NCBI RefSeq assembly: GCF_003857035.1
Contig: NZ_QGSY01000167.1
Location: 1-64,000, forward strand
DNA length: 64,000 nucleotides
Reading direction: 5' to 3'
Source: Micromonospora arida
Lineage (GTDB): Bacteria > Actinomycetota > Actinomycetes > Mycobacteriales > Micromonosporaceae
How positions within the stretch are numbered: the first letter of the stretch is position 1; each line of letters opens with the position of its first letter. Position numbers and translations under genes: made by a program. The notes beneath the pieces are model-generated. The model was not told the DNA's origin, did no database searches, and saw only the letters and a list, made by a program, of their open reading frames with translations. Shown here piece after piece: positions 1-64,000 of the stretch.

Positions 1-58
1 GGCGGGGCAGTGACCCTCAAGGCAGGCAAGTCCGTCAATAGTCACGGCGGTCGAAGTG

Positions 59-87
59 TTGACGCTCCCGTAGCACATCAGTAATCT
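59..87 (+). promoter_or_regulatory. Sigma-70-type promoter for the glucanase gene
   Basis: TTGACG at 59-64 and TAATCT at 82-87 are separated by exactly 17 bases. This is close to the vegetative consensus and among the better -35/-10 pairs noticed in the window. The start of transcription would fall near base 94, inside the palindrome at 86-98. Confidence 0.55.
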
Positions 88-98
88 TTGGACCAAAG
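86..98. promoter_or_regulatory. Palindromic operator candidate CTTTGG-A-CCAAAG
   Basis: A perfect 6-bp inverted repeat with a one-base centre overlaps the 3' end of the -10 box and the expected transcription start. The position suits a repressor, and sugar-responsive LacI- or ROK-type repressors commonly control actinobacterial polysaccharide hydrolases in this way. No regulator gene is adjacent inside the window, so the identity of any binding protein is unknown. Confidence 0.4.
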
Positions 99-153
99 TA
101 ACGCAAGATTTTGACAAAGAGATGCACGCTTCTGTGCATGCTCTCGGAAGATT

Positions 154-180
154 CAACGGGCCTCCTGGGGAGGCCCGTTG
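154..180. terminator. Perfect 12-bp hairpin in the leader
   Basis: CAACGGGCCTCC at 154-165 and its exact complement at 169-180 enclose a 3-base loop. No T-run follows. It either ends transcription arriving from outside the window or acts as an attenuator inside the leader of the glucanase gene, because it lies downstream of the promoter at 59-87. Confidence 0.5.
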
Positions 181-349
181 ATGGTCGTACCCGTCTGGTG
201 TTTCCAGGACGAGCGGCGCCCTCGCGCCGCGCGTACCACCCCGTCTCTCTCGACACCGGCCCGCTCGCGTCGGCCGGCGCTGCACCGCCGCACCCCCACC
301 CCCGTGGTCCAGCCACCGCGGCAACCGTCCCCCGACGACAAGGACAGTG

Positions 350-3300
350 ATGAGACGAACGAATCTGTTCAGGATGGTGGCGGCGACGGCCGCCGCCGCG
401 CTGATCGCGACGGCCGGGGCGACCGCCCTCACGAACCCGGCCTCCGCCCGCCCGGCCGACCCGGCCGCCGCACCGAACACCGGCTTCGCCCCGGCGGCCA
501 CCAACCTCGCCCAGGGCCGTCCCACCCAGGAGAGCGGCCACGCCGACGTCTACGACTCGTCGAAGGTCGTCGACGGCAACGCGGGCAGCTACTGGGAGAG
601 CGTCAACAACGCGTTCCCGCAGTGGGTGCAGGTCGATCTCGGCTCGTCGCAGAGCGTCAACCAGGTCATCCTCAAGCTGCCGACCAGCGGTTGGGGGACC
701 CGCACGCAGACGCTGAGCGTGCGGGGCAGCACCGACGGTTCGTCCTTCACCGATCTGGTCGGGTCGCAGACGTACACCTTCAACCCGGCGAGCGGCAGCA
801 CCGCAACGATCAACTTCAGCTCGACCTCCACCCGCTACGTCCGGATCACCATCACCGCCAACAGCGGCTGGCCGGCCGGGCAGCTCTCCGAGCTGGAGGT
901 GTACGGCAGCGGCGGCACCACCCCCGACACCACCGCGCCGAGCGTCCCGGGGACGCTGTCGCACAGCACGTCGGGCAGCACGATCACGCTCAACTGGGGG
1001 GCCTCCACCGACTCCGGTGGCAGCGGGCTCGCCGGCTACAACGTCTACCGGGGCGGCAGCCTGATCGCGACGCTGGGCACCGTCCTCACCTACCAGGACA
1101 CCCAACCGGCGACGGCCACCGTGTCCTACTACGTCCGGGCCCGCGACGGGGCCGGCAACCTCTCCGGCAACAGCAACACCGTCACCCGGACCGGCAGCAA
1201 CCCGCCCGCCTGCACGAACGTGGCACAGGGCAAGAGCATGACGGCGAGCGGCTCCACCTTCAGCTTCACCCCGGACAAGGCGAACGACGGGCAACTCTCC
1301 ACCTACTGGGAGGGCGCGGCGAGCTACCCGCAGAACCTGACCGTGGCGCTGGGCGCGAACCACTCCATCTCCGGTGTCACGGTGAAGCTCAACCCGGACC
1401 CGTCCTGGGGCACCCGTACCCAGACCATCCAGGTCCTCGGTCGCGACCAGGCGTCGTCGGCGTACACCAGTCTGGTGTCGGCGGCGGCCTACCAGTTCGC
1501 CCAGGGCAGCAACGTGGTGACCATCCCGGTCACCGCGACCACCGCGGACGTGCAGTTGCGGTTCACCGGCAACACCGGCGCCCCGTCCGGCCAGGTGGCC
1601 GAGCTTGAGGTGTGCGGCACCCCGGCGCCCAACCCGGATCTGGTCGTCAGCTCGGTGACCTGGTCGCCCACGTCGCCCAGCGAGGTCTCCCCGGTCACCC
1701 TCTCGGCCGTGGTGCAGAACATCGGTTCGGCCGCCGCCGGTGCGACCACTGTCAACTTCAGCCTGGCCGGCGCGGTCGTCGGCAACGCCTCGGTGGGCAC
1801 GCTCGCCGCGGGCGCCTCGACCACCGTGTCGTTCAACGCCGGTACGCGGCCGATGGGCAGCTACGCCGTCTCGGCGGTGGTCGACCCGGCGAACACGATC
1901 GTCGAACAGAACAACGGCAACAACAGCTTCACGGCCGCATCACCGCTGGTGGTGGCGCAGGCCCCGGGCCCCGACCTCCAGGTGCTCAGCATCGCCTCGA
2001 ACCCGCCGAACCCGGCCGTCGGGGCGTCCGTCACCTTCACCGTGACGGTCCGCAACCGGGGCACCACCGCGACCGGCACGACCACTGTCACCCGGCTGGT
2101 GGCGGGCAGCACCACGCTCAACACCAACACCGCCTCGATCGCCGCCGGCGCGACGGTCACCGTGGCCGTCAGCGGCACCTGGACCGCCACCAGCGGCGGC
2201 GCCACCATCACCGCCACCGCCGACGCCACCAACGTGGTCGCCGAAACCAACGAGACCAACAACGCGTTCACCCAGTCGATCGTGGTCGGTCGTGGGGCCG
2301 CCGTCCCGTACGTCTCCTACGAGGCGGAGGCCGGCCGTTACCAGGGCACGCTGCTGGAGGCCGACCCGCTGCGTACGTTCGGGCACACCAACTTCGCCAG
2401 CGAGTCCTCGGGGCGCAAGTCGGTACGGCTCAACAGCACCGGCCAGTTCGTCGAGTTCACCTCTGCCAACCAGGCCAACTCCATCGTGGTGCGTAACTCC
2501 ATCCCGGACGCGCCCGGTGGCGGCGGCATCGAGGCGACCATCAGCCTCTACGTCAACGACGTCTTCTCCCGGAAGTTGACCCTGTCGTCGAAGCACAGCT
2601 GGCTCTACGGCAACACCGACGGGCCGGAGGCGCTGACCAACACCCCGCAGGCCGACGCCCGGCGGCTCTTCGACGAGTCGAACGCGCTGCTGGCGCAGTC
2701 GTACCCGGCCGGCACCCGGTTCAAGTTGCAGCGCGACTCGGGTGACACCGCCTCCTTCTACGTCATCGACATGATCGACCTGGAGCAGGTGGCGGGGCCG
2801 GCGAGCCAGCCGGCCGGTTGCACCTCGATCACCTCGTACGGCGCGGTCCCGAACGACGGGCTCGACGACACCGCCGCGATCCAGCGGGCGGTGACCGACG
2901 ACCAGAACGGTGTCATCAGCTGCGTCTGGATCCCGGCCGGGCAGTGGCGGCAGGAGCAGAAGATCCTGACCGACGACCCGCTGAACCGGGGCATGCACAA
3001 CCAGGTCGGCATCAGCAACGTCACCATCCGGGGCGCCGGCATGTGGCACTCGCAGCTCTACACGCTGACCGAGCCGCAGAACGTGGTGGGCGGCATCAAC
3101 CACCCGCACGAGGGCAACTTCGGCTTCGACATCGACAAGAACACCCAGATCTCCGACATCGCCATCTTCGGTTCCGGCCGGATCCGGGGCGGGGACGGCA
3201 ACGCCGAGGGTGGCGTCGGTCTGAACGGTCGCTTCGGCACCGGCACGAAGATCAGCAACGTCTGGATCGAGCACGCCAACGTGGGTGTCTGGGTGGGCCG

Positions 3301-4036
3301 CGACTACGACAACATCCCCGACCTGTGGGGGCCGGCCGACGGGCTGGAGTTCAGCGGCATGCGGATCCGCAACACGTACGCCGACGGCATCAACTTCAGC
3401 AACGGCACGCGCAACTCGCGGGTGTTCAACTCGTCGTTCCGCACCACCGGTGACGACGCGCTCGCCGTCTGGGCCAACCCGTACGTCAAGGACCGCAACG
3501 TCGACATCGCCCACGACAACCACTTCGTCAACAACACCATCCAGCTGCCCTGGCGGGCCAACGGCATTGCCATCTACGGCGGCTACGACAACTCGATCGA
3601 GAACAACCTGATCTACGACACCGCGAACTACCCGGGCATCATGCTGGCGACCGACCACGACCCGCTGCCGTTCTCCGGCACGACGCTGATCGCCAACAAC
3701 GGGCTCTACCGCACCGGCGGCGCGTTCTGGAACGAGGACCAGGAGTTCGGTGCCATCACGATCTTCCCGGCCACCAGGGACATCGTCGGGGTCACCATCC
3801 GAGACACCGACATCATCGACTCCACGTACGACGGCATCCAGTTCAAGAACGGTGGCGGCAACATCCCGAACGTCGCCATCACCAACGTGCGGATCGACAA
3901 ATCCGTCAACGGTGCCGGAATCCTCGCGATGAGCGGCGCGCGTGGTAACGCCAACCTGACGAACGTGACAATCACCAACTCGGCCGACGGCAACATCGTC
4001 ATCCAGCCGGGCTCGCAGTTCGTCATCACTCCCTGA
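350..4036 (+). CDS. Secreted GH87-like alpha-1,3-glucanase with discoidin, FN3, CARDB and CBM modules
   Basis: Extracellular polysaccharide hydrolase of 1228 residues, predicted to attack alpha-1,3-glucan (fungal wall or dental mutan type polymer). A Sec signal peptide covers about residues 1-38. Modules in order: discoidin/F5-8C (50-190), fibronectin III (192-282), second discoidin (287-424), two CARDB domains (428-535, 541-648), a CBM6/35-like domain (653-815) and a right-handed beta-helix catalytic domain (820-1228). In the helix Asp1012 and the pair Asp1035-Asp1036 are spaced like the three catalytic aspartates that I recall for GH87 enzymes. ATG at 350 is preferred to GTG at 347 because AAGGA at 340-344 is correctly spaced only for the former. 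The exact substrate is inferred; a pectate-lyase-fold enzyme of another specificity is the alternative. Confidence 0.82.
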   Translation: MRRTNLFRMVAATAAAALIATAGATALTNPASARPADPAAAPNTGFAPAATNLAQGRPTQESGHADVYDSSKVVDGNAGSYWESVNNAFPQWVQVDLGSSQSVNQVILKLPTSGWGTRTQTLSVRGSTDGSSFTDLVGSQTYTFNPASGSTATINFSSTSTRYVRITITANSGWPAGQLSELEVYGSGGTTPDTTAPSVPGTLSHSTSGSTITLNWGASTDSGGSGLAGYNVYRGGSLIATLGTVLTYQDTQPATATVSYYVRARDGAGNLSGNSNTVTRTGSNPPACTNVAQGKSMTASGSTFSFTPDKANDGQLSTYWEGAASYPQNLTVALGANHSISGVTVKLNPDPSWGTRTQTIQVLGRDQASSAYTSLVSAAAYQFAQGSNVVTIPVTATTADVQLRFTGNTGAPSGQVAELEVCGTPAPNPDLVVSSVTWSPTSPSEVSPVTLSAVVQNIGSAAAGATTVNFSLAGAVVGNASVGTLAAGASTTVSFNAGTRPMGSYAVSAVVDPANTIVEQNNGNNSFTAASPLVVAQAPGPDLQVLSIASNPPNPAVGASVTFTVTVRNRGTTATGTTTVTRLVAGSTTLNTNTASIAAGATVTVAVSGTWTATSGGATITATADATNVVAETNETNNAFTQSIVVGRGAAVPYVSYEAEAGRYQGTLLEADPLRTFGHTNFASESSGRKSVRLNSTGQFVEFTSANQANSIVVRNSIPDAPGGGGIEATISLYVNDVFSRKLTLSSKHSWLYGNTDGPEALTNTPQADARRLFDESNALLAQSYPAGTRFKLQRDSGDTASFYVIDMIDLEQVAGPASQPAGCTSITSYGAVPNDGLDDTAAIQRAVTDDQNGVISCVWIPAGQWRQEQKILTDDPLNRGMHNQVGISNVTIRGAGMWHSQLYTLTEPQNVVGGINHPHEGNFGFDIDKNTQISDIAIFGSGRIRGGDGNAEGGVGLNGRFGTGTKISNVWIEHANVGVWVGRDYDNIPDLWGPADGLEFSGMRIRNTYADGINFSNGTRNSRVFNSSFRTTGDDALAVWANPYVKDRNVDIAHDNHFVNNTIQLPWRANGIAIYGGYDNSIENNLIYDTANYPGIMLATDHDPLPFSGTTLIANNGLYRTGGAFWNEDQEFGAITIFPATRDIVGVTIRDTDIIDSTYDGIQFKNGGGNIPNVAITNVRIDKSVNGAGILAMSGARGNANLTNVTITNSADGNIVIQPGSQFVITP

Positions 4037-4040
4037 TCGA

Positions 4041-4090
4041 CACGGTTCAGGTGAAGTCGGGGTGTCCGCACGCTGCGGGCACCCCGACTT
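4041..4090. repeat. Family A repeat, copy 1 (GTCGGGGTGTCC hairpin)
   Basis: Directly after the glucanase stop codon comes a CGACACGGTT segment followed by AAGTCGGGGT (4054-4063) and its exact complement ACCCCGACTT (4081-4090). It probably serves as the transcription terminator of the glucanase gene. The same lead-in and stem recur at 4747-4802, and a degenerate form at 12803-12857. Confidence 0.65.
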
Positions 4091-4205
4091 CCGTGCTGTC
4101 GGTCGGCGTACGCGACAGCAAGGACCGGCACGGACCCGTGCTGACCTTCACCACCACGGCCTGGACGGCCTTCGTCACGTTCACGGCGGTGAGCCGGCCC
4201 GTGCA

Positions 4206-4706
4206 ATGATCAAGGCCGGCTCGCCGGGGGGAAGGCTGACAATCAGGATGGGTGTCGTCACGACCGGGCTCTGCCTCGCCGTACCTGCTCTGTTCGTGCT
4301 CTGGTGGTGGGGCCGACCTCTGCTCACCGGCCGATGGAAGACTCCGGGCTGGTTCGTCGCGACGGCCGGGCTGTCGATCGTCGCCACCGCTGTCACGTGG
4401 TTCCTCGGGGCGTTCGCGGGTTCCTCCATGAGCTCGGAGGAGTCCTGCCAACAGGCCGGCGTCAGCTACGACAGTGCCTACCGCGCCGCGCACTGGCGTG
4501 AGTCGTCGAGGTGGTTCCCCCTCCACGATCGATGCAACGCCACCTACGACCTGGTGCCCGCCTGGGTCAACCCGGCCCTGGTGCTGCTGCCCCTGCTGGC
4601 CGTCCTCTGCATCGGCGTAGCGGTCTGGCTGGCCGTCGTGCGGCACCGGACCACGACGAGTCCAGCGTCGGCCCGCAGATCTTGGACACTTTCCGTTCTG
4701 CCTTGA
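4206..4706 (+). CDS. Small three-TM membrane protein of unknown function
   Basis: A 166-residue protein that I do not recognise. Hydrophobic segments lie near residues 17-37, 48-72 and 120-145. Between the second and third lies an about 45-residue, presumably extracytoplasmic loop with two cysteines (in SCQQAG and DRCNAT) that could form a disulfide. The start is uncertain: ATG at 4206 lacks a good ribosome-binding site, and ATG at 4248 (152 residues) is an alternative behind a GGGGGAAGG tract. The last residues and the stop codon are encoded by the left arm and loop of the palindrome at 4675-4727, so the C-terminal tail may have been altered by that element. Confidence 0.5.
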   Translation: MIKAGSPGGRLTIRMGVVTTGLCLAVPALFVLWWWGRPLLTGRWKTPGWFVATAGLSIVATAVTWFLGAFAGSSMSSEESCQQAGVSYDSAYRAAHWRESSRWFPLHDRCNATYDLVPAWVNPALVLLPLLAVLCIGVAVWLAVVRHRTTTSPASARRSWTLSVLP

Positions 4707-4727
4707 CGGAAACTGTCCAAGATCTGC
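4675..4727. repeat. Family B palindrome, copy 1 (AGATCTTGGACA)
   Basis: Two 21-base arms, GCAGATCTTGGACAcTTTCC and its partner, pair perfectly except for one C-C mismatch, around a 9-base loop. It overlaps the end of the membrane protein gene and could terminate its transcript. A second copy lies at 11589-11637 with the mismatch as G-G, meaning that copy is inserted in the opposite orientation. Confidence 0.7.
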
Positions 4728-4746
4728 ACGCGCGACGACCCTGCTT

Positions 4747-4802
4747 GATCGACACGGTTTTAAGGAAGTCGGGGTGTCCGGTTGCCACGGATGCCCCGAC
4801 TT
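4747..4802. repeat. Family A repeat, copy 2
   Basis: The lead-in GATCGACACGGTT (4747-4759) is followed by AAGTCGGGGTGTCCG (4766-4780) and a complementary arm (4788-4802) whose only deviations are two G-T wobbles. It is nearly identical to the element after the glucanase gene 700 bases upstream and may end transcription ahead of dxr. Confidence 0.65.
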
Positions 4803-4952
4803 TCTTGAACCCGAGTTGATCATGGACCGCGACGGCGCGCTGGTGCCGGGCCAGCGTCGTGTTCGGTGACGGGTTGATTGGGTGACGGCTGGCGGAGGGG
4901 GAGGGCTGAGGCTCCCAGCGGGCGTGCAGCGACGGTGGGGGAGAATGGCCCC

Positions 4953-6164
4953 GTGACTTCCCCCCGCGATCTTGTTCTGCTCGGGTCCACAGGTTCGATC
5001 GGTACACAGGCCATCGACATCGTTCGGCGTAACCCGGACCGGTTCCGGGTGGTCGCCGTGGGCGCGGGCGGCGGCAACGTCGAGCTGCTCGCCGCGCAGG
5101 CCCTCGAACTGGGCGTCGAGGTGGTCGGAGTGGCGAAGGCCTCCGCCGCGCAGGACCTGCAACTGGCGTTCTACGCCGAGGCGAGCCGGCGTGGATGGGC
5201 CACCGGTGACTTCAAGCTTCCCAAGATCGTGGCCGGTCCGGACGCCATGACCGAGCTGGCGCAGTGGCCGTGCGACATCGTGCTCAACGGGGTGGTCGGC
5301 TCGCTGGGCCTCGCTCCTACGCTGGCCGCGCTGCGCGGTGGTCGTACTCTCGCGTTGGCCAACAAGGAGTCGCTCGTGGCCGGCGGCCCGCTGGTCAAGG
5401 CCGCGGTGACGCGGCCGGGGCAGATCGTTCCGGTCGACTCGGAGCACTCGGCGCTGGCCCAGTGTCTGCGCTCCGGTTCGCGCGGCGAGGTGCGTCGGCT
5501 GATCGTCACGGCCAGCGGCGGCCCGTTCCGGGGTCGGGGGCGCGACGAGTTGACGCAGGTCACACCCGAGCAGGCCCTCGCGCACCCGACCTGGAACATG
5601 GGGCCGGTCGTCACGATCAACTCAGCCACCATGGTCAACAAGGCCCTTGAGGTGATCGAGGCGCACGAGTTGTTCGACGTGCCCTACGCCGACATCGTCG
5701 TGATGGTGCACCCGCAGTCGGTGATCCACTCGATGGTCGAGTTCGTCGACGGGTCGACGATCGCCCAGGCCAGCCCACCGGACATGCGGCTGCCCATCGC
5801 GCTCGGCATCGGCTGGCCGGACCGGGTGCCCGAGGCCGCCACCGCCGTGGACTGGACGGCCGCGCACACCTGGGAGTTCGCGCCGCTCGACGACGCGGCG
5901 TTCCCGGCCGTCGCGCTGGCCAAGGCCGCCGGGGAGGCCGGGCGTAGTCGCCCGGCGATCTACAACGCGGCGAACGAGGAGTGCGTGGCCGCGTTCGTGG
6001 CGGGCCGGCTGCCGTTCCTCGGCATCGTCGACACCCTCGAACGCGTGTTGGAGGAGGCTCCGGACTTCGACGAACCAGGTACCGTCGAGGACGTGCTCGC
6101 GGCCGAGTCGTGGGCACGCGCGCATGCGCAGGAGATCATCGCGGGTTCGGTGGAAGGAGCTTGA
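4953..6164 (+). CDS. dxr: 1-deoxy-D-xylulose-5-phosphate reductoisomerase
   Basis: Converts 1-deoxy-D-xylulose 5-phosphate to 2-C-methyl-D-erythritol 4-phosphate with NADPH, the committed step of the MEP isoprenoid pathway in the cytoplasm. The 403-residue length is normal. GSTGSIG at 11-17 is the NADPH-binding loop, NKES at 137-140 and the DSEHSA segment belong to the metal and substrate site, and NAANEE sits near the C-terminus. GTG at 4953 is chosen because the family's N-terminus begins just before the GSTGSIG loop; GAGAAT at 4941-4946 lies six bases before it, so the gene may be leaderless, while a GGGGGAG tract offers a weak ribosome-binding site. Its TGA overlaps the ATG of the next gene, and ispG follows, so two MEP-pathway genes are in one operon. 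Confidence 0.97.
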
Positions 6165-7414
6165 TGTCGTACCTGCTCGGGGTGGTCCTCTTCGCCCTGG
6201 CCATTCTCATCTCGGTGAGTCTGCACGAGGCGGGGCACCTGCTGACCGCCAAGGCGTTCGGGATGAAGGTCACCAAGTACTTCGTCGGTTTCGGCCCCAC
6301 CATCTGGTCGTTCAGGCGCGGCGAAACCGAGTACGGCCTCAAGGGCATCCCCCTCGGCGGCTTCTGCAAGATCGTCGGGATGACCCCGCAGGACGACGAC
6401 GTCGAGCCGGGTGACGAGTCGCGCGTGATGTGGCGCTACCCGGTCTGGAAGCGGACGATCGTGATGGCCGCCGGGTCGATCACGCACTTCGCGCTCGCCC
6501 TGGTCACGATCTGGATCCTCGCCGTCTCCGCCGGCCTGCCCAACCCCGACTTCCCGACCACCGACGCGCAGGCCCGCCAGGAGCCCGCCGTCATCCAGCT
6601 CAGCGAGTGCGTGGTGCCGGAGAACGCGGTGCGGGCGTGCACCTCCGCCGACGCGGCCAGCCCGGCCGCCCAGGCGCAGTTGAAGAACGGCGACCGGATC
6701 ACCTCGATCAACGGCACCCCGGTCAACTCCTACGGCGACCTGCTCACCACGCTGCGCAGCCTCAAGCCGGGTGACACCGCGCAGATCGCGTACGTCCGCG
6801 ACGGGCAGCCGGCCACCACCAGCACGGTGCTCGCACAGACCCAGCGTCCGCCGCTGGACAACCCGACCGGTGCCGCCGCCCCGGTGGCCGCGCTCGGCGT
6901 CGGGCTCGTCCCCAGCACGCCCACCCGCGTGACGTACGGTCCGGTCGGCGCCTTCGGCGCCACCGCCAACTTCACCGGCGACCTGGCCGTCGGCACCGCC
7001 CAGGCGCTCCAGCGCCTCCCGCAGAAGGTCCCCGCCCTATGGACGGCCCTCACCGGTGGTGAACGCGACATCGACACCCCGATCAGCGTGGTCGGCGCCA
7101 GCCGACTCGGCGGCGAGGCGGTCGAGAACAACGCCTGGCTGGTCTTCTTCATGCTGTTCGTGTCGCTGAACTTCTTCATCGGCGTGTTCAACCTGCTGCC
7201 GCTGCTGCCGGTGGACGGCGGCCACATCGCCATCGCCTGGTTCGAGCGGGCCCGCTCCTGGGTCTACGCCCGGATCGGCCGGACCGACCCCGGCCGGGTG
7301 GATTACCTCAAACTGATGCCCTTCACGTACGCGGTGATCCTGATCGGTGGCGCGTTCACGCTGCTGACCATCGCCGCGGACGTCGTCAACCCGATCACGC
7401 TCTTCTCAAGGTGA
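6164..7414 (+). CDS. rip1: Site-2 intramembrane zinc protease (Rip1/RseP family)
   Basis: Membrane metalloprotease of the M50 family that cuts transmembrane anti-sigma factors and other single-pass substrates during regulated intramembrane proteolysis. The 416-residue protein has the zinc motif HEAGH at residues 21-25 in its first membrane helix, a single PDZ domain at about 150-240, and the second active-site motif NLLPLLPVDGGH at about 342-353 in a later helix. Start and stop codons of this gene and dxr overlap in TGATG, so translation is coupled. The dxr-rip1-ispG order is the same as in M. tuberculosis (Rv2870c-Rv2868c, from memory). The mycobacterial symbol is used; rseP would be the proteobacterial equivalent. 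Confidence 0.94.
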   Translation: MSYLLGVVLFALAILISVSLHEAGHLLTAKAFGMKVTKYFVGFGPTIWSFRRGETEYGLKGIPLGGFCKIVGMTPQDDDVEPGDESRVMWRYPVWKRTIVMAAGSITHFALALVTIWILAVSAGLPNPDFPTTDAQARQEPAVIQLSECVVPENAVRACTSADAASPAAQAQLKNGDRITSINGTPVNSYGDLLTTLRSLKPGDTAQIAYVRDGQPATTSTVLAQTQRPPLDNPTGAAAPVAALGVGLVPSTPTRVTYGPVGAFGATANFTGDLAVGTAQALQRLPQKVPALWTALTGGERDIDTPISVVGASRLGGEAVENNAWLVFFMLFVSLNFFIGVFNLLPLLPVDGGHIAIAWFERARSWVYARIGRTDPGRVDYLKLMPFTYAVILIGGAFTLLTIAADVVNPITLFSR

Positions 7415-7423
7415 GTGCCTGAA

Positions 7424-8596
7424 GTGACCGCAATCAGTCTCGGTATGCCCGCCGTGCCGCCCCCGCCGCTCGCTCCCCGTCGGGCCAGCCGCCAGATCAT
7501 GGTCGGTTCGGTTCCGGTCGGTGGTGGTGCGCCGGTCTCCGTGCAGTCGATGACCACGACCCTCACCTCCGACATCAACGCGACCCTTCAGCAGATCGCC
7601 GAGCTGACCGCGTCCGGGTGCCAGATCGTCCGGGTGGCGGTGCCGTCCCAGGACGATGTCGAGGCGCTGCCCGCGATCGCCAAGAAGTCGCAGATCCCGG
7701 TGATCGCCGACATCCACTTCCAGCCCAAGTACGTCTTCGCCGCGATCGACGCCGGCTGCGCGGCGGTCCGGGTCAACCCGGGCAACATCCGGCAGTTCGA
7801 CGACAAGGTCAAGGAGATCGCTCGTGCCGCGGGGGCGGCGGGGGTGCCGATCCGGATCGGCGTCAACGCCGGGTCGCTGGACAAGCGTCTGCTGAGCAAG
7901 TACGGCAAGGCCACCGCCGAAGCGCTTGTCGAGTCGGCGCTGTGGGAGTGCTCGCTGTTCGAGGAGCACGGCTTCCGCGACATCAAGATCTCGGTCAAGC
8001 ACAACGACCCGGTCGTGATGATCCGGGCGTACCGGCAGCTCGCCGAGCAGTGCGACTACCCGCTGCACCTCGGCGTCACCGAGGCCGGGCCGGCGTTCCA
8101 GGGCACCATCAAGTCGGCGGTCGCCTTCGGCGCGCTGCTGGCCGAGGGGATCGGCGACACGATCCGGGTGTCGCTGTCCGCCCCGCCGGTCGAGGAGATC
8201 AAGGTCGGCAACCAGATCCTGGAGTCCCTCGGTCTGCGTGAGCGGGGCCTGGAGATCGTCTCGTGCCCGTCCTGCGGCCGGGCCCAGGTGGACGTCTACA
8301 AGCTCGCCGAGGAGGTCACCGCCGGCCTGGAAGGGCTGCCGGTGCCGCTGCGGGTCGCCGTCATGGGCTGCGTGGTCAACGGTCCGGGCGAGGCCCGGGA
8401 AGCCGACCTCGGTGTCGCCTCCGGCAACGGCAAGGGCCAGATCTTCGTCAAGGGGCAGGTCGTCAAGACGGTGCCCGAGGCGCAGATCGTGGAGACCCTG
8501 ATCGAGGAGGCGCTGCGGATCGCCGACGAGATGGGCGCCGAGCTCCCCGAGGAGCTGCGCGGGCTGGTCACCGGCCCGACCGTCACCGTGCACTGA
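7424..8596 (+). CDS. ispG: 4-hydroxy-3-methylbut-2-enyl diphosphate synthase (flavodoxin/ferredoxin)
   Basis: Iron-sulfur enzyme making HMBPP from methylerythritol cyclodiphosphate, the penultimate MEP-pathway step. The protein has 390 residues with a TIM-barrel N-terminal part and the [4Fe-4S] ligands Cys281, Cys284, Cys316 and Glu323 ([12 protein letters not shown]). GTG at 7424 is preferred to GTG at 7415 because the AAGGTGAG tract at 7408-7415 is spaced correctly for it. It lies 9 bases behind rip1 and is almost certainly cotranscribed. A strong hairpin terminator follows. Confidence 0.97.
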
Positions 8597-8608
8597 TTTT
8601 CCATGTGG

Positions 8609-8646
8609 AAAAGCGGCCGTTCCCCGTGCGGGGAACGGCCGCTTTT
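8609..8646. terminator. Rho-independent terminator after ispG
   Basis: A perfect 17-bp stem (8609-8625 with 8630-8646) carries a GTGC loop, begins with AAAA and ends with TTTT. It can work in both directions and is the best intrinsic terminator in the window. On the far side lies the convergent PadR gene. Confidence 0.9.
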
Positions 8647-8754
8647 CGTTCGTGCTGATCGTGCGCTTGTGCGGTCGCCTGACGCCTTGGTGCTCGTGCG
8701 CTGTGGCGCGGCCTGGCGTTCTGGTGCGGCCTGTCGTTGTGGTGCGGCCCGGCG

Positions 8755-9342
8755 TCACTCGGATTCGGCGAGGATCGCGTACAGCTTGCGTCGGGTCTCG
8801 TCGAGCACCTGGGCGGCCCGCTCACGCTGGTCGTCGGTGCCGTTCATCATCACCTGGCGCAGCGCGTTCATCGCCTGTGCGCCGGAGTCACGGATGTCGT
8901 GCCAGCTGCTCACCGTGCCCTGGGCGACGTCCGCCCACGGCGGGGTCTGCGCGGCCTCGGTGGCCTCCGCCTGACCGGCCTCGGTGACTGTGAATCGCTT
9001 CCGCCCGCCACCGGACTCCTCGGTGCTGGCGACGATCACGCCCTCGTCCTCCAGTAGCTGGAGGGTGGGGTAGATCGAGCCGGGGCTCGGCCGCCACGCA
9101 CCGCCGGTGCGGGAGTCGATCTCCTGGATCATCTCGTAGCCGTGCATCGGCCGCTCGGTGAGCAGGGCCAACACCGAGGCTCGGACGTTGGGGCGTCGGC
9201 CCCGACCTCGTCCGCGGCCCCGGCCGCCCCAGGGGCCGCCGTGTCCGTGCTCGTGGCCGTGCGGACCGGGCGGGACCGGCGGGAAGCCGAACCCCCGCAT
9301 CCGGGCTTCGTGCATTGGGTGGTGCTGTCGGTGGAACCTCAT
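8755..9342 (-). CDS. PadR-family transcriptional regulator
   Basis: A 195-residue PadR regulator. The first 50 residues are rich in His, Gly, Arg and Pro (GPHGHEHGHGG and a GRGRGRGRR run) and are probably disordered, with possible metal binding. A PadR winged helix occupies about 50-125 (VLALLTERPMHGYEM, then SPGSIYPTLQLLEDEG), followed by a C-terminal dimerisation helix. A GGAAGGA ribosome-binding site precedes the ATG. It is divergent from an MFS exporter, and palindromes in the shared promoter region suggest that it represses both itself and the exporter. The inducing ligand is unknown, though drug-responsive PadR/MFS pairs are common. Confidence 0.9.
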   Translation of the reverse strand: MRFHRQHHPMHEARMRGFGFPPVPPGPHGHEHGHGGPWGGRGRGRGRGRRPNVRASVLALLTERPMHGYEMIQEIDSRTGGAWRPSPGSIYPTLQLLEDEGVIVASTEESGGGRKRFTVTEAGQAEATEAAQTPPWADVAQGTVSSWHDIRDSGAQAMNALRQVMMNGTDDQRERAAQVLDETRRKLYAILAESE

Positions 9343-9370
9343 CGTGCTCTTCCTTCCGTAGGACTATCGC

Positions 9371-9406
9371 TGATGCATCAACGATATATCGGCAATGCAT
9401 CGCTGA
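9371..9406. promoter_or_regulatory. PadR operator candidate in the divergent promoter region
   Basis: CGATATATCG at 9382-9391 is a perfect 10-bp palindrome, flanked by two TGATGCAT/AATGCATC-like half-sites (9371-9378 and 9395-9401). AT-rich dyads of this sort between a padR gene and its divergent target are typical PadR sites. A second palindrome, CGTACGTACG, lies at 9426-9435, closer to the exporter gene. Confidence 0.45.
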
Positions 9407-9454
9407 CAACCTTGATCTACCAAACCGTACGTACGTCTTGTTAGAGTGTCGGTC

Positions 9455-10708
9455 ATGCGCCTGCTTCCCCCGCCGGGTCCGGCCCGGGTCCTCACCCTCG
9501 GCACTCTGGTCAAGACCGTCGGGCGGGGCCTCTGGCTCGTCGCCAGCGCGCTCTTCCTCACCCGGTCGGTCGGCCTGTCGGCCACCCAGGTGGGCATCGG
9601 GCTGACCATCTCTGCCCTGGTCGGTGTCCTGGCCAGTGCCCCGAGCGGCTACCTGGCCGACCGCGTCGGCCCACGCGGTGTGCAGGTCGGCGCGCTGTTC
9701 GTCGCCGGCACCCTGACCATCGGCCTGATCGCCGTCCGGTCGTTCCCCACGTTCGTGCTGGTGGGAGCGGCCACCGCGCTCGCCGACGCGGTCGAGCGCG
9801 GTGCCCGCGGCGCGCTGATCGCCGGAGCGATCCCAGCCGACCAGCGGGTCCGCACCCGCGCCTACCTACGAGCCACCACCAACGTCGGGATCTCCGTCGG
9901 CGCCGTCCTCGGCGGTTTCGCCATCGCCGCCGACACCCGAAGCGGCTACGTCGCGCTGATCCTGGCCTCGGCGGCGACATCACTGGCCGCAGCGGTGGTC
10001 TTCCTTCGGCTGCCCGCCGTCGCCCCGGTCGCCGCCCCGACGAACGGTCCTCGGCTGGTCGCCCTACGGGACCGCCCGTTCCTCGCCTTCACCCTGGTCG
10101 ACGGGCTGATGTCGATGCACTTCAGCCTGCTCACCATCGCGCTGCCGCTGTGGATCGCCGGCCACACCCAGGCCCCCATCTGGATGATCTCCGCGTTGAC
10201 GCTGGTCAACACCGTGCTCGTCGTGCTCCTTCAGGTACGCGCCGCAGGTGCCGCCGCCACCCTGCCCGGAGCCGCCCGCGCCGCCCGCCGAGCGGGCGTG
10301 GCCATCGCCCTGGCCTGCGTATTCTTCGCCGCCAGCGGCGCGCTGCCCACCGTCGGCGCGGTGGGCCTGCTCGGCCTCGGGTCACTCGCGCACGTCACCG
10401 GGGAGCTGTGGCACTCCGCAGCCGGCTGGGGGATCTCCTTCGGGCTGGCACCAGCGGACGCCCAGGGGCAGTACCAGGGGGCGTACGGCATGGGCTACGA
10501 ACTGGGCAAGATGCTCGCACCGGTGGTGGTGACCACCCTCGCACTCGGCTGGGGCGTACCTGGCTGGCTCGTGCTCGGTGCCCTGTTTCTCCTGCTCGGA
10601 GCCCTGGTGCCCCCGGTCGTCCGGTGGGCCGGGCGGACCCCGCCTCGTGGAGCCGGTGCCGGCCTTGTCACTCGACCGGCGAAGCAGGGTGCTGATCTGG
10701 CAGGCTGA
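9455..10708 (+). CDS. MFS transporter, probable drug or metabolite exporter
   Basis: A 417-residue, 12-segment major facilitator protein of the inner membrane. The loop between helices 2 and 3 carries the family motif as GYLADRVGPRGVQ. ATG at 9455 is chosen over GTG at 9446. TAGAGT at 9442-9447 sits seven bases before this ATG, so the gene is likely leaderless; no ribosome-binding site is visible. The neighbouring divergent PadR gene and the palindromes between them suggest ligand-induced export. Together the pair interrupts the otherwise conserved ispG-GNAT neighbourhood. The substrate cannot be told from sequence. Confidence 0.88.
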   Translation: MRLLPPPGPARVLTLGTLVKTVGRGLWLVASALFLTRSVGLSATQVGIGLTISALVGVLASAPSGYLADRVGPRGVQVGALFVAGTLTIGLIAVRSFPTFVLVGAATALADAVERGARGALIAGAIPADQRVRTRAYLRATTNVGISVGAVLGGFAIAADTRSGYVALILASAATSLAAAVVFLRLPAVAPVAAPTNGPRLVALRDRPFLAFTLVDGLMSMHFSLLTIALPLWIAGHTQAPIWMISALTLVNTVLVVLLQVRAAGAAATLPGAARAARRAGVAIALACVFFAASGALPTVGAVGLLGLGSLAHVTGELWHSAAGWGISFGLAPADAQGQYQGAYGMGYELGKMLAPVVVTTLALGWGVPGWLVLGALFLLLGALVPPVVRWAGRTPPRGAGAGLVTRPAKQGADLAG

Positions 10709-10713
10709 TAGTC

Positions 10714-11553
10714 GTGCTGACGGTGCCGGTACGCCAACTGGGGGAATCGGAGCGCCGCGCGGTCGAGCGTCTGCTCGACCATGACCCGTTCGCGGGCGCG
10801 CAGGTCGCCGAGCGGATCGCCGCGCGCGGACTCTCCTGGTGGCGGGCCGAGGGCAGAATCCTGGGGTACGGGGCTCGCCGCAACCTCGAGTCACTCTGCT
10901 GGCTCGGCGGCAACCTGACTCCGGTGCTGGCCAATGAAGCCGCAGTTGCTGCCTTCGCCGACCTGCTCGCGGGCGAGGAGCGGCTCTGCTCCTCGATCGT
11001 CGGCCGCGCCGATGCCGTCCTCGGGCTGTGGGACCGCCTCTCCGACACGTGGGGGCCAGCGCGAGACGTCCGCCCCAATCAGCCGCTGCTGGTCACCGAC
11101 ACGCTGCCGCCCGTACCGGCCGATCCGGAGGTACGCCAGGTTCGCTCCGGCGAGGTCGACCGGCTCTTCCCGGCGGCGGTCGCCATGTACACCGAAGAGG
11201 TCGGCGTCTCCCCGCTTGCCGAGGACGGCGGCCGCAGCTACCGCCGGCGGGTCAACGACCTGGTCCGCACCGGTCGCGCGTACGCCCGCGTCATCGACGG
11301 CAAGGTCGTGTTCAAGGCCGAGCTGGCCGTCGTGACCAAGCGGACGGCGCAGATCCAGGGCGTCTGGGTGGCACCGGAGTGGCGAGGCAGGGGGATCGCC
11401 ACCGCCGCCATGGCAGCCGTGGTCCGCGACGCGCTGCTGCGGGTCGCCCCCACCGTCAGCCTGTACGTCAACGACTTCAACCTCTCGGCCCGCCGCGTCT
11501 ACGAGCGCTGCGGCTTCCAGCCGATCGGCACTTTGGCCACCGTCCTCTTCTGA
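10714..11553 (+). CDS. DUF4081-GNAT N-acetyltransferase
   Basis: A 279-residue acetyltransferase with an N-terminal DUF4081 domain (about 1-110) and a C-terminal GNAT domain. The acetyl-CoA loop is at about 214-232 (QGVWVAPEWRGRGIATAAM), and the closing NDFNLSARRVYERCGF segment is the GNAT beta-bulge/helix region. From memory this family follows ispG in many actinobacteria (Rv2867c in M. tuberculosis), so its place here five bases after an inserted MFS gene is informative. CAGGCT at 10701-10706 lies seven bases before the GTG, so it may have its own leaderless promoter as well as read-through from the exporter gene. The substrate is unknown. Confidence 0.9.
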   Translation: MLTVPVRQLGESERRAVERLLDHDPFAGAQVAERIAARGLSWWRAEGRILGYGARRNLESLCWLGGNLTPVLANEAAVAAFADLLAGEERLCSSIVGRADAVLGLWDRLSDTWGPARDVRPNQPLLVTDTLPPVPADPEVRQVRSGEVDRLFPAAVAMYTEEVGVSPLAEDGGRSYRRRVNDLVRTGRAYARVIDGKVVFKAELAVVTKRTAQIQGVWVAPEWRGRGIATAAMAAVVRDALLRVAPTVSLYVNDFNLSARRVYERCGFQPIGTLATVLF

Positions 11554-11588
11554 CCGCTGCGGTCGCTTGCCGGTGGTGCGTCCCGGCG

Positions 11589-11637
11589 AGATCTTGGACA
11601 GTTTCCGTTCTGCGCGAACGGAAAGTGTCCAAGATCT
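11589..11637. repeat. Family B palindrome, copy 2 (inverted relative to copy 1)
   Basis: AGATCTTGGACAGTTTCCGT and its complementary arm are interrupted by a single G-G mismatch at the same position where copy 1 (4675-4727) has C-C. Inverting copy 2 therefore reproduces the arms of copy 1. It lies 35 bases after the GNAT stop codon. Confidence 0.7.
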
Positions 11638-11660
11638 GCGGGTTGCGGAGCACGGAGATG

Positions 11661-11700
11661 CCGCTGGCCGGCACCCCGGGTAGGGGGTGCCGGCCAGCGG
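11661..11700. terminator. Bidirectional hairpin terminator
   Basis: A perfect 17-bp GC-rich stem (11661-11677 with 11684-11700) and a 6-base loop lie between the convergent GNAT and lysozyme-like genes. There is no T-run, as is common in actinobacteria. Confidence 0.75.
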
Positions 11701-11756
11701 TCGGTGTCGTGCGGGTGGTGCTTAGGTGCGCTGGTTCTGCGATGGTGTGGTGCGGG

Positions 11757-12323
11757 TCAGCTGTTCCAGTACTGGCCGACGAGGTCGGTGGCCTGCTGCT
11801 CCCACTGGGCGTAGGCGTCCGGGTAGGCCGACACCTGCACGGTCTGGGCGGCGTCGGTCAGGGGCATGTCCTGCCACCCGTCGACCTGCTTGAGGCCCTT
11901 GAGGAACGCGGTGGTGGAGTAGGCGGGGTCGGTGATCTGCTCCGGCGTACCCCAACCCGAGCTCGGGCGCTGCTGGAACAGGCCCAGCGAGTCGTGGTCG
12001 TTCTTGTCGCCGAGGTGGCCGAGGTTCTCGAGCTTCGACTCCTGCAGGCTCGTCGCGATCGAGATGACCGCGGCCCGCTCCGGGAGGCCGGCCTTCTTGG
12101 TGGCGGCGATGATCGCCTTGACGTTGGCGCTCTGCTCGTCGTTGAGGGTGATGTGGGACTGCTCGCCCTGCGGCTTCGGCGCCGCCGACGGCACGGCCAC
12201 CGCGACCGGCTTGGCATCCACGGCCGGGGTGGCGGCGTGGGCGGCGATCGGGCCGGCGAAGACACCACCGGCGAACGCGAGACCAGCAACAGACAGCATG
12301 CTCTTACGGAAGATCGTATTCAT
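11757..12323 (-). CDS. Secreted lysozyme/transglycosylase-like protein
   Basis: A 188-residue exported protein with a Sec signal peptide ending near residue 30 (AHA). An Ala/Pro/Val-rich linker runs to about residue 55, followed by a domain resembling the SLT/lysozyme fold. The LQESKLENLG segment places the presumed catalytic glutamate at residue 95, and the later DSLGLFQQRPSSGWG stretch is characteristic of the group. It probably cleaves peptidoglycan glycan strands for growth or separation; a non-enzymatic wall-binding role is possible. The start at 12323 is fixed by GAAGGAGC just upstream. A leader of 145-330 nt with three ECF-like promoter motifs precedes it, suggesting envelope or oxidative stress control. 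Confidence 0.8.
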   Translation of the reverse strand: MNTIFRKSMLSVAGLAFAGGVFAGPIAAHAATPAVDAKPVAVAVPSAAPKPQGEQSHITLNDEQSANVKAIIAATKKAGLPERAAVISIATSLQESKLENLGHLGDKNDHDSLGLFQQRPSSGWGTPEQITDPAYSTTAFLKGLKQVDGWQDMPLTDAAQTVQVSAYPDAYAQWEQQATDLVGQYWNS

Positions 12324-12342
12324 CAGGGGTAGCTCCTTCGGG

Positions 12343-12390
12343 GGTAGAACACCCGACCGCCAAAAGGGGGGGCGGCGGCAGGGTGTGAGC
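12343..12390 (-). promoter_or_regulatory. Leader hairpin before the lysozyme-like gene
   Basis: On the minus strand CACCC-TG-CCGCC pairs with GGCGG-TC-GGGTG across a 12-base C-rich loop, ending shortly before the GAAGGAGC ribosome-binding site. It could modulate translation or terminate transcription early. I compared the leader by eye with the c-di-AMP riboswitch known before actinobacterial wall hydrolases and did not find its conserved core. Confidence 0.35.
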
Positions 12391-12475
12391 ACCTCGTCCG
12401 GCGCTGCACAAACAAGGGGAAAGTCTTCGAGGTCGGCGTCTCGACGAGTGAGGGCTCGTGGCGCCGGGTCCCTGT

Positions 12476-12503
12476 GTAACGACCGGGGGGCCGGGGTCAT
12501 TCC
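12476..12503 (-). promoter_or_regulatory. ECF-sigma-like promoter motif, copy C
   Basis: On the minus strand GGAAT, 18 bases, GTTAC. The spacing and sequence match the SigR/SigH-type consensus (GGAAT-N18-GTT) known from Streptomyces and mycobacteria. It is the copy nearest the lysozyme-like gene, about 150 bases from its start codon. Confidence 0.5.
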
Positions 12504-12565
12504 GGGGCTGGCCCATCCCGTCGGCACCCTCATCGAGGCGGTGCCTGCGGCCGTTCGTGGGGATC

Positions 12566-12593
12566 GTAACGACCGGGCGGAGGCCGCCATTCC
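12566..12593 (-). promoter_or_regulatory. ECF-sigma-like promoter motif, copy B
   Basis: Again GGAAT-N18-GTTAC on the minus strand, 90 bases upstream of copy C. The bases just before GTTAC (CCGGTC) are identical to copy C and share GGTC with copy A, so more than the bare hexamers is conserved. Confidence 0.5.
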
Positions 12594-12657
12594 CATCTAC
12601 GACCAGGCCCCAGAAGGTCAGGGCGGCGGGTCGGTGGTGCTGCGATCGTCAGAATGT

Positions 12658-12685
12658 GTAACGACCCCGGGCCAGCCATGATTCC
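12658..12685 (-). promoter_or_regulatory. ECF-sigma-like promoter motif, copy A
   Basis: GGAAT-N18-GTTAC on the minus strand, 92 bases upstream of copy B and about 335 bases from the start codon of the lysozyme-like gene. GTTACACA follows here and at copy C. Confidence 0.5.
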
Positions 12686-12802
12686 AGCCCACGGGTGCGC
12701 CCGACCACAACCCACATCGCCCATAGGCCGACAAACGTTTCAGGCGGCGCAGGGCTCTGGCCATGAAATCACCCCTCTCCCGAGTGATCCACTCGCGTAC
12801 AT

Positions 12803-12857
12803 GAAAGTCGGGGTGTCCCGAACGCCCGGACACCGCGATATCAAGGAAGTCGAGCTG
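12803..12857. repeat. Family A repeat, copy 3 (degenerate)
   Basis: AAGTCGGGGTGTCC is present as in the other two copies and is followed by GGACACC, giving a 7-bp stem. The rest of the right arm has diverged; a second GGAAGTCGAG half follows at 12844-12853, next to a TGATCA. Confidence 0.55.
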
Positions 12858-13225
12858 ATCAAAACCCCTGAAGCGTCGCGGATTGGACAGATCGCGTCAG
12901 ATCAGTCAGAACGCCCATAGGGCTCCGCGCGGCCGCCGGTCCTGCCGCCGCTGCCCCGGGCGTGGGTGGCTCTGTCTCGGGCGTGGCCGGCCCTGGCCCG
13001 GGCGTTGCGGCTCTGCCGGCCTCTGCTGACGTTTGACCCGGAAACTGTCGGCTCGGCCCAGTCGCCACAGTCACCCTGATCGTCGCCGGGCTGCCGTGTC
13101 GCTGTGCTGCCGCCGCCACTGAACGGACTGACGGATGCCCTGCTCAGGGCCGGAAAATCGGTTGAGTTGACGGGGTTGGTGCCGGCAGGCTGAGGTCTCC
13201 GCCCCCCACGTCCCGGAGGACTTTC

Positions 13226-16200
13226 ATGCGCCTGCTCCGTGATCTGTGGGGCACTTCGACCCGTCGTGTGACGATCGTGGCCGTCCTGATCGTGCTGGGC
13301 GCTGCGGGGCAGGCGGGTGCGTCGGCGCTGGCCGGCGCGGTGCTGGTGCATCGTTCGGCCGGCTTCTTCGCCGTACTGGCCGCGGCCCTGGTCGCCGTGG
13401 TCCTCAGCGACCTCGCGGTGAGCCTGCTGATGGCCGGCCTGACCGCGGACTGGTCCGCGGACGTGCGTCGCCGGCTCTGCCGTGTCGCTCTCGGGCAGGA
13501 CCTGCCCACCTTGGAGACCACTCCGGTGGGCGAGTTGCTGGACCGGATCGACGGGGACGTCTACCAGGTGGCGTCGGCAATTCGTAACCAGGGCACCCGG
13601 CTCGCCCAGGGCCTTTGCGTCGGTCTGTTGTCGATGGTCGTTGCGGTGTTCGTGTGGTGGCCGGCCGGGGTCGCGATGCTGCTGCTCACTGTGGTGCTCG
13701 CGGTCGGCCTGCGCCGGCCCACGGCGCGGATCGGCCCGGCCCGGATGGCCGAGGAGGAGGCGTGGTCCGACCTGGCCGCCGTGATGGAGGAGGCGGTGCA
13801 CGGCCAGGACGACGTACGCACCAGTCTGGCGCGGCCGTACGTGCTGCGGTTGTACGCCCGGCGGGCCTCCGCCGTGCTGTCCCGTGGCCTGGTGGTCTGG
13901 GTGCTGTCCGCCCGGGTGGCGACGGTGGCCACCGCGACGATCCGGGCGGGCATCGGCGCGGTGGTGCTCGGCGGTGCCTGGGCGTTGGCCACCGGCCGGA
14001 TCGACGCCGCCCGGCTCACCGCCATCTGGCTGCTCGCCCTGGCCTTCGGGGCGACCGCGGAACACGTCAGCCGGATGGTGCCGGAGATCCAGGAAGCGCT
14101 GGGCGCGTGGGCGCGGGTGCAGTTGCTCTACAAGGCCCGGCAGGAGCCGGTCGGCGGGGCCAGCCCGAGCGAGGGTGACCTGCGCATTCGGGACCTGACA
14201 TTCGGGTACGGGGAGAGTGACCGGGGGGCCGCGCTGCGCGGGCTCAGCCTCACCTTCGCGCGCGGTCGTTCGTACGCGCTGATCGGGCGGACCGGTTCGG
14301 GCAAGTCGACGCTGGCGAAGGTGCTCACCCGGGCGGTCGACGTGCCGCCGGGCACTGTCTTCCTCGGCGGCACCGACCTGTGCGACCTCGACGTCGAGCA
14401 ACTGCGCCGCTGGGTGGCGTTGGTGCCGCAGCGCACCGAGATCCTGGCCGGCACGCTTGCCGAGAACGTGGCGCTCTTCGACCCGGAGTTGCTCGACGCG
14501 GCGGCTCGGGCGCTCGACGAGCTGGGCCTGGCCAGCTGGATCGCCGAGCTGCCGGACGGGTTGACGACCCGGCTGGGGGAGGGCGGGCATGTGCTCTCCG
14601 CCGGTCAGGAGCAGTTGGTGGCGTTCGCCCGGATCCTGGTCCGGGAGCCGCACGTGGTGATCCTCGACGAGGCCACCGCTCGGCTGGACCCGGTCACCGA
14701 GGCGCGGGTGCAGCGGGCCACCGAACGACTGCTGCGCGACCGGATCGGCATCGTCATCGCGCACCGACTCTCCTCCGTGCGCCGCTGTGACGAGGTGGTC
14801 GTCCTGGCCGACGGCGCGGTGGTCGAGGCCGGTCCACTGGAGACGTCGACGCGCTTCGCCGAACTCCTGGCGACCAGCCACGCCGCCGCGTACGCGACGG
14901 TGGTGCCGGCCGGTCGCACCGGCGTCGGCACGGACCTGCTGGTCGGGCCCGGCCCGGCCGACCCCTGGCCGAGCGAGCCGGCACCCGCGCGGGCCGAGCC
15001 GAATGGGCAGACCGCGCGGGCGACAGCGCCGGACGGCCCGCAGGGCGCGGTCGGGCCGGTCCGGGCCGACCCACCGCCGCTGCCGCCGGTGCCGCCGGCC
15101 CGGACGCTGCGGGAGATCTTCCGACTCTGCACCAACGATCCCCGGTACGGTGCGGCCGCGATCGTGCTGTTCCTCGGGCTCAGCCTGCTCGGGCTGGACG
15201 GCCCGGTGCTGCCCTGGCTCTGGGCGGACCTGGTCGACGGGACGGGCAACCCGTACCTGCCGGCGGTGGGGATCGTCGCCGGGTTGCTGGTCACCCTGCC
15301 GCTGCCGTTCTACACCCACGTCTGGTTCCCGCAGTGGTGGGTGCGGCAGATGCTGCGGATCGGCCTTCGCCTGGTGCACGGCCAGACCGGGCCGCGCCGG
15401 GTCAGCTCACACACCCCCGCCGAGGTGGTGGCGCAGGGCGGGGACACCGAACGGGTGGTCCAGCTCGCCGACAACGTGCTGGACCAGGCCGTCGCGCTGG
15501 TGCTCGTGGTCGCCATGACGGCGGTCACCGGCAGCGTCGTACCCGGGCTGTTCTTCCTCGGCACGATGGTCGTCTCCGGGCTGGCCGCGACGTTGTTCGG
15601 GCCGAAGCTGGAGCGTGCGGCCCGGGCGACGGTGGCGGCGCGGGCCTCCTTCGCCACGGCGCTGGTCTCCGCGCTCTCCGCGGCGCGGACGGTGAAGCTC
15701 GCCGGCGCGACCACGGCGGTGCTGCGCCACCTGGCGGGCCTGGACGTGCTGCGCAGCGACCGGCAGCGGCGGGAGATCTCGGTGCAGGTGTGGGCGCGCT
15801 CCACACCGTCGATGGCAAGTGGGCTGTTGCCGATCGGCGCATGGGCGCTCTACCTGAACGGCTCGCTCTCCGCCGGGGCGGTGCTGGTGGCCGTCTCCAC
15901 CCTGGGCGCGGCCCGCTGGTTCGCCTGGACGACGGCGTCCTTGATCTCGCAACTGCCCTCGGCGCGGGTCTGGACCCGGCGCACGGCGGCGATGACCGGG
16001 GTGAGCGCGTACTCCGCGGGGGTGCCGGAGGTCGACCTGACCGCCGGGACGGCGCCCGCGCCGACCATGCCGCCCCGGCATCCGCTGCGCCGGCTGGAGC
16101 TGCGCGGCTTCGGGGTGGTGCACTCCGACGGCACGGTGGCCGTCCGGGACGTGGACCTGACCGTGCAGCGGGGGCAGTTGGTGCTGGTCGTCGGGCCGGT

Positions 16201-16768
16201 GGGGTCGGGCAAGTCCTCGTTGCTGCGCGGGCTGGCCGGGATCGTGCACCACACCGGCGAGCTGGCCTGGAACGGTGACCCCGTCACCGAGCCGGAGCTG
16301 TTCCTGCGTCCCAACCAGGTCGGCTACGTCGGTCAGTTGCCCCGGGTGCTCTCCGGCACGGTGGCCGACAACATCGCCCTCGGGCACCAGGTGGACGCGG
16401 CGGGGGCGGTCAGCACCGCCCAGCTCGACCATGACCTGGCCGCTGCCGGTGGTGGGCTGGGCCTGCTCATCGGGCACAAGGGCACCCGGCTCTCCGGCGG
16501 GCAGTTGCAGCGGTTGGCGCTGGCCCGGGCGCTGGCCCCGCGTACCGAACTGCTGGTCGCCGACGACGTGTCGTCGGCGCTGGACGTCACCACCGAGCTG
16601 GCGCTGTGGGAGGCGTTGCGCGGCCACGGGGTGACAGTTGTCGGCTCGACCGCGAAGCGCGCCGCGTTGGTCCGGGCCGACCACGTGGTGGTGCTGCTCG
16701 GCGGCACGGTGGCCGCTCAGGGCACCTGGCAGGACCTGGAGGGCGACTGGTCGCACCTGGCCGGCTGA
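13226..16768 (+). CDS. Fused heterodimer-type ABC exporter (TMD-NBD-TMD-NBD)
   Basis: A single 1180-residue inner-membrane exporter. TMD1 covers about 1-295 and NBD1 315-545, with Walker A GRTGSGKST near 353, signature LSAGQ near 457, Walker B VVILDEAT near 479 and H-loop IAHRLSS near 511. A Pro/Ala-rich linker (565-625) joins TMD2 (630-920) and NBD2 (955-1180), with Walker A GPVGSGKSS near 990, signature LSGGQ and Walker B LLVADDVS near 1112. NBD2 has Asp in place of the catalytic Glu, and Ser/Thr where the H-loop His is expected (VVGSTAKR). The degenerate site therefore pairs NBD2's Walker motifs with NBD1's altered signature, while the other site is intact, as in TM287/288 or BmrCD. GGAGGA precedes the ATG. 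Drug or lipid export is likely; the substrate is unknown. Confidence 0.9.
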   Translation: MRLLRDLWGTSTRRVTIVAVLIVLGAAGQAGASALAGAVLVHRSAGFFAVLAAALVAVVLSDLAVSLLMAGLTADWSADVRRRLCRVALGQDLPTLETTPVGELLDRIDGDVYQVASAIRNQGTRLAQGLCVGLLSMVVAVFVWWPAGVAMLLLTVVLAVGLRRPTARIGPARMAEEEAWSDLAAVMEEAVHGQDDVRTSLARPYVLRLYARRASAVLSRGLVVWVLSARVATVATATIRAGIGAVVLGGAWALATGRIDAARLTAIWLLALAFGATAEHVSRMVPEIQEALGAWARVQLLYKARQEPVGGASPSEGDLRIRDLTFGYGESDRGAALRGLSLTFARGRSYALIGRTGSGKSTLAKVLTRAVDVPPGTVFLGGTDLCDLDVEQLRRWVALVPQRTEILAGTLAENVALFDPELLDAAARALDELGLASWIAELPDGLTTRLGEGGHVLSAGQEQLVAFARILVREPHVVILDEATARLDPVTEARVQRATERLLRDRIGIVIAHRLSSVRRCDEVVVLADGAVVEAGPLETSTRFAELLATSHAAAYATVVPAGRTGVGTDLLVGPGPADPWPSEPAPARAEPNGQTARATAPDGPQGAVGPVRADPPPLPPVPPARTLREIFRLCTNDPRYGAAAIVLFLGLSLLGLDGPVLPWLWADLVDGTGNPYLPAVGIVAGLLVTLPLPFYTHVWFPQWWVRQMLRIGLRLVHGQTGPRRVSSHTPAEVVAQGGDTERVVQLADNVLDQAVALVLVVAMTAVTGSVVPGLFFLGTMVVSGLAATLFGPKLERAARATVAARASFATALVSALSAARTVKLAGATTAVLRHLAGLDVLRSDRQRREISVQVWARSTPSMASGLLPIGAWALYLNGSLSAGAVLVAVSTLGAARWFAWTTASLISQLPSARVWTRRTAAMTGVSAYSAGVPEVDLTAGTAPAPTMPPRHPLRRLELRGFGVVHSDGTVAVRDVDLTVQRGQLVLVVGPVGSGKSSLLRGLAGIVHHTGELAWNGDPVTEPELFLRPNQVGYVGQLPRVLSGTVADNIALGHQVDAAGAVSTAQLDHDLAAAGGGLGLLIGHKGTRLSGGQLQRLALARALAPRTELLVADDVSSALDVTTELALWEALRGHGVTVVGSTAKRAALVRADHVVVLLGGTVAAQGTWQDLEGDWSHLAG

Positions 16769-16773
16769 TCGAC

Positions 16774-16808
16774 GGTCGGGCGGCCGCTCACGTGGTGGCC
16801 GCCCGACC
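16774..16808. terminator. Bidirectional terminator between exporter and flavin enzyme genes
   Basis: GGTCGGGCGGCC (16774-16785) and its exact complement (16797-16808) form a 12-bp stem with an 11-base loop between two convergent genes. Confidence 0.75.
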
Positions 16809-16816
16809 GGTCGGGA

Positions 16817-17884
16817 TCAGGAGGCGCGGGCGTACTGGGCGGGGCCGGAGTACGCGACGCCGAGCTTCGCGGCGGCCCGGCGCGGCCAGTACGGGTCGCG
16901 CAGCAACTCCCGACCCAGCAGCACCAGGTCGGCTTCGCCGCTGGCGACGATCTGCTCGGCGTGCTCGGGCTCCACGATGAGGCCCACCGCGCCGGTCGGA
17001 ACGCCGGCCTCACGGCGGATCTGGGCGGCCAGCGGCACCTGGTAACCCGGGCCGAGTGGGATGCGCTGGTCCGTGCTCACCCCACCGGAGGACGCGTCGA
17101 CCAGGTCGACGCCGACGCCGGCCAGTTCACCGGCGAGCACCACGCTGTCCTCGATCGTCCAGCCGCCCTCGACCCAGTCGGTGGCGGAGATCCGGGTCAG
17201 CACCGGCACGTCCTCGCCGACCGCGGCGCGCACCGCGCGGGCCACCTCCAGGGAGAGCCGCATCCGGGCGGCCCGGTCGCCGCCGTAGGAGTCGGTGCGG
17301 TGGTTGGTCAGCGGCGAGAGAAACTCGTTGAGCAGGTATCCGTGGGCGGCGTGGATCTCCACGGCTGCGAAGCCGGCGTCCAGCGCGCGTTGGGCGCCGG
17401 CCGCGAACGCCTCGACCACACCGGCGATGCCGGCCTCGTCGAGGCTGGTGGGCGTCCGGTAGTCGGCGGTGAACGGCTCCGAACCGGGGGCGACGGGCGT
17501 CCAGCCGCCCTCGGCGTCCGGCACGCCACCGCGCTCGGGTGCCCACGGCCGGTAGGTGGAGGCCTTGAAGCCTGCGTGCGCGAGCTGCACTGCCGGCACC
17601 GCGCCGTGGGCGGCGACGAACGCGGTCACCGGCCGCCAGGCGTCGACGTGCGCGCCGGACCAGAGGCCGGTGTCCTGCGGGCTGATCCGACCCTCGGGGA
17701 GTACAGCGGTCGCCTCGGTGAGCACCAGGCCGGCTCCGCCGACCGCGCGGCTGCCGAGGTGGATCAGGTGCCAGTCGGTGGGCAGGCCGTCGGGGCCGGC
17801 GGAGTACTGGCACATCGGTGCCATGGCGATCCGGTTGGGCACTGTGACCCCGCGCAGGGCCAGGGGAGTGAACAGGGAACTCAT
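16817..17884 (-). CDS. Old yellow enzyme, NADH:flavin oxidoreductase (YqjM type)
   Basis: Cytoplasmic FMN ene-reductase of 355 residues that reduces activated C=C bonds with NAD(P)H, often in electrophile detoxification. The thermophilic-like/YqjM subclass is shown by Cys25 and Tyr27 in APMCQYSA (Cys26 and Tyr28 of YqjM), the HAAH substrate-binding pair, and a late GRELLRDP phosphate-binding segment. It lies behind the symporter gene on the same strand, separated by a strong terminator, so it probably has its own promoter in the 69-base gap. The physiological substrate is unknown. Confidence 0.93.
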   Translation of the reverse strand: MSSLFTPLALRGVTVPNRIAMAPMCQYSAGPDGLPTDWHLIHLGSRAVGGAGLVLTEATAVLPEGRISPQDTGLWSGAHVDAWRPVTAFVAAHGAVPAVQLAHAGFKASTYRPWAPERGGVPDAEGGWTPVAPGSEPFTADYRTPTSLDEAGIAGVVEAFAAGAQRALDAGFAAVEIHAAHGYLLNEFLSPLTNHRTDSYGGDRAARMRLSLEVARAVRAAVGEDVPVLTRISATDWVEGGWTIEDSVVLAGELAGVGVDLVDASSGGVSTDQRIPLGPGYQVPLAAQIRREAGVPTGAVGLIVEPEHAEQIVASGEADLVLLGRELLRDPYWPRRAAAKLGVAYSGPAQYARAS

Positions 17885-17902
17885 GGGGTCATCCTCTCCG
17901 AC

Positions 17903-17940
17903 ACGGCGACGGGCCCCCGGGGAGAGGGGCCCGTCGCCGT
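17903..17940 (-). terminator. Terminator after the dicarboxylate symporter gene
   Basis: A perfect 15-bp stem (17903-17917 with 17926-17940) has an 8-base loop and ends just upstream of the flavin oxidoreductase start codon, separating the two minus-strand genes. Confidence 0.75.
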
Positions 17941-17953
17941 ACTGGTGAATCGA

Positions 17954-19258
17954 TCAGGCAGGAACAGGGCTGAGCTCGGGCCGGGTGTCGGCTACCGGCT
18001 CCGGGTCGGTCAGGTCACGCCGGCCGGCGGACTCGTACGCGGCGCGGTCGAGAGTGCCCTCGCGGGCGGCGACCACGGTCGGCACCAGCGCCTGCCCCGC
18101 GACGTTGGTGGCGGTGCGGATCATGTCCAGGATCGGGTCGATGGCCAGCAGCAGGCCGGCGCCGGCCAGCGGCAGGCCCAGCGTGCTGAGGGTCAGGGTG
18201 AGCATCACGATCGCGCCGGTCAGGCCGGCGGTGGCCGCCGAGCCGACCACCGAGACGAAGGCGATCAGCAGGTAGTCGCCGATGCCGAGGTCAACGCCGA
18301 ACACCTGGGCCACGAAGATCGCGGCGAGGGCCGGGTAGATGGCGGCGCAACCGTCCATCTTCGTGGTGGCGCCGAAGGGCACCGCGAACGAGGCGTACTC
18401 GCGGGGCACGCCGAGTCGCTCGACGGAGCGCTGGGTCACCGGCATGGTGCCGACCGAGGAGCGGGACACGAAGCCCAGCTCGATCGCCGGCCAGGCGCCG
18501 GCGAAGAAGCGCAGCGGGTTGAGACGGCCGGCCAGGATCAGCACCAGCGGGTAGACCACGAACAGCACGATGGCGCAGCCGACGTAGACGGCGGTGGTGA
18601 ACTTCGCGAGGGGGGCCAGCAGGTCCCAGCCGTACGAGGCGACGGCGTTGCCGATCAGGCCGAGGGTGCCGATCGGGGCGAGCCGGATGACCCACCAGAG
18701 CGCCTTCTGGACGATCTCCAGCAGGGAGCGGTTCAGCGCCACGAACGGCTCGGCGGGCTCGCCGACCAGCAGGGCCGCGGCACCCACGACGACGGCGAGG
18801 AAGACGATCTGGAGGACGTTGCCCTCGACGAACGCGCCGACCGGGTTGGTGGGCACGATGCCGGTGAGGAAGTCGGTCCACGAGCCGGTGTTCTTCGGCG
18901 GGGCCGCACCACCCAGGTCGAGGGTCACGCCCCTGCCCGGGTTGGTGAGCAGGCCGAGGCCGATGCCGATGCTCACCGCGATCAGGGCGGTGATGCCGAA
19001 CCACATCAGGGTCTTGACGGCGAGCCGGGCGGCGTTGGCGACGCCACGCAGGCTGACCACGCTGACGACGATGGCGGTGAAGACCAGCGGCGGCACGGCC
19101 AGCTTGAGCAGTTGGACGAAGAGGCTACCGACGGTGTGCAGGGTGCTGGTCAGCCAGCTCAGGTCGTTGCTGCGGGCAAGGAAGCCCAGCGCGACGCCGA
19201 GTACGAGGCCGAGCAGGATCTGCACGGAGAAGGGAATTTTGCGCAGGCTGAAGGGCAT
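17954..19258 (-). CDS. Dicarboxylate/amino acid:cation symporter (DAACS family)
   Basis: Inner-membrane secondary transporter of 434 residues that takes up C4-dicarboxylates, glutamate or aspartate with Na+ or H+. SRSSVGTMPVTQRSVERLG is the re-entrant HP1 loop normally rich in serine. GATTKMDGCAAIYPALA matches the unwound helix 7 motif (NMDGT in archetypes, here KMDGC), which binds cation and substrate, and the HP2/helix 8 region follows. The KMDGC form is seen in a less-studied subgroup, so substrate preference may differ from glutamate. The 156-base upstream gap must hold its promoter; none stands out. Confidence 0.9.
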   Translation of the reverse strand: MPFSLRKIPFSVQILLGLVLGVALGFLARSNDLSWLTSTLHTVGSLFVQLLKLAVPPLVFTAIVVSVVSLRGVANAARLAVKTLMWFGITALIAVSIGIGLGLLTNPGRGVTLDLGGAAPPKNTGSWTDFLTGIVPTNPVGAFVEGNVLQIVFLAVVVGAAALLVGEPAEPFVALNRSLLEIVQKALWWVIRLAPIGTLGLIGNAVASYGWDLLAPLAKFTTAVYVGCAIVLFVVYPLVLILAGRLNPLRFFAGAWPAIELGFVSRSSVGTMPVTQRSVERLGVPREYASFAVPFGATTKMDGCAAIYPALAAIFVAQVFGVDLGIGDYLLIAFVSVVGSAATAGLTGAIVMLTLTLSTLGLPLAGAGLLLAIDPILDMIRTATNVAGQALVPTVVAAREGTLDRAAYESAGRRDLTDPEPVADTRPELSPVPA

Positions 19259-19414
19259 GAGGATGTATCCAATTGTCCGGTCCGATCGGGGCAGGCCTGG
19301 GAACGCGGCTAGCCCGGACAGATGCCACTGGCCTGCAGTCGGAGATCGACATACAGGCGGACAGTGAGGCCCCAGACATTGGTCATCGCTGGCCGACGAT
19401 ACGCCGATTCCCGC

Positions 19415-20098
19415 TCATCGGAAGGACCGGACGCCGTGAGGCTCCTTACAGAGGGCCAGCGCGGTGGCGGTGCCCAGGCCCCACAGCACCGCGAGGGCCA
19501 GGATCAGCCGTTCCAGCACCCCCACCACCGGGCCTCGACCGAGCACGAGCATCGCCAGCCCCACCGTGGCACAGAGAGGCAGGGCCAGCGCGGCGGCGAA
19601 GCCGGCCAGCCGACGCACCGTCCGGCCGGCCGGCCCGGAGACGGCCAGCGTGATCATGGCGAAGACCACCGCCGCGGTCGCCGCGATGCTCGCGCCGCCG
19701 TGCACCAGGTCGGCCGTCGTCGCGCGCTCGAACGGCGGCAACGGGCAGCCGCCGGAGCAGGTCACCGCCCCCGACACGGCAGTGAACACCGCCCCGGTGG
19801 CGAGCAGCGCCGGGGCCGCCGCCCACACCCCCGGGGGCAGCGCCGCGCCGATCAGCAGTAACGCGCCGGCAAGGGCCAGGATCCCGATCCGGTACGTAGC
19901 GGCGTGGGCGCTGCCGGCGATGCCCGCCTCGCTGACGTACCCGGTGAACCCTGGACCGGGACCGGCGACCACGGCGAGCGTCACCGCCACCGCACCGGCC
20001 AGGGTGCAGCCGGCCGCCGCGGACCCGGCGACCCGACGGGCGACCTCGCCGCGGGCCCTCGGCACGGTCGGGGCGGCCGGCCGACCCGGCTCAGCCAC
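19415..20098 (-). CDS. DUF998 family membrane protein
   Basis: A 227-residue protein with about six hydrophobic segments and a short basic N-terminus. The pattern of helices and the CSGGCPLPPFE loop fit DUF998, whose function is unknown. Its GTG start overlaps the stop of the preceding glutathione-transferase-like gene by eight bases, so the two are translationally coupled and likely work in the same process. Confidence 0.7.
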   Translation of the reverse strand: MAEPGRPAAPTVPRARGEVARRVAGSAAAGCTLAGAVAVTLAVVAGPGPGFTGYVSEAGIAGSAHAATYRIGILALAGALLLIGAALPPGVWAAAPALLATGAVFTAVSGAVTCSGGCPLPPFERATTADLVHGGASIAATAAVVFAMITLAVSGPAGRTVRRLAGFAAALALPLCATVGLAMLVLGRGPVVGVLERLILALAVLWGLGTATALALCKEPHGVRSFR

Positions 20099-21056
20099 GC
20101 CCGTGCGGCGTGCTCCAGCCGGACTCGTCCGGCCCGAGTGGCACGATGCCGCTGGGATTGATCTCCCGGTGCGTGCCGTAGTAGTGCCGCTTGATGTGGT
20201 CGAAGTCCACCGTCTCGCCGAAACCCGGCGTCTGGAACAGGTCCCGGGCGTACGCCCAGAGCACCGGCATCTCGGTCAGCTTGTTGCGGTTGCACTTGAA
20301 GTGCCCGTGGTACGCGGCGTCGAAGCGGACCAGCGTGGTGAACAGCCGCACGTCCGCCTCGGTGATCGCGTCGCCCATCAGGTAGCGCTGCCCGGACAGC
20401 CGCTCGGAGAGCGCGTCCAGCCGGGTGAAGAGCGTCCGGAAGGCCTCGTCGTACGCCTGCTGGGAGGTGGCGAACCCGCACCGGTAGACGCCGTTGTTCA
20501 CGTCGGTGTGGATCTCGGCCATCAGCGCGTCCATCTCGGGGCGCAGCTCTACCGGGTACAGGTCCGGCGCCCCCGCACGGTGCAGCGACCGCCACTCGGT
20601 GGAGAAGTCGAGGGTGAGCTGCGGATAGTCGTTGGTGACCACCCGGCCGGTCAGGGTGTCGACGAGCGCCGGCACCGTCACCCGGCCGGTGTAGTCCGGG
20701 TCGGTGGCCAGGTACGCCTCGGACAGGAAGCTCACGCCGAGGACCGGGTCGAAGCCGTCCGGGTCGAGGGCGAACGCCCAGCCCCGCTCGTCCCTGATCG
20801 GGTCGACGGTGCCCAGCGACATCGCGTCGTCCAGCCCGAGCAGGCCACGCACGATCCTCGCCCGGTGCGCCCACGGGCAGGCCCGGCACCAGATCAGCCG
20901 GTAACGGCCGGCCTCCAGCGGCCAGCGGTCCTGCTCGTCCGGGCCGCCGCCGGGTGGCGAGGTGGAGTCGGCGGTGACCCGACCGGTGAACCGGTTCGGC
21001 TGGCGGACGAACGCTCCGCCGCCGCTGGTCTCTGCGCTGAACTGGGCCCGGGCCAT
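20091..21056 (-). CDS. Glutathionyl-hydroquinone reductase-like protein (Xi-class GST, ECM4/YqjG)
   Basis: Cytoplasmic thioredoxin-fold transferase of 321 residues. The signature CPWAHR occurs in the segment WCRACPWAHRA near residue 60; its cysteine is the nucleophile that removes glutathione from glutathionyl-hydroquinones in characterised members. Actinomycetes make mycothiol rather than glutathione, so the partner thiol here is probably mycothiol or unknown. The C-terminal helical domain (GDAITEADVRLFTTLVRFD) is typical. TAGGTT ends six bases before the ATG on the minus strand (21063-21068), consistent with a leaderless message. It is coupled to the DUF998 gene. Confidence 0.88.
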   Translation of the reverse strand: MARAQFSAETSGGGAFVRQPNRFTGRVTADSTSPPGGGPDEQDRWPLEAGRYRLIWCRACPWAHRARIVRGLLGLDDAMSLGTVDPIRDERGWAFALDPDGFDPVLGVSFLSEAYLATDPDYTGRVTVPALVDTLTGRVVTNDYPQLTLDFSTEWRSLHRAGAPDLYPVELRPEMDALMAEIHTDVNNGVYRCGFATSQQAYDEAFRTLFTRLDALSERLSGQRYLMGDAITEADVRLFTTLVRFDAAYHGHFKCNRNKLTEMPVLWAYARDLFQTPGFGETVDFDHIKRHYYGTHREINPSGIVPLGPDESGWSTPHGRG

Positions 21057-21162
21057 GCCGTCAACCTATCCGCTGCCGACGCGGATATCCTGGCGGCCGG
21101 CAGCCCCCGTGACCCGGTGGGCGTGCCCCACCCCCGCCGTCTGCACCCCCTAAGGACTCGCG

Positions 21163-22368
<1,206 letters not shown>

Positions 22369-22478
22369 AGTGGTCCACACCACACGACCCGCGGGTCGAC
22401 CGGTGCCCACGCGTGCCCGCTGCGCGCCCCGACGCCGGTGCCGTCCCGCGCCGCGGCGATGAACTGGGGAGCACGCTG

Positions 22479-23291
22479 ATGCCGGACGGACTGCCGACCG
22501 AGATCGATCTGACCAGGCCGAGCGCGGCCCGGGTGTACGACTACTTCCTGGGTGGAGCGCACAACTTCGAGATCGACAGGCAGTTGGCGGAGCAGATCGC
22601 CAGCATGACCCCGAATCTCGCCGCCACCATGCGCTCCGGCCGGGAGTTCCTGCGCCGGGCCGTCCGGGTGCTGCTCGACGCCGGCATCGACCAGTTCCTC
22701 GACATCGGCTCCGGAATTCCCACAGTGGGTAACGTGCACGAGGTGGCGCAGGGGGTGAACCCCAAGGCCCGCGTCGTGTACGTCGACATCGACCCGGTGG
22801 CGGTCGCGCACAGCCGGGAGTTGCTGGCCGGCAACGAGCTGACCGGAGTCATCCACGCCGACCTGCGTGAGCCGGAGCGGATCCTCACCGAGACCCGACA
22901 GCTCGGGCTGATCGACTTCAGTCGCCCGATGGGCATCCTGCTGGCCGGGGTGGTGCACTTCGTCCCGGACGCCGACCAGCCCGAGGCGATCCTGGCCACC
23001 CTGCGGGCCGCCGCCGCGCCGGGCAGCTTCCTGGTCGTCTCCCACTCCACCTTCGAGGACCAGCCGCAGGAGATGCTGGACGCCCAGCGCCTCTCCGCCC
23101 GCACCGCCACCGAGATCACCCTGCGCTCCCGCGCTCAGGTCACCAGCTTCTTCGGCGACTGGACCGTGCTGGAACCGGGCGTGGTGCACATGCCGCTCTG
23201 GCGCCCGGACTCACCGTCCGATGTGGACGGGCACCCGGAGCGTTTCGGCGCCTTCGGGGGCGTCGCCCGGTACGACCAGCCCGCCGGCTGA
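22479..23291 (+). CDS. DUF574 SAM-dependent methyltransferase
   Basis: A 270-residue protein of the actinobacterial DUF574 (Methyltransf_19) family. The N-terminus RPSAARVYDYFLGGAHNFEID is diagnostic, FLDIGSGIPT is the SAM-binding loop and VVYVDIDPVAV the acidic loop that holds the ribose. The methyl acceptor is unknown; the family is strongly expanded in Micromonospora and Streptomyces. ATG at 22479 follows GGGGAG at proper distance. The next gene begins five bases after its stop codon, so it may be cotranscribed with the c-di-GMP protein. Confidence 0.92.
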   Translation: MPDGLPTEIDLTRPSAARVYDYFLGGAHNFEIDRQLAEQIASMTPNLAATMRSGREFLRRAVRVLLDAGIDQFLDIGSGIPTVGNVHEVAQGVNPKARVVYVDIDPVAVAHSRELLAGNELTGVIHADLREPERILTETRQLGLIDFSRPMGILLAGVVHFVPDADQPEAILATLRAAAAPGSFLVVSHSTFEDQPQEMLDAQRLSARTATEITLRSRAQVTSFFGDWTVLEPGVVHMPLWRPDSPSDVDGHPERFGAFGGVARYDQPAG

Positions 23292-23295
23292 TCTC

Positions 23296-25485
23296 GTGGC
23301 CGCCGTCCCGGACCCCGCCGGGGTTGATTCCGGCCGGGACCCCGCCGGGGTCGATTCCGGTCGGGCGGACGCCCAGGGGTACGCCGCCGACTGGGCCCGC
23401 GCCGTGCGCCGACTCGGTTTCGTGCCGCTCAGCGTGGCCGAGACCGAGCGGCTGCTGCTGGCGCACACGATCCGGCTGGCCCAGGCGGTACGGTCGGAGC
23501 CGTTCAGCGCCGAAGCGGCCGAGGATGTCGGGCGGGCCCTGGTTGAGGCGCACCTCACCGAGCCGCAGGCCCTGGAGTGGACGCTGCACGCGCTCGGTGC
23601 GACCTTCGGGCGTCGGGTGCTGTCCGACGGTGACCGGCTGGCCGACCTCGCCGACCGGATCGCGGCGGTGCAGGGCGGGCTGGCCGCCGGGTTCGCCCGG
23701 GCGCTGCGCGACCGCACCTTCAGCCAGCAGGAGCGGATCGCCCGGTCCGCCTGGCAGGCGCGCGACGAGGTCGAGCAGGCGCTGCGCGAGAGCGAGGCAC
23801 GGTTCCGGGCGGTGTTCACCGGCGCCGCGATCGGGATCGGGATCGCCGGCGTGGACGGTCGGATCATCGACGTCAACCAGGCGTTCGCCGACATGCTCGG
23901 CTACTCGATCGAGGAGCTGCGCGAGACCAACGTGGCAGGGCTGGTCCACGCCGACGACGCGGCCGGGATGTGGGAGCTCTACCAGGAGATGATCGAGGGG
24001 AAGCACGACGCGGCCCGGGTGGAGAAGCGTTACTACCGCAAGGACGGCACGACGGTCTGGACGGACCTGGCCGTCTCGTTGATCCGACACGAGGGTCGAC
24101 CCCGATTCACCGTCGCGATGATCGAGGACATCACCGAGCGGTACGAACTCCAGCAGCGGCTGCGCTTCCAGGCGCTGCACGACCCGCTGACCGGGCTGCC
24201 CAACCGGACGCTGTTCTTCGAGACGTTGGGCCGGGTGCTCGACACCGCGGACGCCGGGCAGCGCGTCGGGGTGTGCTTCCTCGACCTGGACGGCTTCAAG
24301 GCGATCAACGACAGTCTCGGTCACGACCTCGGTGACCGGCTGCTCGTGATGATCGGCCGGCGGCTGGCCGCGTGCGTGGCCGACCACGGCCACCTGGTCG
24401 CCCGGATGGGCGGCGACGAGTTCGTGATCCTCGTCGACGGGGGCGACGACACCGACGACCCGGTCTCCGTGGCGGAAGCGGCGCTGGCCGCCGTCGCGGC
24501 CCCGGTCCACGTCGGTGAGCACCAGTTGGCCGTCTCGGCCAGTGTGGGCATCGTGCAGTGCCCGGCCTCGGAGACCACCGCGTCGGAGCTGATGAAGGCC
24601 GCGGACACCACGCTCTACTGGGCCAAGGCGGCGGGCCGGGGCCGGTGGGCGGTCTACGACCCTGAACGCGGTGCCCGGGACATCGCCCGCTCGGCGCTGG
24701 TCGCCGGGCTGCCCGCCGCGCTGGAGCGGGGCGAGTTCGTGCTGCACTACCAACCGATCGTGTCGCTGCTGGAGGGCACCATGCTCGCGGTGGAGGCGCT
24801 GGTCCGTTGGGAGCATCCTGAGCTGGGCCTGATCGGGCCGGACCGGTTCATCGGCCTGGCCGAGGAGACCGGCCTGATCGTCCGGCTCGGCGAGTGGGTG
24901 CTGCGGCGGGCCTGCGAGGACGCCGAACGGTGGTGGCGGGAGTTCCCCGACGCCAGGCTGGTGGTCAGCGTCAACCTGGCCGCCCGGCAGGCCGACGAAC
25001 CGGCCATCGTGGACACCGTCGCCGACGCGTTGCAGACCAGCGGGTTGCCCGCGGAGCTGCTCCAACTGGAGCTGACCGAGAGCGCCGTGATGGGCAGTGC
25101 CGGTGAACCCCTGCGCAGCCTGCACCGGCTCGCCGCGCTCGGCGTCCGGCTGGCCGTGGACGACTTCGGCACCGGGTACTCCAACCTGGCGTACCTGCGC
25201 CGGTTGCCGATCCACTGCCTGAAGCTCGCCGGTCCGTTCGTCGAGGGCATCCGCGCGGACGGGACCGACGTGGCGGCCGACCATCGCGACGAACGGATCG
25301 TCGACGCGTTGGTCCGGTTGGCGCACGCCCTGGAGTTGTGGGTCACGGCCGAGGCGGTGGAGACGGGCGTGCAGGCGGAACGGCTGCGGGCGCTGCGCTG
25401 CGACACCGGGCAGGGCCGATACTTCGGTGCGCCAGCCCCGGCCGACGTGATCACCGCCCGGCTGCGGCCCGGAGCGTTGGCGTGA
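23296..25485 (+). CDS. PAS-GGDEF-EAL cyclic-di-GMP signalling protein
   Basis: Cytoplasmic 729-residue regulator, without membrane segments, that could make and/or break cyclic di-GMP. An N-terminal helical region (1-155) precedes a PAS domain (about 163-285), a GGDEF domain with an intact GGDEF at 372-376, and an EAL domain with EAL at 500-502. The GGDEF domain lacks an RxxD inhibitory site at the usual position. In the EAL domain NLAARQ, LTES and DDFGTGYSNL are kept, but the usual KID and AEGVE motifs read KLA and AEAVE, so phosphodiesterase activity is uncertain. GTG at 23296 is the likely start; the next codons include a 27-bp tandem duplication. It follows the methyltransferase gene closely. 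Confidence 0.88.
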   Translation: MAAVPDPAGVDSGRDPAGVDSGRADAQGYAADWARAVRRLGFVPLSVAETERLLLAHTIRLAQAVRSEPFSAEAAEDVGRALVEAHLTEPQALEWTLHALGATFGRRVLSDGDRLADLADRIAAVQGGLAAGFARALRDRTFSQQERIARSAWQARDEVEQALRESEARFRAVFTGAAIGIGIAGVDGRIIDVNQAFADMLGYSIEELRETNVAGLVHADDAAGMWELYQEMIEGKHDAARVEKRYYRKDGTTVWTDLAVSLIRHEGRPRFTVAMIEDITERYELQQRLRFQALHDPLTGLPNRTLFFETLGRVLDTADAGQRVGVCFLDLDGFKAINDSLGHDLGDRLLVMIGRRLAACVADHGHLVARMGGDEFVILVDGGDDTDDPVSVAEAALAAVAAPVHVGEHQLAVSASVGIVQCPASETTASELMKAADTTLYWAKAAGRGRWAVYDPERGARDIARSALVAGLPAALERGEFVLHYQPIVSLLEGTMLAVEALVRWEHPELGLIGPDRFIGLAEETGLIVRLGEWVLRRACEDAERWWREFPDARLVVSVNLAARQADEPAIVDTVADALQTSGLPAELLQLELTESAVMGSAGEPLRSLHRLAALGVRLAVDDFGTGYSNLAYLRRLPIHCLKLAGPFVEGIRADGTDVAADHRDERIVDALVRLAHALELWVTAEAVETGVQAERLRALRCDTGQGRYFGAPAPADVITARLRPGALA
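23311..23364 (+). repeat. 27-bp in-frame tandem duplication
   Basis: Two 27-bp units beginning GACCCCGCCGGGGT differ only at two synonymous positions and encode DPAGVDSGR twice in the N-terminus of the cyclic-di-GMP protein. It looks like a recent duplication in a disordered leader. Confidence 0.85.
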
Positions 25486-25531
25486 GTGGGGGACCGCTCC
25501 GGTCCGAAGGGTGGCGACGGAGGATGGCGGC

Positions 25532-26032
25532 GTGGACCTGACGGACTCGCAGACGGCGGTGACCGTGGTGGCCGGGCTGGCCATCCTGGCCGGGTTGGCC
25601 GGCGTGGTGGTGCCCGGTCTGCCGGCGCTGCCGCTGTGCTGGGGCGGCGTGCTGCTCTGGGCGGTCTTCGGCGGCGCCGGCCTGGGTGGCTGGGCGGTGT
25701 TCGCCGCCGCCACAGTGGTCGCCGGGGGTGGCGTCGTGATCAAGTACGCGTGGCCGGGGCGGAACCTGAAGCGCACCGGTGTGCCGACGTCCACGCTGCT
25801 CGCCGGCGGGGTGCTCGGCATCATCGGGTTCTTCGTGGTGCCGGTCGTCGGTCTGGTGCTCGGCTTCGTCGCCGGGGTGTGGGCGGCCGAACGGCTCCGG
25901 CTGGGCAGTAACCAGCTCGCGTGGCCCTCCACCGTGCAGGCCCTGAAGGCCGCCGGCCTGTCGATGCTGGTGGAGTTCCTGGCCTGCCTCCTGGTAGCGG
26001 CCCTCTGGGTAGCCGGCCTCCTCCTGACCTGA
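25532..26032 (+). CDS. DUF456 family membrane protein
   Basis: A 166-residue integral membrane protein with four to five hydrophobic segments and the DUF456 pattern (GVVVPGLPALPLCWGGVLLW, then GVLGIIGFFVVPVVGLVLGF). Function is unknown for the family. GTG at 25532 is preferred over GTG at 25511 because GGAGG at 25519-25523 is correctly spaced. It lies 46 bases after the cyclic-di-GMP gene on the same strand. Confidence 0.78.
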   Translation: MDLTDSQTAVTVVAGLAILAGLAGVVVPGLPALPLCWGGVLLWAVFGGAGLGGWAVFAAATVVAGGGVVIKYAWPGRNLKRTGVPTSTLLAGGVLGIIGFFVVPVVGLVLGFVAGVWAAERLRLGSNQLAWPSTVQALKAAGLSMLVEFLACLLVAALWVAGLLLT

Positions 26033-26385
26033 CCCACGCCCTTCTCGCATTGATCAAGAGCTTTCGGTCAGGCACGGCCGGAAATCTGACGCAAACCTCT
26101 TGATCACGAGGGGGAGTGGGGCGCGGGGCACTTTTCGGGTACGGCGGAGTGGCCGTACGTGAGAGAGAGGCGTGCCCCGCGCCACCGGGTCGGGCGGTCC
26201 GAGCGCCCGGGGTGGGCCCTTGTCGGGCCTGGTCACTGGTCCAGGATGCCGGCCGGGGCGGCCGGTCGGCAACGCAATTAGCCCTACGGCGGTGAGAATC
26301 CCACCCGACTACGTATTGACCGCCTTGATCCGCCGGGTCGACACTTTGCCCACTCGCACGCGGAACCACCTCAGGGAGGTGTGCA
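26033..26385. other. 353-bp intergenic region with several hairpins
   Basis: No gene is seen. It starts with a TGATCAAGAG/CTCTTGATCA inverted repeat (26051-26106). It continues with a 12-bp stem (26120-26131 with 26172-26183) that encloses a nested 7-bp hairpin (26139-26158), then two smaller hairpins (26191-26209 and 26249-26265). TTGACC at 26316-26321 and GACACT at 26340-26345 (18 apart) form a weak promoter for the permease gene. The structured part lies upstream of that promoter and could be an independent RNA or part of a longer leader. Confidence 0.5.
26051..26106. terminator. TGATCAAGAG inverted repeat after the DUF456 gene
   Basis: TGATCAAGAG (26051-26060) and its exact complement (26097-26106) enclose 36 bases. 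It probably ends the transcript from the cyclic-di-GMP/DUF456 genes. Its outer TGATCA edges recall the infB terminator at 50911-50953. Confidence 0.5.
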
Positions 26386-27972
26386 GTGGCCACGACGCCC
26401 GTGCCGACCGCCGAGCAACCTTTGGACGACGACGCCCGACGGCTCGCCGAACTCGGCTACAAACAGGAGTTGCGCCGTAAGTGGAGTGGCTTCTCCAACT
26501 TCGCCATCTCCTTCTCGATCATCTCGATCCTGGCCGGCTGTTTCACCACCTTCGGTCAGGCGTGGAACAACGGCGGGCCGGTCGCCATCTCCTGGGGCTG
26601 GCCGCTGATCTCGCTGTTCATCCTGATCATCGGCTTCTGCATGGCGGAGCTGGTGTCGGCGTACCCGACCGCGGGTGGGATCTACTGGTGGGCGGCCACC
26701 ATGGGCCGCCCGGTGCACGGCTGGTTCACCGGCTGGCTGAACCTGATCGGTCTGGTGGCGGTCACCGCCTCGGTGGACTACGGCTGTGCGACGTTCCTCA
26801 ACCTCACCCTGTCGGCGCTCTTCGACGGCTGGGCCGGGACGTTGCGTCAGGCGTTCGTCCTCTTCGTGATCATCCTGGTGCTGCACGGGCTGATCAACAT
26901 CTTCGGGCACCGGATCATCGACGTACTCCAGAACGTGTCGGTCTGGTGGCACGTGGCCGGCGCGGCCGTCGTGGTCGCCATCCTGGTCTTCGTACCCGAC
27001 AACCACCAGAGCTTCCAGTTCGTGTTCACCGAGCGGTTCAACAACTCCGGCTTCGGCGACGGGGACATCGGCGGGCTGACGTTCTGGTTCTACGTGCTGC
27101 CGCTGGGCTTCCTGCTGACCCAGTACACGATCACCGGCTTCGACGCCTGCGCGCACGTCTCCGAGGAGACCCGGGGTGCCTCCCAGGCTGCGGCCCGCGG
27201 ACTCTGGCAGTCGATCTTCTACTCGGCGGTCGGCGGCTGGATCCTGCTGCTGGCGTTTCTCTTCGCGGCCACCGACGTCGAGGCGGTCAACGCCGCGGGC
27301 GGCTTCTCCGGCGCCATCTTCGAGTCCGCGCTGACCCCGGTCTTCTTCAAGATCGTCATCATCATCTCGACCATCGGCCAGTTCTTCTGCGGCATGAGCT
27401 GCGTGACCTCGATGAGCCGGATGGCGTACGCGTTCAGCCGGGACCGTGCCGTACCCGGATGGCGGCTCTGGTCGAGGGTCGACCGCAACGGCACCCCGGT
27501 CAACGCGATCATCGGCGCCACCCTGGCCGGCCTGGTGCTGACCCTGCCGGCGCTGTACGAGAGCTCCGCCGGTATCCCGATCGCCTTCTACGCAGTGGTC
27601 TCCGTCGCGGTGCTCGGGCTCTACCTGTCGTTCCTCATTCCGATCGCGCTCCGACTGCGGATGGGCGACCGGTTCGTCCCGGGGCCGTGGACGCTGGGGC
27701 GCAAGTACAAGCTGCTCGGCTGGATCGCGGTGATCGAGATCGCGATCATCGCCGTCTACTTCGTGCTGCCGATCGTGCCCGCCGGAGTGCCCGGCAACGA
27801 CGAGTTCACCTGGTCGGCGGTGAACTACGCGCCGCTCGCCGTCGGCGGGGTGCTACTGCTGGTCGCCGTCTGGTGGTACGCCTCGGCCCGCAAGTGGTTC
27901 ACCGGCCCGGTTCGTACCGTCGAGGAACCCGCGGTGGCAGCCGACCCGGCGCGGGCCGACGGCCCGGTCTGA
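26386..27972 (+). CDS. APC-superfamily amino acid/amine permease
   Basis: Inner-membrane uptake transporter of 528 residues and 12 helices. The N-terminus (LAELGYKQELRRKWSGFSNF) and the first helix with ISFSIISI are characteristic of the large actinobacterial amino-acid/choline-type APC permeases. A GGGAGGTG site precedes GTG 26386. It heads the cluster glnA4-like ligase, aldehyde dehydrogenase, SDR and gamma-glutamyl hydrolase, so putrescine, another polyamine, or ethanolamine is a sensible substrate guess. A hairpin terminator and a separate promoter lie between it and the ligase gene. Confidence 0.9.
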   Translation: MATTPVPTAEQPLDDDARRLAELGYKQELRRKWSGFSNFAISFSIISILAGCFTTFGQAWNNGGPVAISWGWPLISLFILIIGFCMAELVSAYPTAGGIYWWAATMGRPVHGWFTGWLNLIGLVAVTASVDYGCATFLNLTLSALFDGWAGTLRQAFVLFVIILVLHGLINIFGHRIIDVLQNVSVWWHVAGAAVVVAILVFVPDNHQSFQFVFTERFNNSGFGDGDIGGLTFWFYVLPLGFLLTQYTITGFDACAHVSEETRGASQAAARGLWQSIFYSAVGGWILLLAFLFAATDVEAVNAAGGFSGAIFESALTPVFFKIVIIISTIGQFFCGMSCVTSMSRMAYAFSRDRAVPGWRLWSRVDRNGTPVNAIIGATLAGLVLTLPALYESSAGIPIAFYAVVSVAVLGLYLSFLIPIALRLRMGDRFVPGPWTLGRKYKLLGWIAVIEIAIIAVYFVLPIVPAGVPGNDEFTWSAVNYAPLAVGGVLLLVAVWWYASARKWFTGPVRTVEEPAVAADPARADGPV

Positions 27973-27980
27973 TCGACACC

Positions 27981-28011
27981 CGGCGGGACGGGCGGTGCGG
28001 CCGTCCCGCCG
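27981..28011. terminator. Terminator after the permease gene
   Basis: CGGCGGGACGG (27981-27991) and its exact complement (28001-28011) make an 11-bp stem with a 9-base loop directly after the permease stop codon. Confidence 0.7.
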
Positions 28012-28049
28012 GCCGTCGGTCGGGTTTGCCGCACGTGCCGCCGGGGGCA

Positions 28050-28078
28050 TTGACGGTGATCCGGTTTGCCAGTAGACC
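28050..28078 (+). promoter_or_regulatory. Promoter of the amine-catabolic operon
   Basis: TTGACG at 28050-28055 and TAGACC at 28073-28078 are 17 bases apart. Transcription would start near 28085, giving a very short leader that begins at the GGAGG ribosome-binding site (28087-28091). Two GGTTTGCC direct repeats (28023-28030 and 28063-28070, exactly 40 bases apart) flank the -35 box and may bind a regulator. Confidence 0.5.
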
Positions 28079-28098
28079 TTGGTGATGGAGGCCCGCGA

Positions 28099-29463
28099 AT
28101 GAGGAAAGCTCCGCTCACGCTGGAACAACTGCGGGTCGCCGTCGCCGAGGGTGAGATCGACACCGTGGTGCTGGCCCTCGTCGACATGCAGGGCCGGTTG
28201 CAGGGCAAGCGGTTCCACGCGCCCTTCTTCCTCGACCAGGTGGTGGAGGGCGGCAGCGAGGGCTGCAACTACCTGCTCGCCGTGGACGTCGACATGAACA
28301 CCGTCGACGGGTACGCGATGTCGAGCTGGGAACGCGGCTACGGCGACTTCGCGATGGTGCCGGACTTCGCCACGTTGCGCCGGGTGCCCTGGCAGCCCGG
28401 CTCCGCCCTGCTGCTGGCCGACCTGACCTGGCTCGACGGCTCGGGTGACGTGGTCGCCTCGCCCCGGCAGATCCTGCGCCGGCAGCTGGACCGGCTGGCC
28501 GAGCACGGGCTGACCGCGTACGCCGGCACCGAGTTGGAGTTCGTGCTGTTCCGCGACTCGTACGAGGACGCCTGGCAGCGTGGCTACCGCGACCTCACCC
28601 CGGCCAACCAGTACAACGTCGACTACTCGCTGCTCGGCACCGCCCGGGTTGAGCCGCTGCTGCGCCGCATCCGCGTCGAGATGGCCGGCGCCGGGCTCAC
28701 CCCGGAGAGCGCCAAGGGCGAGTGCAACCTCGGGCAACACGAGATCGCCTTCCGGTACGACGAGGCGGTGGCCTGCGCTGACCACCACGTCATCTACAAG
28801 AACGGCGCCAAGGAGATCGCCGCCCAGGAGGGGATGGCGATCACCTTCATGGCCAAGCCGAACGAGCGGGAGGGCAACTCCTGCCACATCCACTTCTCAC
28901 TGCGGGACCAGTCCGGCTCGTCGGCGATGCTCGGCGACGGACCGGCGCACCTGTCGCAGACCGGGCAGCGGGTGCTCGCCGGGCTGCTGGCCACCATGCG
29001 CGAGTTCAGCCTGCTCTTCGCCCCGAACATCAACTCCTACAAGCGCTACCAGCCGGGATCGTTCGCCCCGACCGCGCTGCGCTGGGGTGTCGACAACCGC
29101 ACCTGCGCGCTGCGGGTGGTCGGGCACGGGCAGGGCATGCGCGTGGAGAACCGTGTGCCCGGCGCTGACGTCAACCCGTACCTGGCGATCGCCGGGCTGG
29201 TCGCCGGGGCGCTGCACGGCATCGACGGCGAGCTGGAGCTGGGTGCGGAGTGCACCGGCAACGCGTACGACGACCCGGAGGCCGAACGCGTCCCCGGCAC
29301 GTTGCGCGACGCTCTCGCCCTGTGGGAGGAGTCGACGGTGGCCCGGGAGGCGTTCGGCGCCGAGGTGGTGGCCCACTACGCAAACCAGGCGAGGGTCGAG
29401 CTGGCCGCCTTCGACGCCGCTGTGACGGACTGGGAGCTCAAGCGTGGCTTCGAACGCCTCTGA
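28099..29463 (+). CDS. glnA4: GlnA4-type glutamine synthetase-like gamma-glutamyl-amine ligase
   Basis: ATP-dependent ligase of 454 residues expected to couple glutamate to an amine (polyamine or ethanolamine) as the first step of its catabolism. The glutamine-synthetase fold is clear: TELEFVLF, GEC-x-LGQHEI, GNSCHIHFSL for nucleotide and metal, and APNINSYKRYQPGSFAPTALRWG for glutamate. The genuine ammonia-assimilating GlnA has different active-site signatures. The following aldehyde dehydrogenase and gamma-glutamyl hydrolase are the Puu-pathway partners, and from memory M. tuberculosis glnA4 (Rv2860c) has the same neighbours. ATG at 28099 follows GGAGG. Amine specificity is inferred. Confidence 0.9.
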   Translation: MRKAPLTLEQLRVAVAEGEIDTVVLALVDMQGRLQGKRFHAPFFLDQVVEGGSEGCNYLLAVDVDMNTVDGYAMSSWERGYGDFAMVPDFATLRRVPWQPGSALLLADLTWLDGSGDVVASPRQILRRQLDRLAEHGLTAYAGTELEFVLFRDSYEDAWQRGYRDLTPANQYNVDYSLLGTARVEPLLRRIRVEMAGAGLTPESAKGECNLGQHEIAFRYDEAVACADHHVIYKNGAKEIAAQEGMAITFMAKPNEREGNSCHIHFSLRDQSGSSAMLGDGPAHLSQTGQRVLAGLLATMREFSLLFAPNINSYKRYQPGSFAPTALRWGVDNRTCALRVVGHGQGMRVENRVPGADVNPYLAIAGLVAGALHGIDGELELGAECTGNAYDDPEAERVPGTLRDALALWEESTVAREAFGAEVVAHYANQARVELAAFDAAVTDWELKRGFERL

Positions 29464-29488
29464 CCACGTGCCTCCCGCCCTGGCTCCC

Positions 29489-29560
29489 GCGATCTTGCAT
29501 TTTCTGTCGGTGGTTCGTGGCGATTCACGGCTCTTGTCGGAGCAGTAACTGCAAGATCGC
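29489..29560. repeat. GCGATCTTGCA inverted repeat
   Basis: An 11-bp perfect inverted repeat (29489-29499 with 29550-29560) encloses 50 bases between the ligase and dehydrogenase genes. It does not stop the operon logically, so it may be an intercistronic mRNA element rather than a full terminator. Its CAAGATC edges resemble family B palindromes. Confidence 0.5.
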
Positions 29561-29575
29561 GCAAGGGGTGAGGGT

Positions 29576-30931
29576 GTGACGGTTCTGGTGGACCCGGCGC
29601 GTGGGGTCGGGTTTCGGGAGGTTGCTGCGGCCTCTGTGGACGAGGTTGACGCGGCCATCGCGCGGGCGGCAGCCGCATTCGAGACCTGGCGTCAGGTGGG
29701 GGCGGGGGACCGGGCCCGGCTGCTGCGGCGGTTCGCCGCCGTGGTCGACGCGCATCTGGACGAATTGGCAGTGCTGGAGGTGCGCAACTCCGGGCACACC
29801 GTCGGCAACGCCCGGTGGGAGGCGGGCAACGTCCGCGACGTCCTGGACTACTACGCCGGCGCGCCCGAGCGCTTGACCGGGCGGCAGATCCCGGTGCCCG
29901 GCGGGTTGGACGTCACCTTCCACGAGCCACTCGGTGTGGTCGGCGTGATCGTGCCCTGGAACTTCCCGATGCCGATCGCCGCCTGGGGGTTCGCCCCGGC
30001 GCTCGCCGCCGGCAACACCGTGGTGCTCAAGCCCGCCGAGTTGACCCCGCTCACCGCACTGCGCCTGGCCGAGTTGGCCCGCGAGGCCGGCCTGCCCGAC
30101 GGCGTCTTCACCGTCATCCCGGGCGAAGGCTCGGTGGTGGGGGAGCGGTTCGTCACCCACCCGGCGGTCCGCAAGATCTGCTTCACCGGCTCCACCGAGG
30201 TCGGCACCCGGATCATGGCCGGCTGCGCCGCCCAGGTGAAGCGACTCACCCTGGAGTTGGGCGGCAAGAGCGCGAACATCGTGTTCGCCGACGCCGACCT
30301 GGAACGCGCCGCCGCGACCGCGCCGGGCGCGGTCTTCGACAACGCCGGCCAGGACTGCTGCGCACGGTCGCGGATCCTGGTCCAGCGTTCGGTGTACGAC
30401 CGGTTCCTGGAACTGCTCGAACCGGCGGTACGCGCGGTGCGGGTGGAGGACCCGTCCCGCGACACCGCCGAGATGGGCCCGCTGATCTCCGCCGCCCAAC
30501 GGGACCGGGTAGCCGGTTACCTCGCCGGGGCGACTGTAGCTTTCACCGGCTCCTGCCCCGACGGCCCCGGGTTCTGGCACGCGCCGACCGTGCTGCTGGC
30601 CGACTCGCCGGCCGACCGGCACTGGCGGGAGGAGATCTTCGGCCCGGTGGTCTCGGTGCTGCCGTTCGACGACGAGGCGGACGCGGTCCGGCTCGCCAAC
30701 GACACCGAGTACGGCCTCTCCGGCTCGATCTGGACCCGGGACGTGGGTCGGGCCCTGCGCCTGGCCCGCGCCGTCGACTCGGGCAACCTCAGCGTCAACT
30801 CGCACTCCTCGGTGCGCTACTGGACCCCGTTCGGCGGGATGAAGCGCTCCGGGCTCGGCCGCGAGCTGGGCCCGGACGCGTTGCACTCCTTCACGGACGT
30901 CAAGAACGTGTTCATCGCGACGGAGGAGTGA
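29576..30931 (+). CDS. aldC: NAD-dependent aldehyde dehydrogenase (AldC/PuuC-like)
   Basis: Cytoplasmic dehydrogenase of 451 residues that oxidises an aldehyde, probably gamma-glutamyl-aminobutyraldehyde or a related product, to the acid. VPWNFPMP begins the cofactor region, TGSTEVG is the NAD loop, ELGGKSANIVF carries the general-base glutamate and GQDCCARSRI the catalytic cysteine. It is about 40 residues shorter than the usual 490 because of a trimmed N-terminus; all active-site elements are present. GTG 29576 follows an AAGGGG tract. It is tightly linked to the SDR gene behind it. Confidence 0.93.
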   Translation: MTVLVDPARGVGFREVAAASVDEVDAAIARAAAAFETWRQVGAGDRARLLRRFAAVVDAHLDELAVLEVRNSGHTVGNARWEAGNVRDVLDYYAGAPERLTGRQIPVPGGLDVTFHEPLGVVGVIVPWNFPMPIAAWGFAPALAAGNTVVLKPAELTPLTALRLAELAREAGLPDGVFTVIPGEGSVVGERFVTHPAVRKICFTGSTEVGTRIMAGCAAQVKRLTLELGGKSANIVFADADLERAAATAPGAVFDNAGQDCCARSRILVQRSVYDRFLELLEPAVRAVRVEDPSRDTAEMGPLISAAQRDRVAGYLAGATVAFTGSCPDGPGFWHAPTVLLADSPADRHWREEIFGPVVSVLPFDDEADAVRLANDTEYGLSGSIWTRDVGRALRLARAVDSGNLSVNSHSSVRYWTPFGGMKRSGLGRELGPDALHSFTDVKNVFIATEE

Positions 30932-30936
30932 CGCCA

Positions 30937-31704
30937 GTGCAGGGTCGGTTGCAGGACCGGGTGGCAGTGGTCACCGGAGCGGGCAGTGGCATCGGGCTGG
31001 CCACCGTGCGGCGGTTCGCCGCCGAGGGGGCCCGGGTGGTGTGCGTGGACATCGACGCGGCGGCCGGTACGAAGGCCGCCGAGGAGTGCGGCGGAGAGTT
31101 CGTGGCCACCGACGTGGCCGACGAGTCGGCGGTCCGCGACCTGTTCGACGGGGTGGCCGACCGGCACGGCCGGGTCGACATCGCGTTCAACAACGCCGGC
31201 ATCTCACCGCCGGACGACGACTCCATCCTGGACACCGGCCTGGACGCGTGGGAGCGGGTGTTGCGGGTCAACACCACGAGCGTCTACCTGTGCTGCAAGT
31301 ACGCCATTCCGCACATGCGTCGACAGGGCAAGGGCTCGATCATCAACACGGCCTCGTTCGTGGCGTTGATGGGTGCGGCCACGTCGCAGATCGCGTACAC
31401 CGCGAGCAAGGGCGGGGTGCTGGCGATGACCCGGGAGTTGGGTGTGCAGTTCGCCCGTGAGGGCATCCGGGTCAACGCCCTCTGTCCGGGCCCGGTGGCC
31501 ACCCCGTTGCTGCTGGAACTCTTCGCCGCCGACCCGGAGCGGGCCGCCCGTCGCCTGGTGCACGTGCCGATGGGACGCTTCGGGCAGCCGGAGGAGATCG
31601 CCGCCGCTGTGGCGTTCCTGGCCAGCGACGACGCCTCGTTCATGACCGCCGCGCAGTTCGTGGTCGACGGCGGCATCACGGGCGCCTACGTCACGCCGCT
31701 GTGA
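30937..31704 (+). CDS. Short-chain dehydrogenase/reductase
   Basis: Classical SDR of 255 residues: TGAGSGIG nucleotide loop at 13-20, NNAGIS, catalytic Ser with YTASKGG (Tyr-x3-Lys), and a VDGGITGAY end. The cofactor is probably NAD because of the Asp after the second beta strand (VCVDID). GTG 30937 is selected since GGAGGA at 30922-30927, inside the end of the aldehyde dehydrogenase gene, is spaced for it. The likely M. tuberculosis counterpart is Rv2857c (from memory). Its role in amine breakdown is unknown; it may handle the alcohol/aldehyde form of the substrate. Confidence 0.93.
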   Translation: MQGRLQDRVAVVTGAGSGIGLATVRRFAAEGARVVCVDIDAAAGTKAAEECGGEFVATDVADESAVRDLFDGVADRHGRVDIAFNNAGISPPDDDSILDTGLDAWERVLRVNTTSVYLCCKYAIPHMRRQGKGSIINTASFVALMGAATSQIAYTASKGGVLAMTRELGVQFAREGIRVNALCPGPVATPLLLELFAADPERAARRLVHVPMGRFGQPEEIAAAVAFLASDDASFMTAAQFVVDGGITGAYVTPL

Positions 31705-31747
31705 GCGCGACGAGTGAGCCGGGTTTGCGAGACCCGCAGTCGCGAAC
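31701..31747 (+). repeat. Family C 47-bp junction repeat, copy 1
   Basis: GTGAGCGCGACGAGTGAGCC and the following 27 bases match the 47-bp units at 39716-39762 and 39775-39821 (inverted strand) and, less closely, 38196-38240. It begins exactly at the overlapping start/stop codons of two genes and its first bases are translated as the N-terminus of the hydrolase. The core GGGT-TTGCGAG-ACCC can form a stem; other copies have GGGG-TTGCGAG-CCCC, a compensatory change. Confidence 0.7.
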
Positions 31748-32456
31748 CCGGCCAGCCCGGAGCCGGCGGCCGCTGATCGGGGTCAGCGCGTACGTCGAAC
31801 CCGCCGACTGGGCGGTCTGGCGGGGTGTGCGGGCGGTGCTGGTGCCCGAGGCGTACTCGCGGGCGGTGGCGGCCGCGGGTGGCCGGGCGGTGGTGCTGCC
31901 ACCGGACGACGTGGACGCGGACGTGGTGGCCGTCCTCGACGGGTTGCTGTTGGCCGGTGGCGCGGACGTCGGCCCGGGGCGGTACGGCCAGTCGCCCGAA
32001 CCTCGTACCGAGGATCGGCCGGACCGGGACGCCGGCGAGTTGACAGTGTTGGCCGCCGCGCTCGCCGCCGAGGTGCCGGTGCTGGGCGTGTGTCGGGGGA
32101 TGCAGTTGCTCGCGGTCGCGTACGGCGGCACGCTGCACCAGCACCTGCCCGATGTGGTGGGTCACGAGGCGCACCGCCCGGCGCCGGGCGTGTACGGGGC
32201 GCACGCGGTGCGGTTCGCGCCGGGGAGCCTGGCCGCCTCGGTGCTGGCCGGGGTCGACCAGGTCAACTCGTACCACCATCAGGCGGTCGCCGATCCTGGC
32301 CGGCTCACGGTGACCGGTTGGGCGGGGGACGGCGTGGTCGAGGCGGTGGAGGACCCGGCCCTGCCGTTCGTGCTCGGAGTGCAGTGGCATCCGGAGAACG
32401 AGTCGGATCCCCGCCCGATCACTGCGTTGGTGCAGGCCGCCGGCCGGCGGGTGTGA
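31701..32456 (+). CDS. puuD: Gamma-glutamyl-gamma-aminobutyrate hydrolase-like class I amidotransferase (peptidase C26)
   Basis: Cytoplasmic hydrolase of 251 residues expected to remove the gamma-glutamyl group at the end of the amine pathway. The triad is visible: the nucleophile Cys in GVCRGMQLL, and His and Glu in QWHPENES. LIGVSAY marks the start of the C26 domain at about residue 24. GTG 31701 overlaps the SDR stop as GTGA. The first 16 or so residues are encoded by a repeated element (31701-31747), so they may be a non-essential addition or the real start may be further in. From memory the M. tuberculosis counterpart is Rv2859c. The symbol is by analogy. Confidence 0.87.
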   Translation: MSATSEPGLRDPQSRTRPARSRRPLIGVSAYVEPADWAVWRGVRAVLVPEAYSRAVAAAGGRAVVLPPDDVDADVVAVLDGLLLAGGADVGPGRYGQSPEPRTEDRPDRDAGELTVLAAALAAEVPVLGVCRGMQLLAVAYGGTLHQHLPDVVGHEAHRPAPGVYGAHAVRFAPGSLAASVLAGVDQVNSYHHQAVADPGRLTVTGWAGDGVVEAVEDPALPFVLGVQWHPENESDPRPITALVQAAGRRV

Positions 32457-32503
32457 CTGAGATCGCCCCCGCCCGTCGATGGCACCGGTGGGAGGATCGG
32501 CAC

Positions 32504-33055
32504 ATGGGCAAGGTTTATCCGGAAATCGACGGCCGACTGCGTGACTTCATCGTGGCGCAGCCGCTCTTCTTCGTGGCGACCGCCCCGTCGGGGGTCGAGG
32601 GGCATGTCAACGTGTCTCCGAAGGGCATGCGGGGCACGTTCGTGATCCTCGGCCCGCACCGGGTGGCCTACCTCGACTATCACGGCAGTGGGGCGGAGAC
32701 CATCGCCCACCTGCGGGACAACGGCCGGATCACGCTGATGTTCTGTGCCTTCGACGGTCCGCCGAAGATCGTCCGGTTGCACGGTCGGGGCAGCAGCGTC
32801 GCGGTCACCGAGGACGCCTTCGCCGATCGGCTCGCCGAGTTTCCCTCGCCGCCGGACGTGCACGCCGTCCGGGCGGTCATCACCGTCGAGGTGGAGCGGG
32901 TCAGTGACTCCTGCGGATACGCGGTGCCCTTGATGGACTTCCGGGCCGAACGTGATCTGTTACTCGTCTCACACTCTCGCCGCAGCGCCGATGATCTGGT
33001 CGCCTACCGGGTCACCAGGAACGCGGCAAGCATCGACGGTCTGCCGGTCTTCTGA
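32504..33055 (+). CDS. Pyridoxamine 5'-phosphate oxidase-family FMN/F420-binding protein
   Basis: A split-barrel protein of 183 residues. VATAPSGVEGHVNVSPKGMRGTF and AYLDYHGSGAETIAHLRDNGRITLMF match the PPOX-putative subfamily that binds flavin-type cofactors. True PNP/PMP oxidase residues are not obvious, so vitamin B6 synthesis is unlikely; a redox or heme-related role is more plausible. GGAGGA lies eight bases before the ATG. It stands 47 bases behind the hydrolase gene and may be transcribed with it. Confidence 0.85.
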   Translation: MGKVYPEIDGRLRDFIVAQPLFFVATAPSGVEGHVNVSPKGMRGTFVILGPHRVAYLDYHGSGAETIAHLRDNGRITLMFCAFDGPPKIVRLHGRGSSVAVTEDAFADRLAEFPSPPDVHAVRAVITVEVERVSDSCGYAVPLMDFRAERDLLLVSHSRRSADDLVAYRVTRNAASIDGLPVF

Positions 33056-33161
33056 CTCGTCAGAGCGTTCCGGCCGCCGCTGTTCGACGCCGCCGTTCAC
33101 CCGCGCTGTCCGGTGCCCGACTACCCAGGCTTCCGTAAACAGCGTCCGTCGCTCGTGATGC

Positions 33162-33187
33162 GTTACGTTCCTGGTCCGCTGGGGTAC
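33162..33187 (+). promoter_or_regulatory. Stress-sigma (SigB/SigF-like) promoter candidate
   Basis: GTTA at 33162-33165 and GGGTAC at 33182-33187 are separated by 16 bases, close to the GTTT-N15/16-GGGTAT type used by group-3 stress sigma factors in Streptomyces and mycobacteria. It lies about 60 bases before the start of a gene that itself encodes a partner-switching phosphatase/anti-sigma protein, which makes autoregulation plausible. Confidence 0.45.
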
Positions 33188-33248
33188 AAGTCGGAGCACG
33201 GCGGGTGAAGATCAACGGTCGAGGGGTACGGCCGGAGCGGGAGGCTGC

Positions 33249-36200
33249 ATGAGCTCGGCCCAGGGGGGCGCGGACATCGGGCATCCCGCCCTGTCCGGTC
33301 ACGAGACCCCGCCGATGCTGGCGGCCGCGTTCGCGGCCGGCGGCGAGATGGGCGAGCGGTTGGCCTCCTTCGACTGGTCCTCCGGGCCGCTGGGTGAGCC
33401 AGGTCAGTGGCCCCCGACGCTCTCCAACGCGGTCGGCATGATGCTCGCCTCCAGCGCGCCGATCGTCATGTTCTGGGGCGACGAGCAGTTGGCCTTCTAC
33501 AACGACGCCTACCGGCCGACCATCGGCGGCAAACACCCGGACGTGATCGGCCAACCGGCCCGCGCGAACTGGGCGGAGACCTGGTCGGTGCTCGGCCCGC
33601 TGCTCGACAGCGTCCGGAGCACCGGCCGCTCCTACCGGGGCGAGGACCATCCCTTTCTGCTGGACCGTTACGGCTTCGTCGAGCAGACCTACTTCAACGT
33701 TTCGTACGACCCGATCCGGGGAGACGACGGCTCGGTCAGTGGCGTCTACTGCATCGTCAGCGAGACCACCGGGCGGGTGCTCGGCGAGCGTCGACTGCGA
33801 GCGCTGTCCGAGCTGGGTGCCGAGCTGACCGATATCGGCAGCGCCACGGAACTGGGTCGGACCGCCGCCGGGGTGCTCGGCCGGCACCGGGCGGACGTGC
33901 CGTTCGCCCTGATCTATCTGGCTGACGACAACGACCAGCTCACCCTGGCCGGCTGCACCGGCACCACCCCGCCCGCCGTCGATGTCACCGCGCAGTTGGT
34001 GGCCCGGCTGACCCCCGACGGCGCGCCCGCCACGATCGAGGTGGCCGCTCTGCTCGACGCGTCGCCTGTCGACGCCGCCGACCAGGCCCTCGTGCTGCCG
34101 CTCACGGCGACCAACCAGACGGTCGGCGCGCTGGTCGTCGGCGTGGCCCGTCAGCTGCCGCTCAGCGACGACTACCGCGACTTCCTCGGCCTGGTCGCCG
34201 CCCAGATCTCCCGGGCGGTCGGCACCCAGCGGGCGTACGAGCAGGAACGGGCCCGCGCCGCCGAGTTGGCCGCGCTGGACCGGGCGAAGACCAACTTCTT
34301 CGCCAACGTCAGCCACGAGTTCCGCACCCCGCTGACCCTGGTGCTCGGCCCGCTGGAGGACATGCTGGCCGACCCGGAGCTGCCCGCCACCGAAACCGAC
34401 CGGCTCACCATGATGCACCGCAACGCGCTGCGCCTGCTCAAGCTGGTCAACACAGTGCTGGACTTCTCCCGACTGGAGTCCGGTCGGCTCGCCGCCCGCT
34501 ACCAGCCCACCGACCTCGCCGGTTACACCGCCCGGCTGGCCAGCACCTTCCGCTCGGCCACCGACCGGGCCGGGTTGCGACTGGTGGTGGACTGTCCGCC
34601 GCTGCCGACGCCGGTCTTCGTCGACCGGGACATGTGGGAGAAGATCGTCCTCAACCTGGTGTCGAACGCGGTCAAGTTCACGTTCGACGGCGAGATCCGG
34701 GTGCGGATCCGGGCCGTCGAGGGCGCGGCCCGGCTGGAGGTGACCGACACCGGCGTCGGCATCGTGGCGGACGAACTGCCGCACGTCTTCGAACGGTTCC
34801 ACCGGGTGCCCGGCGTGCGGGCACGCACCCACGAAGGCACCGGCATCGGCCTCGCGCTGGTCCGGGAACTGGTCGAGATGCACGGCGGTGAGGTCGGGTT
34901 GACCAGCACTGTCGACGTGGGCAGCACCTTCACGGTGACCGTTCCGTTCGGCTCGGCGCACCTGCCGGCGGACCGGGTGGCGGCGTTCGACCCGCTGCCC
35001 GTGGGTGAGCCCGAGCAGGCCCGGCTCTTCGTGGCGGAGACCGCGCTGTGGGCCGGTGTCGCGTCGGCACCCGAGCTCGACCGGCAGCCGGCGAAGGGCA
35101 CCTCGGCTGGCCGGATCCTGGTCGTCGACGACAACGCCGACCTGCAGGAACACGTCAGTCGGCTGCTCTCCCCGACCTGGGACGTGGTCACCGCGAACGA
35201 CGGGCTGGATGCCCTGCCGCTGGCCCGCGAGGGCGGGTTCGACCTGGTGCTCACCGACGTGATGATGCCCCGGCTGGACGGGTTCGGGCTGGTGAGCGCG
35301 CTGCGCGCGGACCCGCGTACCCGGCATGTCCCGATCGTGCTGCTCTCCGCCCGCGCCGGCTCCGCGGAGGCCGTCGCCGGTCTCGCCGTCGGCGCCGACG
35401 ACTACCTCACCAAGCCGTTCTCCGCCCAGGAGCTGATCGCCCGGGTCCGGGCCAACGTCGAGCTGGGCCAGCTGCGCGGGCAGATCATCCGCCGGCTCCG
35501 GGCGCTGGCCGACGCGGCGGTGGCGGTGAACACCGCCCGATCCACCGCCGATGTGGTCCAGGTCGCCGCCCGGCACGCGTTGAGCCTCGCCCAGGCGGCT
35601 CGGGTGGTGGTCACCGCCGCCGAGGCGCGCTTCGAGGCGGACGGCGGCGGCACCGCCGCCGCCGACCCGTCCTTCGTGACCGAGCTGACCGGCACGACCG
35701 GCAAGCAGCTCGGTGAGCTGCAGGTCTGGCGGGCAGCCGGCGACGAGGCGCAGGCCGACGACGCCGCGTTGACCCAGCTGGCCCGGCTCGTCGGAGTGCG
35801 ACTGGAGAACGCCCAGCTCTACGAAGCCGAACACCGCATCGCCACCACCCTGCAGCACAGCCTGCTGCCCCGGTCGCTGCCTCAACTGCCCGGCGCGGTG
35901 GTGGCCAGCCGTTACCTGCCCGGCAGCGCCGACGTCGAGGTCGGCGGCGACTGGTACGACGCGATCGCGCTGAACGACGAGCTGGTGCTGGTCATCGGCG
36001 ACGTGGTCGGTAAGGGAGTCCGGGCCGCCGCGGCGATGGGGCAGCTGCGCAACGCGCTGCGGGCGTACGTGCTGGAGGGCTTCGATCCGGGTGAGTCGCT
36101 GACCCGGCTCAACCGGCTGGTCGGCTCCACCGAGGGCCGCTCCTTCGCGACGGTGGTCTGCCTGCTGTTCAACCCCCGCACGGGTCGACTGCGGTACGCG

Positions 36201-36905
36201 AGCGCCGGTCACCCGTCCCCACTGTTGATCACCGGAGGTGACGTGGCGTTCCTGCACGACCGGGCGCTCGGTCCACCGGTCGGCGCCCTCCCCAACACCA
36301 CGTACGAGTCGGTCGAGGGCGAGTTGCCGGCCGGCACTCGACTGCTGCTCTACACCGACGGGCTGATCGAGGACCGTCAGCTCGGCATCGATGCCTCACT
36401 GGCCCAGCTGCGCATCGACGCGGCCAGCCCGAGTGAGCACGTGGTGGACCTGATCGACGCGGTCGTGGAGCGGGTCACCGGACGGCCGCGCCGCGACGAC
36501 GTGGCGGTTCTCGCCCTGGAGGCGACGGAGCTGAACCGCTTCGCGCTGCGGCTACCGGCGGACCCGACCCGGCTCAGCATGCTCCGAAAGCGGCTGGAGG
36601 ACTTCCTGGTCGCGCACTCCGTCGGCGAGACCGACCTGTTCGACCTGACCGTTGCCGTCTCCGAGGCCGCCGCCAACGCCATCGAGCACCCGGTCCACCC
36701 CGCCGAGACCATGATCAGCGTGGAGGTGGCCATCGAGGATCGGACGGTGACGGCCACGGTGCGCGACAGCGGGCAGTGGCGGGAGTCGACCGGCTCCGGC
36801 TTCCGGGGCCGCGGCCTGGACCTGATCAGAGCGCTGGGCGAACTGTCGGTACGGCGTACCGCTGAAGGCACCGAGGTGACGCTGCGCCGGCAGTTGCAGG
36901 ACTGA
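33249..36905 (+). CDS. PAS-GAF-histidine kinase-receiver-GAF-SpoIIE-RsbW hybrid regulator
   Basis: A 1218-residue soluble signalling protein linking two-component and partner-switching systems. It has a PAS-like sensor (50-180), GAF (195-340), and HisKA with His356 in NVSHEFRTPL. The HATPase domain carries NLVSNAVKF, DTGVGI and GTGIGLAL. A receiver follows with Asp670 and Lys near 721 (LTKPFS), then a second GAF-like region (755-860) and a SpoIIE PP2C phosphatase (from about 880, with GGDWYDA, GDVVGKG and RDDVAVL). A C-terminal RsbW-type HATPase ends the chain with VSEAAANAIEH. The phosphatase should dephosphorylate STAS antagonists, and the RsbW domain may phosphorylate them or bind a sigma factor. 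A STAS gene lies convergent 26 bases away. GGAGG precedes the ATG. Confidence 0.92.
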   Translation: MSSAQGGADIGHPALSGHETPPMLAAAFAAGGEMGERLASFDWSSGPLGEPGQWPPTLSNAVGMMLASSAPIVMFWGDEQLAFYNDAYRPTIGGKHPDVIGQPARANWAETWSVLGPLLDSVRSTGRSYRGEDHPFLLDRYGFVEQTYFNVSYDPIRGDDGSVSGVYCIVSETTGRVLGERRLRALSELGAELTDIGSATELGRTAAGVLGRHRADVPFALIYLADDNDQLTLAGCTGTTPPAVDVTAQLVARLTPDGAPATIEVAALLDASPVDAADQALVLPLTATNQTVGALVVGVARQLPLSDDYRDFLGLVAAQISRAVGTQRAYEQERARAAELAALDRAKTNFFANVSHEFRTPLTLVLGPLEDMLADPELPATETDRLTMMHRNALRLLKLVNTVLDFSRLESGRLAARYQPTDLAGYTARLASTFRSATDRAGLRLVVDCPPLPTPVFVDRDMWEKIVLNLVSNAVKFTFDGEIRVRIRAVEGAARLEVTDTGVGIVADELPHVFERFHRVPGVRARTHEGTGIGLALVRELVEMHGGEVGLTSTVDVGSTFTVTVPFGSAHLPADRVAAFDPLPVGEPEQARLFVAETALWAGVASAPELDRQPAKGTSAGRILVVDDNADLQEHVSRLLSPTWDVVTANDGLDALPLAREGGFDLVLTDVMMPRLDGFGLVSALRADPRTRHVPIVLLSARAGSAEAVAGLAVGADDYLTKPFSAQELIARVRANVELGQLRGQIIRRLRALADAAVAVNTARSTADVVQVAARHALSLAQAARVVVTAAEARFEADGGGTAAADPSFVTELTGTTGKQLGELQVWRAAGDEAQADDAALTQLARLVGVRLENAQLYEAEHRIATTLQHSLLPRSLPQLPGAVVASRYLPGSADVEVGGDWYDAIALNDELVLVIGDVVGKGVRAAAAMGQLRNALRAYVLEGFDPGESLTRLNRLVGSTEGRSFATVVCLLFNPRTGRLRYASAGHPSPLLITGGDVAFLHDRALGPPVGALPNTTYESVEGELPAGTRLLLYTDGLIEDRQLGIDASLAQLRIDAASPSEHVVDLIDAVVERVTGRPRRDDVAVLALEATELNRFALRLPADPTRLSMLRKRLEDFLVAHSVGETDLFDLTVAVSEAAANAIEHPVHPAETMISVEVAIEDRTVTATVRDSGQWRESTGSGFRGRGLDLIRALGELSVRRTAEGTEVTLRRQLQD

Positions 36906-36931
36906 CCGCGCGCCCGGCGGCGGCGGGGTGC

Positions 36932-37246
36932 CTAGGCCGGGTCGAGCCAGCTCTGCTCGCCGAGGCCGGAGATCTCCAGCACCCGACGGACCTGCCGGGA
37001 CGGGCGAACGGTGAGCCGGCCCGGAAACTCCTGGGCGAGCCGGACCAGGGCGTGGATGGCGGCCGAGTCGAAGAAGGTGACCGCACTCAGGTCGAGAGTG
37101 ATCTGCCCGGCGGGCTCGCGCAGCGCCGTCTGGAGCATCGTGTCCGCGGTCGCCATGTCGACCTCGCCGGCCACCACGACGTGGAGGTGGTCACCGTCGA
37201 TCTCGGCGCTGGCGGAGAAGACGGGCGGTGCTCCCCCTTGATCCAC
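36932..37246 (-). CDS. STAS-domain anti-anti-sigma factor
   Basis: A 104-residue single-domain STAS protein of the RsbV/SpoIIAA type. The conserved phosphorylation site lies in TFFDSAAIHALVRL. It is the natural substrate and partner of the SpoIIE phosphatase and RsbW-like domain encoded by the neighbouring convergent gene. No ribosome-binding site precedes GTG 37246, but on the minus strand TTGCCC, 17 bases, CATGGT ends six bases before it, so a leaderless message fits. A longer upstream reading frame exists but its extra 51 residues do not look like STAS sequence. Confidence 0.82.
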   Translation of the reverse strand: MDQGGAPPVFSASAEIDGDHLHVVVAGEVDMATADTMLQTALREPAGQITLDLSAVTFFDSAAIHALVRLAQEFPGRLTVRPSRQVRRVLEISGLGEQSWLDPA

Positions 37247-37341
37247 GCTGACACCATGGCACAGCCACCCTGGCAGGGCAACAACCTCCGCCGGGCGGCC
37301 GTGGCGCGGGTCACCAGCGGCCCCGGCGATAGGCTTGCGGC

Positions 37342-38199
37342 ATGACCGTCCGTCCGCCGCTGACACCAGGCACGCTCTCCCCGATGCGACCGGTGCCACC
37401 CCAGATCGCCCGACCCGAGTACGTGGGCAAGGCGCGTCCGCGCGAGTGGCGTGGCTCGCACGTGCAGACGCCGGAAACCATCGAGAAGATGCGGCTCGCC
37501 AGCCGGCTCGCCGCCCAGGCGACCCAACTCGCCGGCGAGCACTGCAAGCCCGGCGTGACCACCGACGAGATCGACAAGGTGGTGCACGAGTTCCTCTGCG
37601 ACCACGGCGCGTACCCGTCGACGCTGGGCTACAAGGGCTTCCCGAAGTCCTGCTGCACCAGCCTCAACGAGGTCATCTGCCATGGCATCCCGGACACCAC
37701 GGTCCTGACCGACGGCGACATCATCAACGTCGACGTGACCGCGTACATCGGTGGGGTGCACGGTGACACCGACGCCACCTTCTGCGTCGGCGAGGTCAGT
37801 GAAGAGGCCCGGCTGCTGGTCGAGCGGACCCATGAGGCGATGATGCGCGGCATCCGCGCCGTCGCCCCTGGGCGCCAGATCAACGTGGTGGGCCGCGTCA
37901 TCGAGTCGTACGCCAAGCGGTTCGGCTACGGCGTGGTCCGCGACTTCACCGGCCACGGCATCGGCGAAGCCTTCCACAGCGGCCTCTACGTGCCGCACTA
38001 CGACAGCCCGCGCCCCACGGACATCATGGAGCCCGGCATGACGTTCACCATCGAGCCGATGATCACCCTCGGCACCTACCAGTACGACATGTGGGACGAC
38101 GGATGGACAGTGGTCACCAAGGACCGGAAGTGGACGGCGCAGTTCGAGCACACCATCGTGGTGACCGACGACGGCCACGAGATTCTGACCCTGCCGTGA
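37342..38199 (+). CDS. map: Methionine aminopeptidase type I (MapB, extended N-terminus)
   Basis: Removes initiator methionine from nascent proteins in the cytoplasm. The 285-residue length and the proline-rich N-terminal extension (residues 1-40) match the MetAP1c subclass; from memory M. tuberculosis MapB is also 285 residues. Metal ligands are visible in the [17 protein letters not shown] segment (two Asp), GHGIGEAFH (His) and TIEPM (Glu), with a final Glu in the FEHTIVV segment. TAGGCT at 37330-37335 ends six bases before the ATG, which has no ribosome-binding site, so the gene is probably leaderless. Confidence 0.96.
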
Positions 38200-38240
38200 G
38201 CGCGAGGAACGCAGCGCAGCGGAGTCCCGCAGTCGCGAAC
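38196..38240 (+). repeat. Family C junction repeat, copy 2 (diverged)
   Basis: It begins GTGAGCGCGAGG at the map stop codon, diverges in the middle, and ends CCCGCAGTCGCGAAC like copy 1. The GAAGG that follows is the probable ribosome-binding site of the next gene, so the element separates stop and start codons precisely. Confidence 0.6.
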
Positions 38241-38254
38241 GAAGGGCAGGCGCC

Positions 38255-38968
38255 GTGACCGACACCCCAGCGGCGCTGCGCGAGGCGCACCACGCGGACG
38301 TCTCCGGCGGCTGGCTGCGCCCCGCCGTCTTCGGCGCGATGGACGGCCTGGTCACCAACATCGCCCTGATCGCCGGCGTCGGCGGCGGCGGGGTGTCGCC
38401 CCGCAGCATCGTGCTCACCGGCAGTGCCGGCCTCGTCGCCGGTGCGATCTCCATGGGCCTCGGCGAATACACCAGCGTGCGCTCCGCCAACGAGCAGGTC
38501 GCCGCCGAGGTGGCCAAGGAGCGACGGGAACTGGAACGGCACCCCGAGGCGGAGGCCCGGGAGCTGGCCGACGCGTGGGTGGCCCGGGGCCTGCCCCGGG
38601 ACCTCGCCACCCAGGTCGCCGAGGCGGTGCGGCGCGACCCGGAGGAGGCGCTGCGGGTGCACGTCCGCGAGGAGCTGGGCGTAGACCCCGACGACCAGCC
38701 CAGCCCGTGGGCCGCGGCGATCTCGTCGTTCCTGTTCTTCTCGATCGGCGCGCTGGTCCCGCTGCTGCCGTACCTGCTCGGCGCCACCGAACTGTGGCTG
38801 GCGCTCGCCGTCGGCGGGCTCGGGCTGTTCGCCGCCGGTGCCGTGGTGGCCCGCTTCACCCACCGTCCCTGGTGGACCAGTGGGCTGCGCCAGTTGCTGC
38901 TGGGCGCCGCGGCGGCCGGCGCCACCTACCTGATCGGCTCGCTGATCGGCGTACCGGGCGGGCTGTGA
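38255..38968 (+). CDS. VIT1/CCC1-family metal transporter
   Basis: An integral membrane protein of 237 residues. FGAMDGLVTNIALIAGVGGGG in the first helix and GAISMGLGEYTSVRSANE in the second are the signature of the vacuolar iron transporter family, and a charged cytoplasmic helical segment follows (70-145). Two or three more helices complete the fold. Family members export Fe2+ or Mn2+ from the cytoplasm; specificity here is inferred. GTG 38255 follows a GAAGGGCAGG tract. Confidence 0.9.
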   Translation: MTDTPAALREAHHADVSGGWLRPAVFGAMDGLVTNIALIAGVGGGGVSPRSIVLTGSAGLVAGAISMGLGEYTSVRSANEQVAAEVAKERRELERHPEAEARELADAWVARGLPRDLATQVAEAVRRDPEEALRVHVREELGVDPDDQPSPWAAAISSFLFFSIGALVPLLPYLLGATELWLALAVGGLGLFAAGAVVARFTHRPWWTSGLRQLLLGAAAAGATYLIGSLIGVPGGL

Positions 38969-38974
38969 CGCGCC

Positions 38975-39703
38975 TCAGGTGCTGAGCAGCTCGTCGATCG
39001 TGCCGTCGACCGCACGACCACGGGCGGCCAACTCCTCGGCCTGCCGGGCCAGCACCACACCCACCTCGGTCATGTCCGCGCCGGCCAACCCGGTACGCCG
39101 CACCGCGTCCCCCGGGTCACGGAAGTAGGTGCGACTCAGCAGACCGTTCACCGTGGCCGCCGCCAGCCGGGCCTCACCGAGCATCAGCAGAGCCTGATCG
39201 GTCTCGTACCACTCGGCGAGCCGGGCCGCCCGGGAGTGCGCCGCGCTGCCCCGGTACCACGCCTGGCGGGCCGCGGTGCTGAACTCGGCCGGCCGGGCCC
39301 GAGCCAGCCGGCCGAGGTGCTCGTCGCGCAGCGTCCGCAACCAGCCCGTCGGATCGTGCAACGCCTGCGTGGTGACGTACCGGTCGGCGGTCAGCGGCCA
39401 GAGCGGGGAGAGCACCCGGGCCTGGGCCAGATAGTCCTCGGCGGCGGCCACCGTCAGATCGACGAGCACCCCGTCCACCCGCCGGGTCGCCGGCGGCGGG
39501 CCCGTCCCGGGTCGATAGGTGACCACCAGCATTCCCGCCTCGCGGTCCCCGCCGCCGTCGTCGTCCCCGTGCGCCAGAGGCCCGTGCACCGCGATCGCGA
39601 GCGCATCGGCCGGGAACCGCCGTCGGACCGCCTCGGCGACCCGCTCCGCGACCGTCCACCGTCGATCGTCGACGCCCCGGTCGACACCGGCCAGCTCACT
39701 CAC
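38975..39703 (-). CDS. Nucleotidyltransferase-like protein, possibly degenerate
   Basis: A 242-residue protein. AVHGPLAHGDDDGGGDREAG (residues 38-57) resembles the GS-x10-D-x-D active-site loop of minimal nucleotidyltransferases, and the helical C-terminal half resembles their kanamycin-nucleotidyltransferase-like partners. The canonical GS is HG and the acidic pattern is blurred by a Gly/Asp run, so activity is doubtful. It ends six bases from the convergent transporter gene. A tandem 59-bp repeat occupies the stretch just upstream of its GTG start and may have displaced its original promoter. Confidence 0.6.
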   Translation of the reverse strand: MSELAGVDRGVDDRRWTVAERVAEAVRRRFPADALAIAVHGPLAHGDDDGGGDREAGMLVVTYRPGTGPPPATRRVDGVLVDLTVAAAEDYLAQARVLSPLWPLTADRYVTTQALHDPTGWLRTLRDEHLGRLARARPAEFSTAARQAWYRGSAAHSRAARLAEWYETDQALLMLGEARLAAATVNGLLSRTYFRDPGDAVRRTGLAGADMTEVGVVLARQAEELAARGRAVDGTIDELLST

Positions 39704-39704
39704 C

Positions 39705-39821
39705 GGACCAGCTCTGTTCGCGGCTGCGGGGCTCGCAACCCCGGCTCACGCCTCGCGCTCACGGGACCGCCTTTGTTCGCGGCTGCGGGGCTCGCAACCC
39801 CGGCTCACGCCTCGCGCTCAC
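39705..39821 (-). repeat. Family C junction repeat, two tandem copies (59-bp period)
   Basis: Two nearly identical units (47-bp cores 39716-39762 and 39775-39821 on the minus strand) follow one another with a period of 59 bases. Each contains the GGGG-TTGCGAG-CCCC stem. They fill most of the gap between the deazaflavin-dependent reductase stop and the nucleotidyltransferase-like start. Confidence 0.85.
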
Positions 39822-39854
39822 GGGACCACCTCGCTCTGGCTACCGAGCGTCAGC

Positions 39855-40355
39855 CTAGCCAGCCGACGGCGGAGCTTCGGGCGCGCCGCGCCCGGTCGGG
39901 GCCAGCCGGAAGATGTGGATCTCCCGGCCACCGGCCCGCTGCACATACGTGTGGTACGCGGGCCACGCGGTGACCAGCAGCTGCCACAACCGGTCCCGTT
40001 CGGCGCCGGAGGCCCGCTCGGCCCGCACCGCGACCCGCCGGCCCTTCACGTCCACCTCGGCGGCGGGATCGGCGAGCAGGTTCATCGCCCAGCCGGGGTG
40101 GTGGGTCTGCCCCCAGTTGGAGCCGATCACCACGTACGCGTCGCCGTCGGGCACGTAGAGCAGCGGATTGCTCCGGGGCTTGCCGGAGCGGCGGCCCGTC
40201 GTGGTGATCACCAGGGAGGGGAGCAGGCCGAGCGCGACCACCCGGCCCCGGGTGAGTCGACCGACCATCCGATCGGCCGGAACCAGCAAGCGCGCGGTGG
40301 CGCCGAACCAGCGACGATGACCGACTCGACGGACGACATTCCTGAGCACTGACAC
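39855..40355 (-). CDS. Deazaflavin (F420)-dependent nitroreductase family protein
   Basis: A 166-residue split-barrel protein of the Ddn family. TTTGRRSGKPRSNPLLYVPDGDAYVVIGSNWGQTHHPGWAMNL is its hallmark region (cofactor phosphate and substrate site), followed by the usual RDRLWQLLVTAWPAYHTYVQRAGGREIHIFRL. F420H2 reduction of quinones or nitro compounds is expected. GTG 40355 is the best start; no clear ribosome-binding site is visible. It is separated by 74 bases from the ABC permease gene upstream on the same strand. Confidence 0.9.
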   Translation of the reverse strand: MSVLRNVVRRVGHRRWFGATARLLVPADRMVGRLTRGRVVALGLLPSLVITTTGRRSGKPRSNPLLYVPDGDAYVVIGSNWGQTHHPGWAMNLLADPAAEVDVKGRRVAVRAERASGAERDRLWQLLVTAWPAYHTYVQRAGGREIHIFRLAPTGRGAPEAPPSAG

Positions 40356-40429
40356 GCCGACCAGTCTGCCGGCTGCCCGGCCCCGGCGGCACCCCCGCGC
40401 GGTCCCCTTTCGGTCGCCCGGCGGATCGG

Positions 40430-43201
40430 TCAGTCCAGGCGCCGCTCGATCGGCAGTCGGGACCGGGTGAACAGGCCCGCCCCGAGCATCGCCACCACCG
40501 GCACCAGCACCAGGACCCCGAGCGCGGGCCACGGCATCAGAAAGGGGTACGGATCGGATGCCGGCCAGGCACTGGCGTACTGCCGATTCACCGATACCAG
40601 CACGATCGCGGCGGTGCCGAGGCCGGCCACGATGCCGAGCACCGAACCGATACCGGCGATGACCCCGGCCTGGCAGATCGCCAGCAGCCGGCGTACCGCT
40701 GGGGCCGCGCCGACGGCCGCGAGGGTGGTCAGCTCGGCGCGTCCCTCGGCGGCGGCGAGCGCGGTGGCGATTCCGGCCGCCCCGACGGTGATCAGTCCGG
40801 CCGCTGCCGCGAGCAGCAGGAGCAACGGTGAGACGTCGCGGGGGGCGCCGCCGTTCTCCACGCTCAGCGCGAGCGTCCCGAATGGCCGCAGGACGGCGGC
40901 GAACCGTGCCTGTTGCTCCTCGTCGGGCGGGGTCGTGGTGCCGATCACCCAGCCGGTCTGAGACCAGCTCAGGCCGAGTTGCCGGGCGGCGGCGGTCGAC
41001 AGCAGCAGACGGGACGGGCCCGTCGCCCGGGGGAGCGCGTACCCCGGAAGATCGTGGACGGTGATCGGCCGGTCCGGCCCGGCCTCCACCTCGCTGATCC
41101 GGACGGTCACCAGGCCGTCGTGCAGGTAGCGCGGGTCGGTCACCACCACGCCGCCGGCGCGCAGCACCGCCGTGGCGGCGGTCGTCGCCGGGTCCACGCC
41201 GGTGAGCAGGGGGAGTGCGGTCCCGTCGTCGACTCCGGGCTCCACGTAGCCGCCGAAGTAGTCCGCCTCGCGGATCTCGCAGCGGGGATCGGCGCGGGCC
41301 TGCTGGCGCTGCGCCGCGGGAAGTTGAACCCCGGGCTGCCAGGGGCAGGCCCGGGTCGGCGGGAGCACCGGTGCGATGTCGCAGTAGCCGGTGCGCCCCG
41401 CCCCGCAGCGCGGTGTCTGCACCGGGGCGACCGCGCCTACCCCGAGTTGATTTCGGGCCGCGTCGGTGATCTGGGCCAGCGTGGGCTGCCCGGCCGGTCC
41501 GACCGGGTTGACCATCACGTGGCCGGTCGGCAGCGCCGGCCGGTAGGCGCGCTCGTCGCGGGCGTCGTCGCTGGCCAGGTATCCGCCGAGGGCGACGCTG
41601 CTGGCGACGGCGGCCATCACGGCGCAGATGGCCGGTGCCGCGGCGGCCCGGTTGCGGCTGGCATCGCGCAGCGCGATCCGTGGTGCCAGCGGCAACACCC
41701 GGCCGAGGCGGGCGAGCACCCCGAGCAGCGTGGGCGTGCAGCAGACCAGGCCCAACTCGCCGAGGATCAGCCCGGTGAGAACCACCGCCGGGGAAGTCCG
41801 GGTGGCCCCGAACGCCGCCAGCCCCGCCCCGCCGACCACCAGTGCCAGTCCGAGAGCCAACCACCGGCCCGGGGATTTCGCCGGGGTGCGTCGTCCGGCG
41901 AGCCCGGCGCTGACGTCCTGCCGGGCGGCGGTCCAGGCCGGTGCCAGCGCGGCGAGCACCCCGGCCAGCACCGCGACGCCACCGAGCAGGACCAGCGCGC
42001 TCGGCCAGCAGCGGTAGCCGCCGAAACGGGCGCTGAAGACGTACTGCTCCATCAGCGGGCGACCGGCGAACGCCGCGGCGACGCCGACCAGCAGGCCGGC
42101 GGCGGCCCCCAGCACACCCAACACCACACCGTCGGCCAGCACGACCCGGCGAAGCTGGGCGGCGTCCCCGCCCGCCACCGCGACCAGCGCCAGATCCCGT
42201 CGACGGCGACGGACTCCAACGGCGAAGGCCGGCCCGACCAGCAGGACGACCTCCAGCAGCCCGAGGCCGGCGATCAGGACGCCGGTGCTCAGGTCGTTCG
42301 GGTTGTCCCCCATGATCGACCCGAGCCGTGTCCGGTCCGCTCCGGTGGCCGAGCCGAGGTGCCGCGCGGTGACCACCACCCCACGGTCGTTGAGCCGGGA
42401 CACCAGCGCCGCGTCGACGGTGCCCGGCACGTCCGCCAGCCAGACGCTGTCCGGCTCCGGGCCGGTCGATGGCGCGGCCCCCGGGTGCAGCGCCACCACC
42501 GGTCCGAGGTCGTCGGGAAACTCGACCACCCCCACCACGGTGTACGCCCTGCTTCCGTCGGCGGCGGCCACGGCGTGGCCCAGGCGCAGATCCAGGCGAC
42601 GCAGCGCCACCGGACTGACCGCGACCTCACCGGCCTGCTGCGGTGCCCGGCCGGCCCGGAACCGCACCAGCCCGCGGGCCAACGGGTCGGTGAGGTCCAG
42701 CACCCGAGCGTTCACCACCTCGTCGCGGTGCGGGCCGCGCAGGGTCAGCGGGACGCGCGGACGCACCTCGGTGACCCGGCTGCCCGGCCCGAGCAGCGCC
42801 GTCAGCTGGACCGCGGTGACCTTTGCGGGGAGTTCGCCGTCGCGGGTGTACCAACCCTCACCCCACTCGTCCTGCCCCACCGGGCCGTTGGAGATCCACT
42901 GCAGCTGCGCGTCGGCCACCCCGAGCCGACGGTCGAGGCGTTCCTGTGGGGTCAGCTCGGCCATGTCGTAGCTCGCCGCCAGGAAAGCCAGCGCCGCGAC
43001 CGGCATGGCGATCATCGCGAGCACCAGGGCGGTCCGCCGCCGGGCCCGGCGTGACTCCCGCCGGGCGATCCGCAGGGCCGCCCGCCAGGAGCCGGTCAGC
43101 TCGGCCAACCGCCGTCGGCCGACCGGGGCGGGCGGCGCGGCCGGCCGCTGCGTCGCGGTGTCGGCCCGACCGGGGGCCCGCGTCGGACGGCGAATGGTCA
43201 C
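40430..43201 (-). CDS. FtsX-like ABC transporter permease (MacB/LolE type)
   Basis: A 923-residue permease with an N-terminal membrane helix near 60-80, a large extracytoplasmic domain, a central group of helices (from about 290), a second large outer domain with several cysteines (CGAGRTGYC, CPW, CE-type positions) and three terminal helices. Such permeases act mechanically rather than as channels and often move lipoproteins, peptides or antibiotics. Its GTG overlaps the ATPase stop as GTGA, so it is translationally coupled to that gene and to the PadR gene ahead of it. Confidence 0.9.
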   Translation of the reverse strand: MTIRRPTRAPGRADTATQRPAAPPAPVGRRRLAELTGSWRAALRIARRESRRARRRTALVLAMIAMPVAALAFLAASYDMAELTPQERLDRRLGVADAQLQWISNGPVGQDEWGEGWYTRDGELPAKVTAVQLTALLGPGSRVTEVRPRVPLTLRGPHRDEVVNARVLDLTDPLARGLVRFRAGRAPQQAGEVAVSPVALRRLDLRLGHAVAAADGSRAYTVVGVVEFPDDLGPVVALHPGAAPSTGPEPDSVWLADVPGTVDAALVSRLNDRGVVVTARHLGSATGADRTRLGSIMGDNPNDLSTGVLIAGLGLLEVVLLVGPAFAVGVRRRRRDLALVAVAGGDAAQLRRVVLADGVVLGVLGAAAGLLVGVAAAFAGRPLMEQYVFSARFGGYRCWPSALVLLGGVAVLAGVLAALAPAWTAARQDVSAGLAGRRTPAKSPGRWLALGLALVVGGAGLAAFGATRTSPAVVLTGLILGELGLVCCTPTLLGVLARLGRVLPLAPRIALRDASRNRAAAAPAICAVMAAVASSVALGGYLASDDARDERAYRPALPTGHVMVNPVGPAGQPTLAQITDAARNQLGVGAVAPVQTPRCGAGRTGYCDIAPVLPPTRACPWQPGVQLPAAQRQQARADPRCEIREADYFGGYVEPGVDDGTALPLLTGVDPATTAATAVLRAGGVVVTDPRYLHDGLVTVRISEVEAGPDRPITVHDLPGYALPRATGPSRLLLSTAAARQLGLSWSQTGWVIGTTTPPDEEQQARFAAVLRPFGTLALSVENGGAPRDVSPLLLLLAAAAGLITVGAAGIATALAAAEGRAELTTLAAVGAAPAVRRLLAICQAGVIAGIGSVLGIVAGLGTAAIVLVSVNRQYASAWPASDPYPFLMPWPALGVLVLVPVVAMLGAGLFTRSRLPIERRLD

Positions 43202-43932
43202 CGGTCGCTGCCGGACAGCAACTGCTCGACGCTGCCCAGCGGTGCCGTCGTGTCGACCAGCACTCCGTCGCGGAGGAACACCACCCGGTCGGCCCAGCCG
43301 GCGTGCCGCGCCTCGTGGGTCACCAGCACTCCGGCGGCCCCCGCGTCGATCCGGCGGCGCAGCAGGTGCAGCACCGCCTCACCGGTCTGGGAGTCCAACG
43401 CCCCGGTGGGCTCGTCGGCGAGGACCAGCCGGCGTTCGCCCACCAGCGCGCGGGCGATCGCCACCCGCTGCTGCTGCCCGCCGGAGAGCTGGTCCGGGAA
43501 ACGGTCACCCAACGCGGGCAGGCCCACCTCGGTGAGCGCGGCCATGGCCAGTGCGCGGGCCCGACGTCCGCTGGTCCCGTCGAGTTCCAACGGGAGCGCC
43601 ACGTTCTCCAGCGCGCTCAGACTGCCCAGCAGGTTGAGCTGCTGGAAGATGTAGCCGATCCGACGGCGGCGCAGTTGGGCCAGCCCGCGGCGGTCCAGGG
43701 CCCCCAGCGGTTGCCCCTCGACCCGGACCTCGCCGCCGGTCGGACGGTCCAACCCACCGGCGAGAGCCAGCAGGGTCGATTTGCCGGAGCCGGACGGCCC
43801 CATCACGGCGACCAATTCGCCGGGCCGGACGACCAGGCTGACGCCGCGCAGCGCGTGCACCGCCGCCGGCCCGGCGCCGTGGGTGCGGTGGACGGCGCGT
43901 AGCTCCAGCACCGCGTCGTCCGATCCGCTCAC
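43198..43932 (-). CDS. ABC transporter ATPase (MacB/LolD/FtsE family)
   Basis: A 244-residue cytoplasmic ATPase with GPSGSGKSTLL (Walker A), LSGGQQQRVAIARALV (signature), LADEPTGALDS (Walker B) and VTHEARHA (H-loop). It powers the FtsX-like permease encoded next. GTG 43932 is preferred to ATG 43956 because AGGAGG lies seven bases before it; it also creates a GTGA overlap with the PadR stop codon. The three genes PadR-ATPase-permease are thus joined by two four-base overlaps. Confidence 0.94.
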   Translation of the reverse strand: MSGSDDAVLELRAVHRTHGAGPAAVHALRGVSLVVRPGELVAVMGPSGSGKSTLLALAGGLDRPTGGEVRVEGQPLGALDRRGLAQLRRRRIGYIFQQLNLLGSLSALENVALPLELDGTSGRRARALAMAALTEVGLPALGDRFPDQLSGGQQQRVAIARALVGERRLVLADEPTGALDSQTGEAVLHLLRRRIDAGAAGVLVTHEARHAGWADRVVFLRDGVLVDTTAPLGSVEQLLSGSDR

Positions 43933-44531
43933 CGTCTTGCCTCCTCGCCGGTCCATCGAGCCGCGTCTCGCGCGTCGGCGTCATCGGGTCGGGGAGCGGG
44001 AGGCGCCGGGCCGCTGGGTTGGTGCCGGACCAGACTGGTCTCGCAGTGGTCCAGCCAGCGCACCTCGGCCTCGGCCTGGAACACCATCGAGTCCAGCACG
44101 AGGCGCCAGGGAAGGTCCTCCGGCCGGTTGGTGCCGTACTTCAACCGGGTCAACTCCTGAAGGGCCCGCATCGTCGCGCTGCGTTGGGCCTGCACCACCG
44201 ACCGGACGTCGACCCCGGGGGTGGTCAGCGCCAGTGCCAGCTTGATCGCCAGCTCGTCGCGGGGGCGGTCGGTACGGCTGATCGGGGTGGCGAACCACAG
44301 CGCCAGGTCCGCCCGGCCGGCGTCGGTGATCTCGTACGGGCGCTGCCCGGCCTCGCTCTCCGGCAGCGGGCGCACCAGACCGTCCCGTTCCAGCCGGGAC
44401 AGCGTGGTGTAGACCTGCCCGATGTTCAGTGGCCAGGTCGAGCCGGTCGACTCCTCGAACGCGGCGCGCAGCTGGTAGCCGTACATCTGGCCGCGTTCGA
44501 GCAGGGCGAGCAACCCGTGACGGATGGACAT
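43929..44531 (-). CDS. PadR-family regulator of the ABC exporter operon
   Basis: A 200-residue PadR regulator. The winged helix is at 1-85 (HGLLALLERGQMYGYQL, then NIGQVYTTLSRLERDGLV) and a C-terminal VirR-like helical domain follows (LAIKLALALTT through LDHCETSL). The N-terminus is set at ATG 44531, as upstream residues do not resemble the family. It is the first gene of the operon with the ATPase and permease and probably represses it, releasing when the exported compound binds. A strong dyad overlaps its promoter. Confidence 0.92.
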   Translation of the reverse strand: MSIRHGLLALLERGQMYGYQLRAAFEESTGSTWPLNIGQVYTTLSRLERDGLVRPLPESEAGQRPYEITDAGRADLALWFATPISRTDRPRDELAIKLALALTTPGVDVRSVVQAQRSATMRALQELTRLKYGTNRPEDLPWRLVLDSMVFQAEAEVRWLDHCETSLVRHQPSGPAPPAPRPDDADARDAARWTGEEARR

Positions 44532-44540
44532 GGCAACGGA

Positions 44541-44559
44541 GTATGCATACCTGGTATGC
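44541..44559. promoter_or_regulatory. PadR operator at the exporter operon promoter
   Basis: GCATACC-T-GGTATGC (44545-44559) is a perfect 7-bp dyad, overlapping a second palindrome GTATGCATAC (44541-44550). It lies 10 bases upstream of the PadR start codon. On the minus strand CATACT ends eight bases before the ATG, so bound repressor would cover the core promoter of a leaderless message. Confidence 0.6.
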
Positions 44560-44584
44560 GCACCGCAACCGGAGTGGACCGGGT

Positions 44585-45022
44585 TCAGGTGGGTCGACCG
44601 GGAAACGGGACAGTCAGTGGGGTCTGCCCGGCCGTCTTCCGCCACCGGGTGGCCCGCACGGCGTACTCGACAAGGGCGGCCAGCGCCTGGTCCCGGTCGG
44701 CGCCGGTGGTGGACGCCAGGGCGGCTCGCCAGTGCGCGGCTGTGCGCTCCTCCACCTCTGCGGCGAGCCGCAGGGCGCTGGCCCGGTCGGTGACCGGGAA
44801 CGGCAGGGCGTACCCGGCGCGGTCCGGCGGGACGACGCCGCCGGCCGTGGTGAGCTGCACCACCAGCGCGTCGCGCCGGCGTCGATGCGCGGCCTCCGCC
44901 TGGCGTGCCGCGTCCCGCGCCGCTCCGCTGAGCCGGACACCGATCCGTCCGTAGGCGTAGATGGCCGCGTACTCGGCGGACAGGGCGGCGGCGAGTGCCT
45001 CTCCGGCGGACGGCTGCCTCAC
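44585..45022 (-). CDS. DUF4439 ferritin-like protein
   Basis: A 145-residue all-helical protein of the ferritin-like DUF4439 family, starting with LAAALSAEYAAIYAYGRIGVRLS. Function is unknown. Its ATG overlaps the stop codon of the upstream lipoprotein gene by four bases, so the two are coupled and may act together at the envelope, although this protein itself has no signal peptide. Confidence 0.82.
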   Translation of the reverse strand: MRQPSAGEALAAALSAEYAAIYAYGRIGVRLSGAARDAARQAEAAHRRRRDALVVQLTTAGGVVPPDRAGYALPFPVTDRASALRLAAEVEERTAAHWRAALASTTGADRDQALAALVEYAVRATRWRKTAGQTPLTVPFPGRPT

Positions 45023-45546
45023 TTCAGTGCCTCCTGGTGAGTTGCCCGGGCGGCGACGATCGACCCGAGCAGTGCCGCCCGCTCCGCGGGCGCCGCGGCG
45101 CAGGCGGCGGTGGCGGACTGCTGGGCGGTCTTCTCCAGCGCCCGTAGGGCGGCGCGCGCGCCGTTCGGATCGGCGGCCGGGGCGGTGGTCGGTGCGGCGG
45201 AGGCCGCCGACGGCACTGTCACGCCGATCACCCGGGCCAGCTCGGTGGCGTGCGCGGTGTGCGTCTCGGCGATCGGGTTGAGCCGGTCGGCGAGCTCGGG
45301 ATGGGCGGTCGCGCTCGCCCGGTACGCGGCGGCCAGCGCGAGTGACTCGTCCACCATCGGCCGCAGCGGATCGGGCGGTGGGGCTGGTTGATCGTCGCGG
45401 TCGAAAAGATCACAGCCGGTCAGCGGCGTCACGGCGCCGCCGAGCACCAGCAGCGCCCCGGCACTCAGGAGCTTTCGCCGGGAATGTCCGGATGCTTGGT
45501 CGCGCTGCGTCGTTCTGCCGATCCCCACCGGCCAAGTCAACACCAT
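45019..45546 (-). CDS. Twin-arginine-type lipoprotein with ferritin-like helical domain
   Basis: A 175-residue exported protein. HSRRKLLS at 21-28 is a plausible twin-arginine motif, a hydrophobic stretch follows and LTGC places the lipidated cysteine at residue 45. The mature part is helical and Ala-rich ([29 protein letters not shown]), resembling the companion DUF4439 protein. The start is uncertain: ATG 45546 and GTG 45528 are both possible and neither has a good ribosome-binding site. It is divergent from rimP across 155 bases. Function is unknown. Confidence 0.7.
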
Positions 45547-45701
45547 CCGTGCCGGTCCGGGGGTCACCGGCGTCGGTGCGCCGCCCGGTCCGCCGCCGGG
45601 CAGGCGCGTTACGCTCTGCGCAACCACCGGCGTGTCCACTCCGGTGGCGTGCCGGCATGGCGGGACGACCGGTCCCCGTCGACCAGGGAGAGGGTGCGGA
45701 G

Positions 45702-46391
45702 ATGACGCAGCGTGGCCGTGCCACCAGGCCGACGGGTCGACCCCGCGGTGCTGCGGGCCCGCGCGGCGGTGACCTCGCCGCCCGGCGGGACCGACTGCGG
45801 GCCGTGATCGAGCCGGTGGTCAACGACGCCGGCTACGACCTGGAGGACCTGTCGGTTTCCCGGGCCGGCCGCCGGCACGTGGTGCGGGTGATGGTGGACA
45901 CCGACGGCGGGATCGACCTGGACGCCGTCGCTGACGTCTCCCGCGCGGTCTCGGCCGCACTGGACGCCGCGGAGGAAACCGGTGGCGACATCGTCGCCGG
46001 CGAGTACCAGCTGGAAGTCAGCTCGCCCGGCGTCGACCGGCCACTTACCCTGCCCCGCCACTGGCGGCGCAACGTGGGTCGACTGGTCAAGGTCACCGCC
46101 CGGGGCGCGGCCGCGCTGCCGGGCCAGCGGGGCGAGCAGCCCGCCGGTGACCGTCAGCTGACCGGCCGGGTGGTCGCGGCCGACGACGAGGGCGTGCACC
46201 TGGAGACCGACGACGGCCGCGCCGCCTGGGCGTACGCCCAGCTGGGCCCGGGCCGCGTGCAGGTCGAGTTCACCCGGCTCGCCGAGCTGGGTGAGCCGGA
46301 CGACGAAGTCGACGACGCGGACGATTCCGACGAGATCGACGATTCAGACGACATCGACGACGAAGATGATGTGGAGGACGAGGAGAGGTGA
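45702..46391 (+). CDS. rimP: Ribosome maturation factor RimP
   Basis: Cytoplasmic 30S assembly factor. The N-terminal domain (30-105) carries [40 protein letters not shown] and ends in [12 protein letters not shown]; an Sm-like C-terminal domain follows to about 200. Two features are unusual: a basic, Arg/Gly-rich 25-residue start and a 30-residue tail made almost only of Asp, Glu, Ser and Ile ([16 protein letters not shown]). At 229 residues it is longer than most homologs (150-190). ATG 45702 follows an AGGGAGAGGGTGCGGAG region. The stop overlaps the nusA start as GTGA. Confidence 0.95.
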
Positions 46392-47431
46392 ACATCGACC
46401 TCGCGGCGCTGCGCGCACTCGAGCGCGAGCGGGAGATCCCGTTCGACACGATTCTCGCGGCGATCGAGACCGCGTTGCTGACCGCCTACCGGCACACCGA
46501 CGGGGCCGAACCGCACGCCCGGGTGGAGATCGACCGCAGATCGGGCGCCGCCCTGGTGTACGCGCAGGAGATGGATGCCGACGGCAGCCTGGTGCGGGAG
46601 TGGGACGACACCCCGCACGACTTCGGCCGGATCGCCGCCATGACCGCCAAGCAGGTGATCCTCCAGCGGTTGCGGGAGGCCACCGACGAGGTGCACTTCG
46701 GCGAGTACGTCGGCCGCGAGGGTGACCTGGTCACCGGCGTGGTGCAGGCGCACGAGACGCGTACCGAGAAGGGCATCGTCAGCGTCGACCTGGGCAAGCT
46801 GGAGGGCGTGCTGCCGCAGTCCGAGCAGGTGCCCGGCGAGCGGTACGCGCACGGCGAGCGGGTCCGCTGCGTCGTGGTGCACGTGGCCAAGGGCATGCGC
46901 GGGCCGCAGATCACCCTGTCCCGGTCGCACCCGGCTCTGGTCAAGAAGCTCTTCGCCCTGGAGGTGCCGGAGATCGCCGACGGCACCGTCGAGATCGGCG
47001 CGATCGCCCGTGAGGCGGGCCATCGCACGAAGATCGCCGTCCGCTCCACAGTGCCCGGGGTGAACGCCAAGGGCGCCTGCATCGGCCCGATGGGTCAGCG
47101 GGTGCGTGCCGTGATGAGCGAACTGCACGGTGAGAAGATCGACATCATCGACTGGTCGGACGACCCGGGCACCTTCGTCGGCAACGCGTTGTCGCCGGCC
47201 AAGGCGCTGCGGGTCGAGGTGGTCGACCTGGCCAACCGGGCCGCCCGGGTGACCGTTCCCGATTTCCAGCTCTCGCTGGCGATCGGTCGGGAGGGGCAGA
47301 ATGCCCGACTCGCGGCCCGATTGACCGGTTGGCGGATCGACATTCGGTCCGATGCGGAGCAGGCGGCGCCGGCCGCGCGTGGGGTAACTGATCACGTGCG
47401 GGAGCCGGGCGGCGCGATCTCGGGGAGCTAG
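46388..47431 (+). CDS. nusA: Transcription termination/antitermination factor NusA
   Basis: RNA polymerase-binding elongation factor of 347 residues. It has an N-terminal domain (1-105), an S1 domain (110-180, [26 protein letters not shown]) and two KH domains (185-330), with [24 protein letters not shown] and [21 protein letters not shown] as the RNA-binding loops. There is no C-terminal acidic repeat domain, as is usual in actinobacteria. It is translationally coupled to rimP. Confidence 0.98.
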
Positions 47432-47447
47432 GGGTAGACTTCCTCCA

Positions 47448-47780
47448 GTGGTACGACGCGCGCAGCCGGAGCGCACCTGTGTGGGTTGCCGGCAACGTGC
47501 GCCGGCCAGCGAATTGCTGCGGATCGTCGCGGTCAGGGACGAGGCTGGTCACAGTCTCCGGCCTGATCCGCGCCGCAGGCTGCCGGGTCGGGGAGCGAAC
47601 ATGCACCCGGATCCGGCCTGCTTCGCGCTGGCGGTGCGGCGCCGCGCCTTCGGGCGTGCGCTGCGCAGCACCGAGGTCCTCGACCACGGTGCGCTGGCGG
47701 AGCACGTCGATGCGCCAACCACTACGTCCGGTCAGCCCGACCGGGCGAGGGTCGCTAGCAGGGTAGGACGACCGACATGA
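47448..47780 (+). CDS. ylxR: YlxR/DUF448 nucleic-acid-binding protein
   Basis: A 110-residue basic protein with the family signature RTCVGCRQRAP, LLRIVAV and GRGANMHPDPACFALAVRRRAFGRAL. The homologs bind RNA or DNA, and one has been linked to RNase P regulation; the role here is inferred. TAGACT at 47435-47440 lies seven bases before GTG 47448 and there is no ribosome-binding site, so it may also be transcribed as a leaderless gene inside the nusA-infB operon. Confidence 0.93.
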   Translation: MVRRAQPERTCVGCRQRAPASELLRIVAVRDEAGHSLRPDPRRRLPGRGANMHPDPACFALAVRRRAFGRALRSTEVLDHGALAEHVDAPTTTSGQPDRARVASRVGRPT

Positions 47781-47826
47781 GCACACGATGAAGTCCCTGA
47801 AATGACCAGGCTTCAAGTGCACGAGT

Positions 47827-47858
47827 GAGGTCGCTGCGGGTGCTGCCCGCACGACCTC
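47827..47858 (+). promoter_or_regulatory. Hairpin in the infB leader
   Basis: GAGGTCG plus TGCGGG pair with CCCGCA plus CGACCTC around a 5-base loop, with one bulged C. The hairpin ends 15 bases before the infB GTG and just before its ribosome-binding site (GAGGAG), so it could affect initiation or RNA stability. A full terminator is unlikely inside this operon. Confidence 0.45.
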
Positions 47859-47873
47859 GGAGTGAGGAGTGCA

Positions 47874-50800
47874 GTGGCAGGCAAGGCCCGCGTACACGAG
47901 CTTGCAAAAGAGCTCGGGGTCGAGAGTAAGACCGTTCTCGCCAAGCTGAAGGAAATGGGCGAGTTCGTGAAGTCCGCGTCCAGCACCGTCGAGGCGCCCG
48001 TCGCCCGGCGGCTGCGTAACGCATTCGTCGCGTCCGCCGGAGCCCCGGCTCCGGCCGCCCCGTCGGCGCCCGCGTCGACGCCGGCTTCGAACCCGACCCC
48101 GACTCCAACCCCGACCCCGGGCGCGCCCCGGGTCTCGGCCAGGCCGATGCCGCCTCGGCGGCCGGCCGCGCCGGCACCCGGTCCGAAGCCCAAGGGGCCG
48201 GTTCCCGGTGCCCCGCAGACGGCGACCCCGGTCGCCAAGCCGGCGAGTGCCCACGACATCGAGGTGGCGGCCGCGGAGGCGCGTGCCGCCGCGCTGAAGG
48301 CTGAGCAGGAGGCCGCGGTCAAGGCCGCACAGGCCGCCCGCCAGCAGCAGCGGGACAACCCCGTTCGCCGGGAGCCTCCGGCAGACGGCGGTAACCGGCC
48401 CGGTCCTCGGCCGGGTCCCGCGGCGATGCCGCCCCGTCCCGGTTCGCCGGCAGCTCGTCCGAGCACGCCGGCTCCCGGTCCGGGTGCCCGGCCGGGCGGT
48501 CGTCCGCCGGCGCGCGGTGCCGGTAACAACCCGTTCGGCATCCAGGGTGGCCAGCAGCAGCGGCCCCCGGCCGCCGGTGCGGGTGGCTCTCGGCCCAACA
48601 GCCCGGCGGGTATGCCGCCGCGGCCGAGCCCGAACTCCATGCCGCCGCGGCCCAGCCCGGCGTCCATGCCGAGCCAGCGTCCGGCTGCCGGTCGCCCCGG
48701 TCCCGGTGGCGCCGGTCGTCCCGGTGGCGGCGCAGGTCGTCCCGGTGGCGGTGGCGGCGGTTTCCGTGGCGGTCCCGGCGGTGGCGCCGGTGGCGGTGGC
48801 GGCGGTTACCGCGGCGGCCCTGGTGGCGGCGCGGGTGCCGGCGGTGGCGGTGGCTACCGTGGCGGTCCCGGCGGCGGTGCGGGTGCTCCCGGTGGCGGTT
48901 TCCGTCCGGGTGGTCCGGCCGGTGGCGGCGGTCGTCCGGGTGCGGGCGGTCGTGGCCGTGGCGGCGGCGCCGCGGGTGCCTTCGGGCGTCCGGGTGGTCG
49001 GCCGACGCGCGGTCGCAAGTCCAAGAAGCAGCGCAGACAGGAGTTCGACAACCTGTCGGCTCCGACCATGAGCTCGGGTGCTCCCCGGGGTCAGGGTCAG
49101 ATCGTCCGGCTCTCCCGTGGCGCCTCGCTGTCCGACTTCGCGGACAAGATCAACGCCAACCCGGGTTCGCTGGTCCAGGAGATGTTCAACCTGGGCGAGA
49201 TGGTGACCGCGACCCAGTCGTGTTCTGACGACACCCTGCACCTGCTGGGTGAGCACCTGGGCTTCGACATCCAGATCGTCAGCCCGGAGGACGAGGACCG
49301 CGAGCTGCTCGCGCAGTTCAACATCGACCTCGACGCGGAGGTGGCCGAGGAGCGTCTGGTCAGCCGTGCGCCGGTGGTGACCGTCATGGGTCACGTCGAC
49401 CACGGTAAGACCAAGCTGCTCGACGCCATCCGTAAGGCGAACGTCGTGGCCGGTGAGGCGGGTGGCATCACCCAGCACATCGGTGCCTACCAGGTCCACG
49501 TCCCGCACGAGGGCGAGGACCGGGCGGTCACCTTCATCGACACCCCGGGTCACGAGGCGTTCACCGCCATGCGTGCTCGTGGCGCCCAGGTCACGGACAT
49601 CGTGATCCTGGTCGTCGCGGCCGACGACGGTGTGATGCCGCAGACCATCGAGGCGTTGAACCACGCCAAGGCGGCCGATGTGCCGATCGTGGTCGCGGTC
49701 AACAAGGTCGACAAGCCGGACGCCAACCCGGACAAGGTCCGCCAGCAGCTGACCGAGTACGGCCTGGTCGCCGAGGAGTACGGCGGCGAGACCATGTTCG
49801 TCAACGTGGCAGCCAAGCCGGGCATCGGCATCGAGGAGCTGCTCGAGGCCGTCCTGCTGACCGCCGACGCGTCGCTGGAGCTGACCGCTCCGATCGACGG
49901 GCCGGCGCAGGGTGTGGCCATCGAGGCGCACCTGGACAAGGGCCGCGGTGCGGTGGCGACGGTGCTGGTGCAGAAGGGCACCCTGCGGGCGGGCGACTCG
50001 ATCGTCGCCGGTGGGGCGCACGGCCGGGTCCGGGCCATGCTCGACGAGAACGGCAACCAGCTCTCCGAGGCTGGGCCGGCGCGTCCGGTCATGGTGCTGG
50101 GTCTGACCGCGCCGCCCGGCGCGGGAGACACGTTCCTGGCCGCGGCGGACGACCGCACGGTGCGGCAGATCGCCGAGCAGCGGCAGGCACGGCGGCGGGC
50201 GGCGTCCTTCGCCAACTCCCGTGGTCGGGCCACCCTCGAGACGCTCATGGAGCAGCTCAAGGAGGGCGAGAAGACCTCGCTCAACCTCATCCTCAAGGGC
50301 GATGTCTCCGGTTCGGTGGAGGCCCTGGAGGACGCGCTGTTCAACCTCGACATCCCCGAGGAGGTCCAGCTCAAGGTCCTCGACCGGGGCGTCGGCGCGA
50401 TCACCGAGAGCAACGTCATGCTCGCGAGTGCCTCGTCCGAGCCGGTCACGATCATCGGCTTCAACGTGCGGGCCTCGAACAAGGTCCGTGAGATGGCCGA
50501 CCGCGAGGGCGTGGAGATCCGGTACTACACCGTCATCTACCAGGCCATCGAGGAGATCGAGGCAGCGCTCAAGGGCCTGCTCAAGCCGGAGTACGAGGAG
50601 GCCGAGCTGGGCAGCGCGGAGATCCGCGATGTCTTCCGCTCGTCCAAGATCGGCAACATCTCCGGTTGCATCGTCCGGTCGGGCATCATCCGACGCAACG
50701 CGAAGGCTCGCCTGCTTCGGGACGGGGCGGTCGTGGCGGACAACCTCACGATCACCTCGCTCAAGCGGTTCAAGGACGACGCCACCGAGGTCCGCGAGGG

Positions 50801-50894
50801 CTTCGAGTGCGGTCTGACCCTGGGTGGTTACAACAACGTCCAGGTCGGCGACGTCATCGAGACCTTCGAGATGCGGGAGAAGGTTCGCTCCTGA
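47874..50894 (+). CDS. infB: Translation initiation factor IF-2
   Basis: GTPase of 1006 residues that places initiator tRNA on the ribosome. The IF2_N domain (1-55, [31 protein letters not shown]) is followed by an about 340-residue low-complexity linker, Pro/Ala-rich then Gly/Arg-rich with FRGG and YRGG repeats. A second short IF2_N-like segment leads to the G domain starting near 503 with [14 protein letters not shown] (G1), [17 protein letters not shown] (G3) and NKVDKPD (G4), then domains II-IV. GTG 47874 matches the usual N-terminus. A 21-bp terminator follows. Confidence 0.97.
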
Positions 50895-50910
50895 TCCGGC
50901 AGTGACACGC

Positions 50911-50953
50911 TGATCAAGGGGTTTACGCCGACTCGGCGTAAACCCCTTGATCA
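50911..50953. terminator. Long perfect hairpin after infB
   Basis: Two 21-base arms (50911-50931 and 50933-50953), beginning TGATCAAGGGGTTTACGCC, are exact complements with a single central base. It marks the end of the rimP-infB transcript, or at least a strong RNA-processing point, and its TGATCAAG ends recall other intergenic hairpins in this window. Confidence 0.8.
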
Positions 50954-50985
50954 TGCGGGGCGGGTTGGCGGTATCGTCCGGGGCG

Positions 50986-51282
50986 ATGTTCACCGGAACC
51001 GCGGTCTTCGACCTGCTGCTGCCGGGCGACTCACGGTCGCTCAAGGCCAAGAGATCATATGTACGGCCGATCGTGGCGGCGCTGCGCCGCTTCGAGGTGT
51101 CGGCCGCCGAGGTGGGTGCGCTCGACCTGCATGGTCGAGCGCAGCTGGCGGTGGCCGTGGTGGCCGCCGAGACGGCGCACGTCCGCGAGGTGCTCGACTC
51201 CTGTGAGCGCCTGGTGGCCAATCGCCCCGAGGTCGAGTTGCTGTCGGTTCGACGCCGGCTCTACGGCGTGGACGACGACTGA
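50986..51282 (+). CDS. YlxP/DUF503 family protein
   Basis: A 98-residue small protein with the DUF503 pattern VFDLLLPGDSRSLKAKRSYVRPIVAALRR and the C-terminal VRRRLYGVDDD. In firmicutes and actinobacteria it lies between infB and rbfA and has been tied to ribosome assembly, which is the inferred role. TATCGT at 50972-50977 lies eight bases before ATG 50986, suggesting its own leaderless promoter directly after the infB terminator. Confidence 0.88.
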   Translation: MFTGTAVFDLLLPGDSRSLKAKRSYVRPIVAALRRFEVSAAEVGALDLHGRAQLAVAVVAAETAHVREVLDSCERLVANRPEVELLSVRRRLYGVDDD

Positions 51283-51408
51283 CCATGGTGCCGGCTGTGC
51301 CGGGCGACCGGAGCGGCCCCGAAGGTAGTGTTCGAGATGTTGGCCGGTCGGCCGGCGGCCTGCGGGCCGCCGGTTCGGCCGGAAGCAGGACGCCGTGGAG
51401 GTGGCGAG

Positions 51409-51909
51409 ATGTCTGATCCGGCCAAGGTACGCCGGCACGCGGAACGGGTGCGTGAGCTGGTCGCGTCGGTGGTGCGGAGCCAGATCAAGGACCCGCGGCT
51501 CGGGATGATCACCATCACTGATGCCCGGATTACCGCTGACCTGCGTGACGCGACGGTCTTCTACACGGTGCTCGGTGACTCGGTGGCCCAGGCGGACACC
51601 GCGGCGGCGCTGGAGAGCGCCAAGGGGCTGCTGCGCAGCACCGTCGGCAAGGCCCTCGGGCTGCGCCACTCGCCAACCCTCACGTTCGTCCTCGACGACG
51701 TGCAGGACCAGGTCAAGCACATCGACGACCTGCTCGCCGCCGCCCGCAACGCCGACGCCGAGGTGCAGCGGCTCGCCGCCCAGGCGAAGTACGCGGGCGA
51801 GGCCCAGCCGTACCGGGTGGACGACGAGACCGATGAGGCCGACGAGACGGACGAGGCCGACGAGGCCACCGACGTCAAGGAGACCCCGCGGGGTGGGGAA
51901 ACGCGGTGA
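51409..51909 (+). CDS. rbfA: 30S ribosome-binding factor RbfA
   Basis: KH-fold assembly factor of 166 residues acting in late 16S rRNA maturation. RVRELVASVVRSQIKDPRLGMITITDARITADLRDATVFYTV is typical. The last 40 residues add an acidic tail with TDEADE repeats (residues about 137-155), absent from many homologs and similar in character to the RimP tail. GGAGG precedes ATG 51409. The stop codon overlaps the start of nrnA as GTGA. Confidence 0.95.
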   Translation: MSDPAKVRRHAERVRELVASVVRSQIKDPRLGMITITDARITADLRDATVFYTVLGDSVAQADTAAALESAKGLLRSTVGKALGLRHSPTLTFVLDDVQDQVKHIDDLLAAARNADAEVQRLAAQAKYAGEAQPYRVDDETDEADETDEADEATDVKETPRGGETR

Positions 51910-52955
51910 CCAGCACCGCCAGCGCCCCGTTCGCCGGGGCAGCAGGGCTCGGCCCCGCCGAGGCGGACTGGGCCGCGGCCGAGGCGTTGGTGCGGGCTCT
52001 CCCGCAGACCGCCCGGGTGCTCCTGATCTGCCACATCAATCCGGACGGCGACGCGTTGGGCAGCATGCTCGGCTTCGGTCTGGGCCTGCGGCAGTTCGGC
52101 GTACACGACGTGCAGGCGACCTTTCCCGGGCCGCCGGAGCTGCCGGAACCGTTCCGGGGGCTGCCCGGGCTGGACCTGCTGGTCCCGGCGGACGCCGCCG
52201 ACCCGGTGCCCGATCTGGTGATCTGCTTCGACGCGGCGAGCGAGTCACGTCTCGGCGAGTTGGCCGGGCGGTTGTCGTCGGCAGGTGCGGCGCTGGTGCT
52301 CGACCACCACGCCTCCAACCCCGGTTTCGGCACTGTCAACCTGGTCGACCCGGGTGCGGCGGCCACGTCGGTCGTGGCCGAACAACTGTTGGCCCGGCTC
52401 GGGGTGGTGGTGGATCCGGCCATCGCCGAGTGCCTCTACGTGGCGCTGACCACTGACACCGGCTCGTTCCGGTTCGAGGCCACCACTCCGGAGGTGCATC
52501 AGATGGCCGCCCGATTGCTGGCGACCGGCATCTCGCCGGGTGACATCTCCCGGCGGGTCTTCGACACCCGGCCCTTCGGCGCGGTCCGCCTCTTCGGTGA
52601 GGTGCTCGGCCGGGCTCGACTGGAGCCGGCCGCCGCCGGAGGTCGGGGTCTGGTCTGGACCTTCGCCACCCTCGATGACCTGGCCCGGCACGACCAGCGG
52701 CCGTACGTGCTGGAGGCTCTGATCGACTCCGTGCGCTGCACCGCCGAGGCGGATGTGAGCTGTGTGGTGAAGCAGACCAGGCCCGCCGAGTGGGCGGTGT
52801 CGATGCGTAGCAAGGGCGCGGTGGATGTCAGCCGGGTCGCGGTAGCGCTGGGCGGTGGTGGGCACACGTTCGCGGCCGGGTTCACCGGTCGGGGCACTGT
52901 CGAGCAGGTGGTCGAGTCGATCCGCGGTCAGCTGGACGCGGCGCTGATCGGCTGA
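51906..52955 (+). CDS. nrnA: DHH-DHHA1 bifunctional oligoribonuclease/pAp phosphatase
   Basis: Cytoplasmic phosphodiesterase of 349 residues that degrades short RNA and nucleotides such as pAp, and in mycobacteria cyclic dinucleotide products. LICHINPDGDALGSMLG carries the first metal ligands, FDAA and DHHASNPGFG the DHH motif, TDTGSFRF another ligand, and GGGGHTFAAGFT the DHHA1 substrate loop. It is coupled to rbfA and occupies the Rv2837c position of the M. tuberculosis operon (from memory). Confidence 0.94.
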   Translation: MTSTASAPFAGAAGLGPAEADWAAAEALVRALPQTARVLLICHINPDGDALGSMLGFGLGLRQFGVHDVQATFPGPPELPEPFRGLPGLDLLVPADAADPVPDLVICFDAASESRLGELAGRLSSAGAALVLDHHASNPGFGTVNLVDPGAAATSVVAEQLLARLGVVVDPAIAECLYVALTTDTGSFRFEATTPEVHQMAARLLATGISPGDISRRVFDTRPFGAVRLFGEVLGRARLEPAAAGGRGLVWTFATLDDLARHDQRPYVLEALIDSVRCTAEADVSCVVKQTRPAEWAVSMRSKGAVDVSRVAVALGGGGHTFAAGFTGRGTVEQVVESIRGQLDAALIG

Positions 52956-53057
52956 CGCGCCCTTCGGTCGCCATCGTTCCGGCGGTCCGGAAGATCAGGG
53001 TCAGCTCCGGGGAGTGTTGGTCTTCCCGCGTTCCGTGATACCGGGAAGAATTGCGGG

Positions 53058-53465
53058 ATGGAGCAGCCGCACGACCTCACCGTGGAGGCCCCCCGCGCCT
53101 GGGACCGGCCCGCCGTCTCCGTTCCCGTCCTCGTCTGTCTGTCGCTCGTCGGTGGCCGGTTCGCTTCCTTCTCCACCGAGGCGAATCTGTTCACCCTCGG
53201 GACGGGCGGGGTGCTGATCTGGCTCGGTCTGAGCAACCGGGTGCCCCGTCGGCCGGCGCCGCGCCGGCTGGGCCCGGGGGCGGCCTGGTGGGCGGTGCCG
53301 GTGGTGGTCTTCGGGGTCTTCGAGGGCGTGACCTTCGTGCTGGCTGCCGGCGACGACTTCCCCACCTTCTCCCGGTTGGCCGATCCTCTCCTGGAGGATC
53401 AACTGACCCGGTCGGCGGTCTGGTTCGCCTGGTTGTCCGCCTTCTGGGGGCTGGTGCGGCGATGA
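53058..53465 (+). CDS. Small membrane protein, unknown
   Basis: A 135-residue protein with about four hydrophobic segments (20-37, 44-60, 76-96, 117-134) and no recognised domain. Its stop codon overlaps the ATG of the next small gene, so they form a two-gene unit between nrnA and dinF. It could be part of a two-component membrane complex; nothing more specific can be said. Confidence 0.6.
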   Translation: MEQPHDLTVEAPRAWDRPAVSVPVLVCLSLVGGRFASFSTEANLFTLGTGGVLIWLGLSNRVPRRPAPRRLGPGAAWWAVPVVVFGVFEGVTFVLAAGDDFPTFSRLADPLLEDQLTRSAVWFAWLSAFWGLVRR

Positions 53466-53674
53466 TGCGCGCGCTCGCGATCGGCGGCTTCCTCGCCGCG
53501 CTGATCCTCTTCGCGGTGGTCGAGTGGATGGCCCGGCGGGAGGGGTCACGGATCCCCACCCTGGGCGAGGTCTGTGCCTACGTGATGCGCTACGAGGTCG
53601 GTCCGGTGCCGGTGGGCCGGATCGGTCTGTTCGGGTTCTGGTGGTGGCTGGGCTGGCACTTCCTGGCTCGCTGA
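53462..53674 (+). CDS. Small DUF6186-like membrane protein
   Basis: A 70-residue protein with an N-terminal helix (3-23), a conserved-looking middle (EGSRIPTLGEVCAYVMRYEV) and a Trp-rich second helix (FGFWWWLGWHFL). I recognise it tentatively as a small actinobacterial membrane family (DUF6186). It is coupled by an ATGA overlap to the preceding gene. Function is unknown. Confidence 0.65.
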   Translation: MMRALAIGGFLAALILFAVVEWMARREGSRIPTLGEVCAYVMRYEVGPVPVGRIGLFGFWWWLGWHFLAR

Positions 53675-53945
53675 GCTGGGCTGCCGACCGTCCAAATGGC
53701 GGGAACCGTAAGCAGTATGTGGACCTGAACGATAACTTGGGAGAAGGCCGGTGCCGCGTAGCGGTGCAGGTCATGGGCGGTGGTGCCACACCCCGTGCCG
53801 CCTCCCTCCAGGGTCGGATCGACCCGGGCTCACGCTGCCCAGTCGGCTGCTCCGGTAACCCCGGACCGCCGTGGGGCCTCAGCAGGACCGCCCGTGAGGG
53901 CCGCCGCGTGCCGGCGGCTCACGCCCTGGGAAGAGGAGCGCCACC
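53675..53945. other. Leader region of a tiny gene
   Basis: No reading frame of merit is seen. The last part holds a bulged hairpin (53893-53923: CGTGA and GCCGCCG pairing with CGGCGGC and TCACG) that ends directly before the AAGAGGAG ribosome-binding site of a 30-codon gene. The -10-like GATAAC near 53732 is only a weak promoter candidate. Confidence 0.4.
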
Positions 53946-54038
53946 ATGCCGAACAAGCCCAAGCCGGAGACCACCACCGACGACGCCCGCGAGCAGGCCC
54001 GCCGCGCGCTGCAGACGTCGATGGACACCCGTCAATGA
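53946..54038 (+). CDS. 30-residue hydrophilic small protein
   Basis: A very short gene encoding MPNKPKPETTTDD and a helical RE-Q-ARRAL-type tail ending in STMDTRQ-like polar residues (exact end MDTRQ). Its support is a well-placed AAGAGGAG site eight to ten bases before the ATG, a leader hairpin ahead of it, and GC-rich third positions. It is too short for domain recognition. It may be a small regulatory or binding protein; it could also be a chance frame. Confidence 0.45.
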   Translation: MPNKPKPETTTDDAREQARRALQTSMDTRQ

Positions 54039-54366
54039 TCCGACCCCTCCGACGGTGATCCCTCAGATCGGTGCGGTCGGGAGGTTCGGCCAGTTCCTGG
54101 TTCGCCTTTGGAGCTGAATCGTCTGCGACATCACGACATCGTCTGCGACATCACGACATCGTCTGCGACATCACGACGTGATTCGTCTACGACATCAGCT
54201 CCAAAGCGTCCGACCCGACAAGCCGACGCCCCGACTGCCCGCCGGCAGGTGCTGCACGGGGGCCTGGGACGAGCCGGAGGGGCCACCCGTCGACGGGCGC
54301 CACCGGCGAAGGTAAGTAGTCGGTGGGATTGCGATCCTTACCGCAGCCGTGCCAGGATCGGCGGCG
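54039..54366. other. Intergenic region with tandem repeat element before dinF
   Basis: No gene is seen. The main content is the element at 54106-54206. A short inverted repeat GGTAAG/CTTACC lies at 54311-54342, close to the dinF start, and an AGGA at 54353-54356 is its ribosome-binding site. Confidence 0.5.
54106..54206. repeat. 20-bp tandem repeat array framed by a 12-bp inverted repeat
   Basis: CTTTGGAGCTGA (54106-54117) and its exact complement (54195-54206) enclose three head-to-tail 20-bp units starting GTCTGCGACATCACGAC (54121-54140, 54141-54160, 54161-54180; the third differs in the last three bases) and a partial fourth. There are no spacers, so this is not a CRISPR array. It looks like a small non-autonomous intergenic element whose copy number may vary. 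Confidence 0.85.
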
Positions 54367-55689
54367 ATGAACCACGCCACCCCCGCTCACCGACCCGCCT
54401 CGCCCCGGCGGATCGCCGCGCTCGCGCTGCCGGCCCTCGTGGTGCTCGCCGCCGAGCCGCTCTACGTGCTGGTCGACACCGCGGTGGTCGGTCACCTCGG
54501 CCGGGTGCCGCTCGCCGCGCTCGCGGTCGGCGGCACTGTCATGACGCTCACCGCCTGGGTGGGCACCGTGGTCGCCTACGGCACCACCGGCCGCGCGGCC
54601 CGCCGCTTCGGCGCGGGTGACCGGGCCGCCGCGGTCGCCGAGGGCGTCCAGTCGTCCTGGTTGGCGTTCGGTGTCGGTCTGCTGATCGCGGTCGGCATGC
54701 AGGTCGGCGGTGGCGCGCTCGCGCGTACCCTCGTCGGTGGTGGTGGCGAGGTCGCCGACGCCGCCGCCCAGTGGTTGCGGATCGCGGCCCTCGGCGCTCC
54801 CGGCCTGCTCCTCGCCGCCGCCGGCAACGGCTGGCTGCGCGGCGTGCAGGACACTCGCCGTCCCCTGTTCTTCGTGCTCGGCCCCAACCTGCTCTCCGCG
54901 CTGCTCTGCCCGCTGCTGGTCTACCCCGGCGGGCTGGGTCTGGTCGGTTCGGCCGTGGCGAACGTCGTCGCGCAGACGCTCTGCGGGGTGCTCTTCGCCG
55001 CCGCCCTGGTCGGCGAGCGGGTGTCGCTGCGACCCCAACCCCGCGTGATCCGCCAACAACTGGTGCTCAGCCGCGACCTGCTGATCCGTGGGCTGGCGTT
55101 CCAGGCGAGCTTCCTGTCCGCGACCGCCGTCGCCGCCCGCTTCGGCGCCGCCGCCGTCGGCGCCCACCAGATCGCCCTGCAACTCTGGTTCTTCACCGCG
55201 CTGGTGCTCGACGCCCTCGCCATCGCCGCGCAGTCCCTGGTCGGTGCCGCGCTCGGCGCCGGCGACGATTCGGGTGCACGGGCGCTCGCCCGGCGGGTCG
55301 GGCTGCTCGGCGGCGTCTGCGGCGTGGGCTTCGCGCTGCTCGTCGCCGCCGGCGCGGACGTGGTGCCGTCGTGGTTCAGCTCCGACCAAGGGGTACGCGA
55401 GCAGGCCATGGTGGCCTGGCCGTGGTTCGTCGTCATGCTGCCGCTGGCCGGGGTGGTGTTCGCCCTCGACGGGGTGCTGATCGGCGCCGGCGACGTGCGT
55501 TACCTGCGCAACCTCACCATCGTGGCGGCGCTCGGTGGCTTCCTCCCGGCCATCTGGCTGGCGTACGCGCTCAACCTCGGGCTGGGCGGCATCTGGGCCG
55601 GGCTCACAGTGTTCGTGGTGATCCGGCTGGTCGCCCTACTGCTGCGACTGCGCAACGGCAGGTGGGCGGTGACCGGCGCGGTCCGCTGA
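54367..55689 (+). CDS. dinF: MATE-family efflux transporter (DinF)
   Basis: Inner-membrane Na+ or H+ antiporter of 440 residues and 12 helices. PLYVLVDTAVVGHLGRVPLAALAVG in helices 1-2 and the equivalent FQASFLSATAVAARFGAAAVGAHQIALQL in the second half are the DinF-branch motifs. It occupies the same place as M. tuberculosis dinF after nrnA (from memory). Substrates are unknown; cationic drugs or oxidised compounds are usual. ATG 54367 is better than the upstream in-frame start. Confidence 0.92.
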   Translation: MNHATPAHRPASPRRIAALALPALVVLAAEPLYVLVDTAVVGHLGRVPLAALAVGGTVMTLTAWVGTVVAYGTTGRAARRFGAGDRAAAVAEGVQSSWLAFGVGLLIAVGMQVGGGALARTLVGGGGEVADAAAQWLRIAALGAPGLLLAAAGNGWLRGVQDTRRPLFFVLGPNLLSALLCPLLVYPGGLGLVGSAVANVVAQTLCGVLFAAALVGERVSLRPQPRVIRQQLVLSRDLLIRGLAFQASFLSATAVAARFGAAAVGAHQIALQLWFFTALVLDALAIAAQSLVGAALGAGDDSGARALARRVGLLGGVCGVGFALLVAAGADVVPSWFSSDQGVREQAMVAWPWFVVMLPLAGVVFALDGVLIGAGDVRYLRNLTIVAALGGFLPAIWLAYALNLGLGGIWAGLTVFVVIRLVALLLRLRNGRWAVTGAVR

Positions 55690-55710
55690 CCGGTCGCCGG
55701 AGCCCGCCGG

Positions 55711-56721
55711 TCAGCAGCGCGTGGTGGTCGGCGCGGGCGCGTCGAGGTCGAAGATGGTGCCCGGGTCGCCCGCGGGTATCCGGTCCTGGTGCACGTCGGC
55801 CACCCAGAACTGCTCCTGCACCCAGCCCTCACGGAGTTGGGCGCAGTCCGCGTTCCAGGTCACGGCCTCCGCCGAGCTGACCCAGAGGCCCCGGGCGGAG
55901 GTCGGCACGTCGTCCGGGTGCGGCACCTGCCACACAACCTGGTCGCGTAGCGCCACCACTGTCGCGCCGGCGGGCGCCCGCAGGTCCACGTCGAACGGGT
56001 ACGCCCAGACGAACTCCGTGGAGACCTCCAGCAGTCGGACGCCGTTCTGCATGGTGGCCCGGTAACTGACCCGGCCGTCGGCGCGGACGCCGAACTCCCA
56101 CTCCGACGGTGACGCCATCCTCGTGGCGTACCGCAAGAAGCTGCCGTTGGTGAAGTCTCCCCGGAGCCGTTCGCGAGCGTCCGGGGCGAGCAGCGCGAGG
56201 AACGGCTCCGGATCCCCGGAGAACATCGAGATGTCGACCCGGCTCTCGATCAGTGCCTTGCGCACCGACTCCAGCGCGGTCCGCACCTGGGCCGCGGTGA
56301 ACGGCCCGGTGCTCTTGGCCGCAGGCATCCGCACGGCCTCCTCGGCTGGCGCGAAGGAGGCCGCCGGCGACCCGGCGAACAGATCCCGTGCTTCGCCGAC
56401 CCTGCTCACCGGCGGGGTCGGGGTCGGTGTGGGGCTCGCCGAGGCGGACGTACGGACACCATCGGCGACCCGACCGACCAACACCACCCCGCCGACGACC
56501 ATCAGCAGTGCCATCACCAGCCCGAGGCCGAGCAGCAGGGCCCCGTTGTGCCGGGCCGAGAAGAAACGGACCCGGTCCCACCCGGTGGGCTGGTGCTCGG
56601 TCTGCGATGACCGTAGCCAATCCGGTAGCTGCACCGGGTTGACCTGCGCCACCGCGGCGGGCGGCGGTGGCGGGTCGACCGGGTCCGTCGGTGTGGGCTC
56701 GCTCGACGACGTGCTGTCCAT
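55711..56721 (-). CDS. Membrane-anchored protein of unknown function
   Basis: A 336-residue protein with a Pro/Thr-rich cytoplasmic N-terminus (1-45), one membrane helix (about 60-83), a Ser/Thr/Pro linker and a folded outer domain (130-336) ending in a Thr-Thr-Arg-Cys tail. The outer domain has a cystatin/NTF2-like feel (EPFLALLAPDARERLRGDFTN, REGWVQEQFWVADVHQD) but I cannot assign it. GGGGGAACC precedes ATG. It converges on dinF with 21 bases between and is divergent from truB. Confidence 0.7.
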   Translation of the reverse strand: MDSTSSSEPTPTDPVDPPPPPAAVAQVNPVQLPDWLRSSQTEHQPTGWDRVRFFSARHNGALLLGLGLVMALLMVVGGVVLVGRVADGVRTSASASPTPTPTPPVSRVGEARDLFAGSPAASFAPAEEAVRMPAAKSTGPFTAAQVRTALESVRKALIESRVDISMFSGDPEPFLALLAPDARERLRGDFTNGSFLRYATRMASPSEWEFGVRADGRVSYRATMQNGVRLLEVSTEFVWAYPFDVDLRAPAGATVVALRDQVVWQVPHPDDVPTSARGLWVSSAEAVTWNADCAQLREGWVQEQFWVADVHQDRIPAGDPGTIFDLDAPAPTTTRC

Positions 56722-56829
56722 GGTTCCCCCGTCAGTTTTCGCCGCTGGTGGCCGGCGCGAGCAGATAGTAGGCGCCGGTCACCAGGGCGGCCCCGAGGGC
56801 GGCGGCCACATCTGGCAGGCTTGGCCGAC

Positions 56830-57714
56830 GTGAGCACCGATGGTCTGATCGTGGTCGACAAGCCCGGCGGCATGACGTCGCACGACGTGGTGGCGCGCAT
56901 CCGCCGACTGGCGAAGACCCGGCGGGTCGGGCACGGCGGCACCCTCGACCCGATGGCGACCGGCGTGCTGGTGATCGGCGTCGGACGGGCCACCCGGCTG
57001 CTGACCTACGTGATCGGCGCGGGCAAGAGCTATGCCGGCACCATCCGGCTCGGCCAGACCACAGTCACCGACGACGCCGAGGGCGACGTCACCGCCACCG
57101 TGCCGGCCGGGCAGGTCACCGACGACGCGATCCGGTCGGTGCTGGCCGGGCTGAGCGGCGAGGTCGACCAGGTGCCGAGCGCGGTCAGCGCCATCAAGAT
57201 CGACGGGCAGCGGGCGTACAAGCGGGTGCGCGACGGGGAGAGCGTCGAGCTGCCGGCGCGGCGGGTCACCATCTCCCGGTTGGAGGTGCTGGCGATCCGC
57301 CGCACCGAGCCGGACGTGGTCGACGTGGACGTGGACGTGACCTGCTCCTCCGGCACGTACATCCGGGCCATCGCCCGGGACGCCGGCCTGGCGCTCGGCG
57401 TCGGCGGGCACCTCACGGCGCTGCGGCGTACCGCGGTGGGTGGCTTCACCCTCGCCGAGGCGGCGACGCTCGACGAGTTGGAGCAGCGCGCCCCGGACGT
57501 GGTGAACCTGCCACTGGACGCGGCGGCCGACCGGTTCTTCGCGCGCCGGGTGGCCACGCCGGACGAGGCCCGGGTGCTCGCCCACGGGGGGCCACTGGAC
57601 CCGGCTGGCCTCACCGGGCCGTACGCCGTCTTCGGGCCGGCCGGCGGCCTGATCGCTATCGTCAGCGAGCGGGACGGGCGGGCCCGCGCGGAGATCGTGC
57701 TCGCACCGGCCTGA
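56830..57714 (+). CDS. truB: tRNA pseudouridine-55 synthase TruB
   Basis: Isomerises U55 in tRNA T-loops. The 294-residue protein has VVDKPGGMTSHDVV, the catalytic-aspartate loop VGHGGTLDPMATGVLVI, GKSYAGTIRLGQTT and the C-terminal CSSGTYIRAIARD and LRRTAVGGFTL motifs, plus a PUA-like tail. GTG 56830 is chosen; CAGGCT at 56816-56821 ends eight bases before it, again compatible with a leaderless message. TTG 56821 would add three residues. Confidence 0.96.
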   Translation: MSTDGLIVVDKPGGMTSHDVVARIRRLAKTRRVGHGGTLDPMATGVLVIGVGRATRLLTYVIGAGKSYAGTIRLGQTTVTDDAEGDVTATVPAGQVTDDAIRSVLAGLSGEVDQVPSAVSAIKIDGQRAYKRVRDGESVELPARRVTISRLEVLAIRRTEPDVVDVDVDVTCSSGTYIRAIARDAGLALGVGGHLTALRRTAVGGFTLAEAATLDELEQRAPDVVNLPLDAAADRFFARRVATPDEARVLAHGGPLDPAGLTGPYAVFGPAGGLIAIVSERDGRARAEIVLAPA

Positions 57715-57729
57715 CAGCGCAGCGCAGGT

Positions 57730-57772
57730 CCGCCGGCCCGCAGCCGGCGGTGTCGACCCGCCGGCCGGCGGG
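57730..57772. terminator. Two hairpins between truB and ribF
   Basis: CCGCCGG/CCGGCGG forms a stem at 57730-57750, and CCCGCCGGCCGGCGGG at 57757-57772 is a perfect 16-bp palindrome. The ribF ribosome-binding site follows directly, so this may be an intercistronic RNA structure more than a terminator. Confidence 0.45.
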
Positions 57773-57790
57773 ACAGCAGAGAGGAACGGC

Positions 57791-58720
57791 ATGCAGCGGT
57801 GGCGGGGCTACGACGCGGCGCCCGGCGGGTGGGGACGCTCGGTGGTCACCATCGGCGTCTTCGACGGCGTGCACAAGGGGCACCAGGCGACGATCGGGCA
57901 CGCCGTGGCCCGGGCCCGCGAGTTGGGCGTGCAGTCGGTGGTGGTCACCTTCGACCCGCACCCGGCCGAGGTGGTGCGCCCCGGTTCGCATCCGGCGGTG
58001 CTCACCGAGCCGGCCCGTAAGGCCGAACTGATCGAGGCGCTCGGCGTGGACGTGCTCTGCGTGGTCCCGTTCACCCCCGAGTTCTCCCGGGTGCCGGCCG
58101 AGCAGTTCGTGCACGACGTCCTTGTCGAGCACCTGCACGCGGCGTTGGTGGTGGTCGGCAGCAACTTCCGCTTCGGGCACCGGGCCGCCGGCGACGTGGC
58201 GTTGTTGGAACGGCTGGGTCAGACGTTCGGCTTCGCCGTGGAGGGCGCCCCGCTGGTCGCCGAGGCCGGCACCGTCTTCTCCTCCACGTACATCCGGTCC
58301 TGCGTCGACGCGGGTGACGTCGGCGCGGCGGCCGCCGCGCTGGGCCGCCCACACCGGGTGGAGGGCGTCGTGGTCCGCGGCGACCAGCGGGGCCGGGAGC
58401 TGGGCTTCCCCACCGCCAACCTGCTCTGCCACCGGTACGCGGCGGTGCCCGCCGACGGCGTGTACGCGGCCCGGCTGATCCGCCGCGGTCAGCACGAGCC
58501 GCTGCTGGCGGCGGTGTCCGTGGGCACCAACCCGACCTTCTCCGGCCGGGAGCGGCGGGTGGAGGCGTACGCGCTGGACTTCTCCGGCGACCTGTACGGC
58601 GAGCGGCTCGCCCTGGACTTCGTGGCGCACCTGCGTGGTCAGATCCGGTACGACTCGATCGAGCCGTTGATCGCCCAGATGAATCAGGACGTCGAGCGCA
58701 CCCGACGCGTACTGGGCTGA
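57791..58720 (+). CDS. ribF: Bifunctional riboflavin kinase/FAD synthetase
   Basis: Makes FMN and FAD from riboflavin and ATP. In 309 residues the N-terminal nucleotidyltransferase half shows IGVFDGVHKGHQATI, FDPHPAEV and GSNFRFGHRAAGD, and the C-terminal kinase half shows GDQRGRELGFPTANL (ATP/flavin loop) and SVGTNPTFSG with VEAYALDF. AGAGAGGAA precedes ATG 57791. It lies between truB and rpsO as in many actinobacteria. Confidence 0.97.
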   Translation: MQRWRGYDAAPGGWGRSVVTIGVFDGVHKGHQATIGHAVARARELGVQSVVVTFDPHPAEVVRPGSHPAVLTEPARKAELIEALGVDVLCVVPFTPEFSRVPAEQFVHDVLVEHLHAALVVVGSNFRFGHRAAGDVALLERLGQTFGFAVEGAPLVAEAGTVFSSTYIRSCVDAGDVGAAAAALGRPHRVEGVVVRGDQRGRELGFPTANLLCHRYAAVPADGVYAARLIRRGQHEPLLAAVSVGTNPTFSGRERRVEAYALDFSGDLYGERLALDFVAHLRGQIRYDSIEPLIAQMNQDVERTRRVLG

Positions 58721-58781
58721 TCGTGGAGAGGTGGCGGGCCGCCACCGAGGCCCTTCGCCGGGTGTTACCGGCGAGTGCTGG

Positions 58782-58787
58782 TAGTCT
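58782..58787 (+). promoter_or_regulatory. Possible -10 box of rpsO
   Basis: TAGTCT resembles the -10 sequences seen before other genes here, but no clear -35 precedes it. A start near 58794 would give an about 125-nt leader, a length suited to S15 autoregulation; I cannot identify the S15-binding structure with certainty. Confidence 0.25.
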
Positions 58788-58919
58788 TGCCGGGACGTCG
58801 GGTGACCGGCGTGGGGCCTCGCGTGCCTGCTCGACGCCGCGGGTGCGAGGTACCGGTCCGTTCCCGGTCCATCGGGACGACGGACACCCACTTGATCAAC
58901 CCATCGAAACAGGGAGAAC

Positions 58920-59189
58920 ATGGCGCTCGATCAGGAAGCCAAGGCCAGCATCCGCGCGGAGTACGCGACCGCCGAGGGCGACACCGGTTCGCCGGAGGTC
59001 CAGGTCGCGGTCCTCACCAAGCGGATCGCCGAGCTGACCGAGCACCTGAAGGTGCACAAGCACGACCACCACAGCCGCCGTGGGCTGCTGCTGCTGGTCG
59101 GCCGGCGCCGTCGGTTGCTCAACTACGTCCAGAAGAAGGACATTGCCCGCTACCGGTCGCTCATCGAGCGGCTCGGTCTGCGCCGGTGA
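58920..59189 (+). CDS. rpsO: 30S ribosomal protein S15
   Basis: Primary 16S rRNA-binding protein of 89 residues, the standard length. [14 protein letters not shown], the [29 protein letters not shown] helix pair and the ending LIERLGLRR are characteristic. GGGAGA lies just before ATG. A strong hairpin separates it from pnp, as in other bacteria where RNase processing between the two is known. Confidence 0.98.
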
Positions 59190-59193
59190 CGTG

Positions 59194-59225
59194 ACGGGGG
59201 AGTGGCCGGACGGCCGCTCCCCCGT
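59194..59225. terminator. rpsO-pnp intercistronic hairpin
   Basis: Two 15-base arms (59194-59208, 59211-59225), beginning ACGGGGGAG, pair with a single G-T wobble and almost no loop. It may end the rpsO transcript or act as an RNase processing site controlling pnp. Confidence 0.7.
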
Positions 59226-59416
59226 ACCGCGTCCCACCTGAAGAAACACGGGCCGCGCGACCACCCGAGAGGGAGCCGGTCAGCGTACCGGTCTCCGGTA
59301 GTGGCCCCCGGGAACCCCGGCATCATGCCGGCCACCCGGGCGCTTCGATCGAAGACCGGCCGGCTGAGCAGCTCCCCGATGTCGTGGGCCCACGACGCGA
59401 AGGAGCACGACAGCAC

Positions 59417-61807
59417 ATGACCGAGACCAAACTCGGCACCGAATCCCGCACCGCCGTGATCGACAACGGGTCCTTCGGCACCCGCGAGATCACCTTCTCC
59501 ACCGGTCGGCTGGCTCGCCAGGCCGCCGGTTCCGTCATCGCCCAGCTGGGCGAGACGGTCGTTCTCTCCGCCACGACCGCCGGTAAGCACCCGAAGGAGC
59601 AGTTCGACTTCTTCCCGCTGACCGTCGACGTCGAGGAGCGGATGTACGCCGCGGGCCGCATCCCCGGCTCGTTCTTCCGCCGTGAGGGTCGGCCCAGCGA
59701 GGACGCGATCCTCACCTGCCGGCTGATCGACCGGCCGCTGCGCCCGTCCTTCGTCAAGGGCCTGCGCAACGAGGTCCAGGTCGTCGAGACCATCCTCGCG
59801 CTCGACCCGCAGCACCCGTACGACGTCGTGGCGATCAACGCCGCCTCGATGTCGACCAAGCTCTCCGGCCTGCCGTTCTCCGGCCCGATCGGGGCGACCC
59901 GCGTCGCCCACATCGACGGCCAGTGGGTCGCCTTCCCGACCCTGGAGGAGCTGGCTCGCGCCACCTTCGACATGGTCGTGGCCGGCCGCACGCTCGAGGA
60001 CGGCGACGTCGCGATCATGATGGTCGAGGCCGAGGCCACCCCGAACGCCGTCGCCCTCATCTCGGCCGGTGCCACCGCACCGACCGAGGAGGTCGTCGCC
60101 AGCGGCCTGGAGGCCGCGAAGCCGGCGATCCGTGAGCTGTGCCGCGCGCAGAGCGAGCTGGCCGAGGTCGCCGCGAAGCCGGTCACCGAGTTCCCGGTCT
60201 TCCTGGACTACCAGGACGACATCTACGACGCCGTGTCCGAGCTGGCCCGCGCCGACGTGGCCGAGGCGATCACCATCGCCGGCAAGGCCGACCGCGAGGA
60301 GGCCCTGGACCGGGTCAAGGCCCGGGTCGCCGAGGAGCTGGGCGCACGGTTCGAGGGTCGCGAGAAGGAGCTCAGCGCTGCCTTCCGGTCGCTGACCAAG
60401 TCCGAGGTGCGCAACCGCGTGCTGCGCGAGCAGGTCCGCATGGACGGGCGTGGCCCGCGCGACATCCGGGCGCTGACCGCCGAGGTCGGCGTGCTGCCCC
60501 GGGTGCACGGTTCGGCGTTGTTCGAGCGGGGCGAGACCCAGATCCTGGGCGTCACCACGCTGAACATGCTCCGCATGGAGCAGATGGTGGACACGCTGTC
60601 CCCCGAGAACCGCAAGCGCTACATGCACAACTACAACTTCCCGCCGTACTCGACCGGTGAGACCGGCCGGGTCGGCTCGCCGAAGCGTCGCGAGATCGGC
60701 CACGGCGCCCTCGCCGAGCGCGCGCTGATCCCGGTGCTGCCGTCGCGCGAGGAGTTCCCGTACGCCATCCGGCAGGTGTCGGAGGCGCTCGGCTCCAACG
60801 GCTCCACCTCGATGGGTTCGGTCTGCGCCTCGACGCTGGGTCTGCTCTCCGCTGGTGTCCCGCTGAAGGCGCCGGTCGCCGGCATCGCGATGGGGCTCAT
60901 CTCCGACGAGGTGGACGGCAAGACCCAGTACGTGACGCTGACCGACATCCTCGGTGCCGAGGACGCGTTCGGTGACATGGACTTCAAGGTCGCCGGCACG
61001 CCGGAGTTCGTCACCGCGCTCCAGCTCGACACCAAGCTCAACGGCATCCCGTCGGACGTGCTGGCCGCCGCGTTGCAGCAGGCGAACGAGGCCCGGCAGG
61101 TCATCCTCGGGGTCATGAAGGCGGCGATCGAGGCTCCGGCCGAGATGTCCGACTACGCGCCGCGGGTCACCACCGTCAAGATCCCGGTGGACAAGATCGG
61201 CATGGTGATCGGCCCGAAGGGGCAGACCATCAACGCGATCCAGGACGAGACCGGCGCCGAGATCTCCATCGAGGACGACGGCACGATCTACGTCGGCGCC
61301 ACCAACGGCCCGTCGGCCCAGGCGGCCGTCGACCGGATCAACGGCATCGCCAACCCGACGCTGCCGAAGCAGGGCGAGCGGTTCCTCGGCACGGTGGTGA
61401 AGACCGCCGCGTTCGGCGCGTTCATCTCGCTCCTGCCGGGCCGTGACGGCCTGCTGCACATCTCCAAGGTGGGCGACGGCAAGCGGGTCGAGCGTGTTGA
61501 GGACTTCCTCAACGTCGGTGACCGGGTCGAGGTCGAGATCGCGGACATCGACGCCCGCGGCAAGATCTACCTCGACAAGGTCCGCCCGGAGGGCACCGAG
61601 GCTCCGGCCGCCGGTGAGGCCGCCGCTGGCGACCGGCCGGCTGGTCGGGACCGTGGCGACCGGGCTCCGCGTGACCGCGGCGACCGTGAGCGTGGCGGCG
61701 ACCGTGGCGGGCGTGGCCCGGAGCGCGGCGGCGAGGGCGGCAACGGCGGCGGCGGCGAGGGTGGCGAGGGCGGCGAGCGTCCGCGCCGTCGGACCCGGCA
61801 CAGCTGA
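59417..61807 (+). CDS. pnp: Polynucleotide phosphorylase (GpsI)
   Basis: Phosphorolytic 3'-5' exoribonuclease and RNA polymerase of 796 residues. Two RNase PH domains (about 20-150 and 340-480) with [27 protein letters not shown] and [18 protein letters not shown] in the second are followed by KH (about 590-655, [16 protein letters not shown]) and S1 (665-735, [26 protein letters not shown]). The last 60 residues form a charged tail of RGD/RGG-type repeats likely to bind RNA or be disordered. ATG 59417 has GGAG upstream. Confidence 0.97.
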
Positions 61808-61854
61808 CCGTCGTACAACGCATCACCCACCCCTCGTCGAACCGGGAGCAAGTC

Positions 61855-64000
<2,146 letters not shown>

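Follow-up and report, generated by a model that had tools for sequence, protein, structure and literature searches.

The gene for a predicted secreted muramidase in Micromonospora arida is preceded by three serial copies of the motif GGAAT-N18-GTTAC, all reading toward the gene, and by a conserved leader carrying a structured RNA element. We consider it probable that these copies act as tandem promoters read by a single ECF sigma factor, with SigR/SigH as the leading candidate, and that they feed one gene. A search of the window (the whole 64-kb stretch of DNA analysed here) returned exactly three matches to GGAAT-N18-GTTAC, on the minus strand only, against a mean of 0.00 in 100 dinucleotide shuffles. 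The copies start 92 and 90 bases apart and GGTC stands directly 5' of GTTAC in 3/3 of them, as a preliminary description of this DNA had claimed, down to identical positions. The features on which the analysis rests are these:

12658..12685, minus strand: putative promoter motif copy 1 (distal), GGAAT-N14-GGTCGTTAC, by sequence match
12566..12593, minus strand: putative promoter motif copy 2, GGAAT-N14-GGTCGTTAC, by sequence match
12476..12503, minus strand: putative promoter motif copy 3 (proximal), GGAAT-N14-GGTCGTTAC, by sequence match
12324..12475, minus strand: leader from the last motif to the start codon, conserved in orthologues, from leader alignments
12388..12405, minus strand: hairpin B of the leader, AGCGCC / GGTGCT, from the structure model
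12349..12386, minus strand: hairpin C of the leader, a covarying stem, from the structure model
12325..12406, minus strand: leader RNA element, match to covariance model R1 (43.0 bits, E 3.8e-9), from the covariance search
12333..12336, minus strand: Shine-Dalgarno GGAG, from sequence, with GGAGC conserved in aligned leaders
11757..12323, minus strand: gene for a predicted secreted GH184-type muramidase of 188 aa, with E95 as the catalytic Glu, from homology and predicted fold

The start codon was taken as the ATG at 12323, which a signal-peptide-like N-terminus, the Shine-Dalgarno sequence and conservation support; a longer in-frame ORF begins at 12596. Neither Pfam nor NCBIfam gives a match to the 188-residue protein at E 0.001 (SLT_3 appears only below threshold). 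Profile searches match it to the solved GH184 muramidases of Kionochaeta (8b2e, E 2.1e-27) and Thermothielavioides (8b2h, E 3.7e-27), single-sequence searches match the same two domains at E 9.5e-15 and 8.8e-13, and the predicted fold matches GH184 at E 2.4e-4 in a model of only moderate confidence (mean pLDDT 60.6). E95 and D109, invariant in 20/20 aligned sequences, align with Kionochaeta Glu41 and Asp66. In the portions of the literature drawn on collectively here (PMC9205884, PMC4921905, PMC10012870, PMC2375139, PMC10394673, PMC2864571), Glu41 of the Kionochaeta enzyme is described as essential by mutation, with Asp66 nearby, and bacterial GH184 members as lacking the SH3-like wall-binding domain. 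The product of the window thus matches a secreted GH184-type muramidase by prediction, in keeping with the lysozyme-like wall hydrolase announced by the preliminary description. It shares the catalytic domain, the predicted fold and the Glu and Asp with 8b2e and 8b2h, but is bacterial and apparently secreted, has no SH3-like wall-binding domain and belongs to a set of amplified paralogues.

In order to follow the motif independently of its own sequence, we compared the 80 nearest named loci, picked by protein and not by motif and all from Micromonospora. Upstream counts used 73 of these, since L154, L161, L178, L179, L200, L207 and L214 have fewer than 600 bases upstream. On this comparison, where loss of the motif from orthologous upstream regions would by the preliminary description's own criterion have refuted the idea, GGAAT-N18-GTT is retained in 73/73 loci, with at least two copies in 71/73 (2 copies in 24, 3 in 34 and 4 in 13) and 0 sites on the reverse strand. 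Three copies, called unusual in the preliminary description, are instead part of the rule for this family, in which two to four copies are found in 71/73 loci. When GTCGTT is required, 72/73 loci keep at least one copy, but when GTTAC is required 21/73 have none, many of them carrying GTTG instead. The preliminary description had proposed checking whether GGAAT and GTTAC, but not the spacer, are conserved: GGAAT and GTT are kept, the spacer drifts, and the position following GTT takes either A or G.

The fuller consensus of the 73 loci is GGAAT-N14-GGTCGTT(A/G)CA, with nearly fixed spacing and a less conserved spacer made chiefly of G and C. GGTC is part of the motif, which continues to CA past GTT: at 215 sites chosen by GGAAT alone, the G, C, G, T and T of GGTCGTT each stand where expected in 94-96%, and the T of GGTC in 88%. 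When the gap before GTCGTTAC was allowed to range from 3 to 33 bases in eight genomes, it was exactly 15 in 72 of 77 matches. Similarly, among pairs of GGAAT and GTCGTT lying 0-60 bases apart in the 73 orthologue upstream regions, the gap is 15 bases in 179/184, as compared with a shuffle average of 0.02 for those 179. Neighbouring copies start 56-229 bases apart, and the last copy ends 123-269 bases 5' of the start codon. The form GGAAT-N14-GGTCGTTAC occurs in 54 of the 61 genomes of a genus sample. In a family sample, GGAAT-N15-GTCGTTAC occurs in 56 of 200 genomes and 13 of 44 genera, that is, in 33/38 genomes of the same genus and 23/162 of the others.

The source genome (an assembly of 7.15 Mb in 345 contigs) contains 19 matches to GGAAT-N18-GTTAC, while the reversed-pattern control gave 0 on one strand and 1 on the other. 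GGTCGTTAC is present in 16 of the 19, and these 16 form arrays of the same type on contigs C2, C69, C99, C139, C159 and C196; three of the arrays, one where C2 begins and those of C159 and C196, could not be traced to a gene. Several contigs terminate within arrays, a break that near-identical repeats would produce, and the paralogous stretches are 86-89% identical in DNA across 1.0-1.2 kb. The motif is absent from 5/5 distant muramidase paralogues, and a closer one, L015, has one GGAAT-N18-GTT (L021 and L144 yielded no row in this comparison). The pattern GGAAT-N15-GTCGTT gave 21 matches in the genome, three of them at loci of a C39-like family (contigs C34, C106 and C283) and one within a coding gene on C77; some C39-like arrays also have copies with GGAAC and GGTTAC. 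A plasmid search gave no match. Chance as the origin of the arrays is ruled out by the shuffles, the reversed-pattern control and the orthologue counts at 73 loci.

To see what lies behind the motif, we collected 53 loci of the genus (37 + 16) with either the motif or its GTTAC form as bait. In 45 of them the downstream gene belongs to one of two unrelated secreted families, that of the window muramidase or the C39-like one (PF13529 match, E 3.9e-21). Another seven reach a contig end, and one (L006), a single GGAAT-N18-GTTAC of the source genome with no array, stands upstream of an MFS-transporter-like gene. In other genera, 25 of 29 loci (several overlapping) carry a member of one or the other family, cut before the diagnostic core in two cases, and four reach a contig end. 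Other Micromonosporaceae have arrays in five genera, and a sixth (g34) has single motifs. These arrays carry spacings of their own (69, 85); the doublets of genus g32 are 85 bases apart, or 86 in one genome. A mobile repeat as the whole account of the motifs was rejected because they follow two gene families in one orientation. Six single matches in distant genera (L053-L058), at which the same simple test found no secreted gene, look like chance.

A separate observation concerns one genome of another genus, G116, in which five motif doublets, each exactly 85 bases apart, occupy 32 kb (C1:7029251-7061005). The gene was read only at the first, and the doublets suggest a tandem amplification of the muramidase gene there.

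The core of the arrays is that of promoters read by SigR in Streptomyces and SigH in Corynebacterium and Mycobacterium, with which they share GGAAT, a gap of 18-19 bases and GTT. As far as the available parts of the sources cited above go, the published SigR consensus is GGAAT-N18-19-GTT, rbpA is a SigR target, and in C. glutamicum GGAAT marks SigH-only promoters. The SigR/SigH-type ECF motif that the preliminary description had recognised before the gene is borne out by its equality with this consensus, its strict spacing, its single orientation and its retention in orthologues. A -35 GGAAT with a -10 GTT at 18-19 bases was found in 73/73 loci, and the source genome has a SigR orthologue, the one match above the cut-off (351.9 bits), while another 28 sequences score lower against the SigR model. 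GGAAT-N19-GTT lies upstream of sigR in 16/16 genus genomes and upstream of rbpA (L258-L273) in 16/16, in the latter case about 40 bases before the start. Since the consensus matches, the orthologue is present and GGAAT-N19-GTT precedes both sigR and rbpA, SigR is the best candidate. Against this reading stand the N19 and missing GGTC of these two genes, the GGAAC and GGTTAC copies of some C39-like arrays, the array-less motif at L006 and, among eight readable rbpA loci outside the genus, the five lacking GTCGTT and the three with GGAAC. The arrays differ from known SigR/SigH promoters in their two to four serial copies per gene, in the added GGTC and (A/G)CA and in having a secreted muramidase as target. 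Our literature search, which lay outside most subscription journals, found no tandem SigR-type promoters in Micromonospora and no report of this leader there.

Each copy would thus offer a -35 GGAAT, an 18-base gap and a -10 GTT, flanked by GGTC and (A/G)CA. Since every copy reads toward the same gene, one sigma factor would activate it through several equal entry points, whose outputs should add up. All transcripts would share a folded leader ending at the Shine-Dalgarno sequence, which may set translation or RNA stability. Streptomyces SigR responds to thiol oxidants and, via WblC, to antibiotics, according to the parts of the same sources that treat it. By analogy with Streptomyces, release of the sigma factor, for instance by thiol stress or antibiotics, should raise wall-cutting activity, the product being a predicted secreted muramidase.

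The arrays might instead be ECF promoters of a different sigma factor, specialised on N18 plus GGTCGTT. We regard this as rather unlikely, but it deserves attention because the N18 and GGTC of the arrays are missing from sigR and rbpA of the genus, which have N19 and no GGTC, and the difference is consistent. Candidates for such a factor abound, as the source genome has 102 Sigma70_r4_2 matches, not all of them sigma factors, besides the 28 that score lower against the model for SigR. The core GGAAT-N18-GTT, however, is the published SigR consensus, and rbpA outside the genus has N18 in 8/8 readable loci (five with GGAAT, three with GGAAC), with GTCGTT in three of the eight and absent in five. 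(The rbpA loci L279, L283 and L287 and the sigR locus L248 were unanchored and left out, and a second rbpA paralogue otherwise fell outside the comparison.) Further, a crude search with imprecise frame choice, over 30 candidate sigma loci taken from the 102 matches, saw the motif in front of none of them, and on inspection none of the 21 GGAAT-N15-GTCGTT matches of the source genome was linked to a sigma gene.

Two other readings do away with several working promoters. In one, a single copy works and the rest are leftovers from duplication of a 5' module (promoter, leader and signal peptide) shared by the paralogues and the C39-like family. The identity of 86-89% over 1.0-1.2 kb between paralogues speaks for such copying, as do the leader element and similar signal peptide at the C39-like loci L007 and L042; but at least two copies are kept in 71/73 loci, the motif is kept while its spacing varies from 56 to 229 bases and its spacer drifts, and other genera have arrays with spacings of their own (69, 85), so that we find this reading improbable. 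It is yet harder to see the repeats as activator or repressor sites with transcription starting elsewhere, an alternative that we judge very improbable. The conserved GGTC and CA around GTT are real extra bases and the copies are serial, and the spacings cluster weakly at 10.5 bases among 61 non-redundant but related pairs (R 0.31, p 0.004 in our own jitter test). This idea, already raised in the preliminary description, is weakened by the lack of a dyad, since GGAAT and GTTAC are not inverted repeats, and by the 0 reverse-strand sites in 73 loci; moreover, the core is a known promoter consensus and the spacings of 85 or 86 bases in other genera are off the 10.5-base phase. Tandem promoters for one ECF sigma factor, with SigR/SigH as the first candidate, therefore remain the reading we prefer.

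We also examined the leader between array and gene. A covariance model built on eight leaders (R1) matches 75 of 81 sources (the window and the 80 loci), each match ending within 3 bases of the start codon, and has no match elsewhere in 333 kb; two of the 75 are members of the training set. Of the six misses, L154 and L161 have fewer than 40 bases upstream and L214 has 56, while L213, L217 and L227 are true misses. Two further loci with 49 bases upstream gave partial matches. On 47 further loci R1 gave three matches at E <0.01, with 0/20 among controls; they comprise one of the 12 muramidase loci from outside the genus and two of the 15 C39-like loci (L007 and L042), where the element stands just before the start codons. 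Among the loci tested, the leader element is nearly confined to Micromonospora. The genes at L007 and L042 are unrelated to the muramidase yet resemble it in signal peptide as well as in this element, which looks like the trace of a copied 5' module.

For structure, 55 of 85 leaders were removed as near-duplicates. Hairpin B is nearly invariant and thus uninformative on covariation. Hairpin C has both-side changes in four of six pairs and 97.8% of cells paired in alignment A9, which was fitted to the structure. Of 500 shuffles of A9, 120 reached four both-side-changed pairs and 3 reached the observed count of further pair types; none came up to the observed values for paired cells, both-side-changed cells or covariation score. 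When the partners of hairpin C are slid, the share of paired cells drops from 98.2% to 15-59%. Taken by itself, the segment of hairpin C, which in some cases included neighbouring bases, folds better than shuffles with a mean z of -3.1 (n=27, 20 below -2), and whole leaders only moderately better (mean z -2.12, n=30). Against the leader structure, RNAalifold on a MAFFT alignment (A5) missed hairpin C and found both-side changes in 0/7 pairs. A candidate 5' stem, CCGGCGC/GCGCCGG, has its 5' arm in 28/30 leaders and its 7-base partner in 11 of those 28, partly overlapping hairpin B, and pairing of the Shine-Dalgarno sequence with AGCGCC averages 0.27 over 73 leaders. Rfam 15, searched with window positions 11000-13500 and six loci, gave sub-threshold matches only, none of them in the leader. 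The element has in common with structured 5' leaders and riboswitch candidates a covarying hairpin beside the Shine-Dalgarno sequence, but differs in having no Rfam 15 match and in its near restriction to Micromonospora in the loci tested.

Putative promoters of one type and a folded leader before secreted wall-cutting enzymes suggest an unusual layered control of wall breakdown. Throughout a genus that produces antibiotics, secreted wall hydrolases would here be linked to the promoter type of SigR, the sigma factor of redox and antibiotic stress. The natural arrays of one to four equal putative promoters are well suited to asking whether tandem ECF promoters add up, and a covarying leader RNA is added whose role is open to direct testing. 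More speculatively, and with considerable doubt, one may imagine a dedicated wall-breakdown programme of the Micromonosporaceae in which one stress sigma factor acts through tandem promoters, graded by copy number, in front of amplified genes of the muramidase and C39-like families, while leader RNAs of a new class form a second, signal-dependent gate on translation.

Other repeats were seen around the gene. A perfect 17-base inverted repeat (11661-11700) lies 3' of the muramidase gene in a terminator-like position, and an inverted repeat with 22-base arms, 95% complementary, is found together with a related copy at 11589-11637 and 4669-4727. Finally, a CGGTGTCC..GGACACCC palindrome marks a dispersed element, some 76 bases long, at positions 12785-12861; copies of the element, 77-81% identical, lie close to the other arrays of the source genome and to the C39-like locus L008.
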